From Rhodospirillales bacterium BBD 1991-14 (GTDB lineage: Bacteria > Pseudomonadota > Alphaproteobacteria > Kiloniellales > Kiloniellaceae), in NCBI GenBank assembly GCA_001657395.1, contig LYSY01000002.1, forward strand, positions 496,001 to 560,000: 64,000 bases of DNA. Direction: 5' to 3'. The translations under genes were made by a program, and so were the position numbers. The notes beneath the pieces were generated by a model, which did no database searches, was not told where the DNA came from, and saw only the letters and a program-made list of their open reading frames with translations. How positions within the stretch are numbered: the stretch's first letter is position 1; each line of letters begins with the position of its first letter. This document shows, one piece after another, positions 1 through 64,000 of the stretch.

Positions 1-1323
1 GCCATGCTGGGGGGCGCTGGCAACGTTCTGCGGAATCTGGCGGCTTTGGGTGCGCGGCCTTTGGGCGTCGCCGTGGTTGGCGAGGATGCCGCCGGCTGGG
101 AGGTGCGCGACCTGGCGGACAAATGCCTGGGGCCGGTGGAGGGCAAGGCGGATCTCGTGAGCGACGCAGGCCGGCCGACCACCATCAAGGAGCGCTTCAT
201 CGCCGGCGGCCAGCAACTGCTGCGGGCTGACCGCGAGGAGGCCGGCGGCCTCGCCAGCGAGATGACGGCTGCGGTCACCGAGGCGGCGCTTGCAGCGGTG
301 GAACAGGCGTCGGCGGTGATTCTCTCCGACTACGGCAAGGGCGTGCTCAGCCCCGCCGTCATCGAGGCCGTCGTGGCTGCTGCGGCCAAGCGCGGCTGTC
401 CGGTGGTCGTGGACCCCAAGGGCCGGGACTTCCGCCGGTACAAGGGGGCCGGCTGGGTGACGCCGAACCGGCGCGAGCTTCAGGAGGCCTCCGGCCAGCC
501 GGTGGAGGATGACGAGGCGGTCGTGGCGGCCTGCCGCACGGTCATTGCCGAGGCCGGCATCGGTGCGGTTCTGGCCACCCGGAGCGAGCATGGCATGACT
601 CTGGTGCAGGCTGGGCCGGGCGGCGGTGTTCATCACCTGAAGGCCCGGGCGCAGGAGGTCTACGATGTCTCCGGCGCCGGCGACACCGTCGTTGCGGCCT
701 TTGCCCTCGCCCTGGGCGCGGGGCTTCTGCCGGCCGAAGCGGCGAGCCTTGCCAACGCCGCTGCGGCGATTGTGGTGGGCAAGCTCGGGACGGCCGTCGC
801 ACAACCCGGCGAGATCGCACAGACTCTCCATGCCGATGAACTGCTGGCGGCGGAGACCAAGGTGGTCGATCTGGAAAGCCTCCTCGAGCAGGCCGCCCGC
901 TGGCGTCGGCGCGGCCTCAGGATCGGCTTCACGAACGGCTGCTTCGACCTCCTGCATCCCGGCCATGTCTCTTTGCTGCAGCAGGCCGGGGCGGCCTGCG
1001 ACCGCCTCGTTGTCGGGCTCAACAGCGATGCCTCGGTGCGGCGCCTGAAGGGCGATGGCCGGCCGGTGCAAAGCGAAGCGGCGAGAGGCGCCGTGCTGGC
1101 TTCGCTGGCCAGCGTGAGCCGCGTGGTGGTGTTCTCCGAAGACACGCCGCTCGCGCTCATCGAAGCCCTGAAGCCGGAGGTACTGGTCAAGGGAGCCGAC
1201 TACCGTCTCGACCAGGTGGTTGGCGCCGAGGTTGTTCAGAGCTATGGCGGCCGCGTCTTGCTGGCGCAGCTCACGCCCGGCCAGTCGACCACCGCCACCA
1301 TTGAGCGTCTGGCGCGCGGCTAG
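1..1323 (+). CDS. hldE: Bifunctional heptose-7-phosphate kinase / heptose-1-phosphate adenylyltransferase, 5' truncated
   Basis: HldE makes ADP-heptose precursor for the LPS inner core in the cytoplasm: the N-terminal ribokinase-like domain phosphorylates D-glycero-D-manno-heptose 7-phosphate and the C-terminal domain adenylylates the product. The visible protein (439 residues from the first in-window Met) opens inside the kinase domain at the GGAGNVLRNLAALGA substrate-binding block, which in full-length members lies tens of residues after the start, so the true start is upstream of the window. The PfkB signature DVSGAGDT is near residue 223. The nucleotidyltransferase starts near residue 308 with GFTNGCFDLLHPGH, and its HxGH motif is at about 318-321. 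Both halves look intact. The family assignment is very secure; only the 5' end is missing. Confidence 0.95.
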   Translation, partial: AMLGGAGNVLRNLAALGARPLGVAVVGEDAAGWEVRDLADKCLGPVEGKADLVSDAGRPTTIKERFIAGGQQLLRADREEAGGLASEMTAAVTEAALAAVEQASAVILSDYGKGVLSPAVIEAVVAAAAKRGCPVVVDPKGRDFRRYKGAGWVTPNRRELQEASGQPVEDDEAVVAACRTVIAEAGIGAVLATRSEHGMTLVQAGPGGGVHHLKARAQEVYDVSGAGDTVVAAFALALGAGLLPAEAASLANAAAAIVVGKLGTAVAQPGEIAQTLHADELLAAETKVVDLESLLEQAARWRRRGLRIGFTNGCFDLLHPGHVSLLQQAGAACDRLVVGLNSDASVRRLKGDGRPVQSEAARGAVLASLASVSRVVVFSEDTPLALIEALKPEVLVKGADYRLDQVVGAEVVQSYGGRVLLAQLTPGQSTTATIERLARG

Positions 1324-1475
1324 AGCAGATCCGCGTTTGATGGAATCGGCCCCATCGTCATTGGGGGGGCGATCCATCAAGCCGGTGAATCCGTTCTAAC
1401 ACTTTGAAATAGAGCGGATTCACATGTTTAGGCGGAAACCCAAAGTGTTTCCGTCTAAACATGATCCGCTCTAGA
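1324..1475. repeat. Mosaic intergenic inverted repeat (REP-like)
   Basis: The gap between hldE and mmcB is filled by two adjoining inverted repeats. The second, 1410-1473, is a long imperfect palindrome: the left arm TAGAGCGGAT + TCAC + ATGTTTAGGCGGAAAC is mirrored by GTTTCCGTCTAAACAT + G + ATCCGCTCTA around a loop near 1440-1446. The first, about 1335-1380, pairs GTTTGATGGAATCG with CGATCCATCAAGC. TAGAGCA-like ends recur at 1321, 1472 and 1993. The element lies between convergent genes and could fold in RNA as a bidirectional terminator, or be a dispersed REP-type element. I see no ORF in it. Confidence 0.7.
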
Positions 1476-1495
1476 GCATCCCGGCCGGCCTGGTC

Positions 1496-1981
1496 TCAGC
1501 CCGCGGGTGCGAAGGCATCCGGATCGATACAGAGGGTCAGGCGCCGCGCAGCGAGCTGGGCGAATCGCAGCGTGATGGCCCGCCGGCGCGCGGCATTCAG
1601 CGGCGCCGGCGCGGCTTCGCGAACGACGGTCGCGCCATAGGCATCGGCCACCATCAGGCCCTGGTCGCCGGGTATCAGTTCGCGCGGGAAGTCTTCCGCA
1701 ACGGCGAAGTAGAAGCGGTCGCAGTAGTCCCGGTATTCCGGCCACTTGTGGTCGCTGCGAAAGTCCTCGACGCTGGACTTGATTTCAATGATCGTCAGGC
1801 CGCCCTTGGGGTCCAGACACATGAGGTCGGCACGGCGGCCGCTGCGCAGGGTGAACTCCGAAAGGCAGACAAGACCCAGTTCCGCGTGGTAGCGCACCAG
1901 CCCGCGCGACAGCAGCGATGCCGTGTCGCGGCGGGCTGTTTCGGGAAGACCCTGGGGCTCGAAGGGCGGTGCCGGTGTCAT
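1496..1981 (-). CDS. mmcB: MmcB family DNA repair protein
   Basis: This 161-residue protein matches the alphaproteobacterial MmcB family (DNA repair, mitomycin C resistance in Caulobacter). It has the layout of a PD-(D/E)XK nuclease-like fold: Glu42, Asp52 in RRADLM, then Glu66-x-Lys68 in TIIEIKSS, followed by the conserved DFRSDHKWPEYRDYCDRFYFAV block (about 73-95). This suggests a small restriction-endonuclease-like enzyme, although the activity is not shown by sequence alone. It is transcribed towards hldE. A short membrane-protein gene lies upstream on the same strand, 66 bp away. I saw no convincing alphaproteobacterial SOS box (GTTC-N7-GTTC) in the short upstream gap. Confidence 0.85.
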   Translation of the reverse strand: MTPAPPFEPQGLPETARRDTASLLSRGLVRYHAELGLVCLSEFTLRSGRRADLMCLDPKGGLTIIEIKSSVEDFRSDHKWPEYRDYCDRFYFAVAEDFPRELIPGDQGLMVADAYGATVVREAAPAPLNAARRRAITLRFAQLAARRLTLCIDPDAFAPAG

Positions 1982-2047
1982 CGCCCCCGAGACTAGAGCA
2001 GAAGCGGGCGTGATGGAAACGCCCCTGCGGTCCGGCTGCTGCAGCCC

Positions 2048-2467
2048 CTAAAGCAGCACCTGCAGGACGACGGCCAGCAGGCCGGCCGGGATCAGCCAGA
2101 GGGCGGCGGTAATGGCATAGCCGAAGAAGGTGAAAGGGCCGGAGACCGCACCTTCGCTGAACAGGCGGTCGAAGCCGCGCCGCTCGCGGCCCAGCAGCAG
2201 CACCAGGTAATAGCGCCGCCGGCCGATCGGCAGGGAGCGGCGCAGTTCGACCGCGTGCTTGGCGACGCCGCGGGCACCGAACATGTTCTTGATTGCCGCG
2301 CATTGCTCGGGCGTGAAGCTGGCCGCCACCTTCGGGTCGATGCGCTTGAAATAGTGTTCGATGAATGGGTCGCGTTGGGGTGCCGGCCGATCGCGCGGCG
2401 GGGTGCTGACTTCAGCTGCGGCAGGGGGTAAGGCTTGTGATGAAGCGGATTGTTCAAACACGCTCAA
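2048..2467 (-). CDS. Small conserved membrane protein of unknown function
   Basis: This 139-residue protein has a Pro/Ala-rich disordered N-terminus (about 1-35). A middle segment (about 36-95) contains HAVELRRSLPIGRRRYYLV, reminiscent of a proteobacterial family of uncharacterised one-helix membrane proteins, and one hydrophobic helix occupies the C-terminal 30 residues (FFGYAITAALWLIPAGLLAV). There is no signal peptide, so a C-terminally anchored inner-membrane protein with a cytoplasmic domain is the simplest reading. It lies upstream of mmcB on the same strand and could be co-transcribed. Coding use resembles its neighbours. I cannot name its function. Confidence 0.6.
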   Translation of the reverse strand: MSVFEQSASSQALPPAAAEVSTPPRDRPAPQRDPFIEHYFKRIDPKVAASFTPEQCAAIKNMFGARGVAKHAVELRRSLPIGRRRYYLVLLLGRERRGFDRLFSEGAVSGPFTFFGYAITAALWLIPAGLLAVVLQVLL

Positions 2468-2775
2468 AAGCTCCTGACGGGCAACGGACCTTCGTGGCTT
2501 TCAAAATGTCACGGCAGCTTTAAGAAGCTGTTAAGGACTGAGCGCCTTTGGCTTGAATTCGTGCAAAAGCCGAAGGGTTCCGGCTTGCGCGCCTCTCTCC
2601 GGAGGTGAACTGCGGCCTCGCCTTCCCTATATTGTCGGTTTGTGCGGTGTGGTTTTTGGTTGCTGCGCCCCTGTAACATGGGTCAAGGGCCCTGGCCGGT
2701 GCCTGCCGGCGGAAGCGCCTAGGGATTGTGGGCGGCAGCCCCCCTGCCGCGGCCCGGGATGAGACGAGGAACCGC
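2468..2775. other. Divergent intergenic region between the membrane protein gene and yciB
   Basis: These 308 bases separate two divergently oriented genes and must hold both promoters. The part from about 2500 to 2560 is less GC-rich than the rest. I see no ORF with convincing features, no RNA gene and no strong inverted repeat. Confidence 0.5.
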
Positions 2776-3375
2776 GTGAGCGAAGCAACAGAGACAAAGG
2801 CGCCGGCGTGGCTGAGGCCGGCGGTCGACTACGGGCCCCTGGCGATCTTCTTCGCGACCTATTGGCTGAGCGACCTGATGGTGGCGACGCTGGCCATCAT
2901 GATCGCCACAGCGGTGGCCCTGCTGCTGTCTTTTGTGATCGAGCGGCGCTTGCCCCCCATGCCTTTGGTCACGGCCGTGGTGGTCGTGGTTTTCGGCGGT
3001 CTCACCCTCTGGCTGGACGACGAGACCTTTTTCAAGATGAAGCCGACCATCGTGCAGCTGCTGTTCGCGGCCGTCCTCTTCGGCGGCCTGGTGTTCAAGC
3101 GGCCTCTCCTGAAACCGCTTCTCGGGTCGGCCTGGCCTTTGGACGAAGCGGGCTGGGCAAAGCTGTCCAGCCGCTTTGCCTGGTTCTTCGTTGCGATGGC
3201 GGCCCTCAACGAGGCGGTCTGGCGCACGCAGTCGACGGACTTCTGGGTCACCTTCAAGGTCTTCGGTATTCTCGCTCTGACCTTTGTCTTCGTTGCTTCG
3301 CAGATTTACTTCATGCGCGGCCACATGCTGTCGTTGGACGAAGACCAAGCGGAGACGAGCGGCCGAGAGGGCTGA
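2776..3375 (+). CDS. yciB: Inner-membrane septation protein A (YciB/IspZ family)
   Basis: The product, 199 residues from the GTG start, is a polytopic inner-membrane protein of the YciB/IspZ family, which is linked to septation and cell-envelope integrity. The opening PAVDYGPLAIFFATYWLSDLMVAT is the family hallmark, and about five hydrophobic helices follow (DLMVATLAIMIATAVALLLS, LVTAVVVVVFGGLTLWL, VQLLFAAVLFGGLVFK, and others). The conserved LNEAVWRTQSTDFWVTFKVFG segment is near residue 150. I chose GTG 2776 over the in-frame GTG 2728 because GAGACGAGGA sits just upstream and the resulting length fits the family. The gene stands alone. Confidence 0.9.
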   Translation: MSEATETKAPAWLRPAVDYGPLAIFFATYWLSDLMVATLAIMIATAVALLLSFVIERRLPPMPLVTAVVVVVFGGLTLWLDDETFFKMKPTIVQLLFAAVLFGGLVFKRPLLKPLLGSAWPLDEAGWAKLSSRFAWFFVAMAALNEAVWRTQSTDFWVTFKVFGILALTFVFVASQIYFMRGHMLSLDEDQAETSGREG

Positions 3376-3664
3376 AGTCCTAGGATTTTCCGACGGTTGG
3401 TGCCCTGCGACCCGGTCCGGACCGGGCGGCGGCGGCCGGTCCTTCGGCCGGGTATCGGGCGTGCTGTTCCAGCCTTTGTGCGGGTTTAAGCGCCGCCGGC
3501 CGTCGGCGTGGAAGATATTGTCTAAGAGACAATTATCAGTTGTTCTCGTTATGCAATATTCTAGAGAACTCCAATATCGTTAGAGTTTTCAATCTTTATT
3601 AACTTCACTCTCCTTTACTGACCCGCAAACTCATGAAACCAGATGCCTTTGCGGGGTAACCAAG
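3376..3664. promoter_or_regulatory. Intergenic promoter region with perfect palindrome ATTGTCT-aag-AGACAAT
   Basis: Upstream of the PhnD-like gene the sequence turns abruptly A/T-rich (about 3510-3615), as expected of a promoter. It contains a perfect 7-bp inverted repeat with a 3-bp spacer at 3517-3533, extendable as GATA...TATC with one bulge. A second A/T-rich block (3550-3600) follows. The symmetry is typical of an operator for a dimeric regulator. Which regulator binds is unknown. Confidence 0.45.
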
Positions 3665-4552
3665 ATGAGCTTTCTGTTCACGCGCAGACACACGCTGTGC
3701 TCGCTTGCAGCGGCCCTGGGTGTCGCTGCGGTCGCCGGGTTCAACCCCACGCCTGCTGACGCCAAGGTCGTCCTGACCTTCGGGACCTACGCTCCGGACA
3801 AGCCGTCGGCGATGGTCGCGCAGCTGCGGCCGACCCTCGATGTCATTGCCGAGGAAACGTCCAAGGTCCTCGGCGAGGAAGTGGAGATCAAGCTTCAGCT
3901 CGTGAAGGGCTACGAGGCCGGTGTCGACCTGATCGTCAACGGCGATGTCGACTTCACGCGCCTGGGTCCGGCTTCCTACGTCTTTGCCAAGGAATCGCAG
4001 CCCGGCCTGTCCGTTCTTGCGATGGAGAACAAGAACGGGGCCAAGTCGTTCAACGGCATCATCGCCGTGCATCGCGACAGCGCGCTGAGCGACGTCGCCG
4101 AGCTGCGGGGCCACAGCTTCGCCTTTGGATCGAAGCGCTCGACACTCGGGCGCTATTTCTCCCAGCTCACCCTGATGCGCGCCGGCCTCTATGCCCGCGA
4201 TCTCGCGCGCTATGACTACCTCGGCCGCCACGACAAGGTCGGCCGCGCTGTCGGCTCCGGTCTCTTCGACGCCGGTGCGCTGGAGGAGACCACCTTCAAG
4301 AAGCTGGTGGACAGAGGCGTTCCGATCCGCGCCCTCTACAAGTTCAGGAACTCGACCCGTCCCTGGGTTGCCCGCGCCGGTCTGGATCCGCGGGTTAAGG
4401 ATGCCCTGCAGCAGGCGCTCCTGAACGTCACGGATCGCAACGCGCTCAAGGCCCTGCGCTTTGACGGCTTCTTCGAAGGCGATGACAGCGATTACGAACC
4501 GACCCGTGAGGCGATCCGGCAGAACCCGCAGTTCTTCGCTCAGCTTCAGTGA
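3665..4552 (+). CDS. PhnD-like periplasmic phosphate/phosphonate-type binding protein
   Basis: This 295-residue secreted protein has an N-terminal signal (RRHTLCSLAAALGVAAVAGF, cleavage near PADA-K) and a PhnD/PtxB-type periplasmic binding fold: LTFGTYAPDKPSAMVAQL at the mature N-terminus, VNGDVDFTRLGPASYVFA (ligand loop), and the hinge block LRGHSFAFGSKRSTLGRYF. The family binds phosphonate, phosphite or phosphate esters for ABC importers. No permease or ATPase is nearby; the next gene, 32 bp downstream, is a membrane histidine kinase. I infer that it may act as a sensory binding protein feeding that kinase rather than as a transport component. The ligand cannot be called from the sequence. 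Confidence 0.8.
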   Translation: MSFLFTRRHTLCSLAAALGVAAVAGFNPTPADAKVVLTFGTYAPDKPSAMVAQLRPTLDVIAEETSKVLGEEVEIKLQLVKGYEAGVDLIVNGDVDFTRLGPASYVFAKESQPGLSVLAMENKNGAKSFNGIIAVHRDSALSDVAELRGHSFAFGSKRSTLGRYFSQLTLMRAGLYARDLARYDYLGRHDKVGRAVGSGLFDAGALEETTFKKLVDRGVPIRALYKFRNSTRPWVARAGLDPRVKDALQQALLNVTDRNALKALRFDGFFEGDDSDYEPTREAIRQNPQFFAQLQ

Positions 4553-4584
4553 CCTCAGCCGCCGGTGGCACCCATAGGCCGTAG

Positions 4585-6120
<1,536 letters not shown>

Positions 6121-6184
6121 CACCTCTCCCGGTTTCCGGGCGGCGACTTTCGGCCGCCGCCGCAGGGCTTGAAGCGGGTCCGCT

Positions 6185-7420
6185 CTAGCCGCTGCATTCC
6201 TGGCGCCAGTTCCGCGGAATCACCTCGGCGACCGCCGCGGCGAAGGTCTGGAGCCGGCACATCGGCGAGTCGCATCCGGGGATCGTGATGACCTGCTCGC
6301 CGTCGTCGGTGACGAACTTCATGCGCACCGCGAAGTCGCCCGGGGCGGTCTCGTGCAGTTCAAAGGCATAATGCGACCCCAGAGGCGGGACCCTGCCCTT
6401 GAACAAGGGGCCCTCGGTGCGGGCCGTTTCGATGCTCAGGGCCGCATCCACCCCCAGCATCGTGCGCTGGTGTCCGGAATAGAGGTAGAGGCGCTTGGCG
6501 TCCGGCTTGCTTTCGGCCACCTTGACGAAGTTCTTCAGAACCTCGCCGACGAAGGATCCGCCGGTGAGCCGGCCGACCGTGCGGCCGAGGAACTGATGAT
6601 GGTAGTTCCAGTCCGCCAAGTCGCTCATCTGTTCCATGTCCTCGCGCGAGATGCCCTCAGGCAGCGGCAGATCGTGCTGCAGGTTGGCTGACAGCGGCTC
6701 GTAAACCTCGTTGACGAGGTACAGCATTCTGCCGATCCGCTCGCCTTCGTTCACGCCCATGACCGCGGAAACGCGGCGCAGGAAGTCTTCATACTTGCGG
6801 CCCTGCGTTTCATAGAGTTCGGTGTTCCCGAGGCGCTTGACGAAATCGCGGTAGCGGGTGCAGCTGGCGCGACCGGTCCAGGGGCGCATGACCGCGTCGT
6901 TCTCCAGCGCCACGGCATGGACCGGCACCGGCGTGAAGGCGAGATCGGCGCGCGGCGCGGCCTCCATGTCGGAAAGATAGACGGAGGGATCCGGGCCCAC
7001 GCCCAGGGGATAGAGGCCGAGGATCATCATCTGGGCGGACTGCAGCGCGCGGTCCGTGTTGCTGGCGCGGACATGGACCTCGTCGGTGTGGTAGCGCGCG
7101 CTGATGAGACCCAGATCCTCGACATAACGCTTTCTCAGGCGCTGGCCCTGTTCGTACATGCCGCGCATGCCGACGGCCGTAAGCTGGCTGAAACCCATCG
7201 GCCACTCGGTGGCGTTCTTCGGCGGCGAGTACTTCGGCGAAATGACGCCGTGGCGGTACAGCAGCGAGACGGCCCGCAGCGTTTCCCGATCACTTTCCAA
7301 CGATGCTGCGTCCTGCGCGGCGGCAGGTGCGAAGGGGGTTGCCGAAAGCAGGATCGCCGCTGCGGCAGCGCCGAGCAGGGTCCTTCTTGTTGCGCGAAGC
7401 GAGTGGTCTCGGATGGTCAT
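6185..7420 (-). CDS. Tat-exported histidine-type phosphatase (acid phosphatase, branch 2)
   Basis: This 411-residue protein has a twin-arginine signal (RATRRTLLGAAAAAILLSA, cleavage near AAA-Q) and the catalytic RHG motif at 56-58 (LLYRHGVISPKYSP), as in histidine acid phosphatases that hydrolyse phosphate monoesters in the periplasm. The later motif, normally His-Asp, reads SGHQRTMLG here, so the usual acidic proton donor next to the second His is Gln. A nearby FELHE may substitute, or activity may differ. I chose ATG 7420 over upstream in-frame starts because AGGAAGGAAAGG precedes it directly. It is the last gene of a leftward DUF4956-VTC-phosphatase operon. Confidence 0.8.
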   Translation of the reverse strand: MTIRDHSLRATRRTLLGAAAAAILLSATPFAPAAAQDAASLESDRETLRAVSLLYRHGVISPKYSPPKNATEWPMGFSQLTAVGMRGMYEQGQRLRKRYVEDLGLISARYHTDEVHVRASNTDRALQSAQMMILGLYPLGVGPDPSVYLSDMEAAPRADLAFTPVPVHAVALENDAVMRPWTGRASCTRYRDFVKRLGNTELYETQGRKYEDFLRRVSAVMGVNEGERIGRMLYLVNEVYEPLSANLQHDLPLPEGISREDMEQMSDLADWNYHHQFLGRTVGRLTGGSFVGEVLKNFVKVAESKPDAKRLYLYSGHQRTMLGVDAALSIETARTEGPLFKGRVPPLGSHYAFELHETAPGDFAVRMKFVTDDGEQVITIPGCDSPMCRLQTFAAAVAEVIPRNWRQECSG

Positions 7421-7508
7421 CGCCGTGATCCTTTCCTTCCTGGTCTTTTGTGTTCCGAGGTTCATTGCCAAAGACGTCTTCGTGAGTCTCCCCGCTTCGA
7501 CCGGCCGC

Positions 7509-8372
7509 TTACTGGAAGCGGCTGGATCGGAAGCGCCGGCTGCGGAATTGGTCGAAGCAGCGCTCCAGGGCGACTGCAAACTTGGAGAAGGTGCGCTGCT
7601 GCAGGCCGAGGCTGTTGAGCCGCGAGATCAGGATTTTCGGCACCTGCTCGTTGTACTTCACCTCCAGCACGGTCTCGCCCCCGGGCAGCGCCTCGATATA
7701 GCCGGCAGGAGGGCTGTCGGCGCGGGTCGCAAGGCTGCATTGGAAGCGCGTGTCGAAGGTGACCCTGAGGCTGCCGTAGAAGTCGCTGTGAAAGGCCTCG
7801 CGGTTGTACACCGTCATCACGCAGGGCTGCAGGTTATAGCGGTCGCAGAGATAGATGAACTCGCGGGCGACGGCATCTTGGTGTCCCTGCAGCACGCGCG
7901 CCGCGGAGCCGCCGTTCAGCAGGTCGTCCGCCTCCGCCTTTGTCAGCTGCAGGCGGCGCTTGGCGACGATGCGGTCGTAGCGGCCTTTGAACTCCAGGAA
8001 GACAGAGGAGGCTTCGGCGCCCAAGGCAGAGCGGTAGAAGCGGATGCGCGGCTTGATGCGGGCCAGCTCGCCTTCGTGTTTCTCTGTGTAGTAGCGGTAG
8101 TGCGGCGAGTCGAAATAGACCGACTGATTGACGTAGCCGCCCTGCTGACCGTTGTTGGCATCGGGCGCCAGCAGCCCGGAGAGGACGGCGCGCACCTGGC
8201 GCAGGTCGCGGGCGGGGATCAGGTACTTGATCTCGTAGCGGTTTGTGTAAGCCTGAGGCCAGAGCGGTCCGGGCGGCGCTTCTTCGGCGGCCGGGTCTGC
8301 GGGGCGTGCCGGTCCGCCGAGCGAGACCGGATCCAGTTCCGTATCGCGCCTTGCCCGGCTGCGCTCAGACAT
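7509..8372 (-). CDS. VTC-domain polyphosphate polymerase-like protein
   Basis: This 287-residue soluble protein has a VTC domain (TTM/CYTH-like tunnel fold). RYEIKYLI opens the domain at about residue 44, QSVYFDSPHYRYY follows, and the charged strands KPRIRFYR, FLEFKGRYDRIVAKRRL and VLEVKYNE carry the basic residues that line the tunnel in yeast Vtc4, which makes polyphosphate from ATP. Residues 1-40 are Pro/Ala-rich and probably disordered. It overlaps the upstream DUF4956 gene by 8 bp, a strong sign of translational coupling. Proteins with this domain combined with DUF4956 membrane partners are known in bacteria but poorly characterised. The activity is therefore inferred. Confidence 0.85.
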   Translation of the reverse strand: MSERSRARRDTELDPVSLGGPARPADPAAEEAPPGPLWPQAYTNRYEIKYLIPARDLRQVRAVLSGLLAPDANNGQQGGYVNQSVYFDSPHYRYYTEKHEGELARIKPRIRFYRSALGAEASSVFLEFKGRYDRIVAKRRLQLTKAEADDLLNGGSAARVLQGHQDAVAREFIYLCDRYNLQPCVMTVYNREAFHSDFYGSLRVTFDTRFQCSLATRADSPPAGYIEALPGGETVLEVKYNEQVPKILISRLNSLGLQQRTFSKFAVALERCFDQFRSRRFRSSRFQ

Positions 8373-9057
8373 TCACGGAGCCTTCGCCGACGAGCAGGTT
8401 GATGGCCTGAGGGTTCACCTTCTCGCGCAGGCGATCGATGAAGTCGCCGTACTCCACGCGCGGTTTCAGCTCGACTTCGTAGACGACCTCTTCCAGCCCG
8501 GCATCGTCGCTGACACGGCTGATCGACACCACGGCGTAGTGGCGGCAGTACTCCCGGCAGAGCGCCGCGACGGCATCCTTCTCCAGCGGGTCGATGCGCA
8601 GCTTCAGCACATAGGAGCGATGGTCGAGATCGCCGAACTTGAAGGCGTGGAAGGCCAGCATCAGCGCGCCGAGGAAAACGGTGAAGATGGCCGCATAGAG
8701 GTGGAAGCCGGTGCCCGCCGCCATGCCGATGGCGATGGCGGCAAAGATGAAGATCAGATCGCGGCTGTCTTTGACCGGCGTGCGAAACCGCACGATGGAC
8801 ATGGCGCCGACCAGGGCGAAGGCCCGTGCGATCTCCGACCCGATGACGATCATGATCAGGGAGACGATGAGCCCGACCAGGACGATCGACTGGACATAGG
8901 ACTTCGAATAGGAATAGCCGCCGTGGGTTCGGATGTAGATCCATGCCAGAACGAAGTTCAGCACTGCGCTGGTCAGCAGGGCGAACACAAGATCGGTAAG
9001 AGTGACGCTTGGAGTGATCTCCAGGGTGGTCAACAGGTCCTGAGGCAATTCTTCCAT
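8365..9057 (-). CDS. DUF4956 membrane protein
   Basis: This 230-residue protein matches the DUF4956 family. About four hydrophobic segments lie in the N-terminal half (LTDLVFALLTSAVLNFVLAW, SIVLVGLIVSLIMIVIGSEI, LIFIFAAIAIGMAAGTGF, and one near 130). The conserved FALVGAMSIVRFRTPVKDSRDL motif sits on the cytoplasmic side, and a soluble C-terminal alpha/beta domain (about 150-230) follows. The start ATG has GGAGAGAG upstream. The gene overlaps the VTC gene by 8 bp. In other bacteria DUF4956 proteins accompany VTC-domain proteins, so a membrane platform or channel for polyphosphate synthesis is plausible. This is inference from context. Confidence 0.8.
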   Translation of the reverse strand: MEELPQDLLTTLEITPSVTLTDLVFALLTSAVLNFVLAWIYIRTHGGYSYSKSYVQSIVLVGLIVSLIMIVIGSEIARAFALVGAMSIVRFRTPVKDSRDLIFIFAAIAIGMAAGTGFHLYAAIFTVFLGALMLAFHAFKFGDLDHRSYVLKLRIDPLEKDAVAALCREYCRHYAVVSISRVSDDAGLEEVVYEVELKPRVEYGDFIDRLREKVNPQAINLLVGEGSVNV

Positions 9058-9494
9058 GTACTGCGGCTCTCTCCACGCATGCGAAAAGGGTGGTCGCTAC
9101 AGGGACGCCCTCGATGCACGGAAACCCGCTCGAACTGCCCCCCGCCCTGGTTCAATCTCTGGTCATGCCGGACCTGTTGTCAAAGGTCTTCCGACTCAAC
9201 CATCGGATTAAATTACCGTGATAACTCCAAAAACCAAGATTAATTGTGACAGAATTGTTTCACTGGATGATATTTGATTTGCTTGTTCTTTCATAGCGTG
9301 TAGTAGAAAGGAAATATTACCTAATTAACCTTATTCGCGCTTCTGTTGATTAGGGATCTTGTGTGTCTGTTTAGAGGTTGCTTGAGAAGCGGCCTTTGAT
9401 TTTCACTGCAGAACGCTGTGGTTGACGCAATTACTATTATGCCCGGGCACCACGATGACCGGGTCGGCCGGACCCCCTGAACCCGGTCGGCGTT
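9058..9494. other. AT-rich intergenic region upstream of the DUF4956 operon
   Basis: This 437-bp gap has no convincing ORF. The stretch of about 9195-9420 is strikingly A/T-rich compared with the flanks and holds many possible -10-like sequences in both directions, so it is the likely promoter region of the leftward DUF4956-VTC-phosphatase operon. A hairpin just after the DUF2336 stop codon lies at its right end. No RNA gene was recognised, although a small RNA is possible. Confidence 0.5.
9457..9488 (-). terminator. Terminator-like hairpin after the DUF2336 gene
   Basis: GACCGGGT (9457-9464) and ACCCGGTC (9481-9488) form a perfect 8-bp stem with a 16-nt loop, six bases past the stop codon of the leftward DUF2336 gene. 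On the minus strand it is followed after about 20 nt by an A/T-rich stretch rather than a tight T tract, so intrinsic termination is only likely, not certain. Confidence 0.4.
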
Positions 9495-10205
9495 TCAACG
9501 GGAGAACAGCTGCCGGCGCCACCAGGAGGCGCCGCTGCCGTGTCGGCGCTGCGCTTCGCGGGCGGCGTCCGGCGAGACCGGGTGGCGGCCCAGAAGCAAC
9601 TGCTGCAAAGGCCTGGCACTGTCCAGCAAGAGGGCTTCGGCCACCGGCGGCGGCAGATGGCTGCGGCCGATCATTCTTTCCTGAACCTCTGTGTCGCCCG
9701 GAAACCGGATCAGGCAGCTCTGCAGCGACTCCCCGGAAATCTCAGCGCTGTCGTTGGCAAGCAGGGACAGCAGCACCCGCTGCGGTGCGAGTTCGGCCAG
9801 GGCGCTGGTCACTGCCGCGGTCAGACCGGGGCGGGCCGCAAGCGTCACCTGCCGCGCCGGATCGCCGCTCCAGACGATTTTGACGAGATCCGCCTCCTGC
9901 AGCAGCGGCGAGTGGGCGATGAACGGCAGCGCCACCGATGGCTGGTCGTTGGCGAGAGCCAGGACGATGTCGCGCGGCAGGCCGGTCGCCGACTTTACGG
10001 CCTCGCTGAGCCTGCGCCGTGCGGCTTCGTCGCCCTTGCGCAGCACGCGCCGAAAAGCAGCCAGGGCCTGTGCCAGCGCGTCCGGCGCCAGCGCCTCATC
10101 GCCAAGCCGCGCAGCGGCGCGCAGAGCCTCGGCCAGGCCGTCCGGCTCATCGCTTGGGGGGGGCGACGCCGGGAAGGGCGTCTGGTCACGGGCGAAAGGC
10201 GGCAT
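9495..10205 (-). CDS. DUF2336 domain-containing protein
   Basis: This 236-residue, all-helical soluble protein fits the alphaproteobacterial DUF2336 family, whose members contain HEAT-like helical repeats. Segments include LALANDQPSVALPFIAHSPLL, DLVKIVWSGDPARQVTLAARP and RVLLSLLANDSAEIS, each an alpha-helical pair built around a hydrophobic core with conserved Asn-Asp. The first 45 residues are low complexity. I chose ATG 10205 because AAAGGAG lies upstream; a longer reading frame to 10430 has no better start. It is divergent from the ECF sigma-factor gene across about 275 bp. The function of the family is unknown; protein-protein scaffolding is a guess from the fold. Confidence 0.7.
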   Translation of the reverse strand: MPPFARDQTPFPASPPPSDEPDGLAEALRAAARLGDEALAPDALAQALAAFRRVLRKGDEAARRRLSEAVKSATGLPRDIVLALANDQPSVALPFIAHSPLLQEADLVKIVWSGDPARQVTLAARPGLTAAVTSALAELAPQRVLLSLLANDSAEISGESLQSCLIRFPGDTEVQERMIGRSHLPPPVAEALLLDSARPLQQLLLGRHPVSPDAAREAQRRHGSGASWWRRQLFSR

Positions 10206-10480
10206 GCCGCGGCTTTGCTCCTTTAGAGTGTACGGGCGGCCGGGGAAGGCGTGGAACCTCTCGGGGCGCGAAGCCAAATTATTGATTCGCTTTGGTAAAG
10301 GAGACGCTAAGCGGCTGCGTCGAGGGCGCTGCCTCAGGCTTCGATTTCTATCGCCGACGGCAGATCCCCGGCGGCAAAGGAGACTCGATAGCCCGCATAG
10401 GTTGCATAACCGCGAAACTCCCCTTGCCATGACGGAATGTCCTCGGTCAGGATGACCCAGCCGCCGGGGGAGAAGCAGGC

Positions 10481-11077
10481 ATGAAGAAGGTCGCCGGCCA
10501 CTGCCTGGCCCGCCACCGTTTGGAACACTACCTCGACCGCCTGTTCGGATACGCCGTCAGTCTTGCCGGCGATCGGGAAACCGCCGCCGAGCTGCTGCAC
10601 GACAGCGTGGTCAAGGCCCTCTCGGCCCGCCGGGTGCCGGCGGACGAACCGGCTTACCGGGCCTGGCTCTTTCGCATTCTGCGAAACGGATTCATCGACA
10701 GGCTGCGGCGCGACAGGTCGCGCTCCGGCGTGTTCGACAGCCAGCCGGCGGAGTCCGTCGAGGCAGAGGACCTGCGGCAGCTTGCGGGCCTGCGCGGGGA
10801 TCACCAGATCGTAAATGTCCTGACGGTCAAACTGGCGCTGGAGCGCCTGCCGGTCAGGCACCGCGAGATCGTCGCGTTGATCGACCTGGCCGGCCTGACC
10901 TACGGCGAAGCCGCCGAGGTTCTGGACGTACCGCCCGGCACTGTGATGAGCCGGATCAGCCGCGCCCGCAAGGCGTTGTTCATGGCGCTCAACGAGAGCA
11001 ACCTGCGCGTGCTGACGAAATCAAGCCGCCCGAAACCGACGCGCCCAAAATCGACCGGCAAGGAATCTGCTTTGTGA
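10481..11077 (+). CDS. ECF-family RNA polymerase sigma factor
   Basis: This 198-residue group IV sigma factor has region 2 at about 12-75 (LFGYAVSLAGDRETAAELLHDSV and YRAWLFRILRNGFIDRLRRD), a linker, and region 4 at about 118-170 (LERLPVRHREIVALIDLAGLTYGEAAEVL, then GTVMSRISRARKAL as the recognition helix). The Lys/Pro-rich tail is non-conserved. It overlaps the next gene by 4 bp (GTGA), which encodes its likely anti-sigma factor. Such pairs respond to envelope or oxidative stress. The downstream sulfite dehydrogenase genes are a plausible target, but this is not shown by the sequence. Confidence 0.9.
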   Translation: MKKVAGHCLARHRLEHYLDRLFGYAVSLAGDRETAAELLHDSVVKALSARRVPADEPAYRAWLFRILRNGFIDRLRRDRSRSGVFDSQPAESVEAEDLRQLAGLRGDHQIVNVLTVKLALERLPVRHREIVALIDLAGLTYGEAAEVLDVPPGTVMSRISRARKALFMALNESNLRVLTKSSRPKPTRPKSTGKESAL

Positions 11078-11919
11078 AGACCGCACAGCCAACCTGGGAG
11101 GACCTGAACGCCTACGTCGACGGGGAACTGCCCGATGAGCGTGCGGCGGAGGTGGCGGCGGCTCTTGGCCGCGATCCTCAGCTCGCCGAGCAGGTGGCCG
11201 CTCTGCACCGCATGAAGGGATCGGTGGGCAGGCTCGTCACCGACGCGCCGGTCGACCTGCCGCGGATCGAGGCGCGCCGGCCGGTCTGGCTGCGCGGCGG
11301 CCTTGCCCTCGCGGCCTCGCTGGCCCTGGTCACGCTGATCGGATCCCTGTGGATGTTTCTGGCCGCACCGCCGCCCGCCTACGCGGTCTGGGCCGAGCGT
11401 GCCCTGACCAGCCACCGTGCCTGGCCCGCCGGCCCGCAGGCCAACGCCGGCGAAGCACTGCGCCTGCAGCTTGCGGCCCAGCGGGAGCTCGGCCCTGCCG
11501 CTTTCGTTCCGGATCTGCGGGCCGCCGGTCTTACCCTCAGCCACCTGGGTGCGGGACCGCAGGCGGATGGCCGCCAGTCCCTGCACCTCGGCTACCGCGG
11601 CGCGCGCGGCTGCCGGCTCAGTCTGTTCCTGCTGTCCGGCGGCCTGGGATTGGAGGAGGCGCTCCAGGATCTCGGCTCCCTGGATAGCGGTGTGGGGGAC
11701 AGCGGCGCGGGCGGTCATCAGCCGGGTGTACACGAGGCGGTGGCGTGGCAGGCGAACGGCCTCAGTGTGCTTCTGCTGGCCGAAGGTATGGACCCGTCGC
11801 GCTTCGCTGAAGTCTCGCGGCGCATCTTCGAGGCGAGTTTTCAACGCAAGGCTTTCGATTCCGAAGTGCGCCAGGCGTTGCGCAAAAACCATCAGGACAG
11901 TGCCCGCTGCCTGGTGTGA
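11074..11919 (+). CDS. Membrane anti-sigma factor of the adjacent ECF sigma factor
   Basis: This 281-residue protein has a cytoplasmic anti-sigma domain (about 1-60; LNAYVDGELPDERAAEVAAAL is typical), a single transmembrane helix at about 71-94 (LALAASLALVTLIGSLWMFL) and a roughly 185-residue periplasmic part. The zinc-binding HxxxCxxC motif of ZAS-type anti-sigma factors is absent, so it belongs to the zinc-free group. The GTG start overlaps the sigma-factor stop codon, indicating coupled translation. The stop codon sits in a direct 12-bp duplication (TGAGGTGCTG). Confidence 0.85.
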   Translation: MKTAQPTWEDLNAYVDGELPDERAAEVAAALGRDPQLAEQVAALHRMKGSVGRLVTDAPVDLPRIEARRPVWLRGGLALAASLALVTLIGSLWMFLAAPPPAYAVWAERALTSHRAWPAGPQANAGEALRLQLAAQRELGPAAFVPDLRAAGLTLSHLGAGPQADGRQSLHLGYRGARGCRLSLFLLSGGLGLEEALQDLGSLDSGVGDSGAGGHQPGVHEAVAWQANGLSVLLLAEGMDPSRFAEVSRRIFEASFQRKAFDSEVRQALRKNHQDSARCLV

Positions 11920-11940
11920 GGTGCTGTATGAGGTGCTGCG
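11917..11940. repeat. 12-bp tandem duplication at the anti-sigma stop codon
   Basis: TGAGGTGCTGTA (11917-11928) is followed at once by TGAGGTGCTGCG (11929-11940). The first TGA is the stop codon of the anti-sigma gene, so the duplication leaves the protein unchanged. It is one of a series of short tandem repeats at gene edges in this window. Confidence 0.7.
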
Positions 11941-12123
11941 CCACAGCGCGGCTGCCGATCGTTCCGGGGCAAATCGTCGCGCCCGGAAAATTCATGGAAT
12001 AGTTCGCTGCATCGTTTCGTTTCCTCTGTTATGACGCGGAGGGACAGCCTCATTCCGCGCCGCATTCGCTGAGCGCCGCTGTTCCACAAAAAAAGTCCCG
12101 CGCAGATCATGAGGAGGAAGTCG

Positions 12124-13440
12124 ATGCCCCTTCGTATGCGAGAGCGTGGCCTTTTCGAGCTTTACCAGGACGATCCCGAGCACGCCGATTTCACCGTTTT
12201 CGGCCGCCGTGCCCATGCCGACCGGCGCGGGTTTCTGCGCGGTGCCGGCCTGGCGACCATGGGCGCCATGCTGGGCGCTGCCATTCCCTTTCACCGCAGC
12301 ATGCCTTCCGGTCTGATTCCCGCGGCACTGGCCGAGGAGACGGAGCTTTCGCTCTTCGAAGCCAAGGACGGTCTGACCCTGTTGAACGACAGGCCGGTCA
12401 ATGCCGAGACGCCGCCGCACCTCCTGGATGACTCGGTCACCCCCAACGCACGACACTTCGTGCGCAACAACGGCACCGTGCCCGACATGGCCCTGGCCAT
12501 GAACGCGGAAGGCTGGCGACTGACCGTCGACGGGGCGGTGAGCACGCCGCTGGAGCTGACGCTGGACGATCTGCGCAGCCGCTTCGAGGTCGTCACACTG
12601 AAGCTGCAGCTCGAATGCGGCGGCAACGGGCGGGCCGCCTTCAACCCGCCGGCCAAGGGCAACCAGTGGACCCTCGGTGCCATCGGCAATGCGGAGTGGA
12701 CCGGCGTACGCTACGCCGACGTGTTGAAGGCCGCCGGCGTGAAGAGCGAGGCGATCTACACCGCTCACTACGGTATGGACGGCCATCTCTCGGGCAACCC
12801 CGACAAGTTGCCGATCTCGCGCGGCGTTCCGCTGGCAAAGGCGATGGACCCGCACTCGCTGATCGCCTTCGAGATGAACGGCGAGCCGATCCCGGCGCTG
12901 AACGGCTTTCCCGTGCGCACCCTCTGCCCGGGCTGGCCCGGCTCCACCTCGCAGAAATGGCTGCGCCGCATAGAGCTGCGCGATGTCGTGCACGATGGGC
13001 CGAAGATGACCGGCACCTCCTACCGCGTGCCCTACTACAACGTCGCGCCGGGCGCCGAGGTCGACAAGAAGGACTTCAAGATCATTGAATCGATGCCGGT
13101 GAAGTCCCTGATCACCACGCCGCAGACCAACACCAGCATCTCCGGCCGCAGCCTCGCGCTGCGCGGCCATGCCTGGGCCGGCGACCGCAGCGTGTCCAAG
13201 CTGCACATCTCCATCGACTTCGGCGCAAGCTGGATCGAGGCGGATCTCGACGCGCCGCCCAATCCCTACTCCTGGCAGGACTGGCGGGCCGAGGTGACCT
13301 TCCCCGAGAAGGGCTACTACGAGGTCTGGGCAAGGGCGACCGACGATCAGGGTGTGATGCAGCCCTTTGCAATCAACTGGAACCCCAAGGGTTATCTCAA
13401 CAACGCCATGCACCGGATCGCGGTGACCGTGGCCGCATGA
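12124..13440 (+). CDS. sorA: Sulfite dehydrogenase molybdopterin subunit (SorA-like)
   Basis: This 438-residue periplasmic molybdoenzyme of the sulfite oxidase family oxidises sulfite to sulfate, passing electrons to cytochrome c. It has a Tat signal (RRAHADRRGFLRGAGLATMG) and the Mo-cofactor domain with catalytic Cys165 in LQLECGGNGRAAF. It also carries the SorA-like blocks GNQWTLGAIGNAEWTGVRYADVL, ISRGVPLAKAMDPHSLIAFEMNG and PGWPGSTSQKWLRRI, and a C-terminal Ig-like dimerisation domain. ATG 12124 is preferred over ATG 12109 because AGGAGGAAG lies between them at ideal spacing. It overlaps the cytochrome gene by 4 bp. SoxC is the main alternative, but the motifs fit SorA better. Confidence 0.88.
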   Translation: MPLRMRERGLFELYQDDPEHADFTVFGRRAHADRRGFLRGAGLATMGAMLGAAIPFHRSMPSGLIPAALAEETELSLFEAKDGLTLLNDRPVNAETPPHLLDDSVTPNARHFVRNNGTVPDMALAMNAEGWRLTVDGAVSTPLELTLDDLRSRFEVVTLKLQLECGGNGRAAFNPPAKGNQWTLGAIGNAEWTGVRYADVLKAAGVKSEAIYTAHYGMDGHLSGNPDKLPISRGVPLAKAMDPHSLIAFEMNGEPIPALNGFPVRTLCPGWPGSTSQKWLRRIELRDVVHDGPKMTGTSYRVPYYNVAPGAEVDKKDFKIIESMPVKSLITTPQTNTSISGRSLALRGHAWAGDRSVSKLHISIDFGASWIEADLDAPPNPYSWQDWRAEVTFPEKGYYEVWARATDDQGVMQPFAINWNPKGYLNNAMHRIAVTVAA

Positions 13441-13871
13441 CCCAGGGGCATGGGATCGGGGACCGCATGAGGAACCGTGTTGTGCAGGGCGGCCGGCCTG
13501 TCCCGGGGCCTTTCCGGGGGCCGGGCCGCCGCCTCCGCTTTGCTGCCCTGTTTGCCGGCGCTCTCGCCCTGCCGGCCTTCGGTGCAGCGGCGGAGGACGA
13601 CCCTTTCGGCCCGGACTGGCCGGAAGGGCCGGGCCGCGAGGAGGCCGGCTATCTCTGCGGGGCCTGCCATTCGCTGCGCCTGGTGACCCAGCAGGGACTC
13701 TCCCGCAGCGCCTGGGACGAGACGCTGGACTGGATGGTCGAGGAACAGGAGATGGACGAGCCCGAGCCGGAGGAGCGCGCACTCATCCTCTCCTACCTCA
13801 GCGAGCACTTCGGCATCGACCACAGGCCGAGCCATCTCGGGGCCTTTCCGAACCAGCCCGTCCAGAACTAA
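13437..13871 (+). CDS. sorB: Monoheme cytochrome c subunit of sulfite dehydrogenase (SorB-like)
   Basis: This 144-residue secreted protein has a signal region (about 30-52, LRFAALFAGALALPAFGAAA) and a single CxxCH heme site, CGACH, near residue 79 in GYLCGACHSLRLVTQQGLS. A short helical domain follows (RSAWDETLDWMVEEQEM, ERALILSYLSEHFG), and a Met in this region could be the sixth heme ligand. It overlaps sorA by ATGA, so the two subunits are translationally coupled and should form the SorAB complex in the periplasm. An internal ATG at 13467 could be the true start, giving a shorter signal peptide. Confidence 0.82.
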   Translation: MTQGHGIGDRMRNRVVQGGRPVPGPFRGPGRRLRFAALFAGALALPAFGAAAEDDPFGPDWPEGPGREEAGYLCGACHSLRLVTQQGLSRSAWDETLDWMVEEQEMDEPEPEERALILSYLSEHFGIDHRPSHLGAFPNQPVQN

Positions 13872-14070
13872 CCCGCCCGATTAGGGTTTACTCGCCGGTC
13901 CGTTGAGGACGCTGTGCATCACCACCAAGGGGCTACCCCCACGGCGCGATTGCTACCGGAGCGGCCCCTTCTCATACTCTTGCGCGAAGATCCTTCGAGG
14001 TTTGCGCAACCGGGGTGCCGCTTCCCGCGGTGTTGCCGAACCGGCTGGTTGTACAGCAGGGGTGCTGGGC

Positions 14071-14643
14071 ATGGGGTCAAGAACCGAAGAGATTGTGCAC
14101 GCCTTCACCGAGGGGCCGCCGGGACAGCGGCAGGCCATCCTCTCGGCCATGCCGCCGACGATGACGCGGGACGTGGCCATTCAGCTTGCCGCCTCCGACG
14201 AGCCCAGCATCGCCATCGTCGGCCTGGACCAGATCACCGCCGACCATGTCGGCGACCGCGACCCGGATCTCTGTCTCTGTCTCGCGACGGCCTGCTTTCA
14301 GGTCTGCCGCCGCCTCTATGACTGGCACGGCGCCGGCCCGGCCCAGGTCTACGTCAACACCGCCGGGCGCAGCGCCCATTTCGTGGTAACCGCCCTGCGC
14401 AGCGTGCCGCGCTACGAGGATATTCTCCGCTTCCTGGATGCAGCGCTGCCCTGGCTGGAATCGGTCGGCCACCGCAGCCATCTGACCGACTTGCTGATCG
14501 CGCGGGTCGAGGCCCATCTGCAACTGGGCCAGACGTCACAGGCGCTGGAACACCTCTCGGCCGTTCCCGAAGAACTGCGCAGCCAGGACGTGCGCTTTGC
14601 CTCCCTGCGACGCCGTCTCGACCGTGCCGCCGGGGGCGATTGA
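14071..14643 (+). CDS. Hypothetical helical protein
   Basis: This is a soluble, mostly alpha-helical protein of 190 residues from ATG 14071 with no signal peptide. Segments TRDVAIQLAASDEPSIAIVGLDQIT and YEDILRFLDAALPWLESVG, followed by LIARVEAHLQLGQTSQALEHLSAV, look like TPR/HEAT-like helical repeats. I do not recognise a family. The reading frame stays open upstream to 13903, but that part has poor coding character, and GTG 14062 is another possible start. It follows sorB by about 200 bp and is convergent with aglK. Confidence 0.5.
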   Translation: MGSRTEEIVHAFTEGPPGQRQAILSAMPPTMTRDVAIQLAASDEPSIAIVGLDQITADHVGDRDPDLCLCLATACFQVCRRLYDWHGAGPAQVYVNTAGRSAHFVVTALRSVPRYEDILRFLDAALPWLESVGHRSHLTDLLIARVEAHLQLGQTSQALEHLSAVPEELRSQDVRFASLRRRLDRAAGGD

Positions 14644-14685
14644 ACGCCTCTGAGGGGCCGGGTCGCGGTCTAAGGCGCTGGCGGT

Positions 14686-15777
<1,092 letters not shown>

Positions 15778-15781
15778 GGGT

Positions 15782-17592
15782 TCATCCTCCCTCGATACCC
15801 TTGCCGGTTTCTTCTTGTTTTGCGTTCTCGGCCCGCTTTGCGGTCTCAGGCTGTTCTGCGAAATCAGCCCGGGCAAAGAACGCGCCGTAGCGCGGCAACG
15901 TCAGTCTGCCGTTTTCCCAGGATGCCGTAAAGCCGTGGCCGTCAAGCGGTGTGATGCCGCCGGGCTCCGCAAGCGCCAGGCTTGCGGGCTCGTCGCCGAG
16001 ATTGAAGGCGGCAAAAACCTGCTGCTCCGGGCAGCGGCGGTAAAAGGCCAGCAGCGGATCCTCGGTCTCCAGAAAGCGGAGCGTTCCCCACCTCAACGCC
16101 GGTTGGCGCCGGCGCCAGCGCAGAAACGCCCGGTAGGCGTTCAGCAGCGATCCGGGAACATGGTCCTGGCGGTCGACGGCGCGCTCCAGGTGGCGCGGGT
16201 CCACCGGCAGCCAGGGCTCTGCCGTCGAGAAGCCCGCGTGGTCGGCGCTGCCGTTCCAGGGCATCGGCGTGCGGCAGCCGTCGCGGCCCTTGAACTCGGG
16301 CCAGAAGGCCTTGCCGTAGGGGTCCTGCAGCCGCTCGAAGGGGACCTCCGCCTCGACGAGGCCCAGTTCCTCGCCCTGGTAGAGACAGACCGAGCCGCGC
16401 AGGCTGAGCAGCAGCGCCATCAGCAGGCGCGCGAAGGCGCCGTCCTCCGCTTTCTCCGCGCTTCCATCTGCGTTTTGGGCCCAGCGGGAAGGCGCGCGGA
16501 TGACATCGTGATTGCTGAAGGCCCAGCAGGGCCAGCCGTCGCCGGCCACCGATTCCATCTCTGCCACGACATCGCGCAGATGCGCAGCCGAGAAAGCCGA
16601 GGTCAGAAGGTTGAAGGTATAGGCCATGTTCAGGCGGTCGCCGCCGCTGGTGTAGTCGGCGGCGATGCGCAGCGAGTCGTCGCCGCTGACCTCGCCCATG
16701 GTGGTGCGGGCCTCGTAGCGGTCGGTCAGTGCCCGCAGGCGCTTCAGGAAATCGATGGTCTCCGGCTGCGTCTTGTCATAGAGGTGGCGCTGGTAGGCGT
16801 AAGGGTTGTCGAGCTGCACACCGTCGGTGGGCCGCTCGCCCGGCTTCAGCGGCGGGTTGTCGCGCAGTTGCTGGTCGTGGCTGCAGAAGTTGACGGCGTC
16901 GAGCCGGAAACCGTCGACACCGAGGTCGAGCCAGAAGGCCGCCTCCGACAGCAGTTGGTCCTGCACCGCCATGCTGTGCAGGTTGAGGTCCGGCTGACAG
17001 GTCAGGAAGTTGTGCAGGTAGTACTGGCGTCGCCGCGGCTCCCAGGCCCAGGCGCTGCCGCCGAAGATCGACAGCCAGTTGTTCGGCGCCGTGCCGTCGG
17101 GCTTCGGGTCAGCCCAGACGTACCACTCGGCCCTGGGGTTGTCGCGGCTCTGCCGGCTTTCCAGAAACCAGGGATGCTCGTCGGAGGTGTGGCTGAGCAC
17201 CAGGTCGATGAGCACTTTCAGCCCCAGCCGGTGGGCGCGGCCGAGGAGCTGCTGAAAGTCGTCCAGGGTTCCGAAGAGCGGGTCGACGGCGCGGTAGTCG
17301 GCAACGTCGTAGCCGAAGTCGCGCATCGGCGACTTGTAGAAGGGTGAGACCCAGATCGCATCGACACCCAGGCTGGCGACGTGGTCGAGCTTCTCGGTGA
17401 TGCCCGCCAGGTCGCCCAGGCCGTCGCCGCTGGCATCGTAGAAACTGCGCGGATAGATCTGATAGATCACCGCGCCGCGCCACCATTCGGCATCGCCGCG
17501 TGCGGCGCCCTTCGATCCTGCACCCTTCGATCCTGCACCCTTCGATCCTGCACCCTTCGATCCTGCACCCTTCGAACTTGCACCTTGGGCCG

Positions 17593-17596
<4 letters not shown>
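15782..17596 (-). CDS. aglA: GH13 alpha-glucosidase (AglA-like)
   Basis: This 604-residue cytoplasmic glycoside hydrolase of family 13 releases glucose from imported alpha-glucosides such as maltose, sucrose or isomaltose. The GH13 regions are intact: DLVLSHTSDEHPWF (region I), GVDGFRLDAVNF with the nucleophile Asp (II), TMGEVSG with the acid/base Glu (III) and FSNHDVIRAP (IV). The core starts near residue 38 (WWRGAVIYQIYPRSFYDASGDG). Residues about 6-30 are a five-fold SKGAG-type repeat encoded by a 15-bp tandem array, so the functional start could be later. It overlaps the permease gene by 4 bp. Confidence 0.9.
17508..17582. repeat. 15-bp tandem array (5 units) in the aglA N-terminus
   Basis: Five head-to-tail copies of CCCTTCGATCCTGCA (plus-strand reading; the last copy diverges slightly) encode repeated Gly-Ala-Gly-Ser-Lys at the N-terminus of the glucosidase. 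The unit is a multiple of three, so copy-number change keeps the frame. The array is likely prone to slippage and copy-number variation. Confidence 0.9.
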
Positions 17597-18419
<823 letters not shown>

Positions 18420-18420
<1 letters not shown>

Positions 18421-19388
18421 CAGCGGTTCCCCTCGCCCAGGTTCACCTTGCCGCCGACGATGTAGACCACCGTCAGCACGGCGATCACCATGAACAGCAG
18501 CGTCGAGGCCGCGGAGCCGTAGCCCACCGCCTGGAAGTCGACGAGCTGTTGGCGCGCGTAGACCGACATCGACATGGTGTCGGTGCTGTTGGAGGTCAGC
18601 ACGTAGATCAGGTCGAAGATGCGCAGCGCATCGAGCAGGCGGAAGATCACCGCCACCATGATCGCCGGGCGGATCAGGGGCAGGGTGATCCGGAAAAAGA
18701 CCTTCACCGGATGCACCCCGTCCACCCGCGCCGCCTCATAGCAGTCCGAGGGCAGCATCTGCAGGCCGGCCAGGATCAGGAGGGCCATGAAGGGCGTGGT
18801 CTTCCAGACGTCCACCATGATGACGGCGGCCATGGCCAGTTCGGGGTCCGCCGTCCAGGCGACCGGCTGGGAGAGGATGCCGAGGCCCATCAGCATGTCG
18901 TTCAGCACGCCGAACTGATCGTGCAGCATCCAGCCCCACATCTTGGCGGAGACCACCGTGGGGATGGCCCAGGGGATCAGCACCGCCGCGCGCAGGATGC
19001 TGCGGCCGGGAAAGCTGGCGTTCAGTGCAAGGGCGATGATGAGGCCGAGGGCCGTCTCCAGGCTGACCGAGATGAAGGCGAAGACCAGGGTGTTGCGGAC
19101 CGCGTTCCACCAGTCGGGATCGACCAGCAGGCCGTACCACTCGCCGTCGTCGTACTCCAGGTAGTTGGCGAAGCCGATGAACTCGTAGTTGCCGATGTCC
19201 GAAAGGTCGGCGTCGGTGAAGCCGAAGTAGATGGTGCGGGCCAGGGGCCAGCCGGCGACCAGCAGCAGCACCAGCAGCATCGGCGCCAGGAAGATCCAGG
19301 CCGCGCGCACGCGGCTGCGTCCGAGGGACAGCTTCCCGGACGGTACCGCCGGGGCCGCTGCCGCATGATCGAGGGTCTGCTGGGTCAT
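18420..19388 (-). CDS. aglF: Carbohydrate ABC transporter permease (AglF-like)
   Basis: This 322-residue inner-membrane permease of the MalF type (short form) begins with a hydrophobic helix after a 30-residue cytoplasmic tail (AAWIFLAPMLLVLLLVAGWPLA). The conserved EAA motif YEAARVDGVHPVKVFFRITLP is near residue 220, and a last helix lies near the C-terminus. It lies 30 bp downstream of the binding-protein gene and shares a start/stop overlap with aglG. Alternative names for the same architecture include thuF (trehalose/maltose); the substrate cannot be fixed from sequence. Confidence 0.88.
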
Positions 19389-19418
19389 GACACGGGCGCC
19401 CCCCTCAGCCGTGCCGTC

Positions 19419-20723
<1,305 letters not shown>

Positions 20724-20968
20724 TGTGTCCTCCCTGCCCTGATTGCTGCCGCTGTCGCGGTGGCCGGTTTTCCGGTGGCCGTTCTTCTTGTGCCGGTCTT
20801 TGCGCCGGGAGGCAGCCATCCAAAGGACTGCTGCCCAATCGGCTGCTGCTGCGGCGCGCTGTTGCCATGCGGCCTGCCGGTCCTTGTCGCGCTGCTTTTC
20901 TGCATCGCCGTCGCGCCTATTGGCCGGGGGTTATACACCTCCAACGCGCAATTGATACGAAAAAACGA

Positions 20969-21012
20969 CCGAAACAACCCTAGGCGGATGTTTCGGGGCT
21001 GACCAGTGGTCA
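20969..21012. promoter_or_regulatory. Two adjacent palindromes upstream of the agl operon (candidate operators)
   Basis: CCGAAACA (20969-20976) and TGTTTCGG (20989-20996) form a perfect 8-bp inverted repeat. Directly beside it, TGACCA-G-TGGTCA (21000-21012) is a perfect 13-bp palindrome, a shape seen for GntR or LacI-type regulators. They lie about 245-290 bp upstream of the aglE start. The functional role is inferred from symmetry and position only. Confidence 0.4.
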
Positions 21013-21162
21013 ATAGGGGGCGCCCGAAAGGCTCGGCCCGGTTGTGCGCGTCGGTGTTGCCGAGGCCCTAAGCGGCGGCGACCCCAAGGCGAGGCCGCGG
21101 CCTCGCCGCAGCCGGGGGCTGCCGGGGAGCCTGCCGTTCAGTGTGGCTGCCGCAGGGCCCCC

Positions 21163-21208
21163 GGAAGCCCCGGAAGCACTGGAAGCCCCGAAAGTACTGG
21201 AAGCCCCC
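21163..21208. repeat. 18-bp intergenic tandem repeat
   Basis: GGAAGCCCCGGAAGCACT (21163-21180), GGAAGCCCCGAAAGTACT (21181-21198) and a partial third copy follow each other in the non-coding region upstream of the paralog pair. Each unit is itself two diverged 9-bp halves, so an older 9-bp expansion is likely. Confidence 0.65.
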
Positions 21209-21441
21209 GGGGAACGGCGCCGGTCTTGCGCATCGGTTGAAGGTGTTCCTAGACAATATGGACTAATCATTTCAATCTAAAAACATGATTTATCGTTTAT
21301 TATGATTTGCCCGGAATAATAGAAGATGGCTCGCGAGGCTCGGCGCAAACAAGAATTTTAGATTGCCTGGGTTGCTTTTAATGACTTCGAACACTGATTG
21401 GGTGCTTGCATTGCGAGGTCAAACGGAAGGGTACTGGTTGC

Positions 21442-22524
21442 ATGCAGGGACGTAACAGCACCGTCGCGCAATCGCACCTGCGGTCTTATTCCAGGCCGCC
21501 GGTTCGATCTGACATCCCGCTGGACGCGGAGCCGCCGGACAAGGACACACTGCACAAACTGCCCCTGACCGGCATGCCGCTGGTCACCACCGGCCTGAGG
21601 AAAGCGCGCCTGATCAAGAACTCCCGTTTTGAGGGTGTGATCGAGCTGTTCTCCGACGAGAAGTCGGGCAGCGGGCAGATCTCTCCGGACCGCCTGAACG
21701 AGGTGTTCCATTTCGACGGGCGCAACAAGACCGACCTCGATCTCATCAAGCACCTGAGCCAGCTCAACAGCTACGACGTCTACACCGTCCGCGTCGCTAT
21801 GCGGCGCCTGGGCATCGAGGTGGAGGACGTCGAGACGCTGCAGCTCTCTCCGGAACTGCGCAACCGTCTCGTCCCGCATATGCGCAGCTTCACCCGGCCG
21901 CTGCTGCACGCCGTCTATGGCGCGGCGCAGAAGGAGCCGGATGATCTGAAGGACCTGATCGGCCTCTTTATCGCTCCGGACATGGATGTCGCGCGGGAGA
22001 ACCTGGCGCGTCTGTCGCACCGCATGCGCATCGACGTCACCGCGATCCCGAAGTTCATCGAGGACTACGGCGACGTCTATCTCTCCCTCGCCTACTACCA
22101 GTACTGCCTCGATCAGAACAAACCGCAGATCCACAGCTTCCTGGCTGCGATGGAGGAGATGCAGCACACCGCCAGCCTGAAGCAGGCCGCCAACCTGATG
22201 GCCACCTGCAAGATGCTGGAGACGAAGATCACCGGCGTCGTGCACGACATCGCCAACGTGCTGGAGATGTTCCGCATCCGCACCATCGACATGTGGGAGA
22301 AGATGTCGGAGGAGACCTTCCGCCGCATGGAGGCGATGATCATCGGCTACCAGACCAGCATCGGCGCAGCGCTCTGCATCATCACCGTGAAGATGAACGC
22401 CTGGAACCAGCAGTTCCCGCAAAAGGAAAGCGGCGGCCCCTGGAGCCGGGCGGACTTTCTGATGACCAACATGCGCCCCGGCCTGGAACTGGTGCAGGAC
22501 ATCAGCTACGAAGACCCGCAATAG
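21442..22524 (+). CDS. Uncharacterised protein, first of two tandem paralogs
   Basis: This is a soluble helical protein of 360 residues (from ATG 21442) with no signal peptide or membrane helix. I do not recognise a domain. It shares roughly half its residues with the next gene. Conserved blocks are ARLIKNSRFEGVIELFSDE, GSGQISPDRLNEVFHF, YDVYTVRVAMRRLGIEVEDVE, IPKFIEDYGDVYLSLAYYQ and DMWEKMSEETFRRMEAMI. Residues 200-330 look like long helices, perhaps coiled coils. GGAAGG before ATG 21442 supports this start over ATG 21406. It is 13 bp upstream of its paralog and in one operon with it. The two proteins may form a heteromer, which is inference. Confidence 0.7.
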   Translation: MQGRNSTVAQSHLRSYSRPPVRSDIPLDAEPPDKDTLHKLPLTGMPLVTTGLRKARLIKNSRFEGVIELFSDEKSGSGQISPDRLNEVFHFDGRNKTDLDLIKHLSQLNSYDVYTVRVAMRRLGIEVEDVETLQLSPELRNRLVPHMRSFTRPLLHAVYGAAQKEPDDLKDLIGLFIAPDMDVARENLARLSHRMRIDVTAIPKFIEDYGDVYLSLAYYQYCLDQNKPQIHSFLAAMEEMQHTASLKQAANLMATCKMLETKITGVVHDIANVLEMFRIRTIDMWEKMSEETFRRMEAMIIGYQTSIGAALCIITVKMNAWNQQFPQKESGGPWSRADFLMTNMRPGLELVQDISYEDPQ

Positions 22525-22537
22525 GGGGCTTGCGATC

Positions 22538-23599
22538 GTGCCTGCCGGTCAAGACGCCGAAGACCCAACCCTCGGCGAAGTGCCCCTGGCCTTGGACCTG
22601 AGTGAAGACTCGGCCAAGGACTCCCTGCATATCCTGCCGCTTTCCTCGGTGCCCCTGGTGACGGGCGGTCTGCGCGATGCCCGCCTGATCAAGAACTCCC
22701 GCTTTGAAGGCGTCGTCGAGCTGTTCACGGACGAACAGGCCGGCAGCGGACAGGTTTCCCCGGCCGATCTGCCGCGTGTCTTTCACTTCGATCAGGAAAA
22801 CCGCGGCGACCTGCCGCTGATCAAGAACCTGGCCACCCTGCCCAGCTACGATGTCTACAGCATGCGGGTGGAGCTGCGCCGTCTCGGCATCGACGTGGAG
22901 GACGTCGGCGACCTGCGCCTCTCCGAAGACAAGGTGCGCGCGCTCGATCCGCACATGTCCGCCTTCACCCGTCCTTTGGTGCGCGCGGTCTTCGGCCCGG
23001 AAGAAGACAAGCAGCGTTCGGTCAAAGACCTGGTCGGCCTTTTCGCCGCCCCGGAGGCCAAGGAGGCGCGCTCGAACCTCTCGAAGCTGGCCGGGCAGCT
23101 GCGGCTGGACATCACCGGGATCCCGAAGTTCCTGGAGGACTACGGCGACGTCTATCTCTCGCTCGCCTACTACCAGGCCTGCCTCGATGCCTCACGGCCG
23201 AAGCTGGAGCGTCTTCTGAAGGCCCTCGCGGCGCTCAAGGCCGACCGCAACCTGTCCAAGGAGCGCGGCCTGATGGCCGCCTGCTCGCAGGTGGAAACCA
23301 AGATCGCGACAACGGTGGCTGAGGTCGGCGACATCCTGACGATGTTCCGCGACCGCACGACGGACATGTGGGAGGACATGTCGCAGGAGTCCTTTCAGCG
23401 CATGGAAAACCTGATCGTCGACTATCAGAACAAGATCGGCGGCGCGCTCTGTGTCACGACGGTGAAGCTGTCGGCCTGGGACGAGCAGTTTCCGCGCCCG
23501 GACATCGGCGGTCCCATCAGGCGCGCCGATTTTCTGATGAGCACGATGCGCTCCGGCCTCGAGCGGCTCGAGCCGATCCAGTATCACGACAAGGCGTGA
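22538..23599 (+). CDS. Uncharacterised protein, second of two tandem paralogs
   Basis: This protein (353 residues from GTG 22538, with AGGGGG upstream) is colinear with the preceding protein from LHILPLSSVPLVTGGLRDARLIKNSRFEGV to the C-terminus, including GSGQVSPADLPRVFHF, DVYSMRVELRRLGIDVEDVG, IPKFLEDYGDVYLSLAYYQ, DMWEDMSQESFQRMENLI and a final RRADFLMSTMRSGLE. There is no signal, no TM helix and no familiar catalytic motif. The strongest identity is in the N-terminal 60 residues and around the EDYGDVYLSLAYYQ block. Tandem duplication followed by divergence, with both copies kept intact, suggests distinct roles in one complex. The function is unknown. Confidence 0.7.
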   Translation: MPAGQDAEDPTLGEVPLALDLSEDSAKDSLHILPLSSVPLVTGGLRDARLIKNSRFEGVVELFTDEQAGSGQVSPADLPRVFHFDQENRGDLPLIKNLATLPSYDVYSMRVELRRLGIDVEDVGDLRLSEDKVRALDPHMSAFTRPLVRAVFGPEEDKQRSVKDLVGLFAAPEAKEARSNLSKLAGQLRLDITGIPKFLEDYGDVYLSLAYYQACLDASRPKLERLLKALAALKADRNLSKERGLMAACSQVETKIATTVAEVGDILTMFRDRTTDMWEDMSQESFQRMENLIVDYQNKIGGALCVTTVKLSAWDEQFPRPDIGGPIRRADFLMSTMRSGLERLEPIQYHDKA

Positions 23600-23671
23600 A
23601 CCCCGTCAGGCTTTGGCTGGTCACCCGCAACGCAGCGCGGTCTGCAAGCCTGCGCCGGGCAAACCCATGGC

Positions 23672-24199
23672 CTAGCCGAGCTGGCGCGCGAGGCGCTCCA
23701 GGCTGTCCTGCTGGGTCTCGGAGAGGCCGCCGCCCTCTATGCTCGCCACCTGTTCGACCATGGCCAGCAGTTCCTGTTTCTCCGCCGCATCCAGCCTGCC
23801 GATCAGGTTGCGGGCCAGCCGCCGGATGACCTCGTCCATGTTCGCCGGAGACTGCTGGATCAGCCATCGGCCGTAGGCGCCGATCTGGTCCGCCTCCTCC
23901 GCGTCGCAGCCAAAGGCGCCGCCGCAGAGGCCGGCGATGCCGTCGATCTCGTCGCGGCTGAGGGCGCCGTCCATGTTGGCGAAAGCTGCCAGGATGCCGG
24001 AGGCGGCAAGCCGGGGGTCCTCGATGCCGTCCAGCGGGTTCTGATTGGCCTTGCGGCTGTATCCGAAGCGGCGGACGGCGGCGCGCAGATCGTCGGCGAC
24101 GTCCACCACCTCCCGCGCCGCGCCGGCTGCGTTGCGTATGCGCCAAAGCCAGAGCAGCGCCACCCCGACGACGCCCAGAACCCCAAGCAGGATGTGCAT
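23672..24199 (-). CDS. Membrane-anchored TerB-like helical protein
   Basis: This 175-residue protein (from ATG 24199) begins with one N-terminal transmembrane helix (HILLGVLGVVGVALLWLWRI). A cytoplasmic helical domain at about 45-165 contains DPRLAASGILAAFANMDGALSRDEIDGI, resembling TerB/DjlA-N-type helical bundles, where an acidic EF-hand-like loop (NMDGALSRDE) is common. The rest (NMDEVIRRLARNLIGRLDAAEKQELLAMV) fits the same fold. The TerB link is tentative. It is convergent with the second paralog gene. The upstream 250 bp hold short degenerate CCCGGCTCCCAG repeats (about 24288-24345) and no ORF. Confidence 0.6.
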   Translation of the reverse strand: MHILLGVLGVVGVALLWLWRIRNAAGAAREVVDVADDLRAAVRRFGYSRKANQNPLDGIEDPRLAASGILAAFANMDGALSRDEIDGIAGLCGGAFGCDAEEADQIGAYGRWLIQQSPANMDEVIRRLARNLIGRLDAAEKQELLAMVEQVASIEGGGLSETQQDSLERLARQLG

Positions 24200-24453
24200 C
24201 CGCCCTTTCCTTCCGCAGACGCGATTCAACCCCCGCGGCCATACTACACGGATCATTTCGCTTTGCACGGAAGAAGGGAAGGTCCGGGGTCCGGCTCTCG
24301 GGCCGGGCTCCCAGGCCCGGCTCCCAGGTCCGGCTTTCGGTCCCGCCGCGGAGAGCTGAGTAATCGCTTCGGTGGCTGTCTAACCTTGGGGACAGGTGTC
24401 TTCGGCGCGCGCCGCCGGCGTCTCAAAGCGCTGGGTCGCGGTTCTCTCCACGC

Positions 24454-24645
24454 TCAGGGCCAGCGGCCCAGGGGGTCGCTGTCCTGCGTCGTGTGGCCGA
24501 GACCGAGGTCGCGCAGCATGTGATCGCTCAGATCCTTGACGTGAATCTTGGGCTTCCGGCAGCGGCCGGCGCGCCACTCCAGGCCGCGCAGCCGGGTCCA
24601 GAGCGGCGGCATCCAACGAAGCCGGTCTTCCAGGGATCTCATCAT
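24454..24645 (-). CDS. DUF1127-type small basic protein
   Basis: This 63-residue Arg-rich protein carries the DUF1127 hallmark near its C-terminus: VKDLSDHMLRDLGL preceded by basic residues. DUF1127 proteins in alphaproteobacteria are small regulators, several of which bind RNA or influence phosphate and carbon responses. AAGGAAC lies just upstream of tandem ATG codons at 24645 and 24642. It is divergent from the LysR regulator gene, with about 140 bp between starts, so the LysR protein may control it. The W-rich N-terminal half (RWMPPLWTRLRGLEW) is atypical. Confidence 0.7.
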   Translation of the reverse strand: MMRSLEDRLRWMPPLWTRLRGLEWRAGRCRKPKIHVKDLSDHMLRDLGLGHTTQDSDPLGRWP

Positions 24646-24750
24646 CTTGCGTTCCTTTGTGCTGTCTGATCCGAGGGCGGTCGCGCGCGGTTCCACCCCG
24701 GTTCAGTGCGGCGACAAGGGAGCCTCACAGTCTCCTATTCACTTTCAAAT

Positions 24751-24766
24751 GGAAATTGATGAATTC
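24751..24766. promoter_or_regulatory. Candidate LysR-binding palindrome
   Basis: GGAAATT-GATG-AATTCC lies in the A/T-rich part of the divergent DUF1127/LysR gap, 20-50 bp before the possible LysR starts. Imperfect symmetry around an A/T core is typical of LysR-type autoregulatory sites. This is support by position and shape only. Confidence 0.35.
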
Positions 24767-24800
24767 CGTAACGTATTATTCAAAGATGAATAGATTTCCG

Positions 24801-25724
24801 ATGAACTGGGACGATCTGCGGGTTTTCCTGGCACTGGTGGAGAGCGGCAGCCTCTCGGCCGCCGCCCGGGACCTGGGCCTCAGCCAGCCGACGGTGGGCC
24901 GCCGCATCCAGGCCCTGGAGCATGCGCTGGACGAGCGCCTCTTCGACCGTCTGCCCCGAGGCTATGTGCCGACGGCAGCCGCCCGGGCGTTGCTGCCCAT
25001 GGCCCAGGCCATGGCGGCCGCCGCCGAGGCGGTGGACCGGCGGCGCGCGGTGTCCGACACGCTGGAGGGTTCCGTGCGCATCAGCGCCGGCGCGGCCATG
25101 AGCCGCTTTCTCTGCAACCGGGTGGCCGTACTGCTGGACGGCCTGCCCGGGCTGGACCTGGAACTCGCCGCCTCCTCGCAGTTCTCCAACCTCTCGCGGC
25201 GGGAGGCGGACATCGCGATCCGCAACCGCATGCCCGAGCGCGGCGACCTGATGGCCCGCAAGGTGACCGAGCCGGCGGTCGCGGTCTACGCCAGCCGCGA
25301 TTACGTCGCCCGCAACAAGGTGACGCTCAGCCTCGACGATCCGCCGGGGGCGGCCTGGTCGCGCTGGGACTGGGTTGACTATGACGAGGCGCGCCGGCAC
25401 CTCTCCACGGCGCAGTGGCTGGCGCCGCGGCTGGGCGGCGCCAAGGCGCGGGTCGCCTGCAGCACGCCCGCGGAGAAGCTGGATGCCATCCGCGGCGGCG
25501 GCGGCCTCGGCCTGCTGTCCTGCTACTCCGCCGACACCGAAGCGGACCTGCAGCGCCTGACCGATCCCGTCGACGAACTGCGCGGCGAGACCTGGATGGT
25601 GGTCCACCAGGACCTGCGCGACGTCCCGCGCATCCGCACCATCACCGACCGCGTGGTCGCCCTGATCCACGACAACGCGACCCTCTTCGCCGGCCGGCAG
25701 CCGGGTGGAGGCGAGGAAGACTGA
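24801..25724 (+). CDS. LysR family transcriptional regulator
   Basis: This regulator is 307 residues from ATG 24801 (ATG 24786 would add MNRFP). The N-terminal winged helix-turn-helix is canonical: MNWDDLRVFLALVESGSLS, then AARDLGLSQPTVGRRIQALEHALDERLFDRLPRG. A periplasmic-binding-like effector domain occupies about 90-295. The opening MNWDDLRVFL is typical of the subgroup of LysR regulators found next to their target in divergent orientation. Here the divergent neighbour is the DUF1127 gene. The effector is unknown. Confidence 0.88.
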   Translation: MNWDDLRVFLALVESGSLSAAARDLGLSQPTVGRRIQALEHALDERLFDRLPRGYVPTAAARALLPMAQAMAAAAEAVDRRRAVSDTLEGSVRISAGAAMSRFLCNRVAVLLDGLPGLDLELAASSQFSNLSRREADIAIRNRMPERGDLMARKVTEPAVAVYASRDYVARNKVTLSLDDPPGAAWSRWDWVDYDEARRHLSTAQWLAPRLGGAKARVACSTPAEKLDAIRGGGGLGLLSCYSADTEADLQRLTDPVDELRGETWMVVHQDLRDVPRIRTITDRVVALIHDNATLFAGRQPGGGEED

Positions 25725-25740
25725 AAATGAAAGGGCGTGT

Positions 25741-25817
<77 letters not shown>

Positions 25818-25943
25818 TCAAGGGGAAAGGTCCCTTCCGGGACGCGGCGACCATACTGCATTCGTGAGAAAGGCGCAAAGCGCTTTGCGGGCTGGCCTCG
25901 CGTCGACTGAAGCGTAGCAGGAGGACTTTGGCGGGAGGCAGCT

Positions 25944-27050
25944 TCAGCAGGGCGCTTCGGCGCAGTCCTCACCCTCGGCACTTGCCTGTTCTGCTTCCTG
26001 ACCCGTCTCTCCTGCGAGCGCCGCGGCGGCATAGGACTCGGCGGCCGACGGCAAGGGTGTCTCGCGGTTGCGGGTCCAGGCGGCGATGTCGTCGATCACC
26101 ACCTGGGCCTGGAGGTCGCGCAGCAGCATGTGCCAGCCCTCGGCATAGAGGGCGCGGCGCTGGCGGGCGGCGGCCTCCGGCGGCAGGCGGCGCCAGAAAT
26201 CGAAGGTCGGCTCCGCCGGCACCACCTGGTCCTTCACGCCGTAGAGCAGCAGCGCGTCGCTCTGCAGGCGCGGCGCGGCCTGGTAGGCCGCGTCCATCAG
26301 ATTGACGAGGCCGAAGACCGCATCGACACGGGTCTCTTTGATGAACAGCGGGTCGCGGCCGAGGCCGCGCAGCATCTCGATGTTGTCCGAGGCCTGGATG
26401 CCCAGCCCGCGGCCGCTGAAGCGGGCCCAGGGAATGAGCCGGGCGCTGAGCCAGAGGGCGACGCGCTGGCCGAGCGGCATGGTCTCGCGCGCCCAGACCG
26501 CCGGCGCCACCAGGATCACGCCGTCGGTTTGCGGCGGCCGCGGCCCGTCGAGGGCGGCCAGCACCACGGCGCCGCCCATGGACTCCCCCAGCAGGTAGAG
26601 CGGCAGCCCCGGGTGGCGTGCCCGCAACAGGGTGGCGGCGTCGGTCAGATCGCCGGTCAGGCGGTCGCCGCCGGCCCAGAGCCCGGGATGGGGCGCCGCG
26701 CCGAAGCCGCGCTGGTCGTAGGCATAGACCAGCAGCCCCGCCTCGGCGAGGGCCGGGCCGGCTTCGGCGAAGGCGTTGGCGTAGTCGTTGAAGCCGTGCA
26801 GCGCCAGCAGCATGCCATGGGGGGCGGTGCCTTTGGGTGGCGCCCAGGACCTGAGCGGCAGTTCGGAGCCATCGGCGGTGATGAAGTGCTGTTCGGTGAG
26901 GACCGGGCCGTCCGGGGTTCGGCCGTCGACCTGGACCGCGGCCAGCCCGGGCCCCGGCGGCGCCAGGCGCGGCGCGCAGGCGGCCAGCGCCAGCAGCAGC
27001 CAGAGCAGGAGAAGGCGCGATACCGGCCCGGACCTAGCCAGCCGCCCCAT
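25944..27050 (-). CDS. Lipoprotein alpha/beta hydrolase (lysophospholipase-like)
   Basis: This 368-residue protein begins with a lipoprotein signal peptide (LLLLWLLLALAAC, lipobox Cys near residue 25), so it is membrane-anchored outside the cytoplasm. The alpha/beta hydrolase core shows GMLLALHGFNDYANAF (oxyanion region), the nucleophile elbow LGESMGGAVVL with catalytic Ser, and LLLYGVKDQVVPAEP (acid) followed by GWHML (His). This combination is typical of monoacylglycerol lipase / lysophospholipase-like serine hydrolases. It starts 17 bp inside the 3' end of the ABC ATPase gene, so the two are co-transcribed, pointing to lipid or envelope handling. Confidence 0.82.
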   Translation of the reverse strand: MGRLARSGPVSRLLLLWLLLALAACAPRLAPPGPGLAAVQVDGRTPDGPVLTEQHFITADGSELPLRSWAPPKGTAPHGMLLALHGFNDYANAFAEAGPALAEAGLLVYAYDQRGFGAAPHPGLWAGGDRLTGDLTDAATLLRARHPGLPLYLLGESMGGAVVLAALDGPRPPQTDGVILVAPAVWARETMPLGQRVALWLSARLIPWARFSGRGLGIQASDNIEMLRGLGRDPLFIKETRVDAVFGLVNLMDAAYQAAPRLQSDALLLYGVKDQVVPAEPTFDFWRRLPPEAAARQRRALYAEGWHMLLRDLQAQVVIDDIAAWTRNRETPLPSAAESYAAAALAGETGQEAEQASAEGEDCAEAPC

Positions 27051-28131
27051 TGCCGCCGCCGTTGTGCGACCCCTCTGCGCCGCGGGGTTCCTTGCCGGGG
27101 GCCTCAGGCGCCTCGTCGTGGGCGCCGCGGGTGAGCTGCAGGAAGATGTCTTCCAGGTCGGCTTCCTCGGTCGACATGTCGATGACCGAAAGGCCGGCGC
27201 CGCAGACGGCGTCGAGGATCTGCGGCACCGGGCTGTCGCTGGCGTGATAGTGGAACAGCAGGCGGCGCGCGTCGGTCTGTTCCGGGTTGAAGGGCGCCAG
27301 CGCCTCCGGGATCGCGGTCAGGTCGCGGTCGAAGATCAGCGTCAGGGCCTTGCTGTCCAGGCGCGCCAGCAGCCTCTCGGTCCGGTCGCAGGCGATCACC
27401 TTGCCGTGGTTGATGATGGCGATGCGGTCGCAGAGCTCCTCGGCCTCTTCCAGGTAGTGGGTGGTCAGCAGCACCGTCGTGCCGGCGCGGTTCAGCTCGC
27501 GCACGTTGGCCCAGAGCTGCTGGCGCAGCTCGATATCGACGCCGGCGGTCGGCTCGTCGAGCACCAGGACCGGCGGCTGATGGACCATGGCCTTGGCCAC
27601 CATGAGGCGCCGGCGCATGCCGCCGGAGAGGGTGCGGGCATAAGCCGTGGCCTTGTCCGCCAGGCCCATGGCCGCCAGGATCTCGTCGCTGCGGCGCTCC
27701 GCCGGCGGTACGCCGTAGAGCCCGGCCTGCAGCTCCAGCAGCTCATGGGGCGTAAAGAAGGGGTCGATGTTCAGTTCCTGCGGCACCACGCCGATGGCTG
27801 CGCGTGCCTGGCGCATGGCGGTGTCGATGTCGAAGCCCCAGATTTCCGCGGTCCCGGAGGTCTTGTTCACCAGGCCCGCCAGGATGTTGATCAGGGTCGA
27901 CTTGCCGGCACCGTTCGGCCCCAGAAGCCCGAAGAGGGAGCCGCGGGGAATGTCCAGATCGACGTCGATCAGCGCCCGCTTGGCCGGGGCCTTGCCGGCG
28001 GCCTTGTAGGTCTTGGTCAGCCCCTTGACCGAAACCGCCTGGGCCGGCAGGGCGCCGGCTGTCGCCGTCGGTACTTGGTCGTTGCCCGCGGTGTCCGCGC
28101 GTGCGGCCGTATGCGGGGTTTCGCTGTTCAT
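27034..28131 (-). CDS. YadG-like ABC transporter ATP-binding protein
   Basis: This 365-residue ATPase of the ABC-2 exporter class has Walker A GLLGPNGAGKSTL near residue 86, signature LSGGMRRRLMVAKAM, Walker B VLVLDEPTAGVD and the switch His in LLTTHYLEEAEELCDRI. The LSGGMRRR / GVDIELRQQLW stretch closely resembles E. coli YadG, whose permease YadH is normally encoded next door. Here no permease gene is adjacent; a lipoprotein hydrolase gene overlaps its 3' end instead. Residues 1-48 are a low-complexity extension, and the conserved VSVKGLTKTYKA begins near residue 33-50. The exported substrate is unknown. Confidence 0.85.
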   Translation of the reverse strand: MNSETPHTAARADTAGNDQVPTATAGALPAQAVSVKGLTKTYKAAGKAPAKRALIDVDLDIPRGSLFGLLGPNGAGKSTLINILAGLVNKTSGTAEIWGFDIDTAMRQARAAIGVVPQELNIDPFFTPHELLELQAGLYGVPPAERRSDEILAAMGLADKATAYARTLSGGMRRRLMVAKAMVHQPPVLVLDEPTAGVDIELRQQLWANVRELNRAGTTVLLTTHYLEEAEELCDRIAIINHGKVIACDRTERLLARLDSKALTLIFDRDLTAIPEALAPFNPEQTDARRLLFHYHASDSPVPQILDAVCGAGLSVIDMSTEEADLEDIFLQLTRGAHDEAPEAPGKEPRGAEGSHNGGGNGAAG

Positions 28132-28334
28132 GCCTGCCTTTCCCAAGATGCACGCCTGCCGGCCAAGCCGGCCGCGCAGCGGCGGCCATGGGTAGCACCG
28201 GCCCCCGAAAGGGTCAACAAAGCCCCGTCCGGGCTCATTGGAGGCTTTTTCGCGTTTCTCCCTGGACCGCCCTGCGCCGTCGGCTGAACAGCGCCGGGGT
28301 TTGCCTGAGTCCCGAAGCTTTGTTATGCGGAAGT

Positions 28335-29738
28335 ATGGATTCCGCGACCCGGCCGCCGCCGCCCTTTCGGCCCCTGCCCTCCGCCCACAAGACCATCGCC
28401 TGGCCGGCCCTGCCGGGACCGGAGACGGCGTTGATGGCGGCTTTGCTGCAGCAGCTCGACAGGAGCCAGTGGTGGTCGCCCGAGACTCTGCGCCGCCAGC
28501 AGCTGCATCAGGCGGGGGTGCTTCTGGCGCACGCCTCCCGCCATGTGCCCTTCTGGCACGGCCGACTGGCCGAGGCCGGCTTCGTCCCGGGCCAGCCATT
28601 GACCGAGGAGATCTGGGCGCGCGTCCCCGTGCTGACCCGCGCCGAAGTGCAGGAGGCCGGCGAGGGGCTGTTCAGCGCCCAGATCCCCGAAGGCCACGGC
28701 GGGACCTACGACATCTCCAGCAGCGGCTCGACCGGGCGGCCGATCAAGGCCAAGGGCACGCGTCTCGTCCAGCTGTTCTGGGATGCCCTCACCCTGCGGG
28801 AGCACCTCTGGCAGCGCCGCGATCTCAACGGCAAGCTGGCTGCCATCCGGTCGTTTCCTCAAGGCGCAGCGGACTTTCCCAAGGGCTCGCAATCAAGGGA
28901 CTGGGGCCGCTCCACCAAAGGGATCTTTCCCGGCGGGCCCAGCGTCATGTTGACGATTGCGACCAAGATTGAGGACCAGGCGGAATGGCTGGCGCGGCAA
29001 GGGGCGGACTATCTGCTGACCTATCCCTCCAACCTGCGGGAGCTTCTGCTGCATACGCAGAGAACCGGCGCGCGCTTCCCGACGCTGCGCCAGGTGCGCA
29101 CCCTCTCCGAAGCGCTGAGCCCCGAGCTTCGCCGGCTTTGCCGCGACGTCTGGGGCCTCGACGTCGCCGATCTCTACAGTACCCAGGAAAACGGCTACCT
29201 GGCCTTCCAATGCCCGGAAGAGGGCGCCTATCACGTGCAGTCCGAATCGGCGCTTCTGGAAGTCCTTGGAAAGGACAACGCACCTTGCGGACCCGGGGAG
29301 GTGGGCCGTGTGGTGGTGACCTCGCTGCACAACTTCGCCATGCCGCTGATCCGCTATGCGGTGGGCGATCTGGCCGAGTTCGGGGAGCCCTGCCCCTGCG
29401 GGCGCGGCCTGCCGGTCCTCAAGCAGATCCTGGGGCGCGTGCGCAACATGCTGGTCTATCCGGATGGACGGCGAGCGCGCCCCAGGACAATCGAAATGTG
29501 GGAAGACGGTGCCTTGGACATCCGCCAGATGCAGATCATCCAGCACGCGATCAACGATATCGAGATAAAGCTGGTGACGGCGAGACCCTTCTCGGAGGAG
29601 GAAGAAGCGCTCGTACATCGGCGCTTTCACGAGTGCACCGGTCATGCATTCTCCACAAGGATTACCTACCACGACGACATCCCGCGGGGGCCGAGCGGGA
29701 AGTTCGAGGACTTCCGCTCGGAGGTTGCACAGGCCTAG
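28335..29738 (+). CDS. PaaK-like phenylacetate-CoA ligase family enzyme
   Basis: This 467-residue member of the ANL adenylating superfamily (PaaK/CapK branch) has the P-loop-like YDISSSGSTGRPIKAKGT near residue 130. Downstream are YSTQENGYLAFQCPE, RYAVGDLAEFG with the ribose-binding Asp and GRGLPVLKQILGRVRN, and the C-terminal domain ends DIPRGPSGKFEDFRS with the catalytic Lys. Such proteins activate carboxylic acids as acyl-adenylates and often acyl-CoA. The GxC pair (CPCGRG) is typical of the branch. It is divergent from the YadG-like gene, and there is no paa cluster, so phenylacetate is not implied. The start choice relies on GGAAGT before ATG 28335. Confidence 0.8.
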   Translation: MDSATRPPPPFRPLPSAHKTIAWPALPGPETALMAALLQQLDRSQWWSPETLRRQQLHQAGVLLAHASRHVPFWHGRLAEAGFVPGQPLTEEIWARVPVLTRAEVQEAGEGLFSAQIPEGHGGTYDISSSGSTGRPIKAKGTRLVQLFWDALTLREHLWQRRDLNGKLAAIRSFPQGAADFPKGSQSRDWGRSTKGIFPGGPSVMLTIATKIEDQAEWLARQGADYLLTYPSNLRELLLHTQRTGARFPTLRQVRTLSEALSPELRRLCRDVWGLDVADLYSTQENGYLAFQCPEEGAYHVQSESALLEVLGKDNAPCGPGEVGRVVVTSLHNFAMPLIRYAVGDLAEFGEPCPCGRGLPVLKQILGRVRNMLVYPDGRRARPRTIEMWEDGALDIRQMQIIQHAINDIEIKLVTARPFSEEEEALVHRRFHECTGHAFSTRITYHDDIPRGPSGKFEDFRSEVAQA

Positions 29739-29856
29739 GTCTCGTGGTGGGGCGAAGGGTCGGCAGGCTGGTCTAAAGGATTGATCGGCGGATATTGAGC
29801 GCTATCATCCGGGAGCGCTCAGGGGCGCATTTCGAGAGTCTGTGTGGAGAAGGCCC

Positions 29857-30027
29857 ATGGAGCCGCCGGAAATCATCACCGTGGACCGCGAGCAGGTGTC
29901 CTGCGACGGCGGCAAGGGCGCCCTCGGCCACCCCCTGATTTTCCTCAACATGGAGGGAAAGGGGCAGGTCGACTGCCCCTATTGCGGCCGCCGCTTTGTC
30001 CTGAAGCAGGACGCTGCCGCCCAGTAG
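29857..30027 (+). CDS. Zinc-finger protein (zf-CHCC, NDUFS6-like)
   Basis: This 56-residue protein contains the CHCC zinc-binding pattern: Cys in VSCDGG, His in LGHPLIFLNM and the CPYCGRRF knuckle. It corresponds to the small bacterial proteins homologous to the complex I accessory subunit NDUFS6. In alphaproteobacteria it is often encoded near unrelated housekeeping genes. GGAGAAGG precedes ATG 29857; the in-frame GTG 29842 lacks a site. It precedes polA by 125 bp on the same strand. Confidence 0.85.
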   Translation: MEPPEIITVDREQVSCDGGKGALGHPLIFLNMEGKGQVDCPYCGRRFVLKQDAAAQ

Positions 30028-30152
30028 CTCGGGTCTGCACCGAGCCTGGGTCTTGAGAAGCGCGCCTTTGCGTCAGGAGCTGTCAGCGGGCTGGGGCCGG
30101 CACCTCGGCTGAGCGCTCGACTTGGCGCCGGGGCTCCGGCATTCTCCGGGAT

Positions 30153-32927
30153 ATGACTTCCGCCCCCTACAAGCATCTCTATCTGGTCGACGGTTCCGGC
30201 TACATCTTCCGGGCCTACTTCGCCATTCCGCCCCGCAGCACCTCCGACGGCACGCCCACCAACGCGACCTTCGGCTTCACCAACATGCTGATCAAGCTGC
30301 TGCGCGACAGCGACGCCGATGCCATCGCCGTCATCTTCGACAAGTCCTCCAAGTCGTTCCGCAACGAGATCTACGGCGACTACAAGGCCCACCGCCCGGA
30401 GCCGCCGGAGGACCTGGTGCCGCAGTTCGCGGCGATCCGCGAGGCGACCAAGGCCTTCAACCTGCCCTGCATCGAGATGGAGGGCTACGAGGCCGACGAC
30501 CTGATCGCCACCTATGCCCGCCAGGCAAAGGATGCCGGCGCCGAGGTCACCATCGTCTCCTCCGACAAGGACCTGATGCAGCTTGTCGATGGCGGCATCG
30601 CCATGCTGGACCCGATGAAGGACAAGGCCATCGGCCCCGACGAGGTGGTGGAGAAGTTCGGCGTGCCGCCGGAGAAGGTGGTGGATGTCCAGGCGCTGGC
30701 CGGCGACTCGGTCGACAATGTGCCCGGCGTTCCGGGCATCGGCATCAAGACGGCGGCCCAGCTCATCAATGAGTACGGCGATCTCGAAACGCTGCTGGAG
30801 CGCGCCGAGGAGATCAAGCAGACCAAGCGCCGCGAGAAGCTGATCGAAAACGCGGAGATGGCGCGCATCTCCAAGCAGCTTGTGACCCTGGAGCGCTATG
30901 CCCCGGTGGAAGAGGGCATCGACGGCTTTGCCCTGCGCCAGCCGGAGCCGGAAGCCCTGCGCGCCTTTCTGGAACGCTACGAGTTCCGCTCCGTTCTTCG
31001 GCGCCTGTCGGAGCAGTTGGGCGGCGAGGAGACGGCCGAGGCCACGCCCGCCCCCGCCGCACCGGGCGAAGCGAAATACGAACTGGTACAGGATCTGAAG
31101 GCGTTGGAGCGCTGGGTGACGGCGGCGCGCAAGCGCGGCGTCGTGGCAGTGGACACCGAGACCACCTCGCTCGATGCCGTGGCCGCCGAGCTGGTCGGCA
31201 TTTCCCTGGCGACCGAGGCGGGCCGGGCCTGCTATGTGCCTGTCGGCCACAAGGGCGGCGCCCCGGCGGACGGCGGCCTGGATCTGGAAGGCGGCGGTGC
31301 CGAGGCGCCCCCGCAGATCCCGCTTGATGACGCCATCGCCTGCCTGAAGCCGCTGCTGGAGGATCCCGGGGTCCTGAAGGTCGGCCAGAACATCAAGTAC
31401 GACCTGCTGGTCTTCGCCCGCCAGGGCATCGACGTGACGCCGATCGACGACACCATGCTGCTGTCCTACGTGCTGGACGGCGGGCTGCACGGCCACGGCA
31501 TGGACGATTTGGCGCAGATCCACCTGGACCACCAGACCATCAAGTTCAAGGACGTCGCCGGCAGCGGCAAGAACCAGGTGACCTTCGACTATGTGCCGCT
31601 GGACAAGGCCCTGGACTACGCCGCCGAAGATGCCGACATCACGCTGCGCCTGCAGGAGGCGCTGAAGCCGCGCCTGGTGGCCGAGCGCATGACCACGGTC
31701 TACGAGACCATCGAACGGCCCCTGGTGCCGGTGCTGGCGCAGATGGAACTGACAGGCATCAAGGCCGACCGCGACACCCTCCGGCGCATGTCCAACGATT
31801 TCGCCACGCGCATCGGCGAGCTGGAGGAGGAGATCCACAAACTGGCCGGGCGGTCCTTCACCATCGGCTCGCCCAAGCAGCTGGGCGAGATCCTCTTCGA
31901 CGAGATGAGCCTGCCCGGCGGCAAGAAGGGCAAGTCCGGTTCCTATGCTACCGGCGCCGACATCCTGGAAGGGCTTGCGGCCCAGGGCCATGACCTGCCT
32001 GCGCGGGTATTGGACTGGCGCCAGCTCGCCAAGCTGAAGAGCACCTACACCGACGCCCTGCAGAGCCAGATCAACGAGGAGACGGGGCGGGTCCACACGT
32101 CCTACTCCCAGGCCGTCGCCTCCACCGGGCGGCTGTCGTCCAACGATCCCAACCTGCAGAACATCCCGATCCGCACCGAAGAGGGGCGCAAGATCCGCAC
32201 CGCCTTCGTCGCCGAGAAGGGCCATGTGCTGCTGTCGGTCGACTACAGCCAGATCGAGCTGCGCCTGACCGCCCACATCGCCGAGGTCGACGCGCTGAAA
32301 GAGGCCTTTCACGAAGGCCAGGACATTCACGCCATCACCGCTGCCCAGGTCTTCGACATTCCGGTCGAGGGCATGGACCCGATGACCCGGCGCAAGGCCA
32401 AGGCCATCAACTTCGGCATCATCTACGGCATTTCGGCCTTCGGTCTGGCGCAGAACCTGGGTATTCCCCAGGGCGAGGCCAAGGCCTACATCGACGCTTA
32501 TTTCGAACGCTATCCCGGCATCCGCGGCTACATGGACCGCACCAAAACGCTGGCCCGCGAGCAGGGCGTCGTCACCACCCTCTTCGGGCGCAAGATCCAC
32601 ATCCCCGGCATCAAGGACAAGAACCCGGCGCGGCGCAGCTTTTCCGAGCGCGCGGCCATCAACGCGCCGATCCAGGGCACGGCCGCTGACATCATCAAGC
32701 GGGCGATGATCCGCGTGCCGCCGGCGCTGGGGCAGGCGGGGCTGGGTGCGAAGATGTTGCTGCAGGTCCACGACGAACTGCTGTTCGAGGTGCCTGACAA
32801 GGAGGTCGAGGAAACCTCCGCCCTGGTGCGCGAAGTGATGGAGAATGCCTGCGCCCCGGCTATCGAACTTTCCGTGCCGCTGGTCGCCGACGCCGGCACC
32901 GGCGCCAACTGGGCCGAGGCGCATTAG
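30153..32927 (+). CDS. polA: DNA polymerase I
   Basis: DNA polymerase I, 924 residues, functions in Okazaki-fragment maturation and repair. The 5'-3' exonuclease/FEN domain (about 1-290) opens with LYLVDGSGYIFRAYFA and includes YEADDLIATYARQA and GDSVDNVPGVPGIG. The 3'-5' exonuclease domain (about 305-520) retains its acidic residues (VAVDTETTSLDA, NIKYDLLVFA, YAAEDADIT), so proofreading should be active. The polymerase domain (about 545-924) has motif A LLSVDYSQIELRL, motif B RRKAKAINFGIIYGIS and motif C LLQVHDELLFE. The length and order are canonical. A short linker insert (GGAPADGGLDLEGGG) is present in the exonuclease domain. Confidence 0.97.
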   Translation: MTSAPYKHLYLVDGSGYIFRAYFAIPPRSTSDGTPTNATFGFTNMLIKLLRDSDADAIAVIFDKSSKSFRNEIYGDYKAHRPEPPEDLVPQFAAIREATKAFNLPCIEMEGYEADDLIATYARQAKDAGAEVTIVSSDKDLMQLVDGGIAMLDPMKDKAIGPDEVVEKFGVPPEKVVDVQALAGDSVDNVPGVPGIGIKTAAQLINEYGDLETLLERAEEIKQTKRREKLIENAEMARISKQLVTLERYAPVEEGIDGFALRQPEPEALRAFLERYEFRSVLRRLSEQLGGEETAEATPAPAAPGEAKYELVQDLKALERWVTAARKRGVVAVDTETTSLDAVAAELVGISLATEAGRACYVPVGHKGGAPADGGLDLEGGGAEAPPQIPLDDAIACLKPLLEDPGVLKVGQNIKYDLLVFARQGIDVTPIDDTMLLSYVLDGGLHGHGMDDLAQIHLDHQTIKFKDVAGSGKNQVTFDYVPLDKALDYAAEDADITLRLQEALKPRLVAERMTTVYETIERPLVPVLAQMELTGIKADRDTLRRMSNDFATRIGELEEEIHKLAGRSFTIGSPKQLGEILFDEMSLPGGKKGKSGSYATGADILEGLAAQGHDLPARVLDWRQLAKLKSTYTDALQSQINEETGRVHTSYSQAVASTGRLSSNDPNLQNIPIRTEEGRKIRTAFVAEKGHVLLSVDYSQIELRLTAHIAEVDALKEAFHEGQDIHAITAAQVFDIPVEGMDPMTRRKAKAINFGIIYGISAFGLAQNLGIPQGEAKAYIDAYFERYPGIRGYMDRTKTLAREQGVVTTLFGRKIHIPGIKDKNPARRSFSERAAINAPIQGTAADIIKRAMIRVPPALGQAGLGAKMLLQVHDELLFEVPDKEVEETSALVREVMENACAPAIELSVPLVADAGTGANWAEAH

Positions 32928-32969
32928 GGCGTCTCCGTTCCCGGTCGTGTGCTGTGCTATGCTGACGGC

Positions 32970-33182
32970 ATGTCGGACAACAGGCTCCTGAAGGTCGGGG
33001 TCGTCGGCACCGTCATTGCTGCGGTCTGCTGCTTTACACCGTTGCTGGTCGTCGTCCTGGGCGCGCTGGGGCTGTCGGCGTTGGTCGTCGTCCTTGACTA
33101 TATCCTGCTGCCGGTGCTGGCTTTGTTCATCGCCCTCACGGTCTACGCCTTATGGAAACGCAAGCGCGCGCCCTCGAACTGA
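32970..33182 (+). CDS. merF: Mercury transporter MerF-like protein
   Basis: This 70-residue inner-membrane protein has two hydrophobic helices (LLKVGVVGTVIAAVCCFTPLLVVVLGALG and VLDYILLPVLALFIALTVYALW) and the vicinal cysteine motif VCCFTP in helix 1 that ferries Hg(II) in MerF. A second Cys pair on the cytoplasmic side, present in classic MerF, is missing. No merA or merR is in the window. It overlaps the start of the GDCCVxC gene by 31 bp, so the two are made together. Confidence 0.82.
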   Translation: MSDNRLLKVGVVGTVIAAVCCFTPLLVVVLGALGLSALVVVLDYILLPVLALFIALTVYALWKRKRAPSN

Positions 33183-33376
33183 CCTCGACCCTCACCTGTC
33201 CGCTCTGCGGCCACGTCGAGAGCGAGACCATGCCGACGGATGCCTGCCAGTGGTTCTACGACTGCAAGGGCTGCGGCGGCGTGCTGAAGCCCAAGCCGGG
33301 CGACTGCTGCGTCTTCTGCTCCTACGGCACGGTCCCCTGCCCGCCGGTTCAACAGGGCGACGGCTGCTGCTCCTGA
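33152..33376 (+). CDS. GDCCVxC-domain cysteine-rich protein
   Basis: This 74-residue soluble protein has ten cysteines: a TCPLCGHVE knuckle, CKGCGG, then GDCCVFCSYGTVPCPP and a C-terminal GCCS. This is the GDCCVxC family, whose members include selenoproteins; here the redox position is plain Cys. The arrangement suggests metal binding, and its 31-bp overlap with merF points to a mercury or thiophilic-metal chaperone. That role is inferred from context. Confidence 0.8.
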   Translation: METQARALELTSTLTCPLCGHVESETMPTDACQWFYDCKGCGGVLKPKPGDCCVFCSYGTVPCPPVQQGDGCCS

Positions 33377-33426
33377 GGGGGCGGGCGTGATAGGCTGCGC
33401 CGCGCAATCCACTTTGCCGGGGAGCC

Positions 33427-34581
33427 ATGAGCCCGAAAGACGCAAGCCGCACCCTGCCCGCTCCGAAGAGCGACTTCCTCGGCCTGGAGGGCAAGGCGCA
33501 TTTCGCCACCGGCGGCGAGCCGCCGCTGTTGAACGTCCACCAGCAATCCTTCGAACGCTTCGCCGCCGACAAATCCGGTGGCTTCGACGGCTACTGGCGC
33601 CACTGGGAGGAGGCCGACCGGGTTCGCAAGTCGCTGGCGCGGATAACGCAGGCCGAGCCCGGCGACATCGGCCTCGTCGGCAATGCGTCGGAGGCGATCA
33701 TGCGGGTGGTCGCCAGCATAGACTGGCAGTCCGGTGACAACGTCGTGGTGCCGGCGCTGGACTATACCAGCGGGCGCTACGCGCTGGCCGGTCTCAAGAC
33801 CCGCGGCGTCGACGTGCGGCTGGTGCCCGGCCGCGGCTGGTGGATCGCACGGGACGATATCCTGGCCGCCTGCGACGACCGCACCCGGCTGGTCTATCTG
33901 AGCCAGGTGAACGCCCTGACCGGTCAGCACCACGACATTGCGGCGCTCGCGCGGGGGCTGGAGGGGTCGGACGCCGTGCTGCTGGTGGACGCCAGCCACG
34001 CCCTCGGCGTGGTGCCGGTGGACGCGCGGGCCAGCGACTTCGTGGTGTCCTGCTGCTACAAGTTCGTGCTCGGGATCCACGACGGTATCCTGATCTGGAA
34101 CCGGCGGCGCCGACCCGGCTTCACGCCCTTTGGCGCCGGCTGGGCCTCGGCCACGCCGGGCGAGACTCCTGCCGATTACCGCCTGAAGCCGGATGCCCGG
34201 CGGGTCGAGTTCGGCAACGCCGGGCACCTGGGCGCCTACCTGCTGGGCGACTCCCTGACCTATCTGGAAAGCTTCGGCATCGATGCCATCGCCGCCCATG
34301 CCCGGGCCCAGGCGGCGCGGCTGGTGGCCGGCATGACCGCCCTCGGCCTGGAGGTCATGACCCCGGGCGACCCGGCGCAGCATGCCGCCAACGCCGCCTT
34401 CGTCCATCCCGACCCGGAGGGCCTGACCCGCAGGGCCGCGGCGGAAAACATCCTGGTCTGGGGCGACAACGGCCGGATCCGTGCCTCGGCCCATCTCTTC
34501 ACCACCGAAGAAGACGTGGATATCCTCTTGGACCGCCTGCCCCGTCTCCTGAACGGGGGCCGCCCTAGTCCTGAGTGCTAG
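33427..34581 (+). CDS. Class V aminotransferase-fold PLP-dependent enzyme (kynureninase-like)
   Basis: This 384-residue fold-type I PLP enzyme has a phosphate/PLP-binding loop in IGLVGNASEAIMRVV. The DALLVDASHALGVVP-type segment supplies the Asp that pairs with the pyridine nitrogen. The probable Schiff-base Lys is in SCCYKFVLGIHDGILIW. The C-terminal small domain runs from about 280. The fold matches kynureninase/class V aminotransferases and selenocysteine lyase relatives, but no kyn genes are nearby, so the substrate is open. GGGGAGCC precedes ATG 33427. Its stop codon lies inside a 13-bp tandem repeat. Confidence 0.78.
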   Translation: MSPKDASRTLPAPKSDFLGLEGKAHFATGGEPPLLNVHQQSFERFAADKSGGFDGYWRHWEEADRVRKSLARITQAEPGDIGLVGNASEAIMRVVASIDWQSGDNVVVPALDYTSGRYALAGLKTRGVDVRLVPGRGWWIARDDILAACDDRTRLVYLSQVNALTGQHHDIAALARGLEGSDAVLLVDASHALGVVPVDARASDFVVSCCYKFVLGIHDGILIWNRRRRPGFTPFGAGWASATPGETPADYRLKPDARRVEFGNAGHLGAYLLGDSLTYLESFGIDAIAAHARAQAARLVAGMTALGLEVMTPGDPAQHAANAAFVHPDPEGLTRRAAAENILVWGDNGRIRASAHLFTTEEDVDILLDRLPRLLNGGRPSPEC

Positions 34582-34603
34582 TCCTGCTTGCTATTCCTGG
34601 GTG
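34565..34603. repeat. 13-bp tandem repeat covering two convergent stop codons
   Basis: CTAGTCCTGAGTG, CTAGTCCTGCTTG and CTATTCCTGGGTG follow one another. The CTA/TAG in the units supplies the stop of the rightward aminotransferase gene (TAG 34579-34581) and of the leftward tetR-like gene (34591-34593). Expansion of a stop-containing unit at a convergent junction leaves both proteins intact. Confidence 0.8.
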
Positions 34604-35169
34604 CTGGGTTTCAGGACGCCCAGGTAGGTACTGGCCGCCTTGTCGAAGCGCTCGGGGTCGTTGAGGCTGCGGGCCAGCACCATGGCCCCTTCCAGGAGCG
34701 AGAGGAACTGGTCGGCAACGTTGCGCGGATTGCCGCGGAAGGCGAGTTCGCCCGCCTTGCGGCCGTTCTTCAGGACCTCGCACAGCCAGCCCTCGCAGAG
34801 CTGGAAGAAGGCGCGCACCTGGTCGTTCACGGGCTCCGGCAGGCCGTCGCGCTCGGCCCCCAGCATGCCGCAGAGGCAGAGCCGCTCGCTTTTCAGGGTC
34901 TGGCGAAAGAGCTCGACGAAGGCTTTCAGCCGCTTGGAGGCTTCGGCGTGGCGGTCGAGAATGCCGTCCAGCTCGGCGGCGAAGTTTTTTCGGTAGCGGC
35001 TGACCAGAGCCACGCCCAGATCGGCCTTGCTGGGGAAGTAGTAGTGGACGCTGGCCGACTTGATGCCGATCTCACCGGCGATATCGCGGTAGCTGAAGCC
35101 GTTGAAGCCGCGCGTCTGGATCAGCCGCTGCGCGGTGTCCAAGACTCTCTCTGCGGTGATCCCCGACAT
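34591..35169 (-). CDS. TetR/AcrR family transcriptional regulator
   Basis: This 192-residue regulator has an N-terminal helix-turn-helix (TAERVLDTAQRLIQTRGFNGFSYRDIAGEIGIKSASVHYYFPSKADL) followed by a ligand-binding helical domain (about 60-190). GIKSASVHYYF is the recognition helix typical of the family. It lies 135 bp downstream of pckA on the same strand and is convergent with the PLP enzyme gene, so it does not sit next to an obvious divergent target. The effector is unknown. Confidence 0.88.
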   Translation of the reverse strand: MSGITAERVLDTAQRLIQTRGFNGFSYRDIAGEIGIKSASVHYYFPSKADLGVALVSRYRKNFAAELDGILDRHAEASKRLKAFVELFRQTLKSERLCLCGMLGAERDGLPEPVNDQVRAFFQLCEGWLCEVLKNGRKAGELAFRGNPRNVADQFLSLLEGAMVLARSLNDPERFDKAASTYLGVLKPSTQE

Positions 35170-35267
35170 CTGGCGATGGCCCTCCCCGGTCCCTCCATAA
35201 TGCGGAGATCGCCAAAAAAAGCAACGATCTCATTGCTCTAGCGTGAGATTGCGGACTGTCCGGCTGC

Positions 35268-35298
35268 ACCGGGACGCGCCTTTGGGACGCGTCCCGGT
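35268..35298 (-). terminator. Strong hairpin after pckA
   Basis: ACCGGGACGCG (35268-35278) and CGCGTCCCGGT (35288-35298) form a perfect 11-bp GC-rich stem with a 9-nt loop, seven bases past the pckA stop codon. No T tract follows on the minus strand, so it may act as a Rho-assisted or 3'-end-protecting hairpin. Confidence 0.5.
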
Positions 35299-35304
35299 GT
35301 TGCT

Positions 35305-36915
35305 TCAAGCCGCGGCGCGGATGCCGGCCTGGCGGATCGGCTCCCCCACATAGGCTTCGAACTGGCGGAAGTTGGCCTCGAAGCGCTGGGTCAGGTCGCG
35401 CACCGTCAGGTCGTAGGCCTGCTTGTCGCCCCAGGTGTTGCGGGGGTTCAGCACCTCGGACGGCACATCCGGGCAGCTCTCCGGCATGGCCAGGCCGAAC
35501 TGCGGGTGATGGGCCGTGGCCGCCTCGCTCAGGCGCCCATCGAGGGCCGCGCGCAGCATGGCCCGGGTATAGGCGATCTTCATGCGCGACCCGACGCCGT
35601 AGGCGCCGCCGGTCCAGCCGGTGTTCACCAGCCAGCAGCGCGCGCCCGTGGCCGCCATCTTGTCGCCCAGCATCTTCGCGTAGATCGAAGGGTGGCGGGG
35701 CATGAAGGGCGCGCCGAAGCAGGTGGAGAAGGTGGCGGAAGGCTCAGAGCCCATGCCCTTTTCCGTCCCGGCCACCCGCGCGGTGTAGCCGGAGAGGAAG
35801 TGGTACATGGCCTGCTCGGGCGTCAGGCTGGAGATCGGCGGCAGCACGCCGAAGGCATCGGCTGTCAGCATCACGATGTTCTTCGGCTGCCCGCCCCGGC
35901 CGCCCGCAGTGACATTGGGGATGAAGTCCAGCGGATAGCTGGCCCGGGTGTTCTCCGTATGGCGGGCGGCGTCCAGATCCAGGTGCCCGGTCAGCGGGTC
36001 CATCACCACGTTTTCCAGCACCGTGCCGAAGCGGCGGGTGGTGGCGTAGATCTCGGGCTCGGAGGCCGGGTCCAGCCGGATTACCTTGGCATAGCAGCCG
36101 CCCTCGAAGTTGAAGACGCCGTCGGGCGACCAGCCGTGTTCGTCGTCGCCGATCAGGCTGCGGCTGGCATCGGCGGAGAGCGTGGTCTTCCCGGTGCCGG
36201 AAAGCCCGAAGAAGATCGCCGTATCGCCTTCGGCCCCGATGTTGGCCGAGCAGTGCATCGGCAGGACATCGCGCTCCGGCAGCAGATAGTTGAGGACCGA
36301 GAAGATCGACTTCTTGATCTCGCCGGCATAAATGGTGCCGCCGATCAGCACCAGGCGCCGGGCGAAGTGCACGATAATGAAGGACTCGCTGTTGGTGCCG
36401 TCGCTTGCCGGATCGGCCTCGCAGAAGGGGGCGTGGAGCACGGTGAAGCCGGGCTCGAAGTCGGCCAGTTCCTCGATCTCCGGCTGAATGAACATGTTGC
36501 GGGCGAAGAGCGAATGCCAGGCCGACTCGCTGACCACCCGCACCGGCAGGCGGTAGGCGGCATCGGCGCCGGCGAAGACATCCTGCACGAAGACGTCGCG
36601 GCCCTTGAGGTGGTTGACGACCTTGGCGTAGAGCCGCTCGAAGACGTCTTCCGCCATCGATGCGTTGACGTCGCCCCACCAGATGTCGTTCTCGGTGGAG
36701 GCCTCGCGGACGATGAACTTATCCTTGGGCGAGCGGCCGGTGTGCTTTCCGGTCAGGACGACCAGCGCCCCGCCCTCGGCGAGCCGGCCTTCGTTACGGG
36801 TAAGGCTTTCCTGGTAAAGGGCCGGAACGCTGAGGTTCCAATAGGCTCTGCGAAGATTGCTCAGGCCATGCAGGGCCAAGCCGTGGCGGCTGACCGCCGC
36901 GCCGATGTTTTCCAC
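35305..36915 (-). CDS. pckA: Phosphoenolpyruvate carboxykinase (ATP)
   Basis: This is the gluconeogenic enzyme converting oxaloacetate and ATP to PEP. Conserved parts are LTGKHTGRSPKDKF near the N-terminus, the kinase P-loop GLSGTGKTTLSAD, the metal-binding DDEHGWSPDG and LNYLLPERDVLPMHCSANIG. I prefer GTG 36915, preceded by GGAGAC, which gives 536 residues, the usual rhizobial PckA length; an in-frame GTG at 36948 lacks a ribosome-binding site. In many alphaproteobacteria pckA adjoins chvI, but here the two are about 9 kb apart. A hairpin follows the stop codon. Confidence 0.95.
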   Translation of the reverse strand: MENIGAAVSRHGLALHGLSNLRRAYWNLSVPALYQESLTRNEGRLAEGGALVVLTGKHTGRSPKDKFIVREASTENDIWWGDVNASMAEDVFERLYAKVVNHLKGRDVFVQDVFAGADAAYRLPVRVVSESAWHSLFARNMFIQPEIEELADFEPGFTVLHAPFCEADPASDGTNSESFIIVHFARRLVLIGGTIYAGEIKKSIFSVLNYLLPERDVLPMHCSANIGAEGDTAIFFGLSGTGKTTLSADASRSLIGDDEHGWSPDGVFNFEGGCYAKVIRLDPASEPEIYATTRRFGTVLENVVMDPLTGHLDLDAARHTENTRASYPLDFIPNVTAGGRGGQPKNIVMLTADAFGVLPPISSLTPEQAMYHFLSGYTARVAGTEKGMGSEPSATFSTCFGAPFMPRHPSIYAKMLGDKMAATGARCWLVNTGWTGGAYGVGSRMKIAYTRAMLRAALDGRLSEAATAHHPQFGLAMPESCPDVPSEVLNPRNTWGDKQAYDLTVRDLTQRFEANFRQFEAYVGEPIRQAGIRAAA

Positions 36916-37247
36916 CTGTGTTGTCTCCCACTGCTGCAGTGTGCTCACGGTTCGTGCGCTGTCGGTTCCTTTGGCGGAGGCCTTGTGGCCGGCCCCTCAC
37001 ACAACAGAACTCTGTTCTGATGCCCCGGTTCCGGGGTTCTCATGCCATTGACAGATAATGGATCGGCGGAGGCTTTGAAATGGTCAATATGTGTCTTTTC
37101 TGATCTGTCCGTTCCGGTTTTCCGGCGCATAGCGGCGCTGCGGTTTGGGCTGCGGTCTTGGTCTAACCGTCCCTATGGACTAAAACCCTGGGTGTTGCAT
37201 TGTCCTGTGCAGCGACCCTCCGCCTCCAACCGCGCCGGAACGCGTCC
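36916..37247. promoter_or_regulatory. Divergent promoter region of pckA and sbtA with palindrome CAGAAC-tct-GTTCTG
   Basis: This gap carries a perfect 6-bp inverted repeat with a 3-bp spacer (37005-37019), about 90 bp before the pckA start. Beside it is a GC hairpin CCCCGG-tt-CCGGGG (37023-37036). The region around 37060-37110 is less GC-rich and may hold the sbtA promoter. The palindrome does not fit the alphaproteobacterial LexA spacing (N7). No gene is seen here. Confidence 0.45.
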
Positions 37248-38255
37248 TTGTCCGAACTCCTGCCCCTTGCCGTCGACAACCTGCTGTCGCCCATCATCCT
37301 GTTCTTCGTGCTCGGCTTCGGCGCCGCCCTGCTGCGCTCTGATCTTTCGGTGCCGGAGGCCTTCGCCAAAGCCATGGCGCTCTACCTCATGCTGGCCATC
37401 GGCTTTAAAGGCGGCGTGGAGTTGAGCAAGCAGGGGCTCGACTGGACCATCGCGCTGATCCTGCTGGCCGGCGCGGCGCTGTCCTTCGTCATCCCCCTGA
37501 TCGCCTATACACTGCTGCGCCTCTTCACCCGCCTCGGCCAGGCCGACGCGGCCGCGGTCTCGGCCCACTACGGCTCCATCTCCGTCGTCACCTTCGTCGC
37601 CGGGACCGAGTTCCTCACCCTCATGGGCGTCGGCTTCGAAGGCTACATGGTGGCGGTCATGGCGATCATGGAAACCCCGGCCATCGTCACCGGCATCTGG
37701 CTGGCCCGGCGCGAACTCAACGGCGGCCCCGGTCCTGCGGCCCGGGCTCGCCGGCGGGCCCTGGTCGACCGCGATCTGATGCGCGAGATCTTTCTCAACG
37801 GTAGCGTGGTCGTGCTGATCGGCGCCTTCGTGATCGGCTGGATCACCGGGCCCAGGGGCTTCGATGCCATCGCCCCCTTTATCGACGCGCCCTTCAAGGG
37901 CGTGCTCTGCCTCTTCCTGCTGGACATGGGGCTGGTGGCGGCAGCGCGGCTGCGCGGCGCCAAGGAACTGACGGTGAACCTGGTGCTCTTCGGCCTGGCG
38001 ATGCCGGTGATCGGCGCCTCTCTCGGCCTTGCCGCCGGCTGGGCGCTCGGGCTCGGGCAGGGCGAGATGGCTCTGCTGGGCCTGCTGTCGGGCAGTGCCT
38101 CCTACATCGCCGTGCCGGCCTCCATGCGCCTGGCGGTGCCGGAGGCCAGCCCCGGGATCTACCTGACCCTGTCGCTGGCGATCACCTTTCCCTTCAACCT
38201 GACGATCGGAATTCCGCTCTACTTTTCCGTCGCCACGGCGCTATCGTCTCCCTGA
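37248..38255 (+). CDS. SbtA-like sodium-dependent bicarbonate transporter
   Basis: This 335-residue inner-membrane protein has about ten helices and matches the SbtA family: LSPIILFFVLGFGAALLRSDLSVPEAFAKAM, LYLMLAIGFKGGVEL and the inverted-repeat topology with conserved HYGSISVVTFVAGTEFL. SbtA imports bicarbonate with Na+ in cyanobacteria. The start is uncertain: no ATG fits, and TTG 37248 aligns with the family N-terminus, while TTG 37200 would add 16 residues. The next gene encodes a small PII-like protein, as in cyanobacterial sbtA-sbtB operons. This supports regulated bicarbonate uptake. Confidence 0.82.
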   Translation: MSELLPLAVDNLLSPIILFFVLGFGAALLRSDLSVPEAFAKAMALYLMLAIGFKGGVELSKQGLDWTIALILLAGAALSFVIPLIAYTLLRLFTRLGQADAAAVSAHYGSISVVTFVAGTEFLTLMGVGFEGYMVAVMAIMETPAIVTGIWLARRELNGGPGPAARARRRALVDRDLMREIFLNGSVVVLIGAFVIGWITGPRGFDAIAPFIDAPFKGVLCLFLLDMGLVAAARLRGAKELTVNLVLFGLAMPVIGASLGLAAGWALGLGQGEMALLGLLSGSASYIAVPASMRLAVPEASPGIYLTLSLAITFPFNLTIGIPLYFSVATALSSP

Positions 38256-38312
38256 CGGGCCCGGCTCCGAAGAAGAGGCCCTTAAGGAAGGCGACCCCGA
38301 GGAAGGCAACCC

Positions 38313-38621
38313 ATGGAAACCTATCTCCGCAAACGGCTGGATATCATCGTCGAGGCACCGCTGTTGCGCCATGTGGTGTCGCTGCTGGAGGCCGAGGCCG
38401 TGCGCGGCTACACCGTGATGCCCTGCCTCTCCGGCAAGGGGCCGGAAAGCAGCTGGCACGAGGGTGAGATCAGCGACGCCTTCTCCAAGCGCCTCATCAT
38501 CGTGATCGCCCAGGAAGAGCAGGCCCGCCAGGTGATGGCCGCGGCCCACAGCCTGCTTGCCGACTACAGCGCCATCATCACCCTCTCCGACGTCGAGGTG
38601 ATCCGCGCCGACCACTTCTAG
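38313..38621 (+). CDS. SbtB-like PII-family regulatory protein
   Basis: This 102-residue ferredoxin-like-fold protein of PII-like (SbtB) type reads LRKRLDIIVEAPLLRHVVSLLEAEAVRGYTVMPCLSGKG, a T-loop region around GPESSWHEGEISDAFSKRL, and the C-terminal strand YSAIITLSDVEVIRADHF. The uridylylation Tyr of GlnB is absent. The C-terminal RGxxC redox loop of cyanobacterial SbtB is also missing. AGGAAGG precedes the ATG. It lies 57 bp after sbtA and probably gates the transporter in response to nucleotides, as in cyanobacteria; this is inference. Confidence 0.78.
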   Translation: METYLRKRLDIIVEAPLLRHVVSLLEAEAVRGYTVMPCLSGKGPESSWHEGEISDAFSKRLIIVIAQEEQARQVMAAAHSLLADYSAIITLSDVEVIRADHF

Positions 38622-38652
38622 GGTGGACGCCTGGGTAGGGTCGACGCCTGGG
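38622..38652. repeat. 17-bp-period direct repeat after the SbtB-like gene
   Basis: GGTGGACGCCTGGG (38622-38635) and GGTCGACGCCTGGG (38639-38652) are 17 bp apart, immediately after the SbtB-like stop codon. A roughly 200-bp gap follows with an A/T-rich patch (38720-38755) that probably holds the patatin-gene promoter. Confidence 0.55.
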
Positions 38653-38856
38653 GGCGGCGCTTCCCGGGCGGTCCGGCGGTTCCCGGGGAAATGTGGCACG
38701 GCGCGTCACAGAATCGCCTTAAGTTATTGTTCACAAATCACATTTAGAACACTGGCGCGAAGCCTGCCCGGGCCCCTTGTTAGGGCCATGAGCGCAGGAC
38801 GGTCAGAAAGAAACCGCAACTGGTGGGGAATGCCCCGGACTCTGTCTGGAGGCATC

Positions 38857-39909
38857 ATGGCTCTCAGAAACGGCGTTTCGCGCCTCGATTCGAAGATTTC
38901 CAGGCCCCTGGGCCGGGCGGTGCGGCGCAGGACCGAACCGCGGCGGCACCGGCTGTCCCTGGCCCTCCAGGGCGGCGGTGCCCATGGCGCCTTTACCTGG
39001 GGCGTGCTGGACCGGCTGCTGGAGGAGCGCGGCCTCGACCTCGACGGCCTGAGCGGCGCCAGCGCGGGGGCTCTCAATGCGGCGGCTCTGGCGGCCGGCT
39101 GGCTGGAGGGCGGCGCCGAAGGCGCACGGGCGAACCTGGAGCGCCTGTGGCGCCGCGTCAGCGGCCTCGGCGAGTTCAGCCCGAGTGCGGCGGCGACCCC
39201 GGCCCTGGACATGATGACGCGCATGTTCTCGCCCTATCAGCTCAACCCGCTGGACGTGAACCCGCTGCGCCGCATCCTGGAGGAGGTCATCGACTTCGAG
39301 GCGCTGCAGGCGGCGGAGGGGCCGCGGCTCTTCGTATCCGCCACTGAGCTGAAGCAGGGCCGCGCCGAGCTCTTCGAGAATCCGGACATGACCGTGGATG
39401 TCCTTCTCGCCTCGGCCTGCCTGCCTCATCTCTACCGTGCCGTGGCCATCGACGGCGGCCACTACTGGGACGGCGGCTTCATGGCCAATCCGACCATCTT
39501 TCCCCTGGTGTTCCACTGCGACAGCCGCGACGTGATGATCATCCAGATCGATTCGCTCACCACCGACGAGGTGCCGCGCAGCGTGCGCCAGATCAACAAC
39601 CGGCGCAGCCAGATCATGTTCAACGCGCCGCTGATGCGCGAGCTGGAGGCGCTGACCTACATGGGCCATATCGCCGGGCCCGGGCGGCTGCGCGGCAGCG
39701 GGATGGCCGGCAAGGTGCGCGGCCTGAACCTGCATCTGCTGGAAGGCGGGGCCGCCATGCGGGCCTTCGACGTGACCAGCAAGCAGCGTGCGGACTGGGG
39801 TTTTTTCCAGGAGTTGAAGGCGATCGGCCGGGAGGCCGCGGCGGCCTGGCTCGACCGTCACCGCGATGCCCTGGGGGTGCGCTCCTCCCTGGACCTGCCG
39901 GGCGCATAG
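38857..39909 (+). CDS. Patatin-like phospholipase family protein
   Basis: This 350-residue serine lipid hydrolase has the oxyanion loop LALQGGGAHGAFTWGVL at about 36-52, the nucleophile elbow LSGASAGALNA with Ser69, and the catalytic Asp in YWDGGFMANP near residue 206. This is a complete Ser-Asp dyad for hydrolysing lipid ester bonds. No signal peptide is present, so it is probably cytoplasmic or peripheral to the membrane. GGAGG five bases before ATG 38857 fixes the start; upstream Met codons lack one. It is convergent with pspF. Confidence 0.85.
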   Translation: MALRNGVSRLDSKISRPLGRAVRRRTEPRRHRLSLALQGGGAHGAFTWGVLDRLLEERGLDLDGLSGASAGALNAAALAAGWLEGGAEGARANLERLWRRVSGLGEFSPSAAATPALDMMTRMFSPYQLNPLDVNPLRRILEEVIDFEALQAAEGPRLFVSATELKQGRAELFENPDMTVDVLLASACLPHLYRAVAIDGGHYWDGGFMANPTIFPLVFHCDSRDVMIIQIDSLTTDEVPRSVRQINNRRSQIMFNAPLMRELEALTYMGHIAGPGRLRGSGMAGKVRGLNLHLLEGGAAMRAFDVTSKQRADWGFFQELKAIGREAAAAWLDRHRDALGVRSSLDLPGA

Positions 39910-39924
39910 CGTCCTTCGGAGCAG

Positions 39925-41010
<1,086 letters not shown>

Positions 41011-41144
41011 ACCGTGAATATAGGCAATGATTGGCAAAAAACACCAATGGTTAGGATATATGCCCAGAAAGAAAACTCTGCACTGAGGCCCTGCTTCGAG
41101 ATATTCATTCGTTAAATCAATGGTTTAAGAGGTTTCTCCGGACT

Positions 41145-41160
41145 TGGCACGATCTCTGCT
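41145..41160 (+). promoter_or_regulatory. Sigma-54 promoter of the psp operon
   Basis: TGGCACGATCTCTGCT matches the -24/-12 consensus (TGGCAC-N5-TTGCT), with the invariant GG and GC exactly 10 bp apart. It lies about 90 bp before the first psp gene, in the divergent gap with pspF. The A/T-rich stretch at 41020-41130 would hold the PspF enhancer sites. Confidence 0.85.
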
Positions 41161-41251
41161 AATCGATGGTTAAGATGCGCCGCAAGGGCGCCTCCCTGAA
41201 CCGCCGGGCAGGACCCGGACTGACACCAGAGAGGGCAAGAGGTTGAAAACG

Positions 41252-41389
41252 ATGAACCGTTGGAACGATGAACCCCGAAACGAAGATGCAAACTGGCTGG
41301 ACCGCGCGCTGGCCTACCTGCGCAGCCGCACGGCCGACCACTGGCTGATGTTTGCCGCCGGCCTGATCATCGGCGCCATCCTCGGGTAA
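41252..41389 (+). CDS. 45-residue membrane microprotein at the head of the psp operon
   Basis: This small ORF (ATG 41252, stop TAA 41387-41389) encodes an acidic, Trp-rich N-terminal half (MNRWNDEPRNEDANWLDRAL) and a C-terminal transmembrane helix (WLMFAAGLIIGAILG) with a GxxxG-like pattern that could dimerise. AAGAGG lies upstream. It is the first gene after the sigma-54 promoter and precedes pspA by about 140 bp, so it should be induced with PspA. I do not recognise a family; a PspB/PspC-like membrane partner is a guess from position and topology. Confidence 0.6.
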   Translation: MNRWNDEPRNEDANWLDRALAYLRSRTADHWLMFAAGLIIGAILG

Positions 41390-41531
41390 CGCGAAAGACC
41401 TGACCCCAAGGGTGCCAGCTTCGACGCCGGGCGCCCAGGAACGCCGGTCGGGGAACACCGCTGAACACGAGAACCACCGGGTTGAGACAGAGGCCCCTAA
41501 GACAGGGGCCAACAACAAAGGAACTGGAACG

Positions 41532-42224
41532 ATGGGTATCTTCTCCCGCCTTGCCGACATCATCAATTCGAACCTGAACGCCATCCTCGACCGCGCCGAG
41601 GAGCCGGAAAAGATCATCCGCCTGGTGATCCAGGAGATGGAGGACACGCTGGTCGAGGTGCGCAGCACCGCCGCCAAGACCATCGCCGAGAAAAAGGAAA
41701 TCCGCCGCCGCCTCGCGCGTCTGGAAGAAGCCCAGCAGAGCTGGGAGGAGAAGGCGGAGCTGGCCCTGACCAAGGGCCGCGAGGATCTCGCCAAGGGCGC
41801 CCTGGTGGAAAAGGCCAAGCTGGCCGAGGCCGCGGACGCGCTGAAGGCCGAGCTGGAGGACCTGGACGCCCTGCTGCGCCAGGGCGAGGCCGACATCGCC
41901 AAGCTGGAAAGCAAGCTGCGCGAGGCCAAGGCCAAGCAGCAGGCGCTGACGGCGCGCCACGAGACGGCGGGATCGCGCCTCAAGGTCCGCCGCACCCTCT
42001 ACGACGGCCGTGTCGAGGACGCCTTCCAGCGCTTCGAGCAGGTGGAAAAGAAGCTCGACGAGGCCGAGGGCGCGGTGGAAGCATACGATCTCAGCGGCGG
42101 CGGCAAGACCCTGGCCGAGGAGATCTCGGAGCTGGCCGCGGAATCAGCCATCGAGGACGAGCTGGCGGCCCTCAAGGCCAAGGTCAAGAAGTCCAAGGAC
42201 AGCGGCGCGGCGGACAAGGGTTAG
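41532..42224 (+). CDS. pspA: Phage shock protein A
   Basis: This 230-residue PspA/Vipp1 (ESCRT-III-like) protein starts with the membrane-inserting amphipathic helix MGIFSRLADIINSNLNAILD and continues through long coiled-coil hairpins: PEKIIRLVIQEMEDTLVEVR, EKAELALTKGREDLAKGAL, and EVKRTLY-like regions with LYDGRVEDAFQRFEQVEKKL. PspA stabilises stressed inner membrane and inhibits PspF. The canonical ESCRT-like helices are all present. AAGGAAC precedes ATG 41532. It is followed by pspB and pspC. Confidence 0.95.
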   Translation: MGIFSRLADIINSNLNAILDRAEEPEKIIRLVIQEMEDTLVEVRSTAAKTIAEKKEIRRRLARLEEAQQSWEEKAELALTKGREDLAKGALVEKAKLAEAADALKAELEDLDALLRQGEADIAKLESKLREAKAKQQALTARHETAGSRLKVRRTLYDGRVEDAFQRFEQVEKKLDEAEGAVEAYDLSGGGKTLAEEISELAAESAIEDELAALKAKVKKSKDSGAADKG

Positions 42225-42251
42225 GCTAAGGGCGCGAGAGGCTAGAAGACC

Positions 42252-42473
42252 ATGGATTTCGAAGTACCGGTCATCCTCTTTCTCGCGGTGGTCGCGCCGA
42301 TCTGGATCATCGCCCACTACGCCACGCGCTGGCGGGCGACCAAATCGCTGTCCTCCGACGAAGAGCAGTTGCTGGAAGAGCTCTGGCAGAGTGCCGAGCG
42401 CATGGAGCAGCGCATCAACGCGCTGGAACGCATCCTCGATGCCGAGGTGACGGACTGGAGGAAGAAGCTGTGA
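42252..42473 (+). CDS. pspB: Phage shock protein B
   Basis: This 73-residue inner-membrane protein has an N-terminal helix (VPVILFLAVVAPIWIIAHYA) followed by a cytoplasmic coiled coil (SSDEEQLLEELWQSAERMEQRINALERIL), as in PspB, which relays membrane stress with PspC to release PspF from PspA. Its stop overlaps the pspC start by 4 bp. Confidence 0.9.
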   Translation: MDFEVPVILFLAVVAPIWIIAHYATRWRATKSLSSDEEQLLEELWQSAERMEQRINALERILDAEVTDWRKKL

Positions 42474-42889
42474 CTGCCGGACCGTGCCGCCCTCGCCGGG
42501 GGCAGGAGCCGAAAGGCCCCGCCCGGCCGAGCCGCCTCTACCGCAACCGGGAGAAGGGCCGGATTTCCGGCGTCTGCGCCGGGCTTGCCGATTACTTCGG
42601 CATCAGCACCTTCATCGTGCGCCTGGTGGCGGTGATCGCGCTCTTCATGTTCACCTTTCCGACGCTGGTCTGCTACGTCCTGGCCACCCTCCTCATCGAC
42701 CCGGCGCCGGAGTTCACTTACCGCTCGGAGGAGGAGAAGGAGTTCTGGCGCCAGGTGCGGCTGAAGCCCAGCGAATCGCTCTCCCGCCTGCGCCACAAGT
42801 TCCGCGACCAGGAACACCGCGTCCGCGCGATGGAGGCCTTCGTCACTTCCTCCGAGGCGCGGCTGCACCGGGAGTTCCGCGACCTCTAA
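42470..42889 (+). CDS. pspC: Phage shock protein C
   Basis: This 139-residue inner-membrane protein contains the PspC domain: LYRNREKGRISGVCAGLADYFGISTFIVRLV, then a helix VIALFMFTFPTLVCYVLATLLI. A cytoplasmic helical tail (about 85-139) follows. The GTG start overlaps the pspB stop codon. An N-terminal basic stretch (CRPRRGQEPKGPARPSR) precedes the domain. With PspA, PspB and PspF the full core Psp system is present. Confidence 0.92.
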   Translation: MTAGPCRPRRGQEPKGPARPSRLYRNREKGRISGVCAGLADYFGISTFIVRLVAVIALFMFTFPTLVCYVLATLLIDPAPEFTYRSEEEKEFWRQVRLKPSESLSRLRHKFRDQEHRVRAMEAFVTSSEARLHREFRDL

Positions 42890-42950
42890 GGCGCGGACCT
42901 GCCGGGGTGCAGCCGACAACCGGCAGCACCGGCTACAGGAAACAACAGCC

Positions 42951-44192
42951 ATGAGACGTCCCAGACGCGGGTGGATTGCCGCCCTCGCGGTGATCCCCCT
43001 CACCCTGATCGTTGCGATGGTCTATGCCGTCAGCACCTTGGAAGGCGACCTCTTCAGCGCCGCCGCGCCGCAATCCGAGCGCGATCTCAACCCCGGGCCC
43101 GGGCAGGTCCTGCGCCTCAGTGACGCCGAGACGCAGCGGCTGGGCTGGGACCCGCTCGGTCTCGACAGGGTCTTCGGCTACGCGGCCGGGCTAGGCAGCG
43201 ATGCGCTGGTGGTTGTCACGGACGGCGCCGTGGTTGCGGCCCTTGGAGACCTTGAGACGCCGCGCCCGCTTCATTCCATCCGCAAGTCCCTGCTCTCGGC
43301 GCTGGTCGGCCAGCACCTCGGCGCGGGAGAGCGTCAGATCGACCTGACAGCGGATCTGGCGGCGCTCGGCATCGACGATGCACCGGCTCCGCTGACTCCT
43401 CTCCAGCGGCAGGCGACAGTCCTGCACCTGCTGCAGAGCACCTCCGGGATCAACCATGCCGCCGCGGCCGAGGAAGGCCTGCTGGCCGAGAAGAAGCGCC
43501 GCCTGGGCGAGGGCGAGAACCAGCCGGGGACCATCTGGGCCTACAACAACTGGGACACCAACGCCCTTACCACCGTCTTCGAGGTCCGCACCGGCCTGCC
43601 GGTCGCCGAGGCCTTCGAAGCGGGGCTTGCCGGGCCGCTTGGCCTGCGCGACCGCACCGACGGCGCAGTCTCCTATGTCGCGGCGCCCGATCTGTCGCAG
43701 CACCAGGCGGCCATGTTCCGGATGTCCGCGCGCGACCTGGCCCGCTTCGGAATGCTCTATCTCAACGGCGGCGAAATCGATGGCCGGCCGATCCTGCCTG
43801 CGGGCTGGGTCGATCGCATCACCGCGGACTACTCGGAAACCGGACTATCAGGGCTGCGCCACGGCCACGGCTATCTCTGGTGGGTTCCGGCACCGGACAG
43901 CGGTCTGCCGCCGGGCACCTTCTGGGCCTGGGGCCTGGGCCAGCAGGCGCTGTTCGTCGTTCCCGCCTGGCGCAGCGTCATCGTCCATCAGACCGATATG
44001 CAGGCCTTCCTTGCGCGGTTCTTCCAGGCCGTGGAGCAGGACGGGCAGGCGCCGGAGGCGGCCCTTGAGGCGCTTGCCCTGTCCTGCCTCGATCGGCGGG
44101 AGCGGCAGACCGTTTTCTGCCGCGAGGATCGTCTGATCCTGCGCCGCGAATTCGCGCAGCTCATGAGCCTGATCGCGGCGGCGCGGCGTTGA
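42951..44192 (+). CDS. Membrane-anchored serine hydrolase (class C beta-lactamase fold)
   Basis: This 413-residue protein has an N-terminal anchor (WIAALAVIPLTLIVAMVYAV, about 8-27) and a periplasmic serine beta-lactamase/esterase-like domain. The catalytic Ser109-x-x-Lys112 lies in HSIRKSLLSALVG, the Tyr-x-Asn motif is IWAYNNWDTNALT, and a C-terminal HGHGYLWWVP strand takes the place of the KTG motif. Such proteins act as D-amino esterases, carboxypeptidases or hydrolases, and resistance is not implied. It follows pspC by about 60 bp on the same strand and could be co-transcribed with it. Confidence 0.8.
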   Translation: MRRPRRGWIAALAVIPLTLIVAMVYAVSTLEGDLFSAAAPQSERDLNPGPGQVLRLSDAETQRLGWDPLGLDRVFGYAAGLGSDALVVVTDGAVVAALGDLETPRPLHSIRKSLLSALVGQHLGAGERQIDLTADLAALGIDDAPAPLTPLQRQATVLHLLQSTSGINHAAAAEEGLLAEKKRRLGEGENQPGTIWAYNNWDTNALTTVFEVRTGLPVAEAFEAGLAGPLGLRDRTDGAVSYVAAPDLSQHQAAMFRMSARDLARFGMLYLNGGEIDGRPILPAGWVDRITADYSETGLSGLRHGHGYLWWVPAPDSGLPPGTFWAWGLGQQALFVVPAWRSVIVHQTDMQAFLARFFQAVEQDGQAPEAALEALALSCLDRRERQTVFCREDRLILRREFAQLMSLIAAARR

Positions 44193-44290
44193 GCCCCTTG
44201 ATCGGGCCGGGCTGACAGGTTCAGCCAGCGTTTCTTCGACCGGGCCTTTTCGGCGGGCTTCTTAGGACGGGTTTCTTTACGACTGGGGCT

Positions 44291-44818
44291 TCACTCCTCG
44301 TCCAGGGCGTCGCGGGGCAGCGAGTAGACGAGGATCTGGCTGACGGTCTGGCCGTCCTCCGACAACGGCATCAGAATGCCGTATTCGCGCCGCCACAGCC
44401 CGGCCGATGTCGTGAACTCGATCTCCTCGTAGAGGAAGCAGCGCTCGCGCCGGACCAGTTCGTAGGCCTCCATCACCGATTCCAGGCTGGGGCCCAGAAA
44501 GCCCTCGCTGACCAGCTTGCCGGTCGGATCGCGGCCGCGCAGACGAACCTCCTCCGTGCCCACCACCCGGTACCGCAGGATGGCGCAGCCGCGGTCGTCC
44601 ACTCCCTCCACGTCGATCAGCAGGACGCTCGGCAGGTGGCGCACAACCTCCGCCGGATCGAAATCCGCCCGGCAGGGCATGCGGCGGTCGCGGCGTATGC
44701 GGTCCCAGTAATGGAAGATTTCCGCAATCCGATCCGGGCAGTCCTCCAGGAACGCCCGGCTGGTGTAGCGCCGCGGTCTGTTGCGGGCCGGCTTGCCGAA
44801 GTCTTCGCTCAGTGCCAT
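44291..44818 (-). CDS. PAS-fold protein of the alphaproteobacterial PAS_5 type
   Basis: This 175-residue soluble protein consists of a single PAS-like domain in the form common in alphaproteobacteria (PAS_5). FHYWDRIRRDRRMPCRADFDPAEVVRHLPSVLLIDVEG opens it, RYRVVGTEEVRLRGRDPTGKLVSEGF follows, and it ends in REYGILMPLSEDGQTVSQILV. There is no output domain. Its promoter faces the long non-coding gap upstream of chvI. A sensory role is likely but the ligand is unknown. Confidence 0.75.
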   Translation of the reverse strand: MALSEDFGKPARNRPRRYTSRAFLEDCPDRIAEIFHYWDRIRRDRRMPCRADFDPAEVVRHLPSVLLIDVEGVDDRGCAILRYRVVGTEEVRLRGRDPTGKLVSEGFLGPSLESVMEAYELVRRERCFLYEEIEFTTSAGLWRREYGILMPLSEDGQTVSQILVYSLPRDALDEE

Positions 44819-45493
44819 GCCGTGCCCGATCCCCGGGGCGCGGACGGCCCCCCTAACTGGCTTCCCAATGTGCCCGGTAACACGCTCCGTCCCGGCCGCG
44901 GCCGTTTCGGCACGGCCCTCTCGCCGCCGCCCCCGCCGAAAGTGTCGCGCGGCACTCCATCAAAGGTCTTAGTTCCAAAAAGAAATACTACCATGAATAG
45001 AAATACAGCTTTGCCTTCGACAGTTTGGGACTTCAACAGCTTATCTTGGGAACAATGCTTCACCGATCCTACGCATAACTTTGCCAATACGGGAACCATT
45101 TGTGACCTATTTTTCCGCGTATTTCAAAACGGAACTGCATTTTGCGCTCTGGACTAGGAAAGCGGTCCGCAGGTTCCTTGAAACTGCCGCAAATCCGCCA
45201 CAGTCCCTCTGCAGCGTGGCCGCCATGCAGCGCTGTCCCTGCGCAGCGCACCGGCATCCCCGCGGGCGATGCCGGCCCTGGGGAGAGCTTTGGGGGAAAG
45301 CTTTGGGAAGGATCCAACACTATGACTGGAAAGATGGGACCGGAACGATGGGACCGGACCGATCGCCGGCACGCTGCGGGTCGACCGGCCGACAGCCGCG
45401 CCCAAGCGGTCCTGCCGACGCTGTTCTGGCGGTGTAACCCCGGGAATTCGGTGTTGCGGCGCTTGGCCGCAGCGTCCAGGCGGCTTAGAAATG

Positions 45494-45570
45494 AACCCGG
45501 TGCCGCTGGCGGCACGAGCGAACCCGGTGCCGGCGGCGGCACGAGCGAACCCGGCGCGGTGGCTGCACGG
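45494..45570. repeat. 27-bp tandem repeat, about 2.8 units
   Basis: Units start at 45494, 45521 and 45548, each beginning AACCCGG and ending GGCACGAGCG or a variant. The second differs from the first at two positions, and the third is shorter and diverged. It is non-coding, upstream of chvI. Confidence 0.75.
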
Positions 45571-45621
45571 GGATGCGCGGACCTCAGGTCCAAGGGCCCG
45601 GCACGCGGTTTCGTCAGCTCT

Positions 45622-45651
45622 GGGGCTGAACGGGGCTGAACGGGGCTGAAG
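45622..45651. repeat. 10-bp tandem repeat, three units
   Basis: GGGGCTGAAC, GGGGCTGAAC and GGGGCTGAAG stand head to tail about 90 bp before the chvI start. The purpose is unknown; they could affect spacing of the chvI promoter elements. Confidence 0.75.
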
Positions 45652-45736
45652 GGCTGCGGCCGCGGGGTGCGGGATAATGGGTGGCAAACGGATAGTGGGC
45701 GGCAAACAGAACGGCTTGAAGGACAGGTAGGAAGAT

Positions 45737-46441
45737 ATGCAAGACACCATCGCCCTGGTGGATGATGACCGCAACATCCTGACATCGGTCTCCATCGCGC
45801 TGGAAGCCGAGGGCTTCAAGGTGCGCACTTACAACGACGGAGCCGAGGCCCTGCGCGGCCTCACCGCCAGTCCGGTGGATCTGGCCGTTCTCGACATCAA
45901 GATGCCGCGCATGGACGGCATGGAACTGCTGGGCCATCTGCGCAAGACCTCGAATCTGCCGATCATCTTCCTGACTTCCAAGGACGACGAGATCGACGAA
46001 GTTCTGGGCCTGCGTATGGGGGCCGACGACTACATCACCAAGCCCTTCTCCCAGCGTCTGCTGATTGAGCGGATCCGCGCCCTGCTGCGGCGCGAGAAGG
46101 GCGGCGAGGACGGCATGCCGGGGACGCCGGGCGGCGAGGCGCCGATTACGCGCGGGGACCTGACGCTGGACCCGGCGCGTCATCTCTGTACCTGGAAGGA
46201 TGACCGCGTCAACCTGACGGTGACCGAGTTCCTGATCCTCAAGGCCCTGGCGCTGCGCCCGGGCCATGTGAAGAACCGCGACCAGTTGATGGATGCCGCC
46301 TATGGCGAGTCCATCTATGTCGACGACCGCACCATCGACAGTCACATCAAGCGGCTGCGCAAGAAGTTCCGGGATGCTGACGACAATTTCCAGCAGATCG
46401 AGACGCTCTATGGCGTCGGTTACCGCTACCGCGAGCCCTGA
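45737..46441 (+). CDS. chvI: ChvI-type response regulator
   Basis: This 234-residue OmpR-family regulator has a receiver domain (about 1-120) with acidic pocket VDDDRN, phospho-acceptor Asp in [14 protein letters not shown] and Lys in ITKPFSQ. Its winged-helix DNA-binding domain (about 135-232) includes [31 protein letters not shown] and the recognition region [17 protein letters not shown]. It pairs with the ChvG kinase encoded 80 bp downstream. In rhizobia and Agrobacterium, ChvG/ChvI governs acid, envelope and host-associated responses. The gene order with hprK and the PTS genes supports the assignment. Confidence 0.9.
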
Positions 46442-46522
46442 TCGCCGCCGCCCCTGCGCGGGGTTGCCGTGGCCTTGCCGCGCCGCGCGCCTGACGGGCG
46501 CCTTGCGGCTGCGGGTGCCGGC

Positions 46523-48268
46523 ATGGTGAGCACGGAAAACAGGGCCGGCGGCCCGCTGGGCAATCCGTTGCAGGGCCCGGCGGAGGGCCCGGTGAAGAAC
46601 ATCGCATCCGGCGGCGAGGCACCGGCGCGCCGCCGCGCCGAGCAGGCCGAAGAGGAGACGTCGGGCGCGCGCAGCCTGCCGCGCCGGCGGCGGCGATGGC
46701 GCTCTCCGCTCACCCGCCGCATTCTCACCATCAACGTGCTGGTTCTGCTGATCCCGGTTCTGGGGCTGCTGCACCTCGACCAGTATCGGGAAAGCCTGAT
46801 CGCGGCGGAGCTGGATTCCCTGCGCATTCAGGGGCGGGCCTTTTCCCTGTCGCTGGGCAGCACCGCGGTGGTCGCGACCCAGGTGGGCGACGAGCAGCTT
46901 TTGCCGGAGGTGACGCGCAACCTGATGCGGGTGCTGCTGGTGGACACCGGCGTGCGCGCGCGGATCTTCGCCCGCACCGGTGACCTGCTGGCCGACAGTT
47001 TCGTGCTCGGCGGGCCGGGCGGCAAGGTTCAGGTCGTCGCCTTGCCGCCGGAGGAAAAGGGCGGCCTCAGCCTCCTGGGCCGGCTCTACGAGGCGGTCCT
47101 GAAATGGGTTCCGGGCGAGGACGACTTCCCGCTGTACCGCGAGGAGCCGGTGCAGCAGGCCCTGCACTACGCCGAGGTCGGCGGCGCCCTTGCGGGCGAA
47201 AGCCCCGGCATGGTGCGTGTCGACCGCCAGGGGCGCCTGGTGCTTTCGATCGCCGTGCCGGTGCAGCGCTACCGGCAGATCCTGGGCGCGCTCATGCTGT
47301 CGAAGGACGGTGCGGACATCGATGCCGCGGTGGACGACCGGCGCCGCGACATCCTCATCGTCTGCGGCCTCGCCCTGGCGGTGACGGTGCTGCTGTCGTT
47401 CTATCTGGCCGGCACGATCGCGCGGCCGATCCGCCGCCTTGCGCAGGCGGCCGACCGCGTGCGTTTCGGCAAGGGCCGGCAGTTCGAGATCCCGGACTTC
47501 CGCCGCCGCGGCGACGAAGTGGGCGATCTTTCCGATGCCCTGCGTTCGATGACCGAGGCCCTGTGGAATCGCATGGACGCCATCGAGGCCTTCGCCGCCG
47601 ATGTCGCCCACGAAATCAAGAATCCCCTGACCTCACTGCGCAGCGCGGTGGAGACGGTGGCCCGGGTGGAGGACCCCGAACAGCAGCGCCGGCTGATGTC
47701 GATCATTCTCGACGACGTGCATCGCCTCGACCGGCTGATCAGCGACATCTCCGACGCCTCGCGGCTGGACGCGGAACTCTCCAGGGCGGAGAGCGAGTCG
47801 GTGGACGTCGGCGAGCTGCTGCGCGCCCTGGCCTCGCTGCACGAAGCCGTCGACGCCGATGACGGTCCGCGCTTCGTCCTCGACATGGTCGATCATCAGA
47901 ACCTGCGGGTTCTCGGAATGGAGGCCCGCCTGGGCCAGGTCTTCCGCAATCTGATCACAAACGCCATGACCTTCTCGCCGCCGGGCGGGACCATTCGCCT
48001 CTCGGCCCTGCGGCAGGGCGAGGAGATCGAGATCTCCGTCTGCGACGACGGCCCGGGCATTCCGGAAGGCAAACTGGAAGCGGTCTTCGAGCGCTTCTAC
48101 AGCGAGCGGCCGGCGGGCGAGAAGTTCGGTACCCATTCGGGGCTGGGCCTGTCCATCTCCAAGCAGATCGTCGAGGCCCACGGCGGCACCATCGAAGCCG
48201 AGAACCGCTGCGATGCCGACGGCACTGTGGTGGGCGCCTGCTTCGTCGTCATCCTGCCGGCCGAGTGA
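46523..48268 (+). CDS. chvG: ChvG-type sensor histidine kinase
   Basis: This 581-residue inner-membrane kinase has TM1 at about 60-80 (LTRRILTINVLVLLIPVLGLLHL), a roughly 200-residue periplasmic stimulus domain and TM2 near 275-295 (ILIVCGLALAVTVLLSFYLAG). HAMP follows (IARPIRRLAQAADRVRFGKG). HisKA has VAHEIKNPLTSLRSAVE, and HATPase_c has FRNLITNAMTF, CDDGPGIP and GLGLSISKQIVEAHGG. It carries a 55-residue Arg/Ala-rich N-terminal tail; the in-frame GTG 46469 would lengthen it further. In rhizobia the periplasmic inhibitor ExoR acts on this kinase; none is seen here. Confidence 0.9.
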   Translation: MVSTENRAGGPLGNPLQGPAEGPVKNIASGGEAPARRRAEQAEEETSGARSLPRRRRRWRSPLTRRILTINVLVLLIPVLGLLHLDQYRESLIAAELDSLRIQGRAFSLSLGSTAVVATQVGDEQLLPEVTRNLMRVLLVDTGVRARIFARTGDLLADSFVLGGPGGKVQVVALPPEEKGGLSLLGRLYEAVLKWVPGEDDFPLYREEPVQQALHYAEVGGALAGESPGMVRVDRQGRLVLSIAVPVQRYRQILGALMLSKDGADIDAAVDDRRRDILIVCGLALAVTVLLSFYLAGTIARPIRRLAQAADRVRFGKGRQFEIPDFRRRGDEVGDLSDALRSMTEALWNRMDAIEAFAADVAHEIKNPLTSLRSAVETVARVEDPEQQRRLMSIILDDVHRLDRLISDISDASRLDAELSRAESESVDVGELLRALASLHEAVDADDGPRFVLDMVDHQNLRVLGMEARLGQVFRNLITNAMTFSPPGGTIRLSALRQGEEIEISVCDDGPGIPEGKLEAVFERFYSERPAGEKFGTHSGLGLSISKQIVEAHGGTIEAENRCDADGTVVGACFVVILPAE

Positions 48269-48292
48269 GCGCGGCGCGCTTGGCCAGGGAGT

Positions 48293-49774
48293 ATGACGCC
48301 TGTGAACGATGACCGGGCGCCAGGGCAGAACCTCCACGCGACGACGATAGCGCTCGGCGATTGGGCGGTGGCGCTGCTGGGTCCGCCCGGTGCCGGCAAG
48401 TCCGATCTGGCGCTGCGCATGATCGACCAGGGCGCTGTTCTGGTCAGCGACGATCAGACCCTGCTGCAGGTCTCGGACGGCCGCCTCGTCGCGCGGCCGC
48501 CGGAGAGCATCGCCGGCAAGCTGGAGGTGCGCGGCCTGGGCATCGTCGAGATGCCCCATCGCCCCTCTGCACCGCTTGCGCTGCTGGCGGAGCTGCGCCC
48601 TCAGAGCGAGATCGAGCGGTTGCCGGAGCCGCGGCGGCGGAGGCTTCAGGGAGTCGACCTGCCGGTGATCGCCCTCGATCCGCACGGCATCTCTGCGCCG
48701 GAGAAGCTGCGCCTTGCACTGCGCCTTGCACTGGGCCAGCCGGCCGCGCTTATAATGCGCGCCCCCGCGGAGGCGGTTTCTGCCGGCCCGCAGGAAAACG
48801 ACATGACCGCGTGTGGCGATACCTTTGGCGGCGATACCTTTGGCGGTGCGACTGTGAGCGATCAGACGGTGACCGAAGCGCAGGGGGAAAGCCGCGAAGC
48901 GCTGCGTCTGGTGCTGGTGACCGGCATGTCCGGGGCGGGCCGCTCGACCGCGCTGCGCATCCTCGAAGACGAAGGCTACGAAGCCATCGACAACCTGCCC
49001 CTCAGCCTGCTCGACGCGGTGGTCGGCGAAGTGGGGCTCAAGCGGCCGATTGCGGTCGGCGTCGATATCCGCACGCGGGACTTTGCGGTCGGTCCCGTGC
49101 TGGACCAGCTGGACGCCCTGGCCCGCAGCCCGCGCTTCGCCACCACGCTGCTCTTCGTCGACTGCGAGGACGAGGTGCTGGGACGCCGCTTCACGGAGAC
49201 CCGGCGCCGTCATCCGCTGGCGCAGGACCGGCCGGTCGCCGACGGCATCGCCGCGGAACGGCGGCTGGTCGCGCCGCTGCGCGAACGCGCCGATATGATG
49301 ATCGATTCCTCGCGGCTGACCCCTGCGGACTTCCGCGCGCAGTTGCTGGGCCATGTCGGCCTCGGCGGCGGCGCCGGGATGGCGGTGTTCGTGACCTCCT
49401 TTTCCTTCCGCCAGGGCCTGCCGCGGGAGGCCGATCTGGTTTTCGACGTGCGCTTTCTGGCCAACCCGCACTACGACCCCGCGCTGCGGCCGCTCTCGGG
49501 CCGCGACGAGGCGGTGGCCGGTTTTGTGGCGCGCGATCCCGGGTTCGCCCCCTTTTTCGACCATCTGACCCGCATGCTGGCACCGCTGCTGCCGCGCTAC
49601 GAGCGGGAAGGCAAGAGCTACCTGACCATCGCTATCGGCTGCACCGGCGGGCGCCACCGCTCCGTCTTCACGGCAGAGAGGCTCGCCGCCTGGTTGGCCG
49701 AGGAGGGGCGTCCCGTGCATCTGGGGCACCGCGATATTGCCCGCGATCCGCAGCGCGCGGCGGAAAAACGCTAA
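48293..49774 (+). CDS. HPr kinase (short form) fused in frame to RapZ
   Basis: This 493-residue single frame joins two proteins usually encoded by adjacent genes. Residues 1-160 are the short alphaproteobacterial HPr kinase/phosphorylase, with Walker A LLGPPGAGKSDLALR and LVSDDQTLL. Residues about 205-493 are RapZ/YvcJ, with Walker A LVTGMSGAGRSTALRILED and NLPLSLLD. The C-terminal domain contains VFVTSFSFRQGLPREADLVFDVRFLANPHY and AIGCTGGRHRSVFTAERLA. The linker (about 165-200) holds a 15-bp duplication (GDTFGG twice). ATG 48803, preceded by AGGAAAACG, could restart RapZ translation separately. It lies between chvG and the EIIA gene. Confidence 0.88.
   Translation: MTPVNDDRAPGQNLHATTIALGDWAVALLGPPGAGKSDLALRMIDQGAVLVSDDQTLLQVSDGRLVARPPESIAGKLEVRGLGIVEMPHRPSAPLALLAELRPQSEIERLPEPRRRRLQGVDLPVIALDPHGISAPEKLRLALRLALGQPAALIMRAPAEAVSAGPQENDMTACGDTFGGDTFGGATVSDQTVTEAQGESREALRLVLVTGMSGAGRSTALRILEDEGYEAIDNLPLSLLDAVVGEVGLKRPIAVGVDIRTRDFAVGPVLDQLDALARSPRFATTLLFVDCEDEVLGRRFTETRRRHPLAQDRPVADGIAAERRLVAPLRERADMMIDSSRLTPADFRAQLLGHVGLGGGAGMAVFVTSFSFRQGLPREADLVFDVRFLANPHYDPALRPLSGRDEAVAGFVARDPGFAPFFDHLTRMLAPLLPRYEREGKSYLTIAIGCTGGRHRSVFTAERLAAWLAEEGRPVHLGHRDIARDPQRAAEKR
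48815..48844. repeat. 15-bp in-frame duplication in the HprK-RapZ linker
   Basis: GGCGATACCTTTGGC occurs twice in tandem (48815-48829 and 48830-48844), encoding Gly-Asp-Thr-Phe-Gly repeats. The unit is a multiple of three and sits exactly at the junction of the two domains. Confidence 0.85.
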
Positions 49775-49851
49775 GGCCAGGCAGGGGCCAGGCAGGGGCC
49801 AGGCAGGGGCCAGGCAGGGGCCAGGCAGGGGCCAGGCAGGGGCCAAGCGGG
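49775..49851. repeat. 11-bp tandem array, seven units
   Basis: Six perfect copies of GGCCAGGCAGG are followed by one diverged copy, starting immediately after the stop codon of the HprK-RapZ gene. There are no spacers, so it is not a CRISPR array. The remaining roughly 170 bp to the EIIA gene contain no ORF and an A/T patch (49940-49960) that may be a promoter. Confidence 0.9.
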
Positions 49852-50024
49852 GGACAGGCAGCGGAAGGCGGTCCGGGCAAGGCAATCGGGACATAAACTG
49901 ACGGTTGAGATCGGCCATTGACCGGGGGCATCGCTTCGGGTCCTTATCATGACAATAAGGCTTGACCCGCCGCCGTGGGGCCGCTGCGGTAGGGTCAGCC
50001 GTCAAAGCCGGCAGGGAGCAAAGA

Positions 50025-50432
50025 ATGATCGGTCTTGTCTTGGTAACCCATGGGCGCCTCGCGGTGGAGTTCGTCCAGGCCCTGGAGCATGTCGTCGGGC
50101 CGCAGGAGAACGTCACTGCAATCTGTATCGGCCCGGAGGACGATATGGAGCAGCGCCGCCAGGACATCATCGATGCCGTTTCTTCCGCCGAGCAGGGCGA
50201 CGGCGTCGTGCTTCTGACCGATATGTTCGGCGGCACGCCCTCCAACCTCGCGATCTCCGTTCTCGACAAGGGCCGCGTCGAGGTGATCGCCGGCATCAAC
50301 CTGCCGATGCTGATCAAGCTGACCGGACTGCGCAACACCGCCAACCTGGCCGAGGCCGTCACCCAGGCCCAGCTCGCCGGGCGCAAGTACATCAACGTTG
50401 CGTCCCAGCTCCTGGAATCGGATCGCGACTGA
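50025..50432 (+). CDS. PTS EIIA component, mannose family (regulatory)
   Basis: This 135-residue EIIA(Man)-fold protein has phospho-acceptor His9 in LVLVTHGRLAVEF, then GVVLLTDMFGGTPSNLAI and LPMLIKLTGLRNTANLAEAV, all typical of the family. No EIIB or EIIC gene is nearby, so it belongs to a regulatory PTS in which phosphate from PEP passes EI to HPr to EIIA to signal carbon or nitrogen status. GGGAGC precedes the ATG. Its stop overlaps the HPr start (TGATG). Confidence 0.9.
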   Translation: MIGLVLVTHGRLAVEFVQALEHVVGPQENVTAICIGPEDDMEQRRQDIIDAVSSAEQGDGVVLLTDMFGGTPSNLAISVLDKGRVEVIAGINLPMLIKLTGLRNTANLAEAVTQAQLAGRKYINVASQLLESDRD

Positions 50433-50779
50433 TGGACAAGCCCGCCGAAGCCAAGACCGCCGCCAAGACCGCCGCCAAGACCGCCGCCGAGACCGCTGCC
50501 GCGAACGACCGCGTCACGCGGCGCCTGACGATCCAGAACCAGAAAGGCCTGCACGCGCGGGCCGCCGCCAAGTTCGTCAAGCTGGCGGAGTCCTTCGATG
50601 CGCAGATCACGGTTATCAAGAGCGGCACGCGGGTGTCCGGCTGTTCGATCATGGGGCTGATGATGCTGGCGGCCGGTCCCGGCTGCGAAATCGATGTCGA
50701 GGCCAGCGGCCTGGGGGCGGTCGAGGCGGTCGAAGCCCTGGCCCGCCTGGTCGACGGCAAGTTCGATGAAGACGGCTAG
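50432..50779 (+). CDS. ptsH: HPr phosphocarrier with repetitive N-terminal extension
   Basis: This 115-residue HPr has catalytic His41 in NQKGLHARAAAKFVKL and the regulatory Ser72 in VSGCSIMGLMML, the site expected for the HPr kinase encoded upstream. The conserved domain begins near residue 27, preceded by an Ala/Lys/Thr-rich extension (AAKTAAKTAAET) from a 12-bp tandem repeat. It overlaps the EIIA stop by one base and the EI start by 14 bp. Confidence 0.92.
   Translation: MDKPAEAKTAAKTAAKTAAETAAANDRVTRRLTIQNQKGLHARAAAKFVKLAESFDAQITVIKSGTRVSGCSIMGLMMLAAGPGCEIDVEASGLGAVEAVEALARLVDGKFDEDG
50447..50494. repeat. 12-bp tandem repeat in the ptsH N-terminus
   Basis: About four copies of GCCGCCAAGACC (the first and last slightly altered) encode repeated Ala-Ala-Lys-Thr. 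The unit is a multiple of three, so copy changes preserve the frame and alter only the disordered tail of HPr. Confidence 0.85.
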
Positions 50780-52547
50780 CAAAGGCCGGCGCCGGCCCCG
50801 CGAACAGGTTTTCGAGGGGCTGGCCGTTTCTCCCGGTGTCAGCATCGGGCCCGCCTTCGTGCGCGAATCGGGCGATCTCCACGTCCCCGAGTACCAGGTT
50901 CCTGCCGGGCGCGTGCGCCGCGAGAAGAAGCGCTTCGCCGAGGCGACCGCCAAAGCCGTCCGGCAGGTCGGCAAGCTGAAGGCCAAGTCCCTCGGCATTC
51001 ATGGTCTGGCTGCCGAAGAGCTCGGTTACCTGCTGGACGCGCATCTGCAGATGCTGAAATCGCGCCGGCTGATCGGCGGCATCGAAGCGCGCATCGAATC
51101 CGAGCGCCGCAATGCCGAGGCGGCGGTGATGGCGGAAATCTCGGCCCTGGCGCAGGAATTCGTAGCCATGGAGGACGACTACCTCAGCGCCCGTGCCGAT
51201 GACGTGCGCGAGGTCGGCCACCGCATTCTCCGCAACCTCACCGATACGGCCTACCGCGGCTTCAGCGGCGTCGAGAAGGGCAGCATCGTCATTGCCGAGG
51301 AGATCTCCCCCGCCGATACCGCGCTGATGGACCCGGAGCAGATCACCGGCTTTGCCTGCCTGATGGGCGGCGCCGAGGGGCACACCGCGATCATGGCCCG
51401 CTCGCTCGGCCTGCCGGCGGTGCTGGGGGTCGGCGGACTGATCCCGGCCATCAAATCAGGCGACATGCTCATCGTCGACGGCAGCAGCGGCCTTGTGATC
51501 CTCAACCCGACGGGCAAGCGCCTTGCGGCCTATCAGAAGCGCCTCAAGGCCATGGCGCGCGAGGCCCGCTCTCTGGCACGCCTGCGGGATATCCCGGCCG
51601 AGACGCGCGACGGCCAGCGTATCCTCATGGAGGTCAACCTGGAACTGCCGCGCGAGGCGGCCCAGGCCGCCGTGGTGGGCGCCGAGGGCGTGGGCCTGCT
51701 GCGCACCGAGTTCTTTTACATGAACCGCGACGACCTGCCGGACGAGGACGAGCAGTACGCCGCGCTGGCGCAGATCGTGAAGGCCATGAAGGGCCGGCCG
51801 GTGACGGTGCGCACCCTGGATGTCGGCGGTGAGAAGCTGGCCTCCTCCCTGGGCGATCATCTCGGCGAGGCGCAGAACCCGGCGCTCGGCCTGCGGGCCA
51901 TCCGGCTGTCGCTGAAGGAACCCAAGTTGTTGCGCACCCAGTTGGCGGCCATGCTGCGGGCCGCCGCCCATGGGCCCCTGCGCATCCTCCTGCCGATGAT
52001 CTCCACCCCCGGCGAAATCATCGCTGTCCGCAAGGAGCTGGAGAAGACGGCCCGGCGCCTGCGCCGCCGGGGTCTCGAGGTTGCCGACCCTCTGCCGCCG
52101 CTGGGGGTGATGATCGAGGTGCCCGGGGCGGCGCTGGCGGCGGATTCCCTGGCCCAGAACTGCGACTTCTTCGCCATCGGCACCAACGACCTCACCATGT
52201 ACACCCTGGCCATCGACCGCGGCGAGGAGCAGGTCGCCTATCTCTACAACCCCCTGCATCCGGCGGTGCTGCGGCTGATCCAGTTCTCCGTCGAGGCTGC
52301 CCTGCGCGCGCGCATCCCGGTTTCGGTCTGCGGCGAGATGGCCGGCGATCCGCGGTTTACCGCGCTGCTGCTGGGCCTCGGCGTGCGGGAGCTTTCGATG
52401 ACGGTAAAGGCCGTGCCGCGGGTGAAAAGCCGGATTCTGGGCCTGGACATGCAGGCCGCCGCCCGGCGCGCGCAGATGATCATGGACCAGGTCGACAGCA
52501 CCCGTATCGCCACCTTGCTGGACGACTTCAACGAAACCGTCGCCTGA
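50766..52547 (+). CDS. ptsI: PTS enzyme I (PEP-protein phosphotransferase)
   Basis: This 593-residue EI starts the phosphorelay from PEP. The HPr-binding/phosphohistidine domain includes the active His in [22 protein letters not shown]. The C-terminal PEP-binding TIM barrel has [58 protein letters not shown] and [12 protein letters not shown]. There is no N-terminal GAF domain, so it is not PtsP of the classical PTS-Ntr type. The gene starts inside ptsH by 14 bp. Confidence 0.93.
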
Positions 52548-52595
52548 CGGCGTTTCCGCGCAGTTTCCCGGCGGCACCGATCCCGGAAGCGAAAC

Positions 52596-52627
52596 GGCCG
52601 GAACACGGAAAGGCCGGAACACAGAAA
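52596..52627. repeat. 16-bp tandem duplication after ptsI
   Basis: GGCCGGAACACGGAAA (52596-52611) and GGCCGGAACACAGAAA (52612-52627) differ by one base. They lie between the ptsI stop codon and a hairpin upstream of ahcY. Confidence 0.75.
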
Positions 52628-52628
52628 T

Positions 52629-52651
52629 GCCCGGCAAGACCCTCGCCGGGC
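52629..52651 (+). terminator. Hairpin between ptsI and ahcY
   Basis: GCCCGGC (52629-52635) and GCCGGGC (52645-52651) form a perfect 7-bp stem with a 9-nt loop. It could end the PTS transcript, but no T tract follows immediately. A search by eye for the SAH riboswitch pattern in this leader was negative. Confidence 0.35.
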
Positions 52652-52655
52652 GGCC

Positions 52656-52684
52656 TTGCGGCGCGCGCTTTTCGCTGTTAAATG
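52656..52684 (+). promoter_or_regulatory. Candidate ahcY promoter
   Basis: TTGCGG (-35-like, 52656-52661) and TAAATG (-10-like, 52679-52684) are separated by 17 bp, about 155 bp before the ahcY start. The match is moderate and there is no experimental support. Confidence 0.35.
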
Positions 52685-52839
52685 ACCCGCTCCACGGGCC
52701 GGACGGCGGGCAACTGGGCGCGCGCCGGCATTTAGTCTCTTGGCGTCGAAAATCAGTGTTGCCGCGCGCCGCAGCAAGGCCGGGCCTCTGCCACGGACCG
52801 GCATGGCACCGCGGGCAGCATGCAGGAAGGAAAGACAGC

Positions 52840-54240
<1,401 letters not shown>

Positions 54241-54506
54241 GATCCTCTTCGACACTTTCCCGGCCAAGGTCCGGCGCAGGGCCGGTGCGGGGCCGGCGCA
54301 GGGCGAGCGCCCAGCGCCGCCTTGCCGCTGCGCCCGCTTGGGCTTAGACTCCCGGGCTGTGACAGGGGGCACGACATCCGTTCGGAGGGCCCGGCGCGGC
54401 CGGAGGTTCTTCCAGCCCGAAGCCGGACCGCTGGCGGCGATGCGCCTTGCGGTGGCCCGGCGGGACTGCGGCCCAGGTCCGGGCGGCGCAGGGTTTGGCT
54501 GAGCCG

Positions 54507-56894
54507 ATGGAGCTGCTCTGGCTGATCCTTCTGCTGCTGGCCCTGGTGGCGCTCGGCCTCTGCATCTGGCAGCTCCGCGACACCCGCCGTCGTCTGACCG
54601 CCGGCGAGGCCCGTGCGCGTGAGGCCGAGCGGGACGCCGCCGCCCTGGCGGCCCAACTTTCCGCCGCACCCTCGCCCCGCCTGCTGATCGGTACTGCCGG
54701 CAGCGACCCGGCCGGACAGCCCGATGCTGCGGCCGTCGCGGCGTTGCTGGGTCTCGACACCCAGTCTGATGTGAGCCTGGCGCTGCTGCTGGAGCGGCTT
54801 GGCGAAGCCTCCCGCGCGACCCTGGAAACCGCCCTGCAGGGCCTGGAGCGGGATCGCAGGGCCTTTGACGTCCGTGTGCGCCTGGCCGACCGGGCCCAGG
54901 TGCTGCGGCTGCGGGGGCTGCCTGCCGCCGATGATGGGGCGCCTGCGGTGCTGTGGCTGGAGGACGTGAGCGAGGTCGCGCGCCAGGAAGCGGCCCTGAA
55001 AGCGCGCGCCAAGCAGCAGCGCGCCATCCTGGATGCCCTTCCCCTGGCCCTCTGGCTGCGCGACGAGGAGGGGGGGCTTGTCGACTGCAACCGGGCCTAT
55101 GCGGCGGCGGTGGACCGCGCCGTGCCCGAGGCTGTCGAACAAGGTGCGGAGCTTCTCGGCAAGGCCAAGGCCGGCGCCGCCCGCGCACTGGCCGAGCAGG
55201 CCCGCAGCAGCGGCGAGGCCAGCGCCGAGACCCATCACGTGGTGATCGACGGCGCGCGCCGACTTATGGAGGTCTGCGAACTGCCTTTCGGTGGCCAGGC
55301 GGCACGCAAGGGCACGCTCGGTTTTGCCATCGACCGTACCCAGCTGGAAGAGGTCCAGGCTGAACTCGGCCGCTACATCCGCGTCCAGTCGGAGATGCTG
55401 GAAAATCTCTCCACCGCCATTGCCATCTTCGGGCGCGACCTGCGGCTGATGTTCGCCAACACAGCCTATGCCCGCCTCTGGGACATCGACGAGGGCTTCC
55501 TGCAGAGCAACCCGCATCTGGGCGACGTTCTGGAAGCGCTGAGGGAGCGCCGGCGGTTTCCGGAGTACCCGAACTTCCCGGCCTACAAGAAAGAGGTGCT
55601 GCAGAAGTACGCCACCCTCATCGCGCAGGAGGAGGAGCTGGTCCACCTGCCCGACGGCTCGACGCTGCGCATGGTGGTCACGCCCCATCCCTTCGGCGGC
55701 ATCCTGCTGTCTTACGAAGACGTCACCGACCGCCTGGCGCTGGAGCGGTCGTACAACACCCTGACCGAGGTCCAGCGGGAGACCATCGACAACCTCCACG
55801 AAGGCGTGGCGGTCTATGGCGCCGACGGGCGTCTGAAGCTCTTCAACCCCGGCCTTTGCCGGATCTGGCACCTCGACCCGGATTTCCTCAACGGCGAGCC
55901 CCATATCCGTGACGTGCTGCCCCAGGCCCGCTACCTCTTCCCGGTGGCCGACGAGGACTGGGACGACTTTGCCATCCGCGTCGTTGCCCGCACCACGGAG
56001 CCGGAGGTGCGCAGCGGACGCCACGAGCGCACCGACGGCGCGGTGATCGACTGGGGCCAGGTGCCGCTGCCCGACGGCGGCGTGCTGTTCAGTTTCATCG
56101 ACGTGACCGACACCATCCGCGTCGAGCGCGCGCTGATCGAGCGGAACGAAGCGCTGGAGACCGCCGACCGGCTGAAGTCGGAGTTCATCGCCAACATCTC
56201 CTACGAACTGCGTACGCCGCTGAACGCCATCATCGGCTTTGCCGAGGTGTTGGAGAACCAGTTCTTCGGCGAGCTGAACGAGCGCCAGCTGGAGTACAGC
56301 CACGCCATCGTGCAGTCCTCCCAGCAGCTCATCGCGCTGATCAACGACATCCTCGACCTCGCCTCCATCGAGGCGGGCTATCTGCACCTCGATCTGCAGC
56401 CGATCAACATCTACACCCTGCTGGAATCGATCTACACCCTGGGCCGCGAGCGCGCGCACAGCCGCGAGATCGATCTGCGCCTGGAGTGCAGCGAGGAGAC
56501 GGGCGAACTTCTGGCCGACGGCCGGCGCTTGCGACAGGCGCTGTTCAACCTGCTCTCCAACGCGCTGAAGTTCACCAAGGAAGGCGGTGTCGTCACGCTG
56601 ACGGCGCGCCGCGTCGAGGGCGAGGTCCAGCTCGAGGTCTCTGACACCGGCATCGGCATCCCGGTGGAAGACCAGGCCCGTGTCTTCGGCAGCTTCGAAC
56701 GCGGCTCCGGCGACAACCGCCAGGCCGGGGCCGGGCTGGGCCTGTCGCTGGTGAAGAGCCTGATCGAACTGCATGGTGGGCAGGTGGAACTGGACTCCGA
56801 GGTCGGTGGCGGCACCCGGGTGATCTGCCATGTCCCCATCGCCGCACCGCCCGTCGCCCGCGACGACAAGGAAGCGCCCCGCGACGTTGCCTGA
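54507..56894 (+). CDS. divL: DivL-like PAS histidine-kinase-fold protein with Tyr at the acceptor site
   Basis: This 795-residue protein has an N-terminal membrane helix (LLWLILLLLALVALGLCIW), several PAS-like segments (about 150-500), a HisKA-like dimerisation domain and HATPase_c. At the acceptor position it reads ANISYELRTPLNAIIGF with Tyr566 in place of His, the signature of Caulobacter DivL. The ATPase domain keeps LFNLLSNALKF, DTGIGIP and GAGLGLSLVKSL. DivL modulates CckA and hence CtrA in cell-cycle control. It lies between ahcY and the convergent ferredoxin reductase gene, with tsaE beyond. Confidence 0.9.
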   Translation: MELLWLILLLLALVALGLCIWQLRDTRRRLTAGEARAREAERDAAALAAQLSAAPSPRLLIGTAGSDPAGQPDAAAVAALLGLDTQSDVSLALLLERLGEASRATLETALQGLERDRRAFDVRVRLADRAQVLRLRGLPAADDGAPAVLWLEDVSEVARQEAALKARAKQQRAILDALPLALWLRDEEGGLVDCNRAYAAAVDRAVPEAVEQGAELLGKAKAGAARALAEQARSSGEASAETHHVVIDGARRLMEVCELPFGGQAARKGTLGFAIDRTQLEEVQAELGRYIRVQSEMLENLSTAIAIFGRDLRLMFANTAYARLWDIDEGFLQSNPHLGDVLEALRERRRFPEYPNFPAYKKEVLQKYATLIAQEEELVHLPDGSTLRMVVTPHPFGGILLSYEDVTDRLALERSYNTLTEVQRETIDNLHEGVAVYGADGRLKLFNPGLCRIWHLDPDFLNGEPHIRDVLPQARYLFPVADEDWDDFAIRVVARTTEPEVRSGRHERTDGAVIDWGQVPLPDGGVLFSFIDVTDTIRVERALIERNEALETADRLKSEFIANISYELRTPLNAIIGFAEVLENQFFGELNERQLEYSHAIVQSSQQLIALINDILDLASIEAGYLHLDLQPINIYTLLESIYTLGRERAHSREIDLRLECSEETGELLADGRRLRQALFNLLSNALKFTKEGGVVTLTARRVEGEVQLEVSDTGIGIPVEDQARVFGSFERGSGDNRQAGAGLGLSLVKSLIELHGGQVELDSEVGGGTRVICHVPIAAPPVARDDKEAPRDVA

Positions 56895-56903
56895 GGAACT
56901 GCT

Positions 56904-57923
56904 CTAGGTCTGCGGCACGCCCTTGGTGGTGGAGTATTCCCAGTGCAGCTCTTCGTCCGGATAGACCCGCGGGCGGATGGCATGGGCCGCCATGGCAGCC
57001 TCCGAAAACCCGCAGAGAATGAGTTTCAGCTTGCCCGGGTAGGTGGTGATGTCGCCCACCGCGTAGATGCCTTCGCTGCTGGTCTGACTGGTCGCCGGAT
57101 CGATGGCGATGTGGTGGTGGTCCAGATTGAGGCCCCAGTCGGCGATCGGCCCCAGGTTCATCGACAGGCCGAAGAAGGGCAGCAGGGTATCGGCTGCCAG
57201 AACCTTCTTGTTGCCCTCGAGATCCGCAACCTCGACGCCGGTCAAGTGACCGTCCGCGCCTTCCAGCCCGGCAAGCTGATAGGGGATCACCAGATCCAGT
57301 TTGTCGGTCTCGGCCAGGCGCTGGAGGCGGTCGACCGACTCCGGCGCCGCCCGGAACTTCGGGCGCCGGTGGACCACGTAGATCTTTTCTGCCACCTCGG
57401 CCAGCGACAGCGCCCAGTCCACCGCCGAATCGCCGCCGCCGGCGATCACCACCCGCTTGTCCTGAAAGTCCGCGCGGCGTTGCACCAGATAGTGGACCGA
57501 GGTGCCCTCGTAGGCCTCGATTCCCGGCAGCGGCGGCCGGTTGGGACCGAAAGCGCCGCTGCCGGCGGCGATCATGACCGCGGCGGCATCGATCACCGTT
57601 CCCTTGGCGGTGGTGAGCCGCCAGCGGCCCGGCGCGCCGGGCTCAAGCGCCGTGACCTGCTGATCCAAGTGGTAGACCGGCTTGAAGGGGGCGGCCTGCT
57701 CGGTCAGGCGGTCGATCAGGTCCTGGGCCATGACCTCCGGATAGCCGGGGATGTCGTAGATCGGCTTTTCCGGATAGAGCGCCGCGCACTGGCCGCCGAT
57801 CACCGCCAGGCTGTCGACGACATGGCAGCGCATCTTCAGCATGCCGCACTCGAAGACGGCGAAAAGGCCGACGGGCCCGGCGCCGATGATCGCCACATCG
57901 GTGGTCACGGGGGATGACGACAC
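56904..57923 (-). CDS. Ferredoxin/flavodoxin-NADP+ reductase (thioredoxin-reductase-like)
   Basis: This 339-residue flavoprotein has the FAD-binding AIIGAGPVGLFAVFECGML at the N-terminus, IGGQCAALYPEKPIYDIPGYP, the NADPH-binding VVIAGGGDSAVDWALSL and the second FAD motif GIYAVGDITTYPGKLKLILCGF. The redox-active CxxC of thioredoxin reductase is absent, so it matches the YumC-type ferredoxin-NADP+ reductases. I chose GTG 57923 because GGAGATC precedes it and the resulting length equals the family norm. It is convergent with divL. Confidence 0.88.
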   Translation of the reverse strand: MSSSPVTTDVAIIGAGPVGLFAVFECGMLKMRCHVVDSLAVIGGQCAALYPEKPIYDIPGYPEVMAQDLIDRLTEQAAPFKPVYHLDQQVTALEPGAPGRWRLTTAKGTVIDAAAVMIAAGSGAFGPNRPPLPGIEAYEGTSVHYLVQRRADFQDKRVVIAGGGDSAVDWALSLAEVAEKIYVVHRRPKFRAAPESVDRLQRLAETDKLDLVIPYQLAGLEGADGHLTGVEVADLEGNKKVLAADTLLPFFGLSMNLGPIADWGLNLDHHHIAIDPATSQTSSEGIYAVGDITTYPGKLKLILCGFSEAAMAAHAIRPRVYPDEELHWEYSTTKGVPQT

Positions 57924-58078
57924 TGAGATCTCCAGAAGGGGCCTGGGGGGTAGGTTCTGCGGCCTAAGATGGCGGCGGCCGGGCAGAAAGACAAGTACGC
58001 CGGCCGGTCCGGTCCCGGCCACGCCGCGCCCCGGCGGAACGGTTGCCGCCGGGCCCGGGGCTCGCTAAAAAGCGGGCG

Positions 58079-58588
58079 ATGGCCACCACGATGTCGACCC
58101 TTCCCGCCCTCGACCTGCCCCTGCCCGCGCTTTCCGACACCGAGGCGCTGGGCCGGGCTTTGGCAAAGCGGCTGCGGCCCGGCGACCTGGTCGCCCTGCG
58201 CGGCGACCTCGGGGCCGGCAAGACGGCCTTGGCGCGGGCCGTGATCCGGGCGCTGCCGGCGGCCGAGGGCGCAACCGAGGACCCGGCGCTGGAAGAGGTG
58301 CCGAGCCCGACCTTCACCCTGGTGCAGACCTATGCGCGGGCACCCGCGGAGGTCTGGCACTTCGATCTCTACCGCCTCGAGCGGGCGGAGGAGGTCCATG
58401 AACTGGGCATCGAAGACGCCCTGGACGGCGGGATCGCCCTCATCGAATGGCCGGAGCGCATGGAGGCCCTGTTGCCCGAGGAGCGGCTGGATGTGACGTT
58501 GCGTTTCGAGGCCGATGGCCGCCGCCGCAGCGCCCGCCTGCAGGGCGGCGGCGACTGGCCGGCGCGCCTGGCGGAGCTGGCGGCGTGA
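58079..58588 (+). CDS. tsaE: tRNA threonylcarbamoyladenosine biosynthesis ATPase TsaE
   Basis: This 169-residue P-loop ATPase is needed for t6A modification of tRNAs reading ANN codons. Walker A LRGDLGAGKTALARAVIRAL sits near residue 45, and the family blocks EVPSPTFTLVQTY, VWHFDLYRLERAEEVHELGIEDAL and ALIEWPERMEALLP follow. ATG 58091 is another possible start. Its stop overlaps the GTG start of the next gene, coupling it to amgK, a common arrangement in alphaproteobacteria. Confidence 0.92.
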   Translation: MATTMSTLPALDLPLPALSDTEALGRALAKRLRPGDLVALRGDLGAGKTALARAVIRALPAAEGATEDPALEEVPSPTFTLVQTYARAPAEVWHFDLYRLERAEEVHELGIEDALDGGIALIEWPERMEALLPEERLDVTLRFEADGRRRSARLQGGGDWPARLAELAA

Positions 58589-59592
58589 GCGACAGCCGCG
58601 AAGACCGCTGCCGGCGCTTTCTGGCCGAGGCCGGCTGGGACAATGCCGAACGCCGCCTGCTGGCCGCGGATGCATCCTTCCGCAGCTACGACCGCCTCAG
58701 CCGCAGCGGCGAGACGGCGGTGCTGATGAACGCGCCGCCGCCGCAGGAGAACGTTCAGGTCTTCCGCCACATCGCCGACCTGCTTCTGGATATCGAGCTG
58801 TCGGCGCCGCGCCCGCTGGCCGTGGACCAGGAGGCCGGCTTCCTGCTGCTGGAGGACTTCGGCGACCGCACCTTCACCCGCGCACTCGCCGAAGGCGCCG
58901 ACGAAGGCGATCTCTACCGTTTGGCGGTGGATACGCTGATCGCTCTGCACGGGCGCTGGTACAACTCCGACATGACCGGCCTGCCGCCCTACGACGAACA
59001 GCGGCTGCTGGACGAGGCCGCCCTGCTGGTCGACTGGTACCTGCCCGCGGTGACCGGCCGCGAGACCCCGGCGGTCCTGCGCGAGAGCTATCTGGAGGCC
59101 TGGCGCGCGGCTGTGCCCGTCATGCTGGGGGTGCCTCAGAGCCTGGTTCTGCGCGACTACCATGTCGACAACCTGATGATCCTGGAAGGGCGCGAAGGGG
59201 TTGCCCGCTGCGGCCTGCTGGACTTCCAGGACGCGGTGATCGGCCCCGTCAGCTACGATCTGGTCTCGCTGCTGGAGGACGCCCGGCGCGACGTGGCTCC
59301 GGAACTGGCGGCGGAAATGCTGGCCCGCTACCGCGACGCCTTCCGCCACGTCGATCAATGGGCCTTTGCGGCCTCCTATGCCGCCCTCGGCGCCCAGCGC
59401 AATGCCAAGATTATCGGCATCTTCACCCGCCTCTGCCGCCGCGACGGCAAGGCCCATTACCTGAAACACATCCCGCGGGTCTGGCGCCTGCTGGAGGGCG
59501 ACCTGCAGCACCCGGCCCTGGCCGGGCTTGCCGCGTGGTTTGCCCGCGAGATGCCGCCCGAACTGCGCGTGACGCCACAGGAGAACGAGTGA
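58585..59592 (+). CDS. amgK: AmgK-like sugar kinase (APH fold), peptidoglycan recycling
   Basis: This 335-residue aminoglycoside-phosphotransferase-fold kinase has ADASFRSYDRLSRSGETAVLMNAPP (N-lobe), the catalytic loop LRDYHVDNLMIL and the metal-binding LLDFQDAVIGPVSYDL. Paired with the MurU-like gene directly downstream, it corresponds to AmgK, the anomeric N-acetylmuramate/N-acetylglucosamine kinase of cell-wall recycling that bypasses fosfomycin-sensitive synthesis. The GTG start overlaps the tsaE stop codon. Confidence 0.85.
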   Translation: MSDSREDRCRRFLAEAGWDNAERRLLAADASFRSYDRLSRSGETAVLMNAPPPQENVQVFRHIADLLLDIELSAPRPLAVDQEAGFLLLEDFGDRTFTRALAEGADEGDLYRLAVDTLIALHGRWYNSDMTGLPPYDEQRLLDEAALLVDWYLPAVTGRETPAVLRESYLEAWRAAVPVMLGVPQSLVLRDYHVDNLMILEGREGVARCGLLDFQDAVIGPVSYDLVSLLEDARRDVAPELAAEMLARYRDAFRHVDQWAFAASYAALGAQRNAKIIGIFTRLCRRDGKAHYLKHIPRVWRLLEGDLQHPALAGLAAWFAREMPPELRVTPQENE

Positions 59593-59594
59593 CA

Positions 59595-60419
59595 ATGACC
59601 GCTAAGCCCCTGAACGGCGGCCCCGGCGAGGCATCGACGCGCAAGGCCACGATAAGCAAAGCCCCGATCGGCAAAGCCCCGATCGGCAAAGCCCCAATCT
59701 GCAAAGCCATGGTGCTGGCCGCCGGGCTTGGTGAGCGCATGCGGCCGATCACCGACACCATGCCCAAGCCGCTGGTGCCGGTGCAGGGGCGGGCGATGCT
59801 GGACACCATCCTCGACCGCCTCGAAGCGGCAGGGATCGAGGAGGTGGTGATCAACACCCACTACCTCGGCCAGATGATCCAGGACCACCTGGCCGCGCGC
59901 GGCGAACCGCGGATTGTCTTCTCGCCGGAGGACGATCTGTTGGAAACGGGCGGCGGCATCAAGAACGCCCTGCCGCTGCTGGGCGAGAACGCCTTTTTCG
60001 CGCTGAACGGTGATGTCTGCTGGCTCGACGGCCAGACCGCGGCCCTGCGGCGCCTGGCCGCCGCCTGGGATCCTGAGAAAATGGATGCCCTGCTGCTGCT
60101 GCACCCCACGGCCCTGCTGCTGGCCTACGAGGGCATCGGCGATTACGTCATGGCGCCGGACGGGCGCCTGCGCCGCCGCCGGGAGCGGGAGATCGCCCCC
60201 TTCATCTTCGCCGGCATCCAGATCCTGCATCCCCGGCTGTTCGCCGGCGCGCCCGAGGGACCTTTTTCCCTCAACAAGCTCTATGACAAGGCGCAGGAGG
60301 CCGAGCGCCTCTGGGGTATCCGCCATGACGGCGAGTGGTATCATGTCGGCACCCCGGAAAGCCTGCGCGAGGTCGAGGATGCGCTTCACCACTTCGGTCC
60401 CTCGTCGGCCCAAACCTGA
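59595..60419 (+). CDS. murU: MurU-like N-acetylmuramate-1-phosphate uridylyltransferase with repeat-bearing N-terminus
   Basis: This 274-residue nucleotidyltransferase converts MurNAc-1-phosphate to UDP-MurNAc. The core begins near residue 39 with AMVLAAGLGERMRPITDTMPKPLVPV; INTHYLGQMIQDHL, FFALNGDVCWLDG and HDGEWYHVGTPESLREVE follow. The first 38 residues are a low-complexity tail of repeated KAPIG from a 15-bp tandem repeat; usual family members start at the VLAAGLG strand, so translation may begin later. It follows amgK after 2 bp, giving the AmgK-MurU pair. Confidence 0.87.
   Translation: MTAKPLNGGPGEASTRKATISKAPIGKAPIGKAPICKAMVLAAGLGERMRPITDTMPKPLVPVQGRAMLDTILDRLEAAGIEEVVINTHYLGQMIQDHLAARGEPRIVFSPEDDLLETGGGIKNALPLLGENAFFALNGDVCWLDGQTAALRRLAAAWDPEKMDALLLLHPTALLLAYEGIGDYVMAPDGRLRRRREREIAPFIFAGIQILHPRLFAGAPEGPFSLNKLYDKAQEAERLWGIRHDGEWYHVGTPESLREVEDALHHFGPSSAQT
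59656..59708. repeat. 15-bp tandem repeat in the murU N-terminus
   Basis: Two exact copies of GCAAAGCCCCGATCG (59656, 59671), a variant (59686) and a partial fourth encode Lys-Ala-Pro-Ile-Gly repeats directly in front of the catalytic domain. The unit is a multiple of three. Confidence 0.85.
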
Positions 60420-60485
60420 CCCCCGGTATGGCGCGGCCCCCTTGGGCGTGATTCGGGCCGGCGCCGAAGCTCTGCTCAAGACGGC

Positions 60486-63400
60486 ATGACAGGATCTGCC
60501 ACCGCGCCGGGCGTCTTCACGATTCCCGCGGACAGGAGCTTCGTCGACAGCCTTGCTGCGGGCCTGTTGCAGCGCTATGGCGGGGCGCCGGCTGGTCTGG
60601 CGGAGGCGACGGTGCTGCTGCCGACGCGGCGTGCAGGCCGGGCGCTGCAGGACGCTTTCCTGCGCACCTCCGGCGGGCGGCCCTTGTTGCTGCCGCGTAT
60701 GCTGGCTCTGGGCGATCTCGACCCCGAAGACCTGCTGTTCACGGAAGCCGCTGTCGGCGGTGCCGCCGACGCCGCCCTGCCGCCGGCCATCTCCGGCCTG
60801 CAGCGCCAACTCCTCCTGGCCGCCTGCATCCAGACCCACAGTCAGGCCCTGGCGGAGGAAGGCGCGCTGCCGCCACTGGGCGAGGACCAGGCGATCCGTC
60901 TGGCCGGCGAACTGGCCCGCCTGATCGACCAGGTGGAGACCGAGGGCCTGGACTTCGCCGCGCTGAAAGACCTGGTGCCGGAGGACTATGCCGTCCACTG
61001 GCAGATCACGCTCGAGTTCCTCGGCATCGTCACCGAGCAATGGCCGGCAATCCTGGAGCGCCTGGGGGCCATCGGCCCGGCGGAGCGCAGACGGCGTCTG
61101 GCCGAAGCCCAGGCTGCGGTCTGGCGGGACGCGCCGCCCACGGCGCCGGTGATTGCCGCGGGCTCGACCGGGTCGATTCCGGCGACGGCGGACCTGCTGG
61201 CCGTGGTGGCCGGGCTGCCGGCCGGCGCGGTGGTCCTGCCGGGCCTGGACCTGGACAGCGATGCGGAGACCTGGGCGGAGATCCGGCGCGATCCGGGTCA
61301 CCCCCAGTACGGCCTCGCCCAGTTGCTGCAGCGCCTGGGTGTGGCGCGCGACGCGGTAGAGGCCTGGCCGGAGGCGCAGACAGGCGCAGCGGCCGGCGCG
61401 TCTGCTGCTCGTCCTGCGGCCCGGGCGCGCTTCGCCAACCTCGCCATGCGTCCGCCGGAGGCGACGGCGCGCTGGCACGAGGTTGCGGCGCAGAGCGACC
61501 GTGACGACCTGGCGGCGGCGCTGCACGGAGTCACCCGCGTCGACTGCGCCGATCCGGGCGAGGAAGCCTTGGTCATCGCCCTGCTGCTGCGCCGCGCGGC
61601 GGAGGAAGCGGGCAAGACCGCCGCCCTGGTCACCCCGGACCGCAACCTGGCGCGGCGCGTGGCGGTCAACCTGCAGCGCTGGGAGATCCGCGTCGATGAC
61701 TCGGCAGGCGTCGCCCTGTCGGCGACCTCCGTCGGCAGCTTCCTGCGGCTCGTCGCCCAGATGGCGGCGGAGGACCTTGCGCCGGTGCCGCTGCTGGCCG
61801 CGCTGAAACATCCTCTGGCGGCGGGGGGCGAAGAGCCGGTGGCTTTTCGCCGCCAGGTCAGACGGCTGGAGATGGCGGTGCTTCGGGGTGCGCGCCCGGC
61901 ACCGGGGCTCGTGGGTCTGCGCCGGGCCCTTGCGGCGGCCAAGGCCGGGCGGGACCTGCTGCCCTGGTTCGACGGCCTGGTCCAGCGCCTGAAGCCCTTG
62001 ACGACACTGATGTCGCCAAGGCGAAGGGCCCTCAGCGATCTTGCCGAGGGACACCTGCAGACGGTCGAGGCCCTGGCCGCAACGGCAAGCGAGAGCGGGG
62101 CCGAGCGGCTGTGGGTCGGCGAAGCGGGCGAGGCGGCGGCGCTCTTTGCCGGCGAGCTGCAGGAGGCTGCCGCCGCGGCCCCGCCGCTCAGCCCGCGGCG
62201 CTACCCGGCGGCGCTGGAGGCCCTGATGGCCGGCCGCGCGGTCCGGCCGCGCTTCGGCCTGCATCCGCGCATCGCCATCCTCGGGCCCCTGGAGGCACGG
62301 CTGCAGCACGCCGACGTTCTGGTCATGGGCGGTTTGAACGAAGGCACCTGGCCGGCGGAGGTCGAGGCCGGGCCCTGGCTCAGCCGCCCGATGCAAAACG
62401 CCTTCGGCCTGCCCCTGCCGGAGCGGCGCATCGGTCTGGCCGCGCATGATTTCTGTCAGGGCTTCTCCGCGCCGCGTGTCTACCTTACACGCGCGGAACG
62501 CGTCGATGGCACGCCGACGGTCGCCGCGCGCTGGCTGCGCCGCATCGACGCTCTCTGCAGGGGGCTGGCGCTGCCGGTCGACCTGCGCGGCGAAACGGAG
62601 CGCTTGCGCACCTGGGCAGAGGCGCTTGACCGTCCGGCCCGGGTAATGCCCATCGGGAAGCCGGAGCCGCGCCCGCCGCTGAAGGCCCGGCCGCGCGAAC
62701 TCTCGGTGACGCGCATCGAAACCTGGATGCGTGACCCCTATGCGCTCTATGCCGGTGAGGTCCTGAAGCTGCGCCCGCTCGATCCCCTGGATGCCGATCC
62801 CGGCGCCGCCGAGCGCGGCACGCTTGTTCATGCGGCCCTGGAGCGTTTCCTGCGCGCCTATCCCGACAGCCTGCCGGACACCGCTCACGACGCCCTGATC
62901 GAAATCGGCGCCGAAGTCTTCCAGCCCATCAAGGCCAAGCCCGGTGCCTTTGCCTTCTGGTGGCCGCGCTTTCTGCGGATTGCCGCCTGGTTCGTCGCCA
63001 CCGAGCGGGAGCGCCGCGCCGGCCTGCGGCAAAGCTTTGTCGAGATCGCCGGCAGCCTCACCCTGGCGGCCCCGGGGGGTGATTTTCTGTTGAAGGCGAA
63101 GGCCGACCGCATCGATGTCATGAGCGACGGCAGCCTGGCCATCGTCGACTACAAGACCGGCGCACCGCCCAGCGGGAAGATGGTCGAGGCGGGCTTTGCG
63201 CCGCAGTTGCCGCTGGAAGCGGCGATTGCAGAGGCGGGTGGCTTTGCGGGCCTGCCGCAGGCGCCGGTCGGTGAACTCGCGTTCTGGCGGCTTTCCGGCG
63301 GCACACCCCCGGCGACAATCGAACGGGCCGGACGCAGCGCGCCGCAAAATCTCGCGGAAGGCGCGCTCGCCGGTCTTGCGGAACTGGTCGCCGCTTTCGA

Positions 63401-63515
63401 TGACCCGGCGACGCCCTATGCCTGCAAGCCGCGCCCGGCCCTGGCGCCGCGCTTCAACGACTACGACCACCTCTCGCGTATCGCCGAGTGGTCGGTGGAG
63501 GCGGAGGAGGCATGA
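60486..63515 (+). CDS. addB: AddB subunit of the AddAB double-strand break repair nuclease
   Basis: This 1009-residue protein makes one half of the AddAB (RecBCD-like) enzyme. The N-terminus has LPTRRAGRALQDAFL in place of a full Walker A, as in AddB. The RecB-type nuclease domain at the C-terminus is intact: LSVTRIETWMRDPYALYAG, RGTLVHAALERFL and KADRIDVMSDGSLAIVDYKTG with the Asp and Lys of the active site. The clustered cysteines that hold the iron-sulfur cluster in Bacillus AddB are not seen; only isolated Cys remain. The stop overlaps addA by ATGA. Confidence 0.9.
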   Translation: MTGSATAPGVFTIPADRSFVDSLAAGLLQRYGGAPAGLAEATVLLPTRRAGRALQDAFLRTSGGRPLLLPRMLALGDLDPEDLLFTEAAVGGAADAALPPAISGLQRQLLLAACIQTHSQALAEEGALPPLGEDQAIRLAGELARLIDQVETEGLDFAALKDLVPEDYAVHWQITLEFLGIVTEQWPAILERLGAIGPAERRRRLAEAQAAVWRDAPPTAPVIAAGSTGSIPATADLLAVVAGLPAGAVVLPGLDLDSDAETWAEIRRDPGHPQYGLAQLLQRLGVARDAVEAWPEAQTGAAAGASAARPAARARFANLAMRPPEATARWHEVAAQSDRDDLAAALHGVTRVDCADPGEEALVIALLLRRAAEEAGKTAALVTPDRNLARRVAVNLQRWEIRVDDSAGVALSATSVGSFLRLVAQMAAEDLAPVPLLAALKHPLAAGGEEPVAFRRQVRRLEMAVLRGARPAPGLVGLRRALAAAKAGRDLLPWFDGLVQRLKPLTTLMSPRRRALSDLAEGHLQTVEALAATASESGAERLWVGEAGEAAALFAGELQEAAAAAPPLSPRRYPAALEALMAGRAVRPRFGLHPRIAILGPLEARLQHADVLVMGGLNEGTWPAEVEAGPWLSRPMQNAFGLPLPERRIGLAAHDFCQGFSAPRVYLTRAERVDGTPTVAARWLRRIDALCRGLALPVDLRGETERLRTWAEALDRPARVMPIGKPEPRPPLKARPRELSVTRIETWMRDPYALYAGEVLKLRPLDPLDADPGAAERGTLVHAALERFLRAYPDSLPDTAHDALIEIGAEVFQPIKAKPGAFAFWWPRFLRIAAWFVATERERRAGLRQSFVEIAGSLTLAAPGGDFLLKAKADRIDVMSDGSLAIVDYKTGAPPSGKMVEAGFAPQLPLEAAIAEAGGFAGLPQAPVGELAFWRLSGGTPPATIERAGRSAPQNLAEGALAGLAELVAAFDDPATPYACKPRPALAPRFNDYDHLSRIAEWSVEAEEA

Positions 63516-64000
63516 GCGCCGCGCCACCGCCCGTCACCGCCGAGCGGGTCGTCGCCGCAGCCACGTCGGCCCAGCGCCAGGCCGCCGATCCCGCCGCCTC
63601 GGTCTGGGTGTCCGCCTCTGCCGGCAGCGGCAAGACCAAGGTGCTGGTGGACCGGGTGCTGGCCCTGCTGCTGAGCGGCAACGACCCGGCAAAGATCCTC
63701 TGCCTCACCTTCACCAAGGCGGCGGCGGCGGAGATGGCCAATCGCCTGTCCGAGCAACTGGCCGGCTGGGTGACGGCAGAGGAGACGGCGCTGCGCGCCA
63801 GCGTCGAGGGCCTCTTGCAGGGCAAGGCGGAGGATGCGGTGCTGCGCCGCGCCCGCGCCCTCTTCGCGCGGGTGCTCGACACCCCCGGCGGCATCAAGAT
63901 CCTCACGATCCATGCCTTCTGCCAGTCGCTGCTTGGACGTTTTCCGCTGGAGGCTTCGGTTGCGCCCCATGCCCAGGTGCTGGACGAGCACGAAGCGGCG
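63512..64000 (+). CDS. addA: AddA helicase-nuclease subunit, 3' truncated by the window
   Basis: The first 163 residues of AddA are visible. They contain the UvrD-type helicase motif I SASAGSGKTKVLVDRVL near residue 34-50, motif Ia LCLTFTKAAAAEMANRL and ILTIHAFCQSLL. The ATG overlaps the addB stop codon, so the subunits are coupled. The rest of this roughly 1100-residue protein lies beyond the window. Confidence 0.92.
   Translation, partial: MSAAPPPVTAERVVAAATSAQRQAADPAASVWVSASAGSGKTKVLVDRVLALLLSGNDPAKILCLTFTKAAAAEMANRLSEQLAGWVTAEETALRASVEGLLQGKAEDAVLRRARALFARVLDTPGGIKILTIHAFCQSLLGRFPLEASVAPHAQVLDEHEAA

Follow-up and report, generated by a model that had tools for sequence, protein, structure and literature searches.

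The gene at 48293-49774 (+) of the window (the whole stretch of DNA analyzed here, 64,000 nucleotides of contig LYSY01000002.1 from Rhodospirillales bacterium BBD 1991-14) is confirmed as a genuine in-frame fusion of a short alphaproteobacterial HprK, a linker of ~50 residues and a full RapZ. For the genus Pelagibius, to which this genome belongs, we favor with moderate confidence a clade-conserved bifunctional fusion that also encloses a nested rapZ gene, marked by a TATAAT element at 48751-48756 and a GTG start codon at 48854. The initial annotation had described the locus as one 493-residue frame, and this is borne out both by the reading frame, which is uninterrupted from ATG to stop (candidate start codons being ATG 48293 or GTG 48302), and by the Pfam domains of its two halves; the computed mass of the 493-residue product (53.2 kDa) likewise agrees with the roughly 53 kDa that had been predicted.

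The short HprK (NPr/HPr serine kinase) domain occupies 48320-48730 (+; approximately residues 10-146), as judged by Pfam, residue conservation and fold matches to 1kkl and 3tqf, and is followed by a disordered linker at 48743-48895 (+; residues 151-201) and by the RapZ domain at 48902-49771 (+; residues 204-493) with its P-loop GMSGAGRS. Pfam places Hpr_kinase_C at residues 9-87 (53.6 bits versus a cut-off of 33.3), RapZ-like_N (PF03668) at residues 205-352 and the RapZ C-terminal domain (PF22740) at residues 363-482, while the NCBIfam RapZ equivalog NF003828 matches residues 206-482 at 318.8 bits, above its cut-off of 244. The HprK part scored below the NCBIfam equivalog cut-offs (39.9 versus 252 bits for PRK05428.2-1 and 55.3 versus 240 for TIGR00679). 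The genome itself contains one match to the fusion protein, its one RapZ match. Relatives of solved structure at E < 0.001 were RapZ (5o5q, 5o5o and 5o5s), Rv1421 (9m1q) and HprK (1ko7, 1jb1, 2qmh, 3tqf and 1knx), the match to the E. coli RapZ structure 5o5q reaching 202 bits. In an AlphaFold2 model (nine sequences) the HprK part was confident, the RapZ part of middling confidence and the linker at pLDDT ~28, and the relative placing of the domains carries no meaning because the pTM is 0.45; Foldseek with this model returned E. coli RapZ on top (5o5o), then the HprK structures 1kkl, 2qmh and 3tqf.

At the residue level, the three motifs named in the initial annotation (the Walker A sequences GPPGAGKS and GMSGAGRS and the C-terminal GCTGGRHRS) were all found in the translation. 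In HprK, GPPGAGKS, which fits the Walker A pattern GxxGxGKS, spans residues 30-37, the catalytic DD pair is D53-D54, and the signature LEVRGLGIV spans residues 77-85 (E78-R80-G81-G83); the consensus given in PMC2937029 is (I,L,M)E(I,V)RG(I,L,M,V)G(I,V)(I,L,M), and the last residue here, V, lies outside the final (I,L,M) of that consensus. K36 and S37 of Walker A and the DD pair were conserved in 41 of the 43 fused rows, the remaining two being gaps. In RapZ, the pocket for sulphate or amino sugar reported in PMC9841335 (H190, T248, G249, H252 and R253) corresponds to H393, T451, G452, H455 and R456. The equivalents of H190, G249, H252 and R253 were conserved in 41 of 42 fused rows (one gap) and that of T248 in 40 of 42 (P in the P. 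marinus genome G002, and one gap). The presumed amino-sugar-phosphate pocket of the fused RapZ is intact.

Two oddities were noted in the relatives. In P. marinus NBU2595 (L007, L056) the GCTGGRHRS of the RapZ C-terminal domain is replaced by RCPGGRHRP, which reflects either an altered pocket or local sequence errors. In addition, G006 and G002 carry second, distant HprK-like stretches elsewhere (L009 1501-1674 and L010 1501-1674), which match at 43-46% identity across some 56 residues surrounding the P-loop.

The fusion extends well beyond one genome. The initial annotation had suggested searching for it in relatives and aligning the junction: it was present without a stop codon in all eight Pelagibius genomes (the present one and seven others at 72-94% identity), among them the isolates P. 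litoralis DSM 21314 and P. marinus NBU2595 (L054, L056) as well as metagenome bins, and the linkers differed by multiples of three. All 61 genomes searched in the order gave a match, and in 60 of them a single contig allowed both domains to be scored (G038 was left out because of contig breaks): 42 were fused and 18 separate, so the fusion is not peculiar to this genome. Two of the 42 fused loci (G013 and G037) stop at contig ends within RapZ. The separate state was found in g2 (4 of 4), g3 (1 of 1), g5 (9 of 9), g23 (3 of 3) and G059. That a sequencing or assembly error deleted the stop between two ordinary genes might be suspected from the short tandem repeats that the linker holds, but its probability is practically nil: the same uninterrupted frame in this and seven other genomes of the genus, isolates and metagenome bins alike, excludes chance as well as such an error and, together with the 42 fused genomes of the order, has already refuted this explanation.

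Outside the order, separate neighboring genes are the rule in the class, as had been stated for alphaproteobacteria. In a class sample of 240 genomes (three of them from the order) 174 gave a match; among the best 60 further class RapZ loci, HprK lay upstream on the same piece in 55, of which 54 were separate and one fused, the other five loci being unscored. Another 12 loci of the class that have long open frames, and 20 such loci from a 299-genome phylum sample, yielded no fusion (in five of these 32 there was no HprK on the piece). The sole fused locus of the 55, in the 77% complete class genome G071 (L086), represents either an independent fusion or contamination.

Within Pelagibius, the length of the linker varies and its frame does not. 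The distance between the KLRLA motif in HprK and the RapZ P-loop was 168, 180, 183, 183, 183, 219, 222 and 228 nt in the eight genomes, all multiples of three; these six lengths require at least five indels, one third of which would be expected in frame if the frame were irrelevant. In genera with separate genes the distance drifts: 154, 154, 154 and 150 nt in g2 and 149, 148, 148, 150, 150, 149, 150, 150 and 150 nt in g5, and over 50 unfused loci it was spread 13/16/21 across the three frames. The linker dN/dS was 0.43-1.47 versus 0.01-0.16 for RapZ (nine pairs computed), and the linker sequence is therefore at most weakly constrained as protein, as would be expected for a disordered tether. 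The 15-bp in-frame tandem duplication noted in the initial annotation is present at 48815-48846 (+; 2.1 copies), but a role for it in the fusion is not supported, as the G005 fusion has a different and longer sequence at that place. A further in-frame tandem repeat, of 12 bp, lies at the end of HprK (48707-48737; LRLALRLAL) and duplicates the CTTGCA element described below; its extra residues are absent from the seven relatives in the genus.

A second, shorter RapZ product had also been proposed, starting from an internal ATG at 48803-48805 (+) with AGGA upstream. Both ATG and AGGA are present and a shorter product is plausible, but this codon is CTG in the closest relative and is therefore not the best candidate for the start. 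A better one is GTG at 48854-48856 (+; product of 306 residues, 33.6 kDa), preceded by GGCGGTG at 48842-48848 (+), which from its sequence may be the ribosome-binding site. The homologous codon was of start type in all eight Pelagibius genomes (three ATG, four GTG and one TTG) in a column aligned by eye on the Shine-Dalgarno motif, which MAFFT splits for three rows. The ribosome-binding duplex energy for GTG 48854 was -8.4 kcal/mol, although 24% of random sites reach -5 and such energies barely distinguish real from random starts. In the junction, scanned from ~10 codons ahead of where the HprK match ends up to five codons short of the RapZ P-loop, some in-frame ATG occurred in 22 of 42 fused loci of the order versus 15 of 18 separate ones (the count in Pelagibius including the ATG of TATAATG itself), and two fused loci, G025 and G026, had no ATG, GTG or TTG. 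In these two genomes, therefore, RapZ should exist only as the fusion.

The 3' end of hprK carries a promoter-like element, comprising a -10-like TATAAT at 48751-48756 (+) and a -35-like CTTGCA at 48725-48730 (+), with a 19-nt spacer between TTGCAC and TATAAT. The TATAAT was exact in seven of the eight Pelagibius genomes and TATATT in the eighth. In scans of the whole junction, exact TATAAT was found in 3 of 18 separate loci of the order, 2 of 34 other fused loci of the order and 6 of 54 class loci. When one mismatch was allowed, the element was found in all eight Pelagibius, 16 of 18 separate, 4 of 34 other fused and 20 of 54 class loci; the background in rapZ bodies was 2 exact and 58 within one mismatch over 93,216 positions. 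At the expected place, all eight Pelagibius genomes had a site with at most one mismatch, as did 15 of 18 separate loci of the order, 2 of 27 other fused loci and 12 of 32 separate class loci, while the chance rate at comparable LA sites in rapZ bodies was 1 of 559. CTTGC stood 18-19 nt upstream of the TATAAT-like element in many loci. The Leu codon of the -35-like element was CTT in 50 of 80 Leu sites versus a background of 8.6%, and CTT was associated with the presence of a TATAAT-like site in the expected position (35 of 37 versus 15 of 43, Fisher p 1.2e-8); the 28 of 114 loci missed by the KLRLA motif search (seven other fused loci of the order and 21 class loci) are absent from both the CTT and the expected-place counts.

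Codon usage also marks the element. Its rare codon ATA was retained in all eight Pelagibius genomes (elsewhere in these genes, 5 of 125 Ile codons), as was the rare CTT (elsewhere, 14 of 432 Leu codons), and the synonymous divergence of HprK and RapZ was dS 0.5-1.1 in three within-genus pairs. A sigma-70 consensus scan that allowed spacers of 16-18 nt returned no site in the region because the spacer of the element is 19 nt; despite that spacer, the conservation of TATAAT and CTT argues for a function. In part of the class the TATAAT-like element overlaps the hprK stop codon TAA, which makes it weaker evidence in those loci; this does not apply to Pelagibius, in which translation reads through ATA ATG. 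Judged from these alignments, the Pelagibius element is conserved at the DNA level and has mostly been lost in other fused lineages. The rows behind the fusion and promoter counts are related, so that these counts overstate the number of independent events; fusion versus promoter loss tested by independent pairs (only four pairs) was not significant.

The distribution of the two states suggests an old fusion. A quick operon tree was built from ChvI, ChvG, EIIA, NPr, PtsP and AhcY (78 rows; G046, G071 and G146 were dropped for too little sequence). On this tree, which lacks bootstraps and has 14 open forks, 15 of 78 rows less than half filled and a chosen outgroup that is not one side of any branch, the order formed one clade and the fused or separate state needed at least five changes, which can be read as one basal fusion plus about four splits (g2 with g5, g23, G059 and G012). 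A two-state model on the same tree gave the ancestor of the order a probability of being fused of 0.996 under unequal and 0.990 under equal rates. Thus the ancestor of the order was probably already fused, and independent fusions in several of its lineages are possible. The tree of HprK plus RapZ was poorly resolved at depth; on a quick version of it a single clade of all fused rows (41 rows versus 32) was rejected by the AU test (p 0.017), a result that later splits would explain, since splits predict such a rejection. The fused ancestor would still have carried both nested signals, promoter and start codon; lineages that then lost these would have become obligate fusions, others would have regained a stop codon and split again, and Pelagibius would retain both the fusion and the nested rapZ gene.

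Which products are actually made is the point on which explanations differ. It could be that the fusion protein alone is made and that the TATAAT and internal start of Pelagibius are non-functional remnants of an ancestral separate rapZ. This is consistent with the loss of the element from most other fused loci (present in 2 of 27 at the expected place and 4 of 34 junction-wide), with the two fused loci whose scanned junctions hold no start-type codon, with the lack of conservation of ATG 48803 and with the negative sigma-70 scan. Remnants should decay, however, and the rare codons of the element were kept in all eight Pelagibius genomes despite synonymous divergence, just as the internal codon stayed of start type in all eight; we therefore regard this explanation as unlikely, though to be reckoned with. 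Conversely, free RapZ could be the working product in Pelagibius and the fused frame a by-product, tolerated after hprK lost its stop codon, as the conserved nested promoter and start and the weak constraint on linker amino acids might suggest. Nothing would then hold the frame, yet at least five indels in the genus were all multiples of three and all eight loci are free of stops; moreover, the same order includes fusions whose junction holds no start-type codon and its ancestor was probably fused, all of which makes the by-product explanation improbable.

On the favored reading, that of a bifunctional fusion enclosing a nested gene, the fusion protein is very probably made, and the odds lean modestly towards Pelagibius also making free RapZ. 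Free RapZ would be produced from a nested sigma-70-like promoter and its own start codon, independently of the chvI-chvG transcript, whereas some other fused genera can probably make only the fusion.

The neighborhood places the fusion in an envelope-stress and phosphotransferase gene cluster. Assigned by Pfam, a ChvI-type response regulator (45737-46441, +) lies upstream in the same cluster and a ChvG-type sensor kinase (46523-48268, +) directly upstream; downstream are EIIA-Man (ptsM; 50025-50432, +), NPr/HPr (ptsO; 50432-50779, +), which is the presumed HprK substrate with GLHARAA and the serine site SIMGLMML, an Enzyme I-type PtsP (50766-52547, +) and S-adenosylhomocysteine hydrolase (52840-54240, +). 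Among 81 stretches around the loci of relatives, the neighborhoods included chvI in 67, ChvG in 71, EIIA in 77, NPr in 72 and PtsP in 67. Rfam on the window gave one tRNA only. Several repeats accompany these genes: a 27-bp tandem repeat (45493-45569; 2.9 copies) ~170 bases upstream of chvI; an 11-bp tandem repeat (49775-49861; 7.9 copies) that begins directly after the fusion stop codon and whose unit is missing from the corresponding spacer of the seven other Pelagibius genomes; and a 12-bp repeat (50450-50500) that encodes an Ala/Lys/Thr-rich N-terminal extension of NPr (KTAAKTAAKTAAETAA). Upstream of ptsM, at 49918-49959, TTGACC stands ~20 nt before CTTATCATGACAATAAG, an arrangement recognizable in several Pelagibius genomes; TTGACC/CTTATCATGACAATAAG is likely a second promoter or operator.

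Reading from the outer start would yield a bifunctional protein in which the HprK kinase is tethered via the linker to RapZ, its presumed substrate being the serine of NPr, whose gene is the second one downstream. RapZ oligomers might gather the kinase domains, such that bound amino-sugar phosphate would tune NPr-serine phosphorylation and, through it, the flow of phosphate to EIIA proteins beside the ChvG/ChvI envelope-stress system. With RapZ as an amino-sugar sensor, the fused kinase would tie cell-wall precursor supply to NPr-serine phosphorylation within an envelope-stress operon; in Caulobacter, the chvIG-hprK operon is induced by osmotic shock or peptidoglycan-targeting antibiotics (PMC9731502). 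That the biochemical coupling between HprK and RapZ in the fusion is real appears rather doubtful. A broader proposal, likewise tentative, is that two products are made by design, the fusion being read from the chvI-chvG transcript while free RapZ comes from the nested promoter, that their ratio sets amino-sugar control of NPr-serine phosphorylation, and that this dual state is ancestral and was resolved into obligate fusions or re-split genes.

RNA sensing by the fused RapZ is unproven but possible. Of the seven basic RNA-contact residues reported in PMC9841335 (K170, R184, K194, R196, R211, R238 and K251), six are still basic here, namely R373 (K170R), R387 (R184), R399 (R196), R414 (R211), K441 (R238K) and R454 (K251R), and the one lost is K194, whose equivalent is A397; the equivalent of H171 is Q. 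Across the 42 fused rows, position 194 was mostly A or E and position 211 mostly non-basic. A search for GlmZ (RF00083) gave no match in this genome, E. coli being positive among 14 controls. PMC7073468 limits the RNA-binding domain to Enterobacteriaceae, describes wide conservation of the presumed GlcN6P site, and speculates that control of a two-component system was the older function.

We found no report of an HprK-RapZ fusion in open-licence PubMed Central, and mention elsewhere or in database domain architectures is possible. Only three papers there mention both HprK and RapZ: the 2026 PTS-Ntr review PMC13104625, in whose available text no word begins with "fusion", PMC8760340, which is unrelated, and PMC6171935. 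The available text of PMC2405797, a 222-genome screen with 77 HprK aligned, names Fusobacterium as the only exception to single-polypeptide HprK, and that screen thus contained no RapZ fusion. Retained across most of an order, the fusion is evidence of the Rosetta-stone kind for joint action of HprK and RapZ in Alphaproteobacteria, and it bears on the role of RapZ outside enterobacteria and on its relation to HprK and the adjacent PTS-Ntr. Moreover, a nested promoter and start would make this locus a natural case of fusion and fission of neighboring genes with a living intermediate.

Among known systems, the HprK of Fusobacterium nucleatum named in PMC2405797 is also part of a fused polypeptide, which consists of two HprK domains in tandem. 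E. coli RapZ (YhbJ/YvcJ), an RNase adapter and amino-sugar sensor, has both RapZ domains and the pocket in common with the fusion, whereas the latter differs in its N-terminal kinase, in the changes K194 to A and H171 to Q, and in that no GlmZ was found. The short HprK proteins of Brucella melitensis, Sinorhizobium and Agrobacterium likewise comprise the C-terminal kinase domain only, with Walker A, the DD pair and the signature, and short alphaproteobacterial HprK genes likewise lie after a ChvG-type kinase and before ptsM-ptsO. There, however, hprK is a separate gene rather than fused to RapZ; in Brucella it is co-transcribed directly with ptsM, and its product phosphorylates NPr on Ser61 but shows hardly any activity in the reverse direction (PMC2937029). 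Finally, the separate hprK and rapZ of other Alphaproteobacteria share the gene order of the fusion and, in 20 of the 54 scored class loci, a TATAAT-like element with at most one mismatch.
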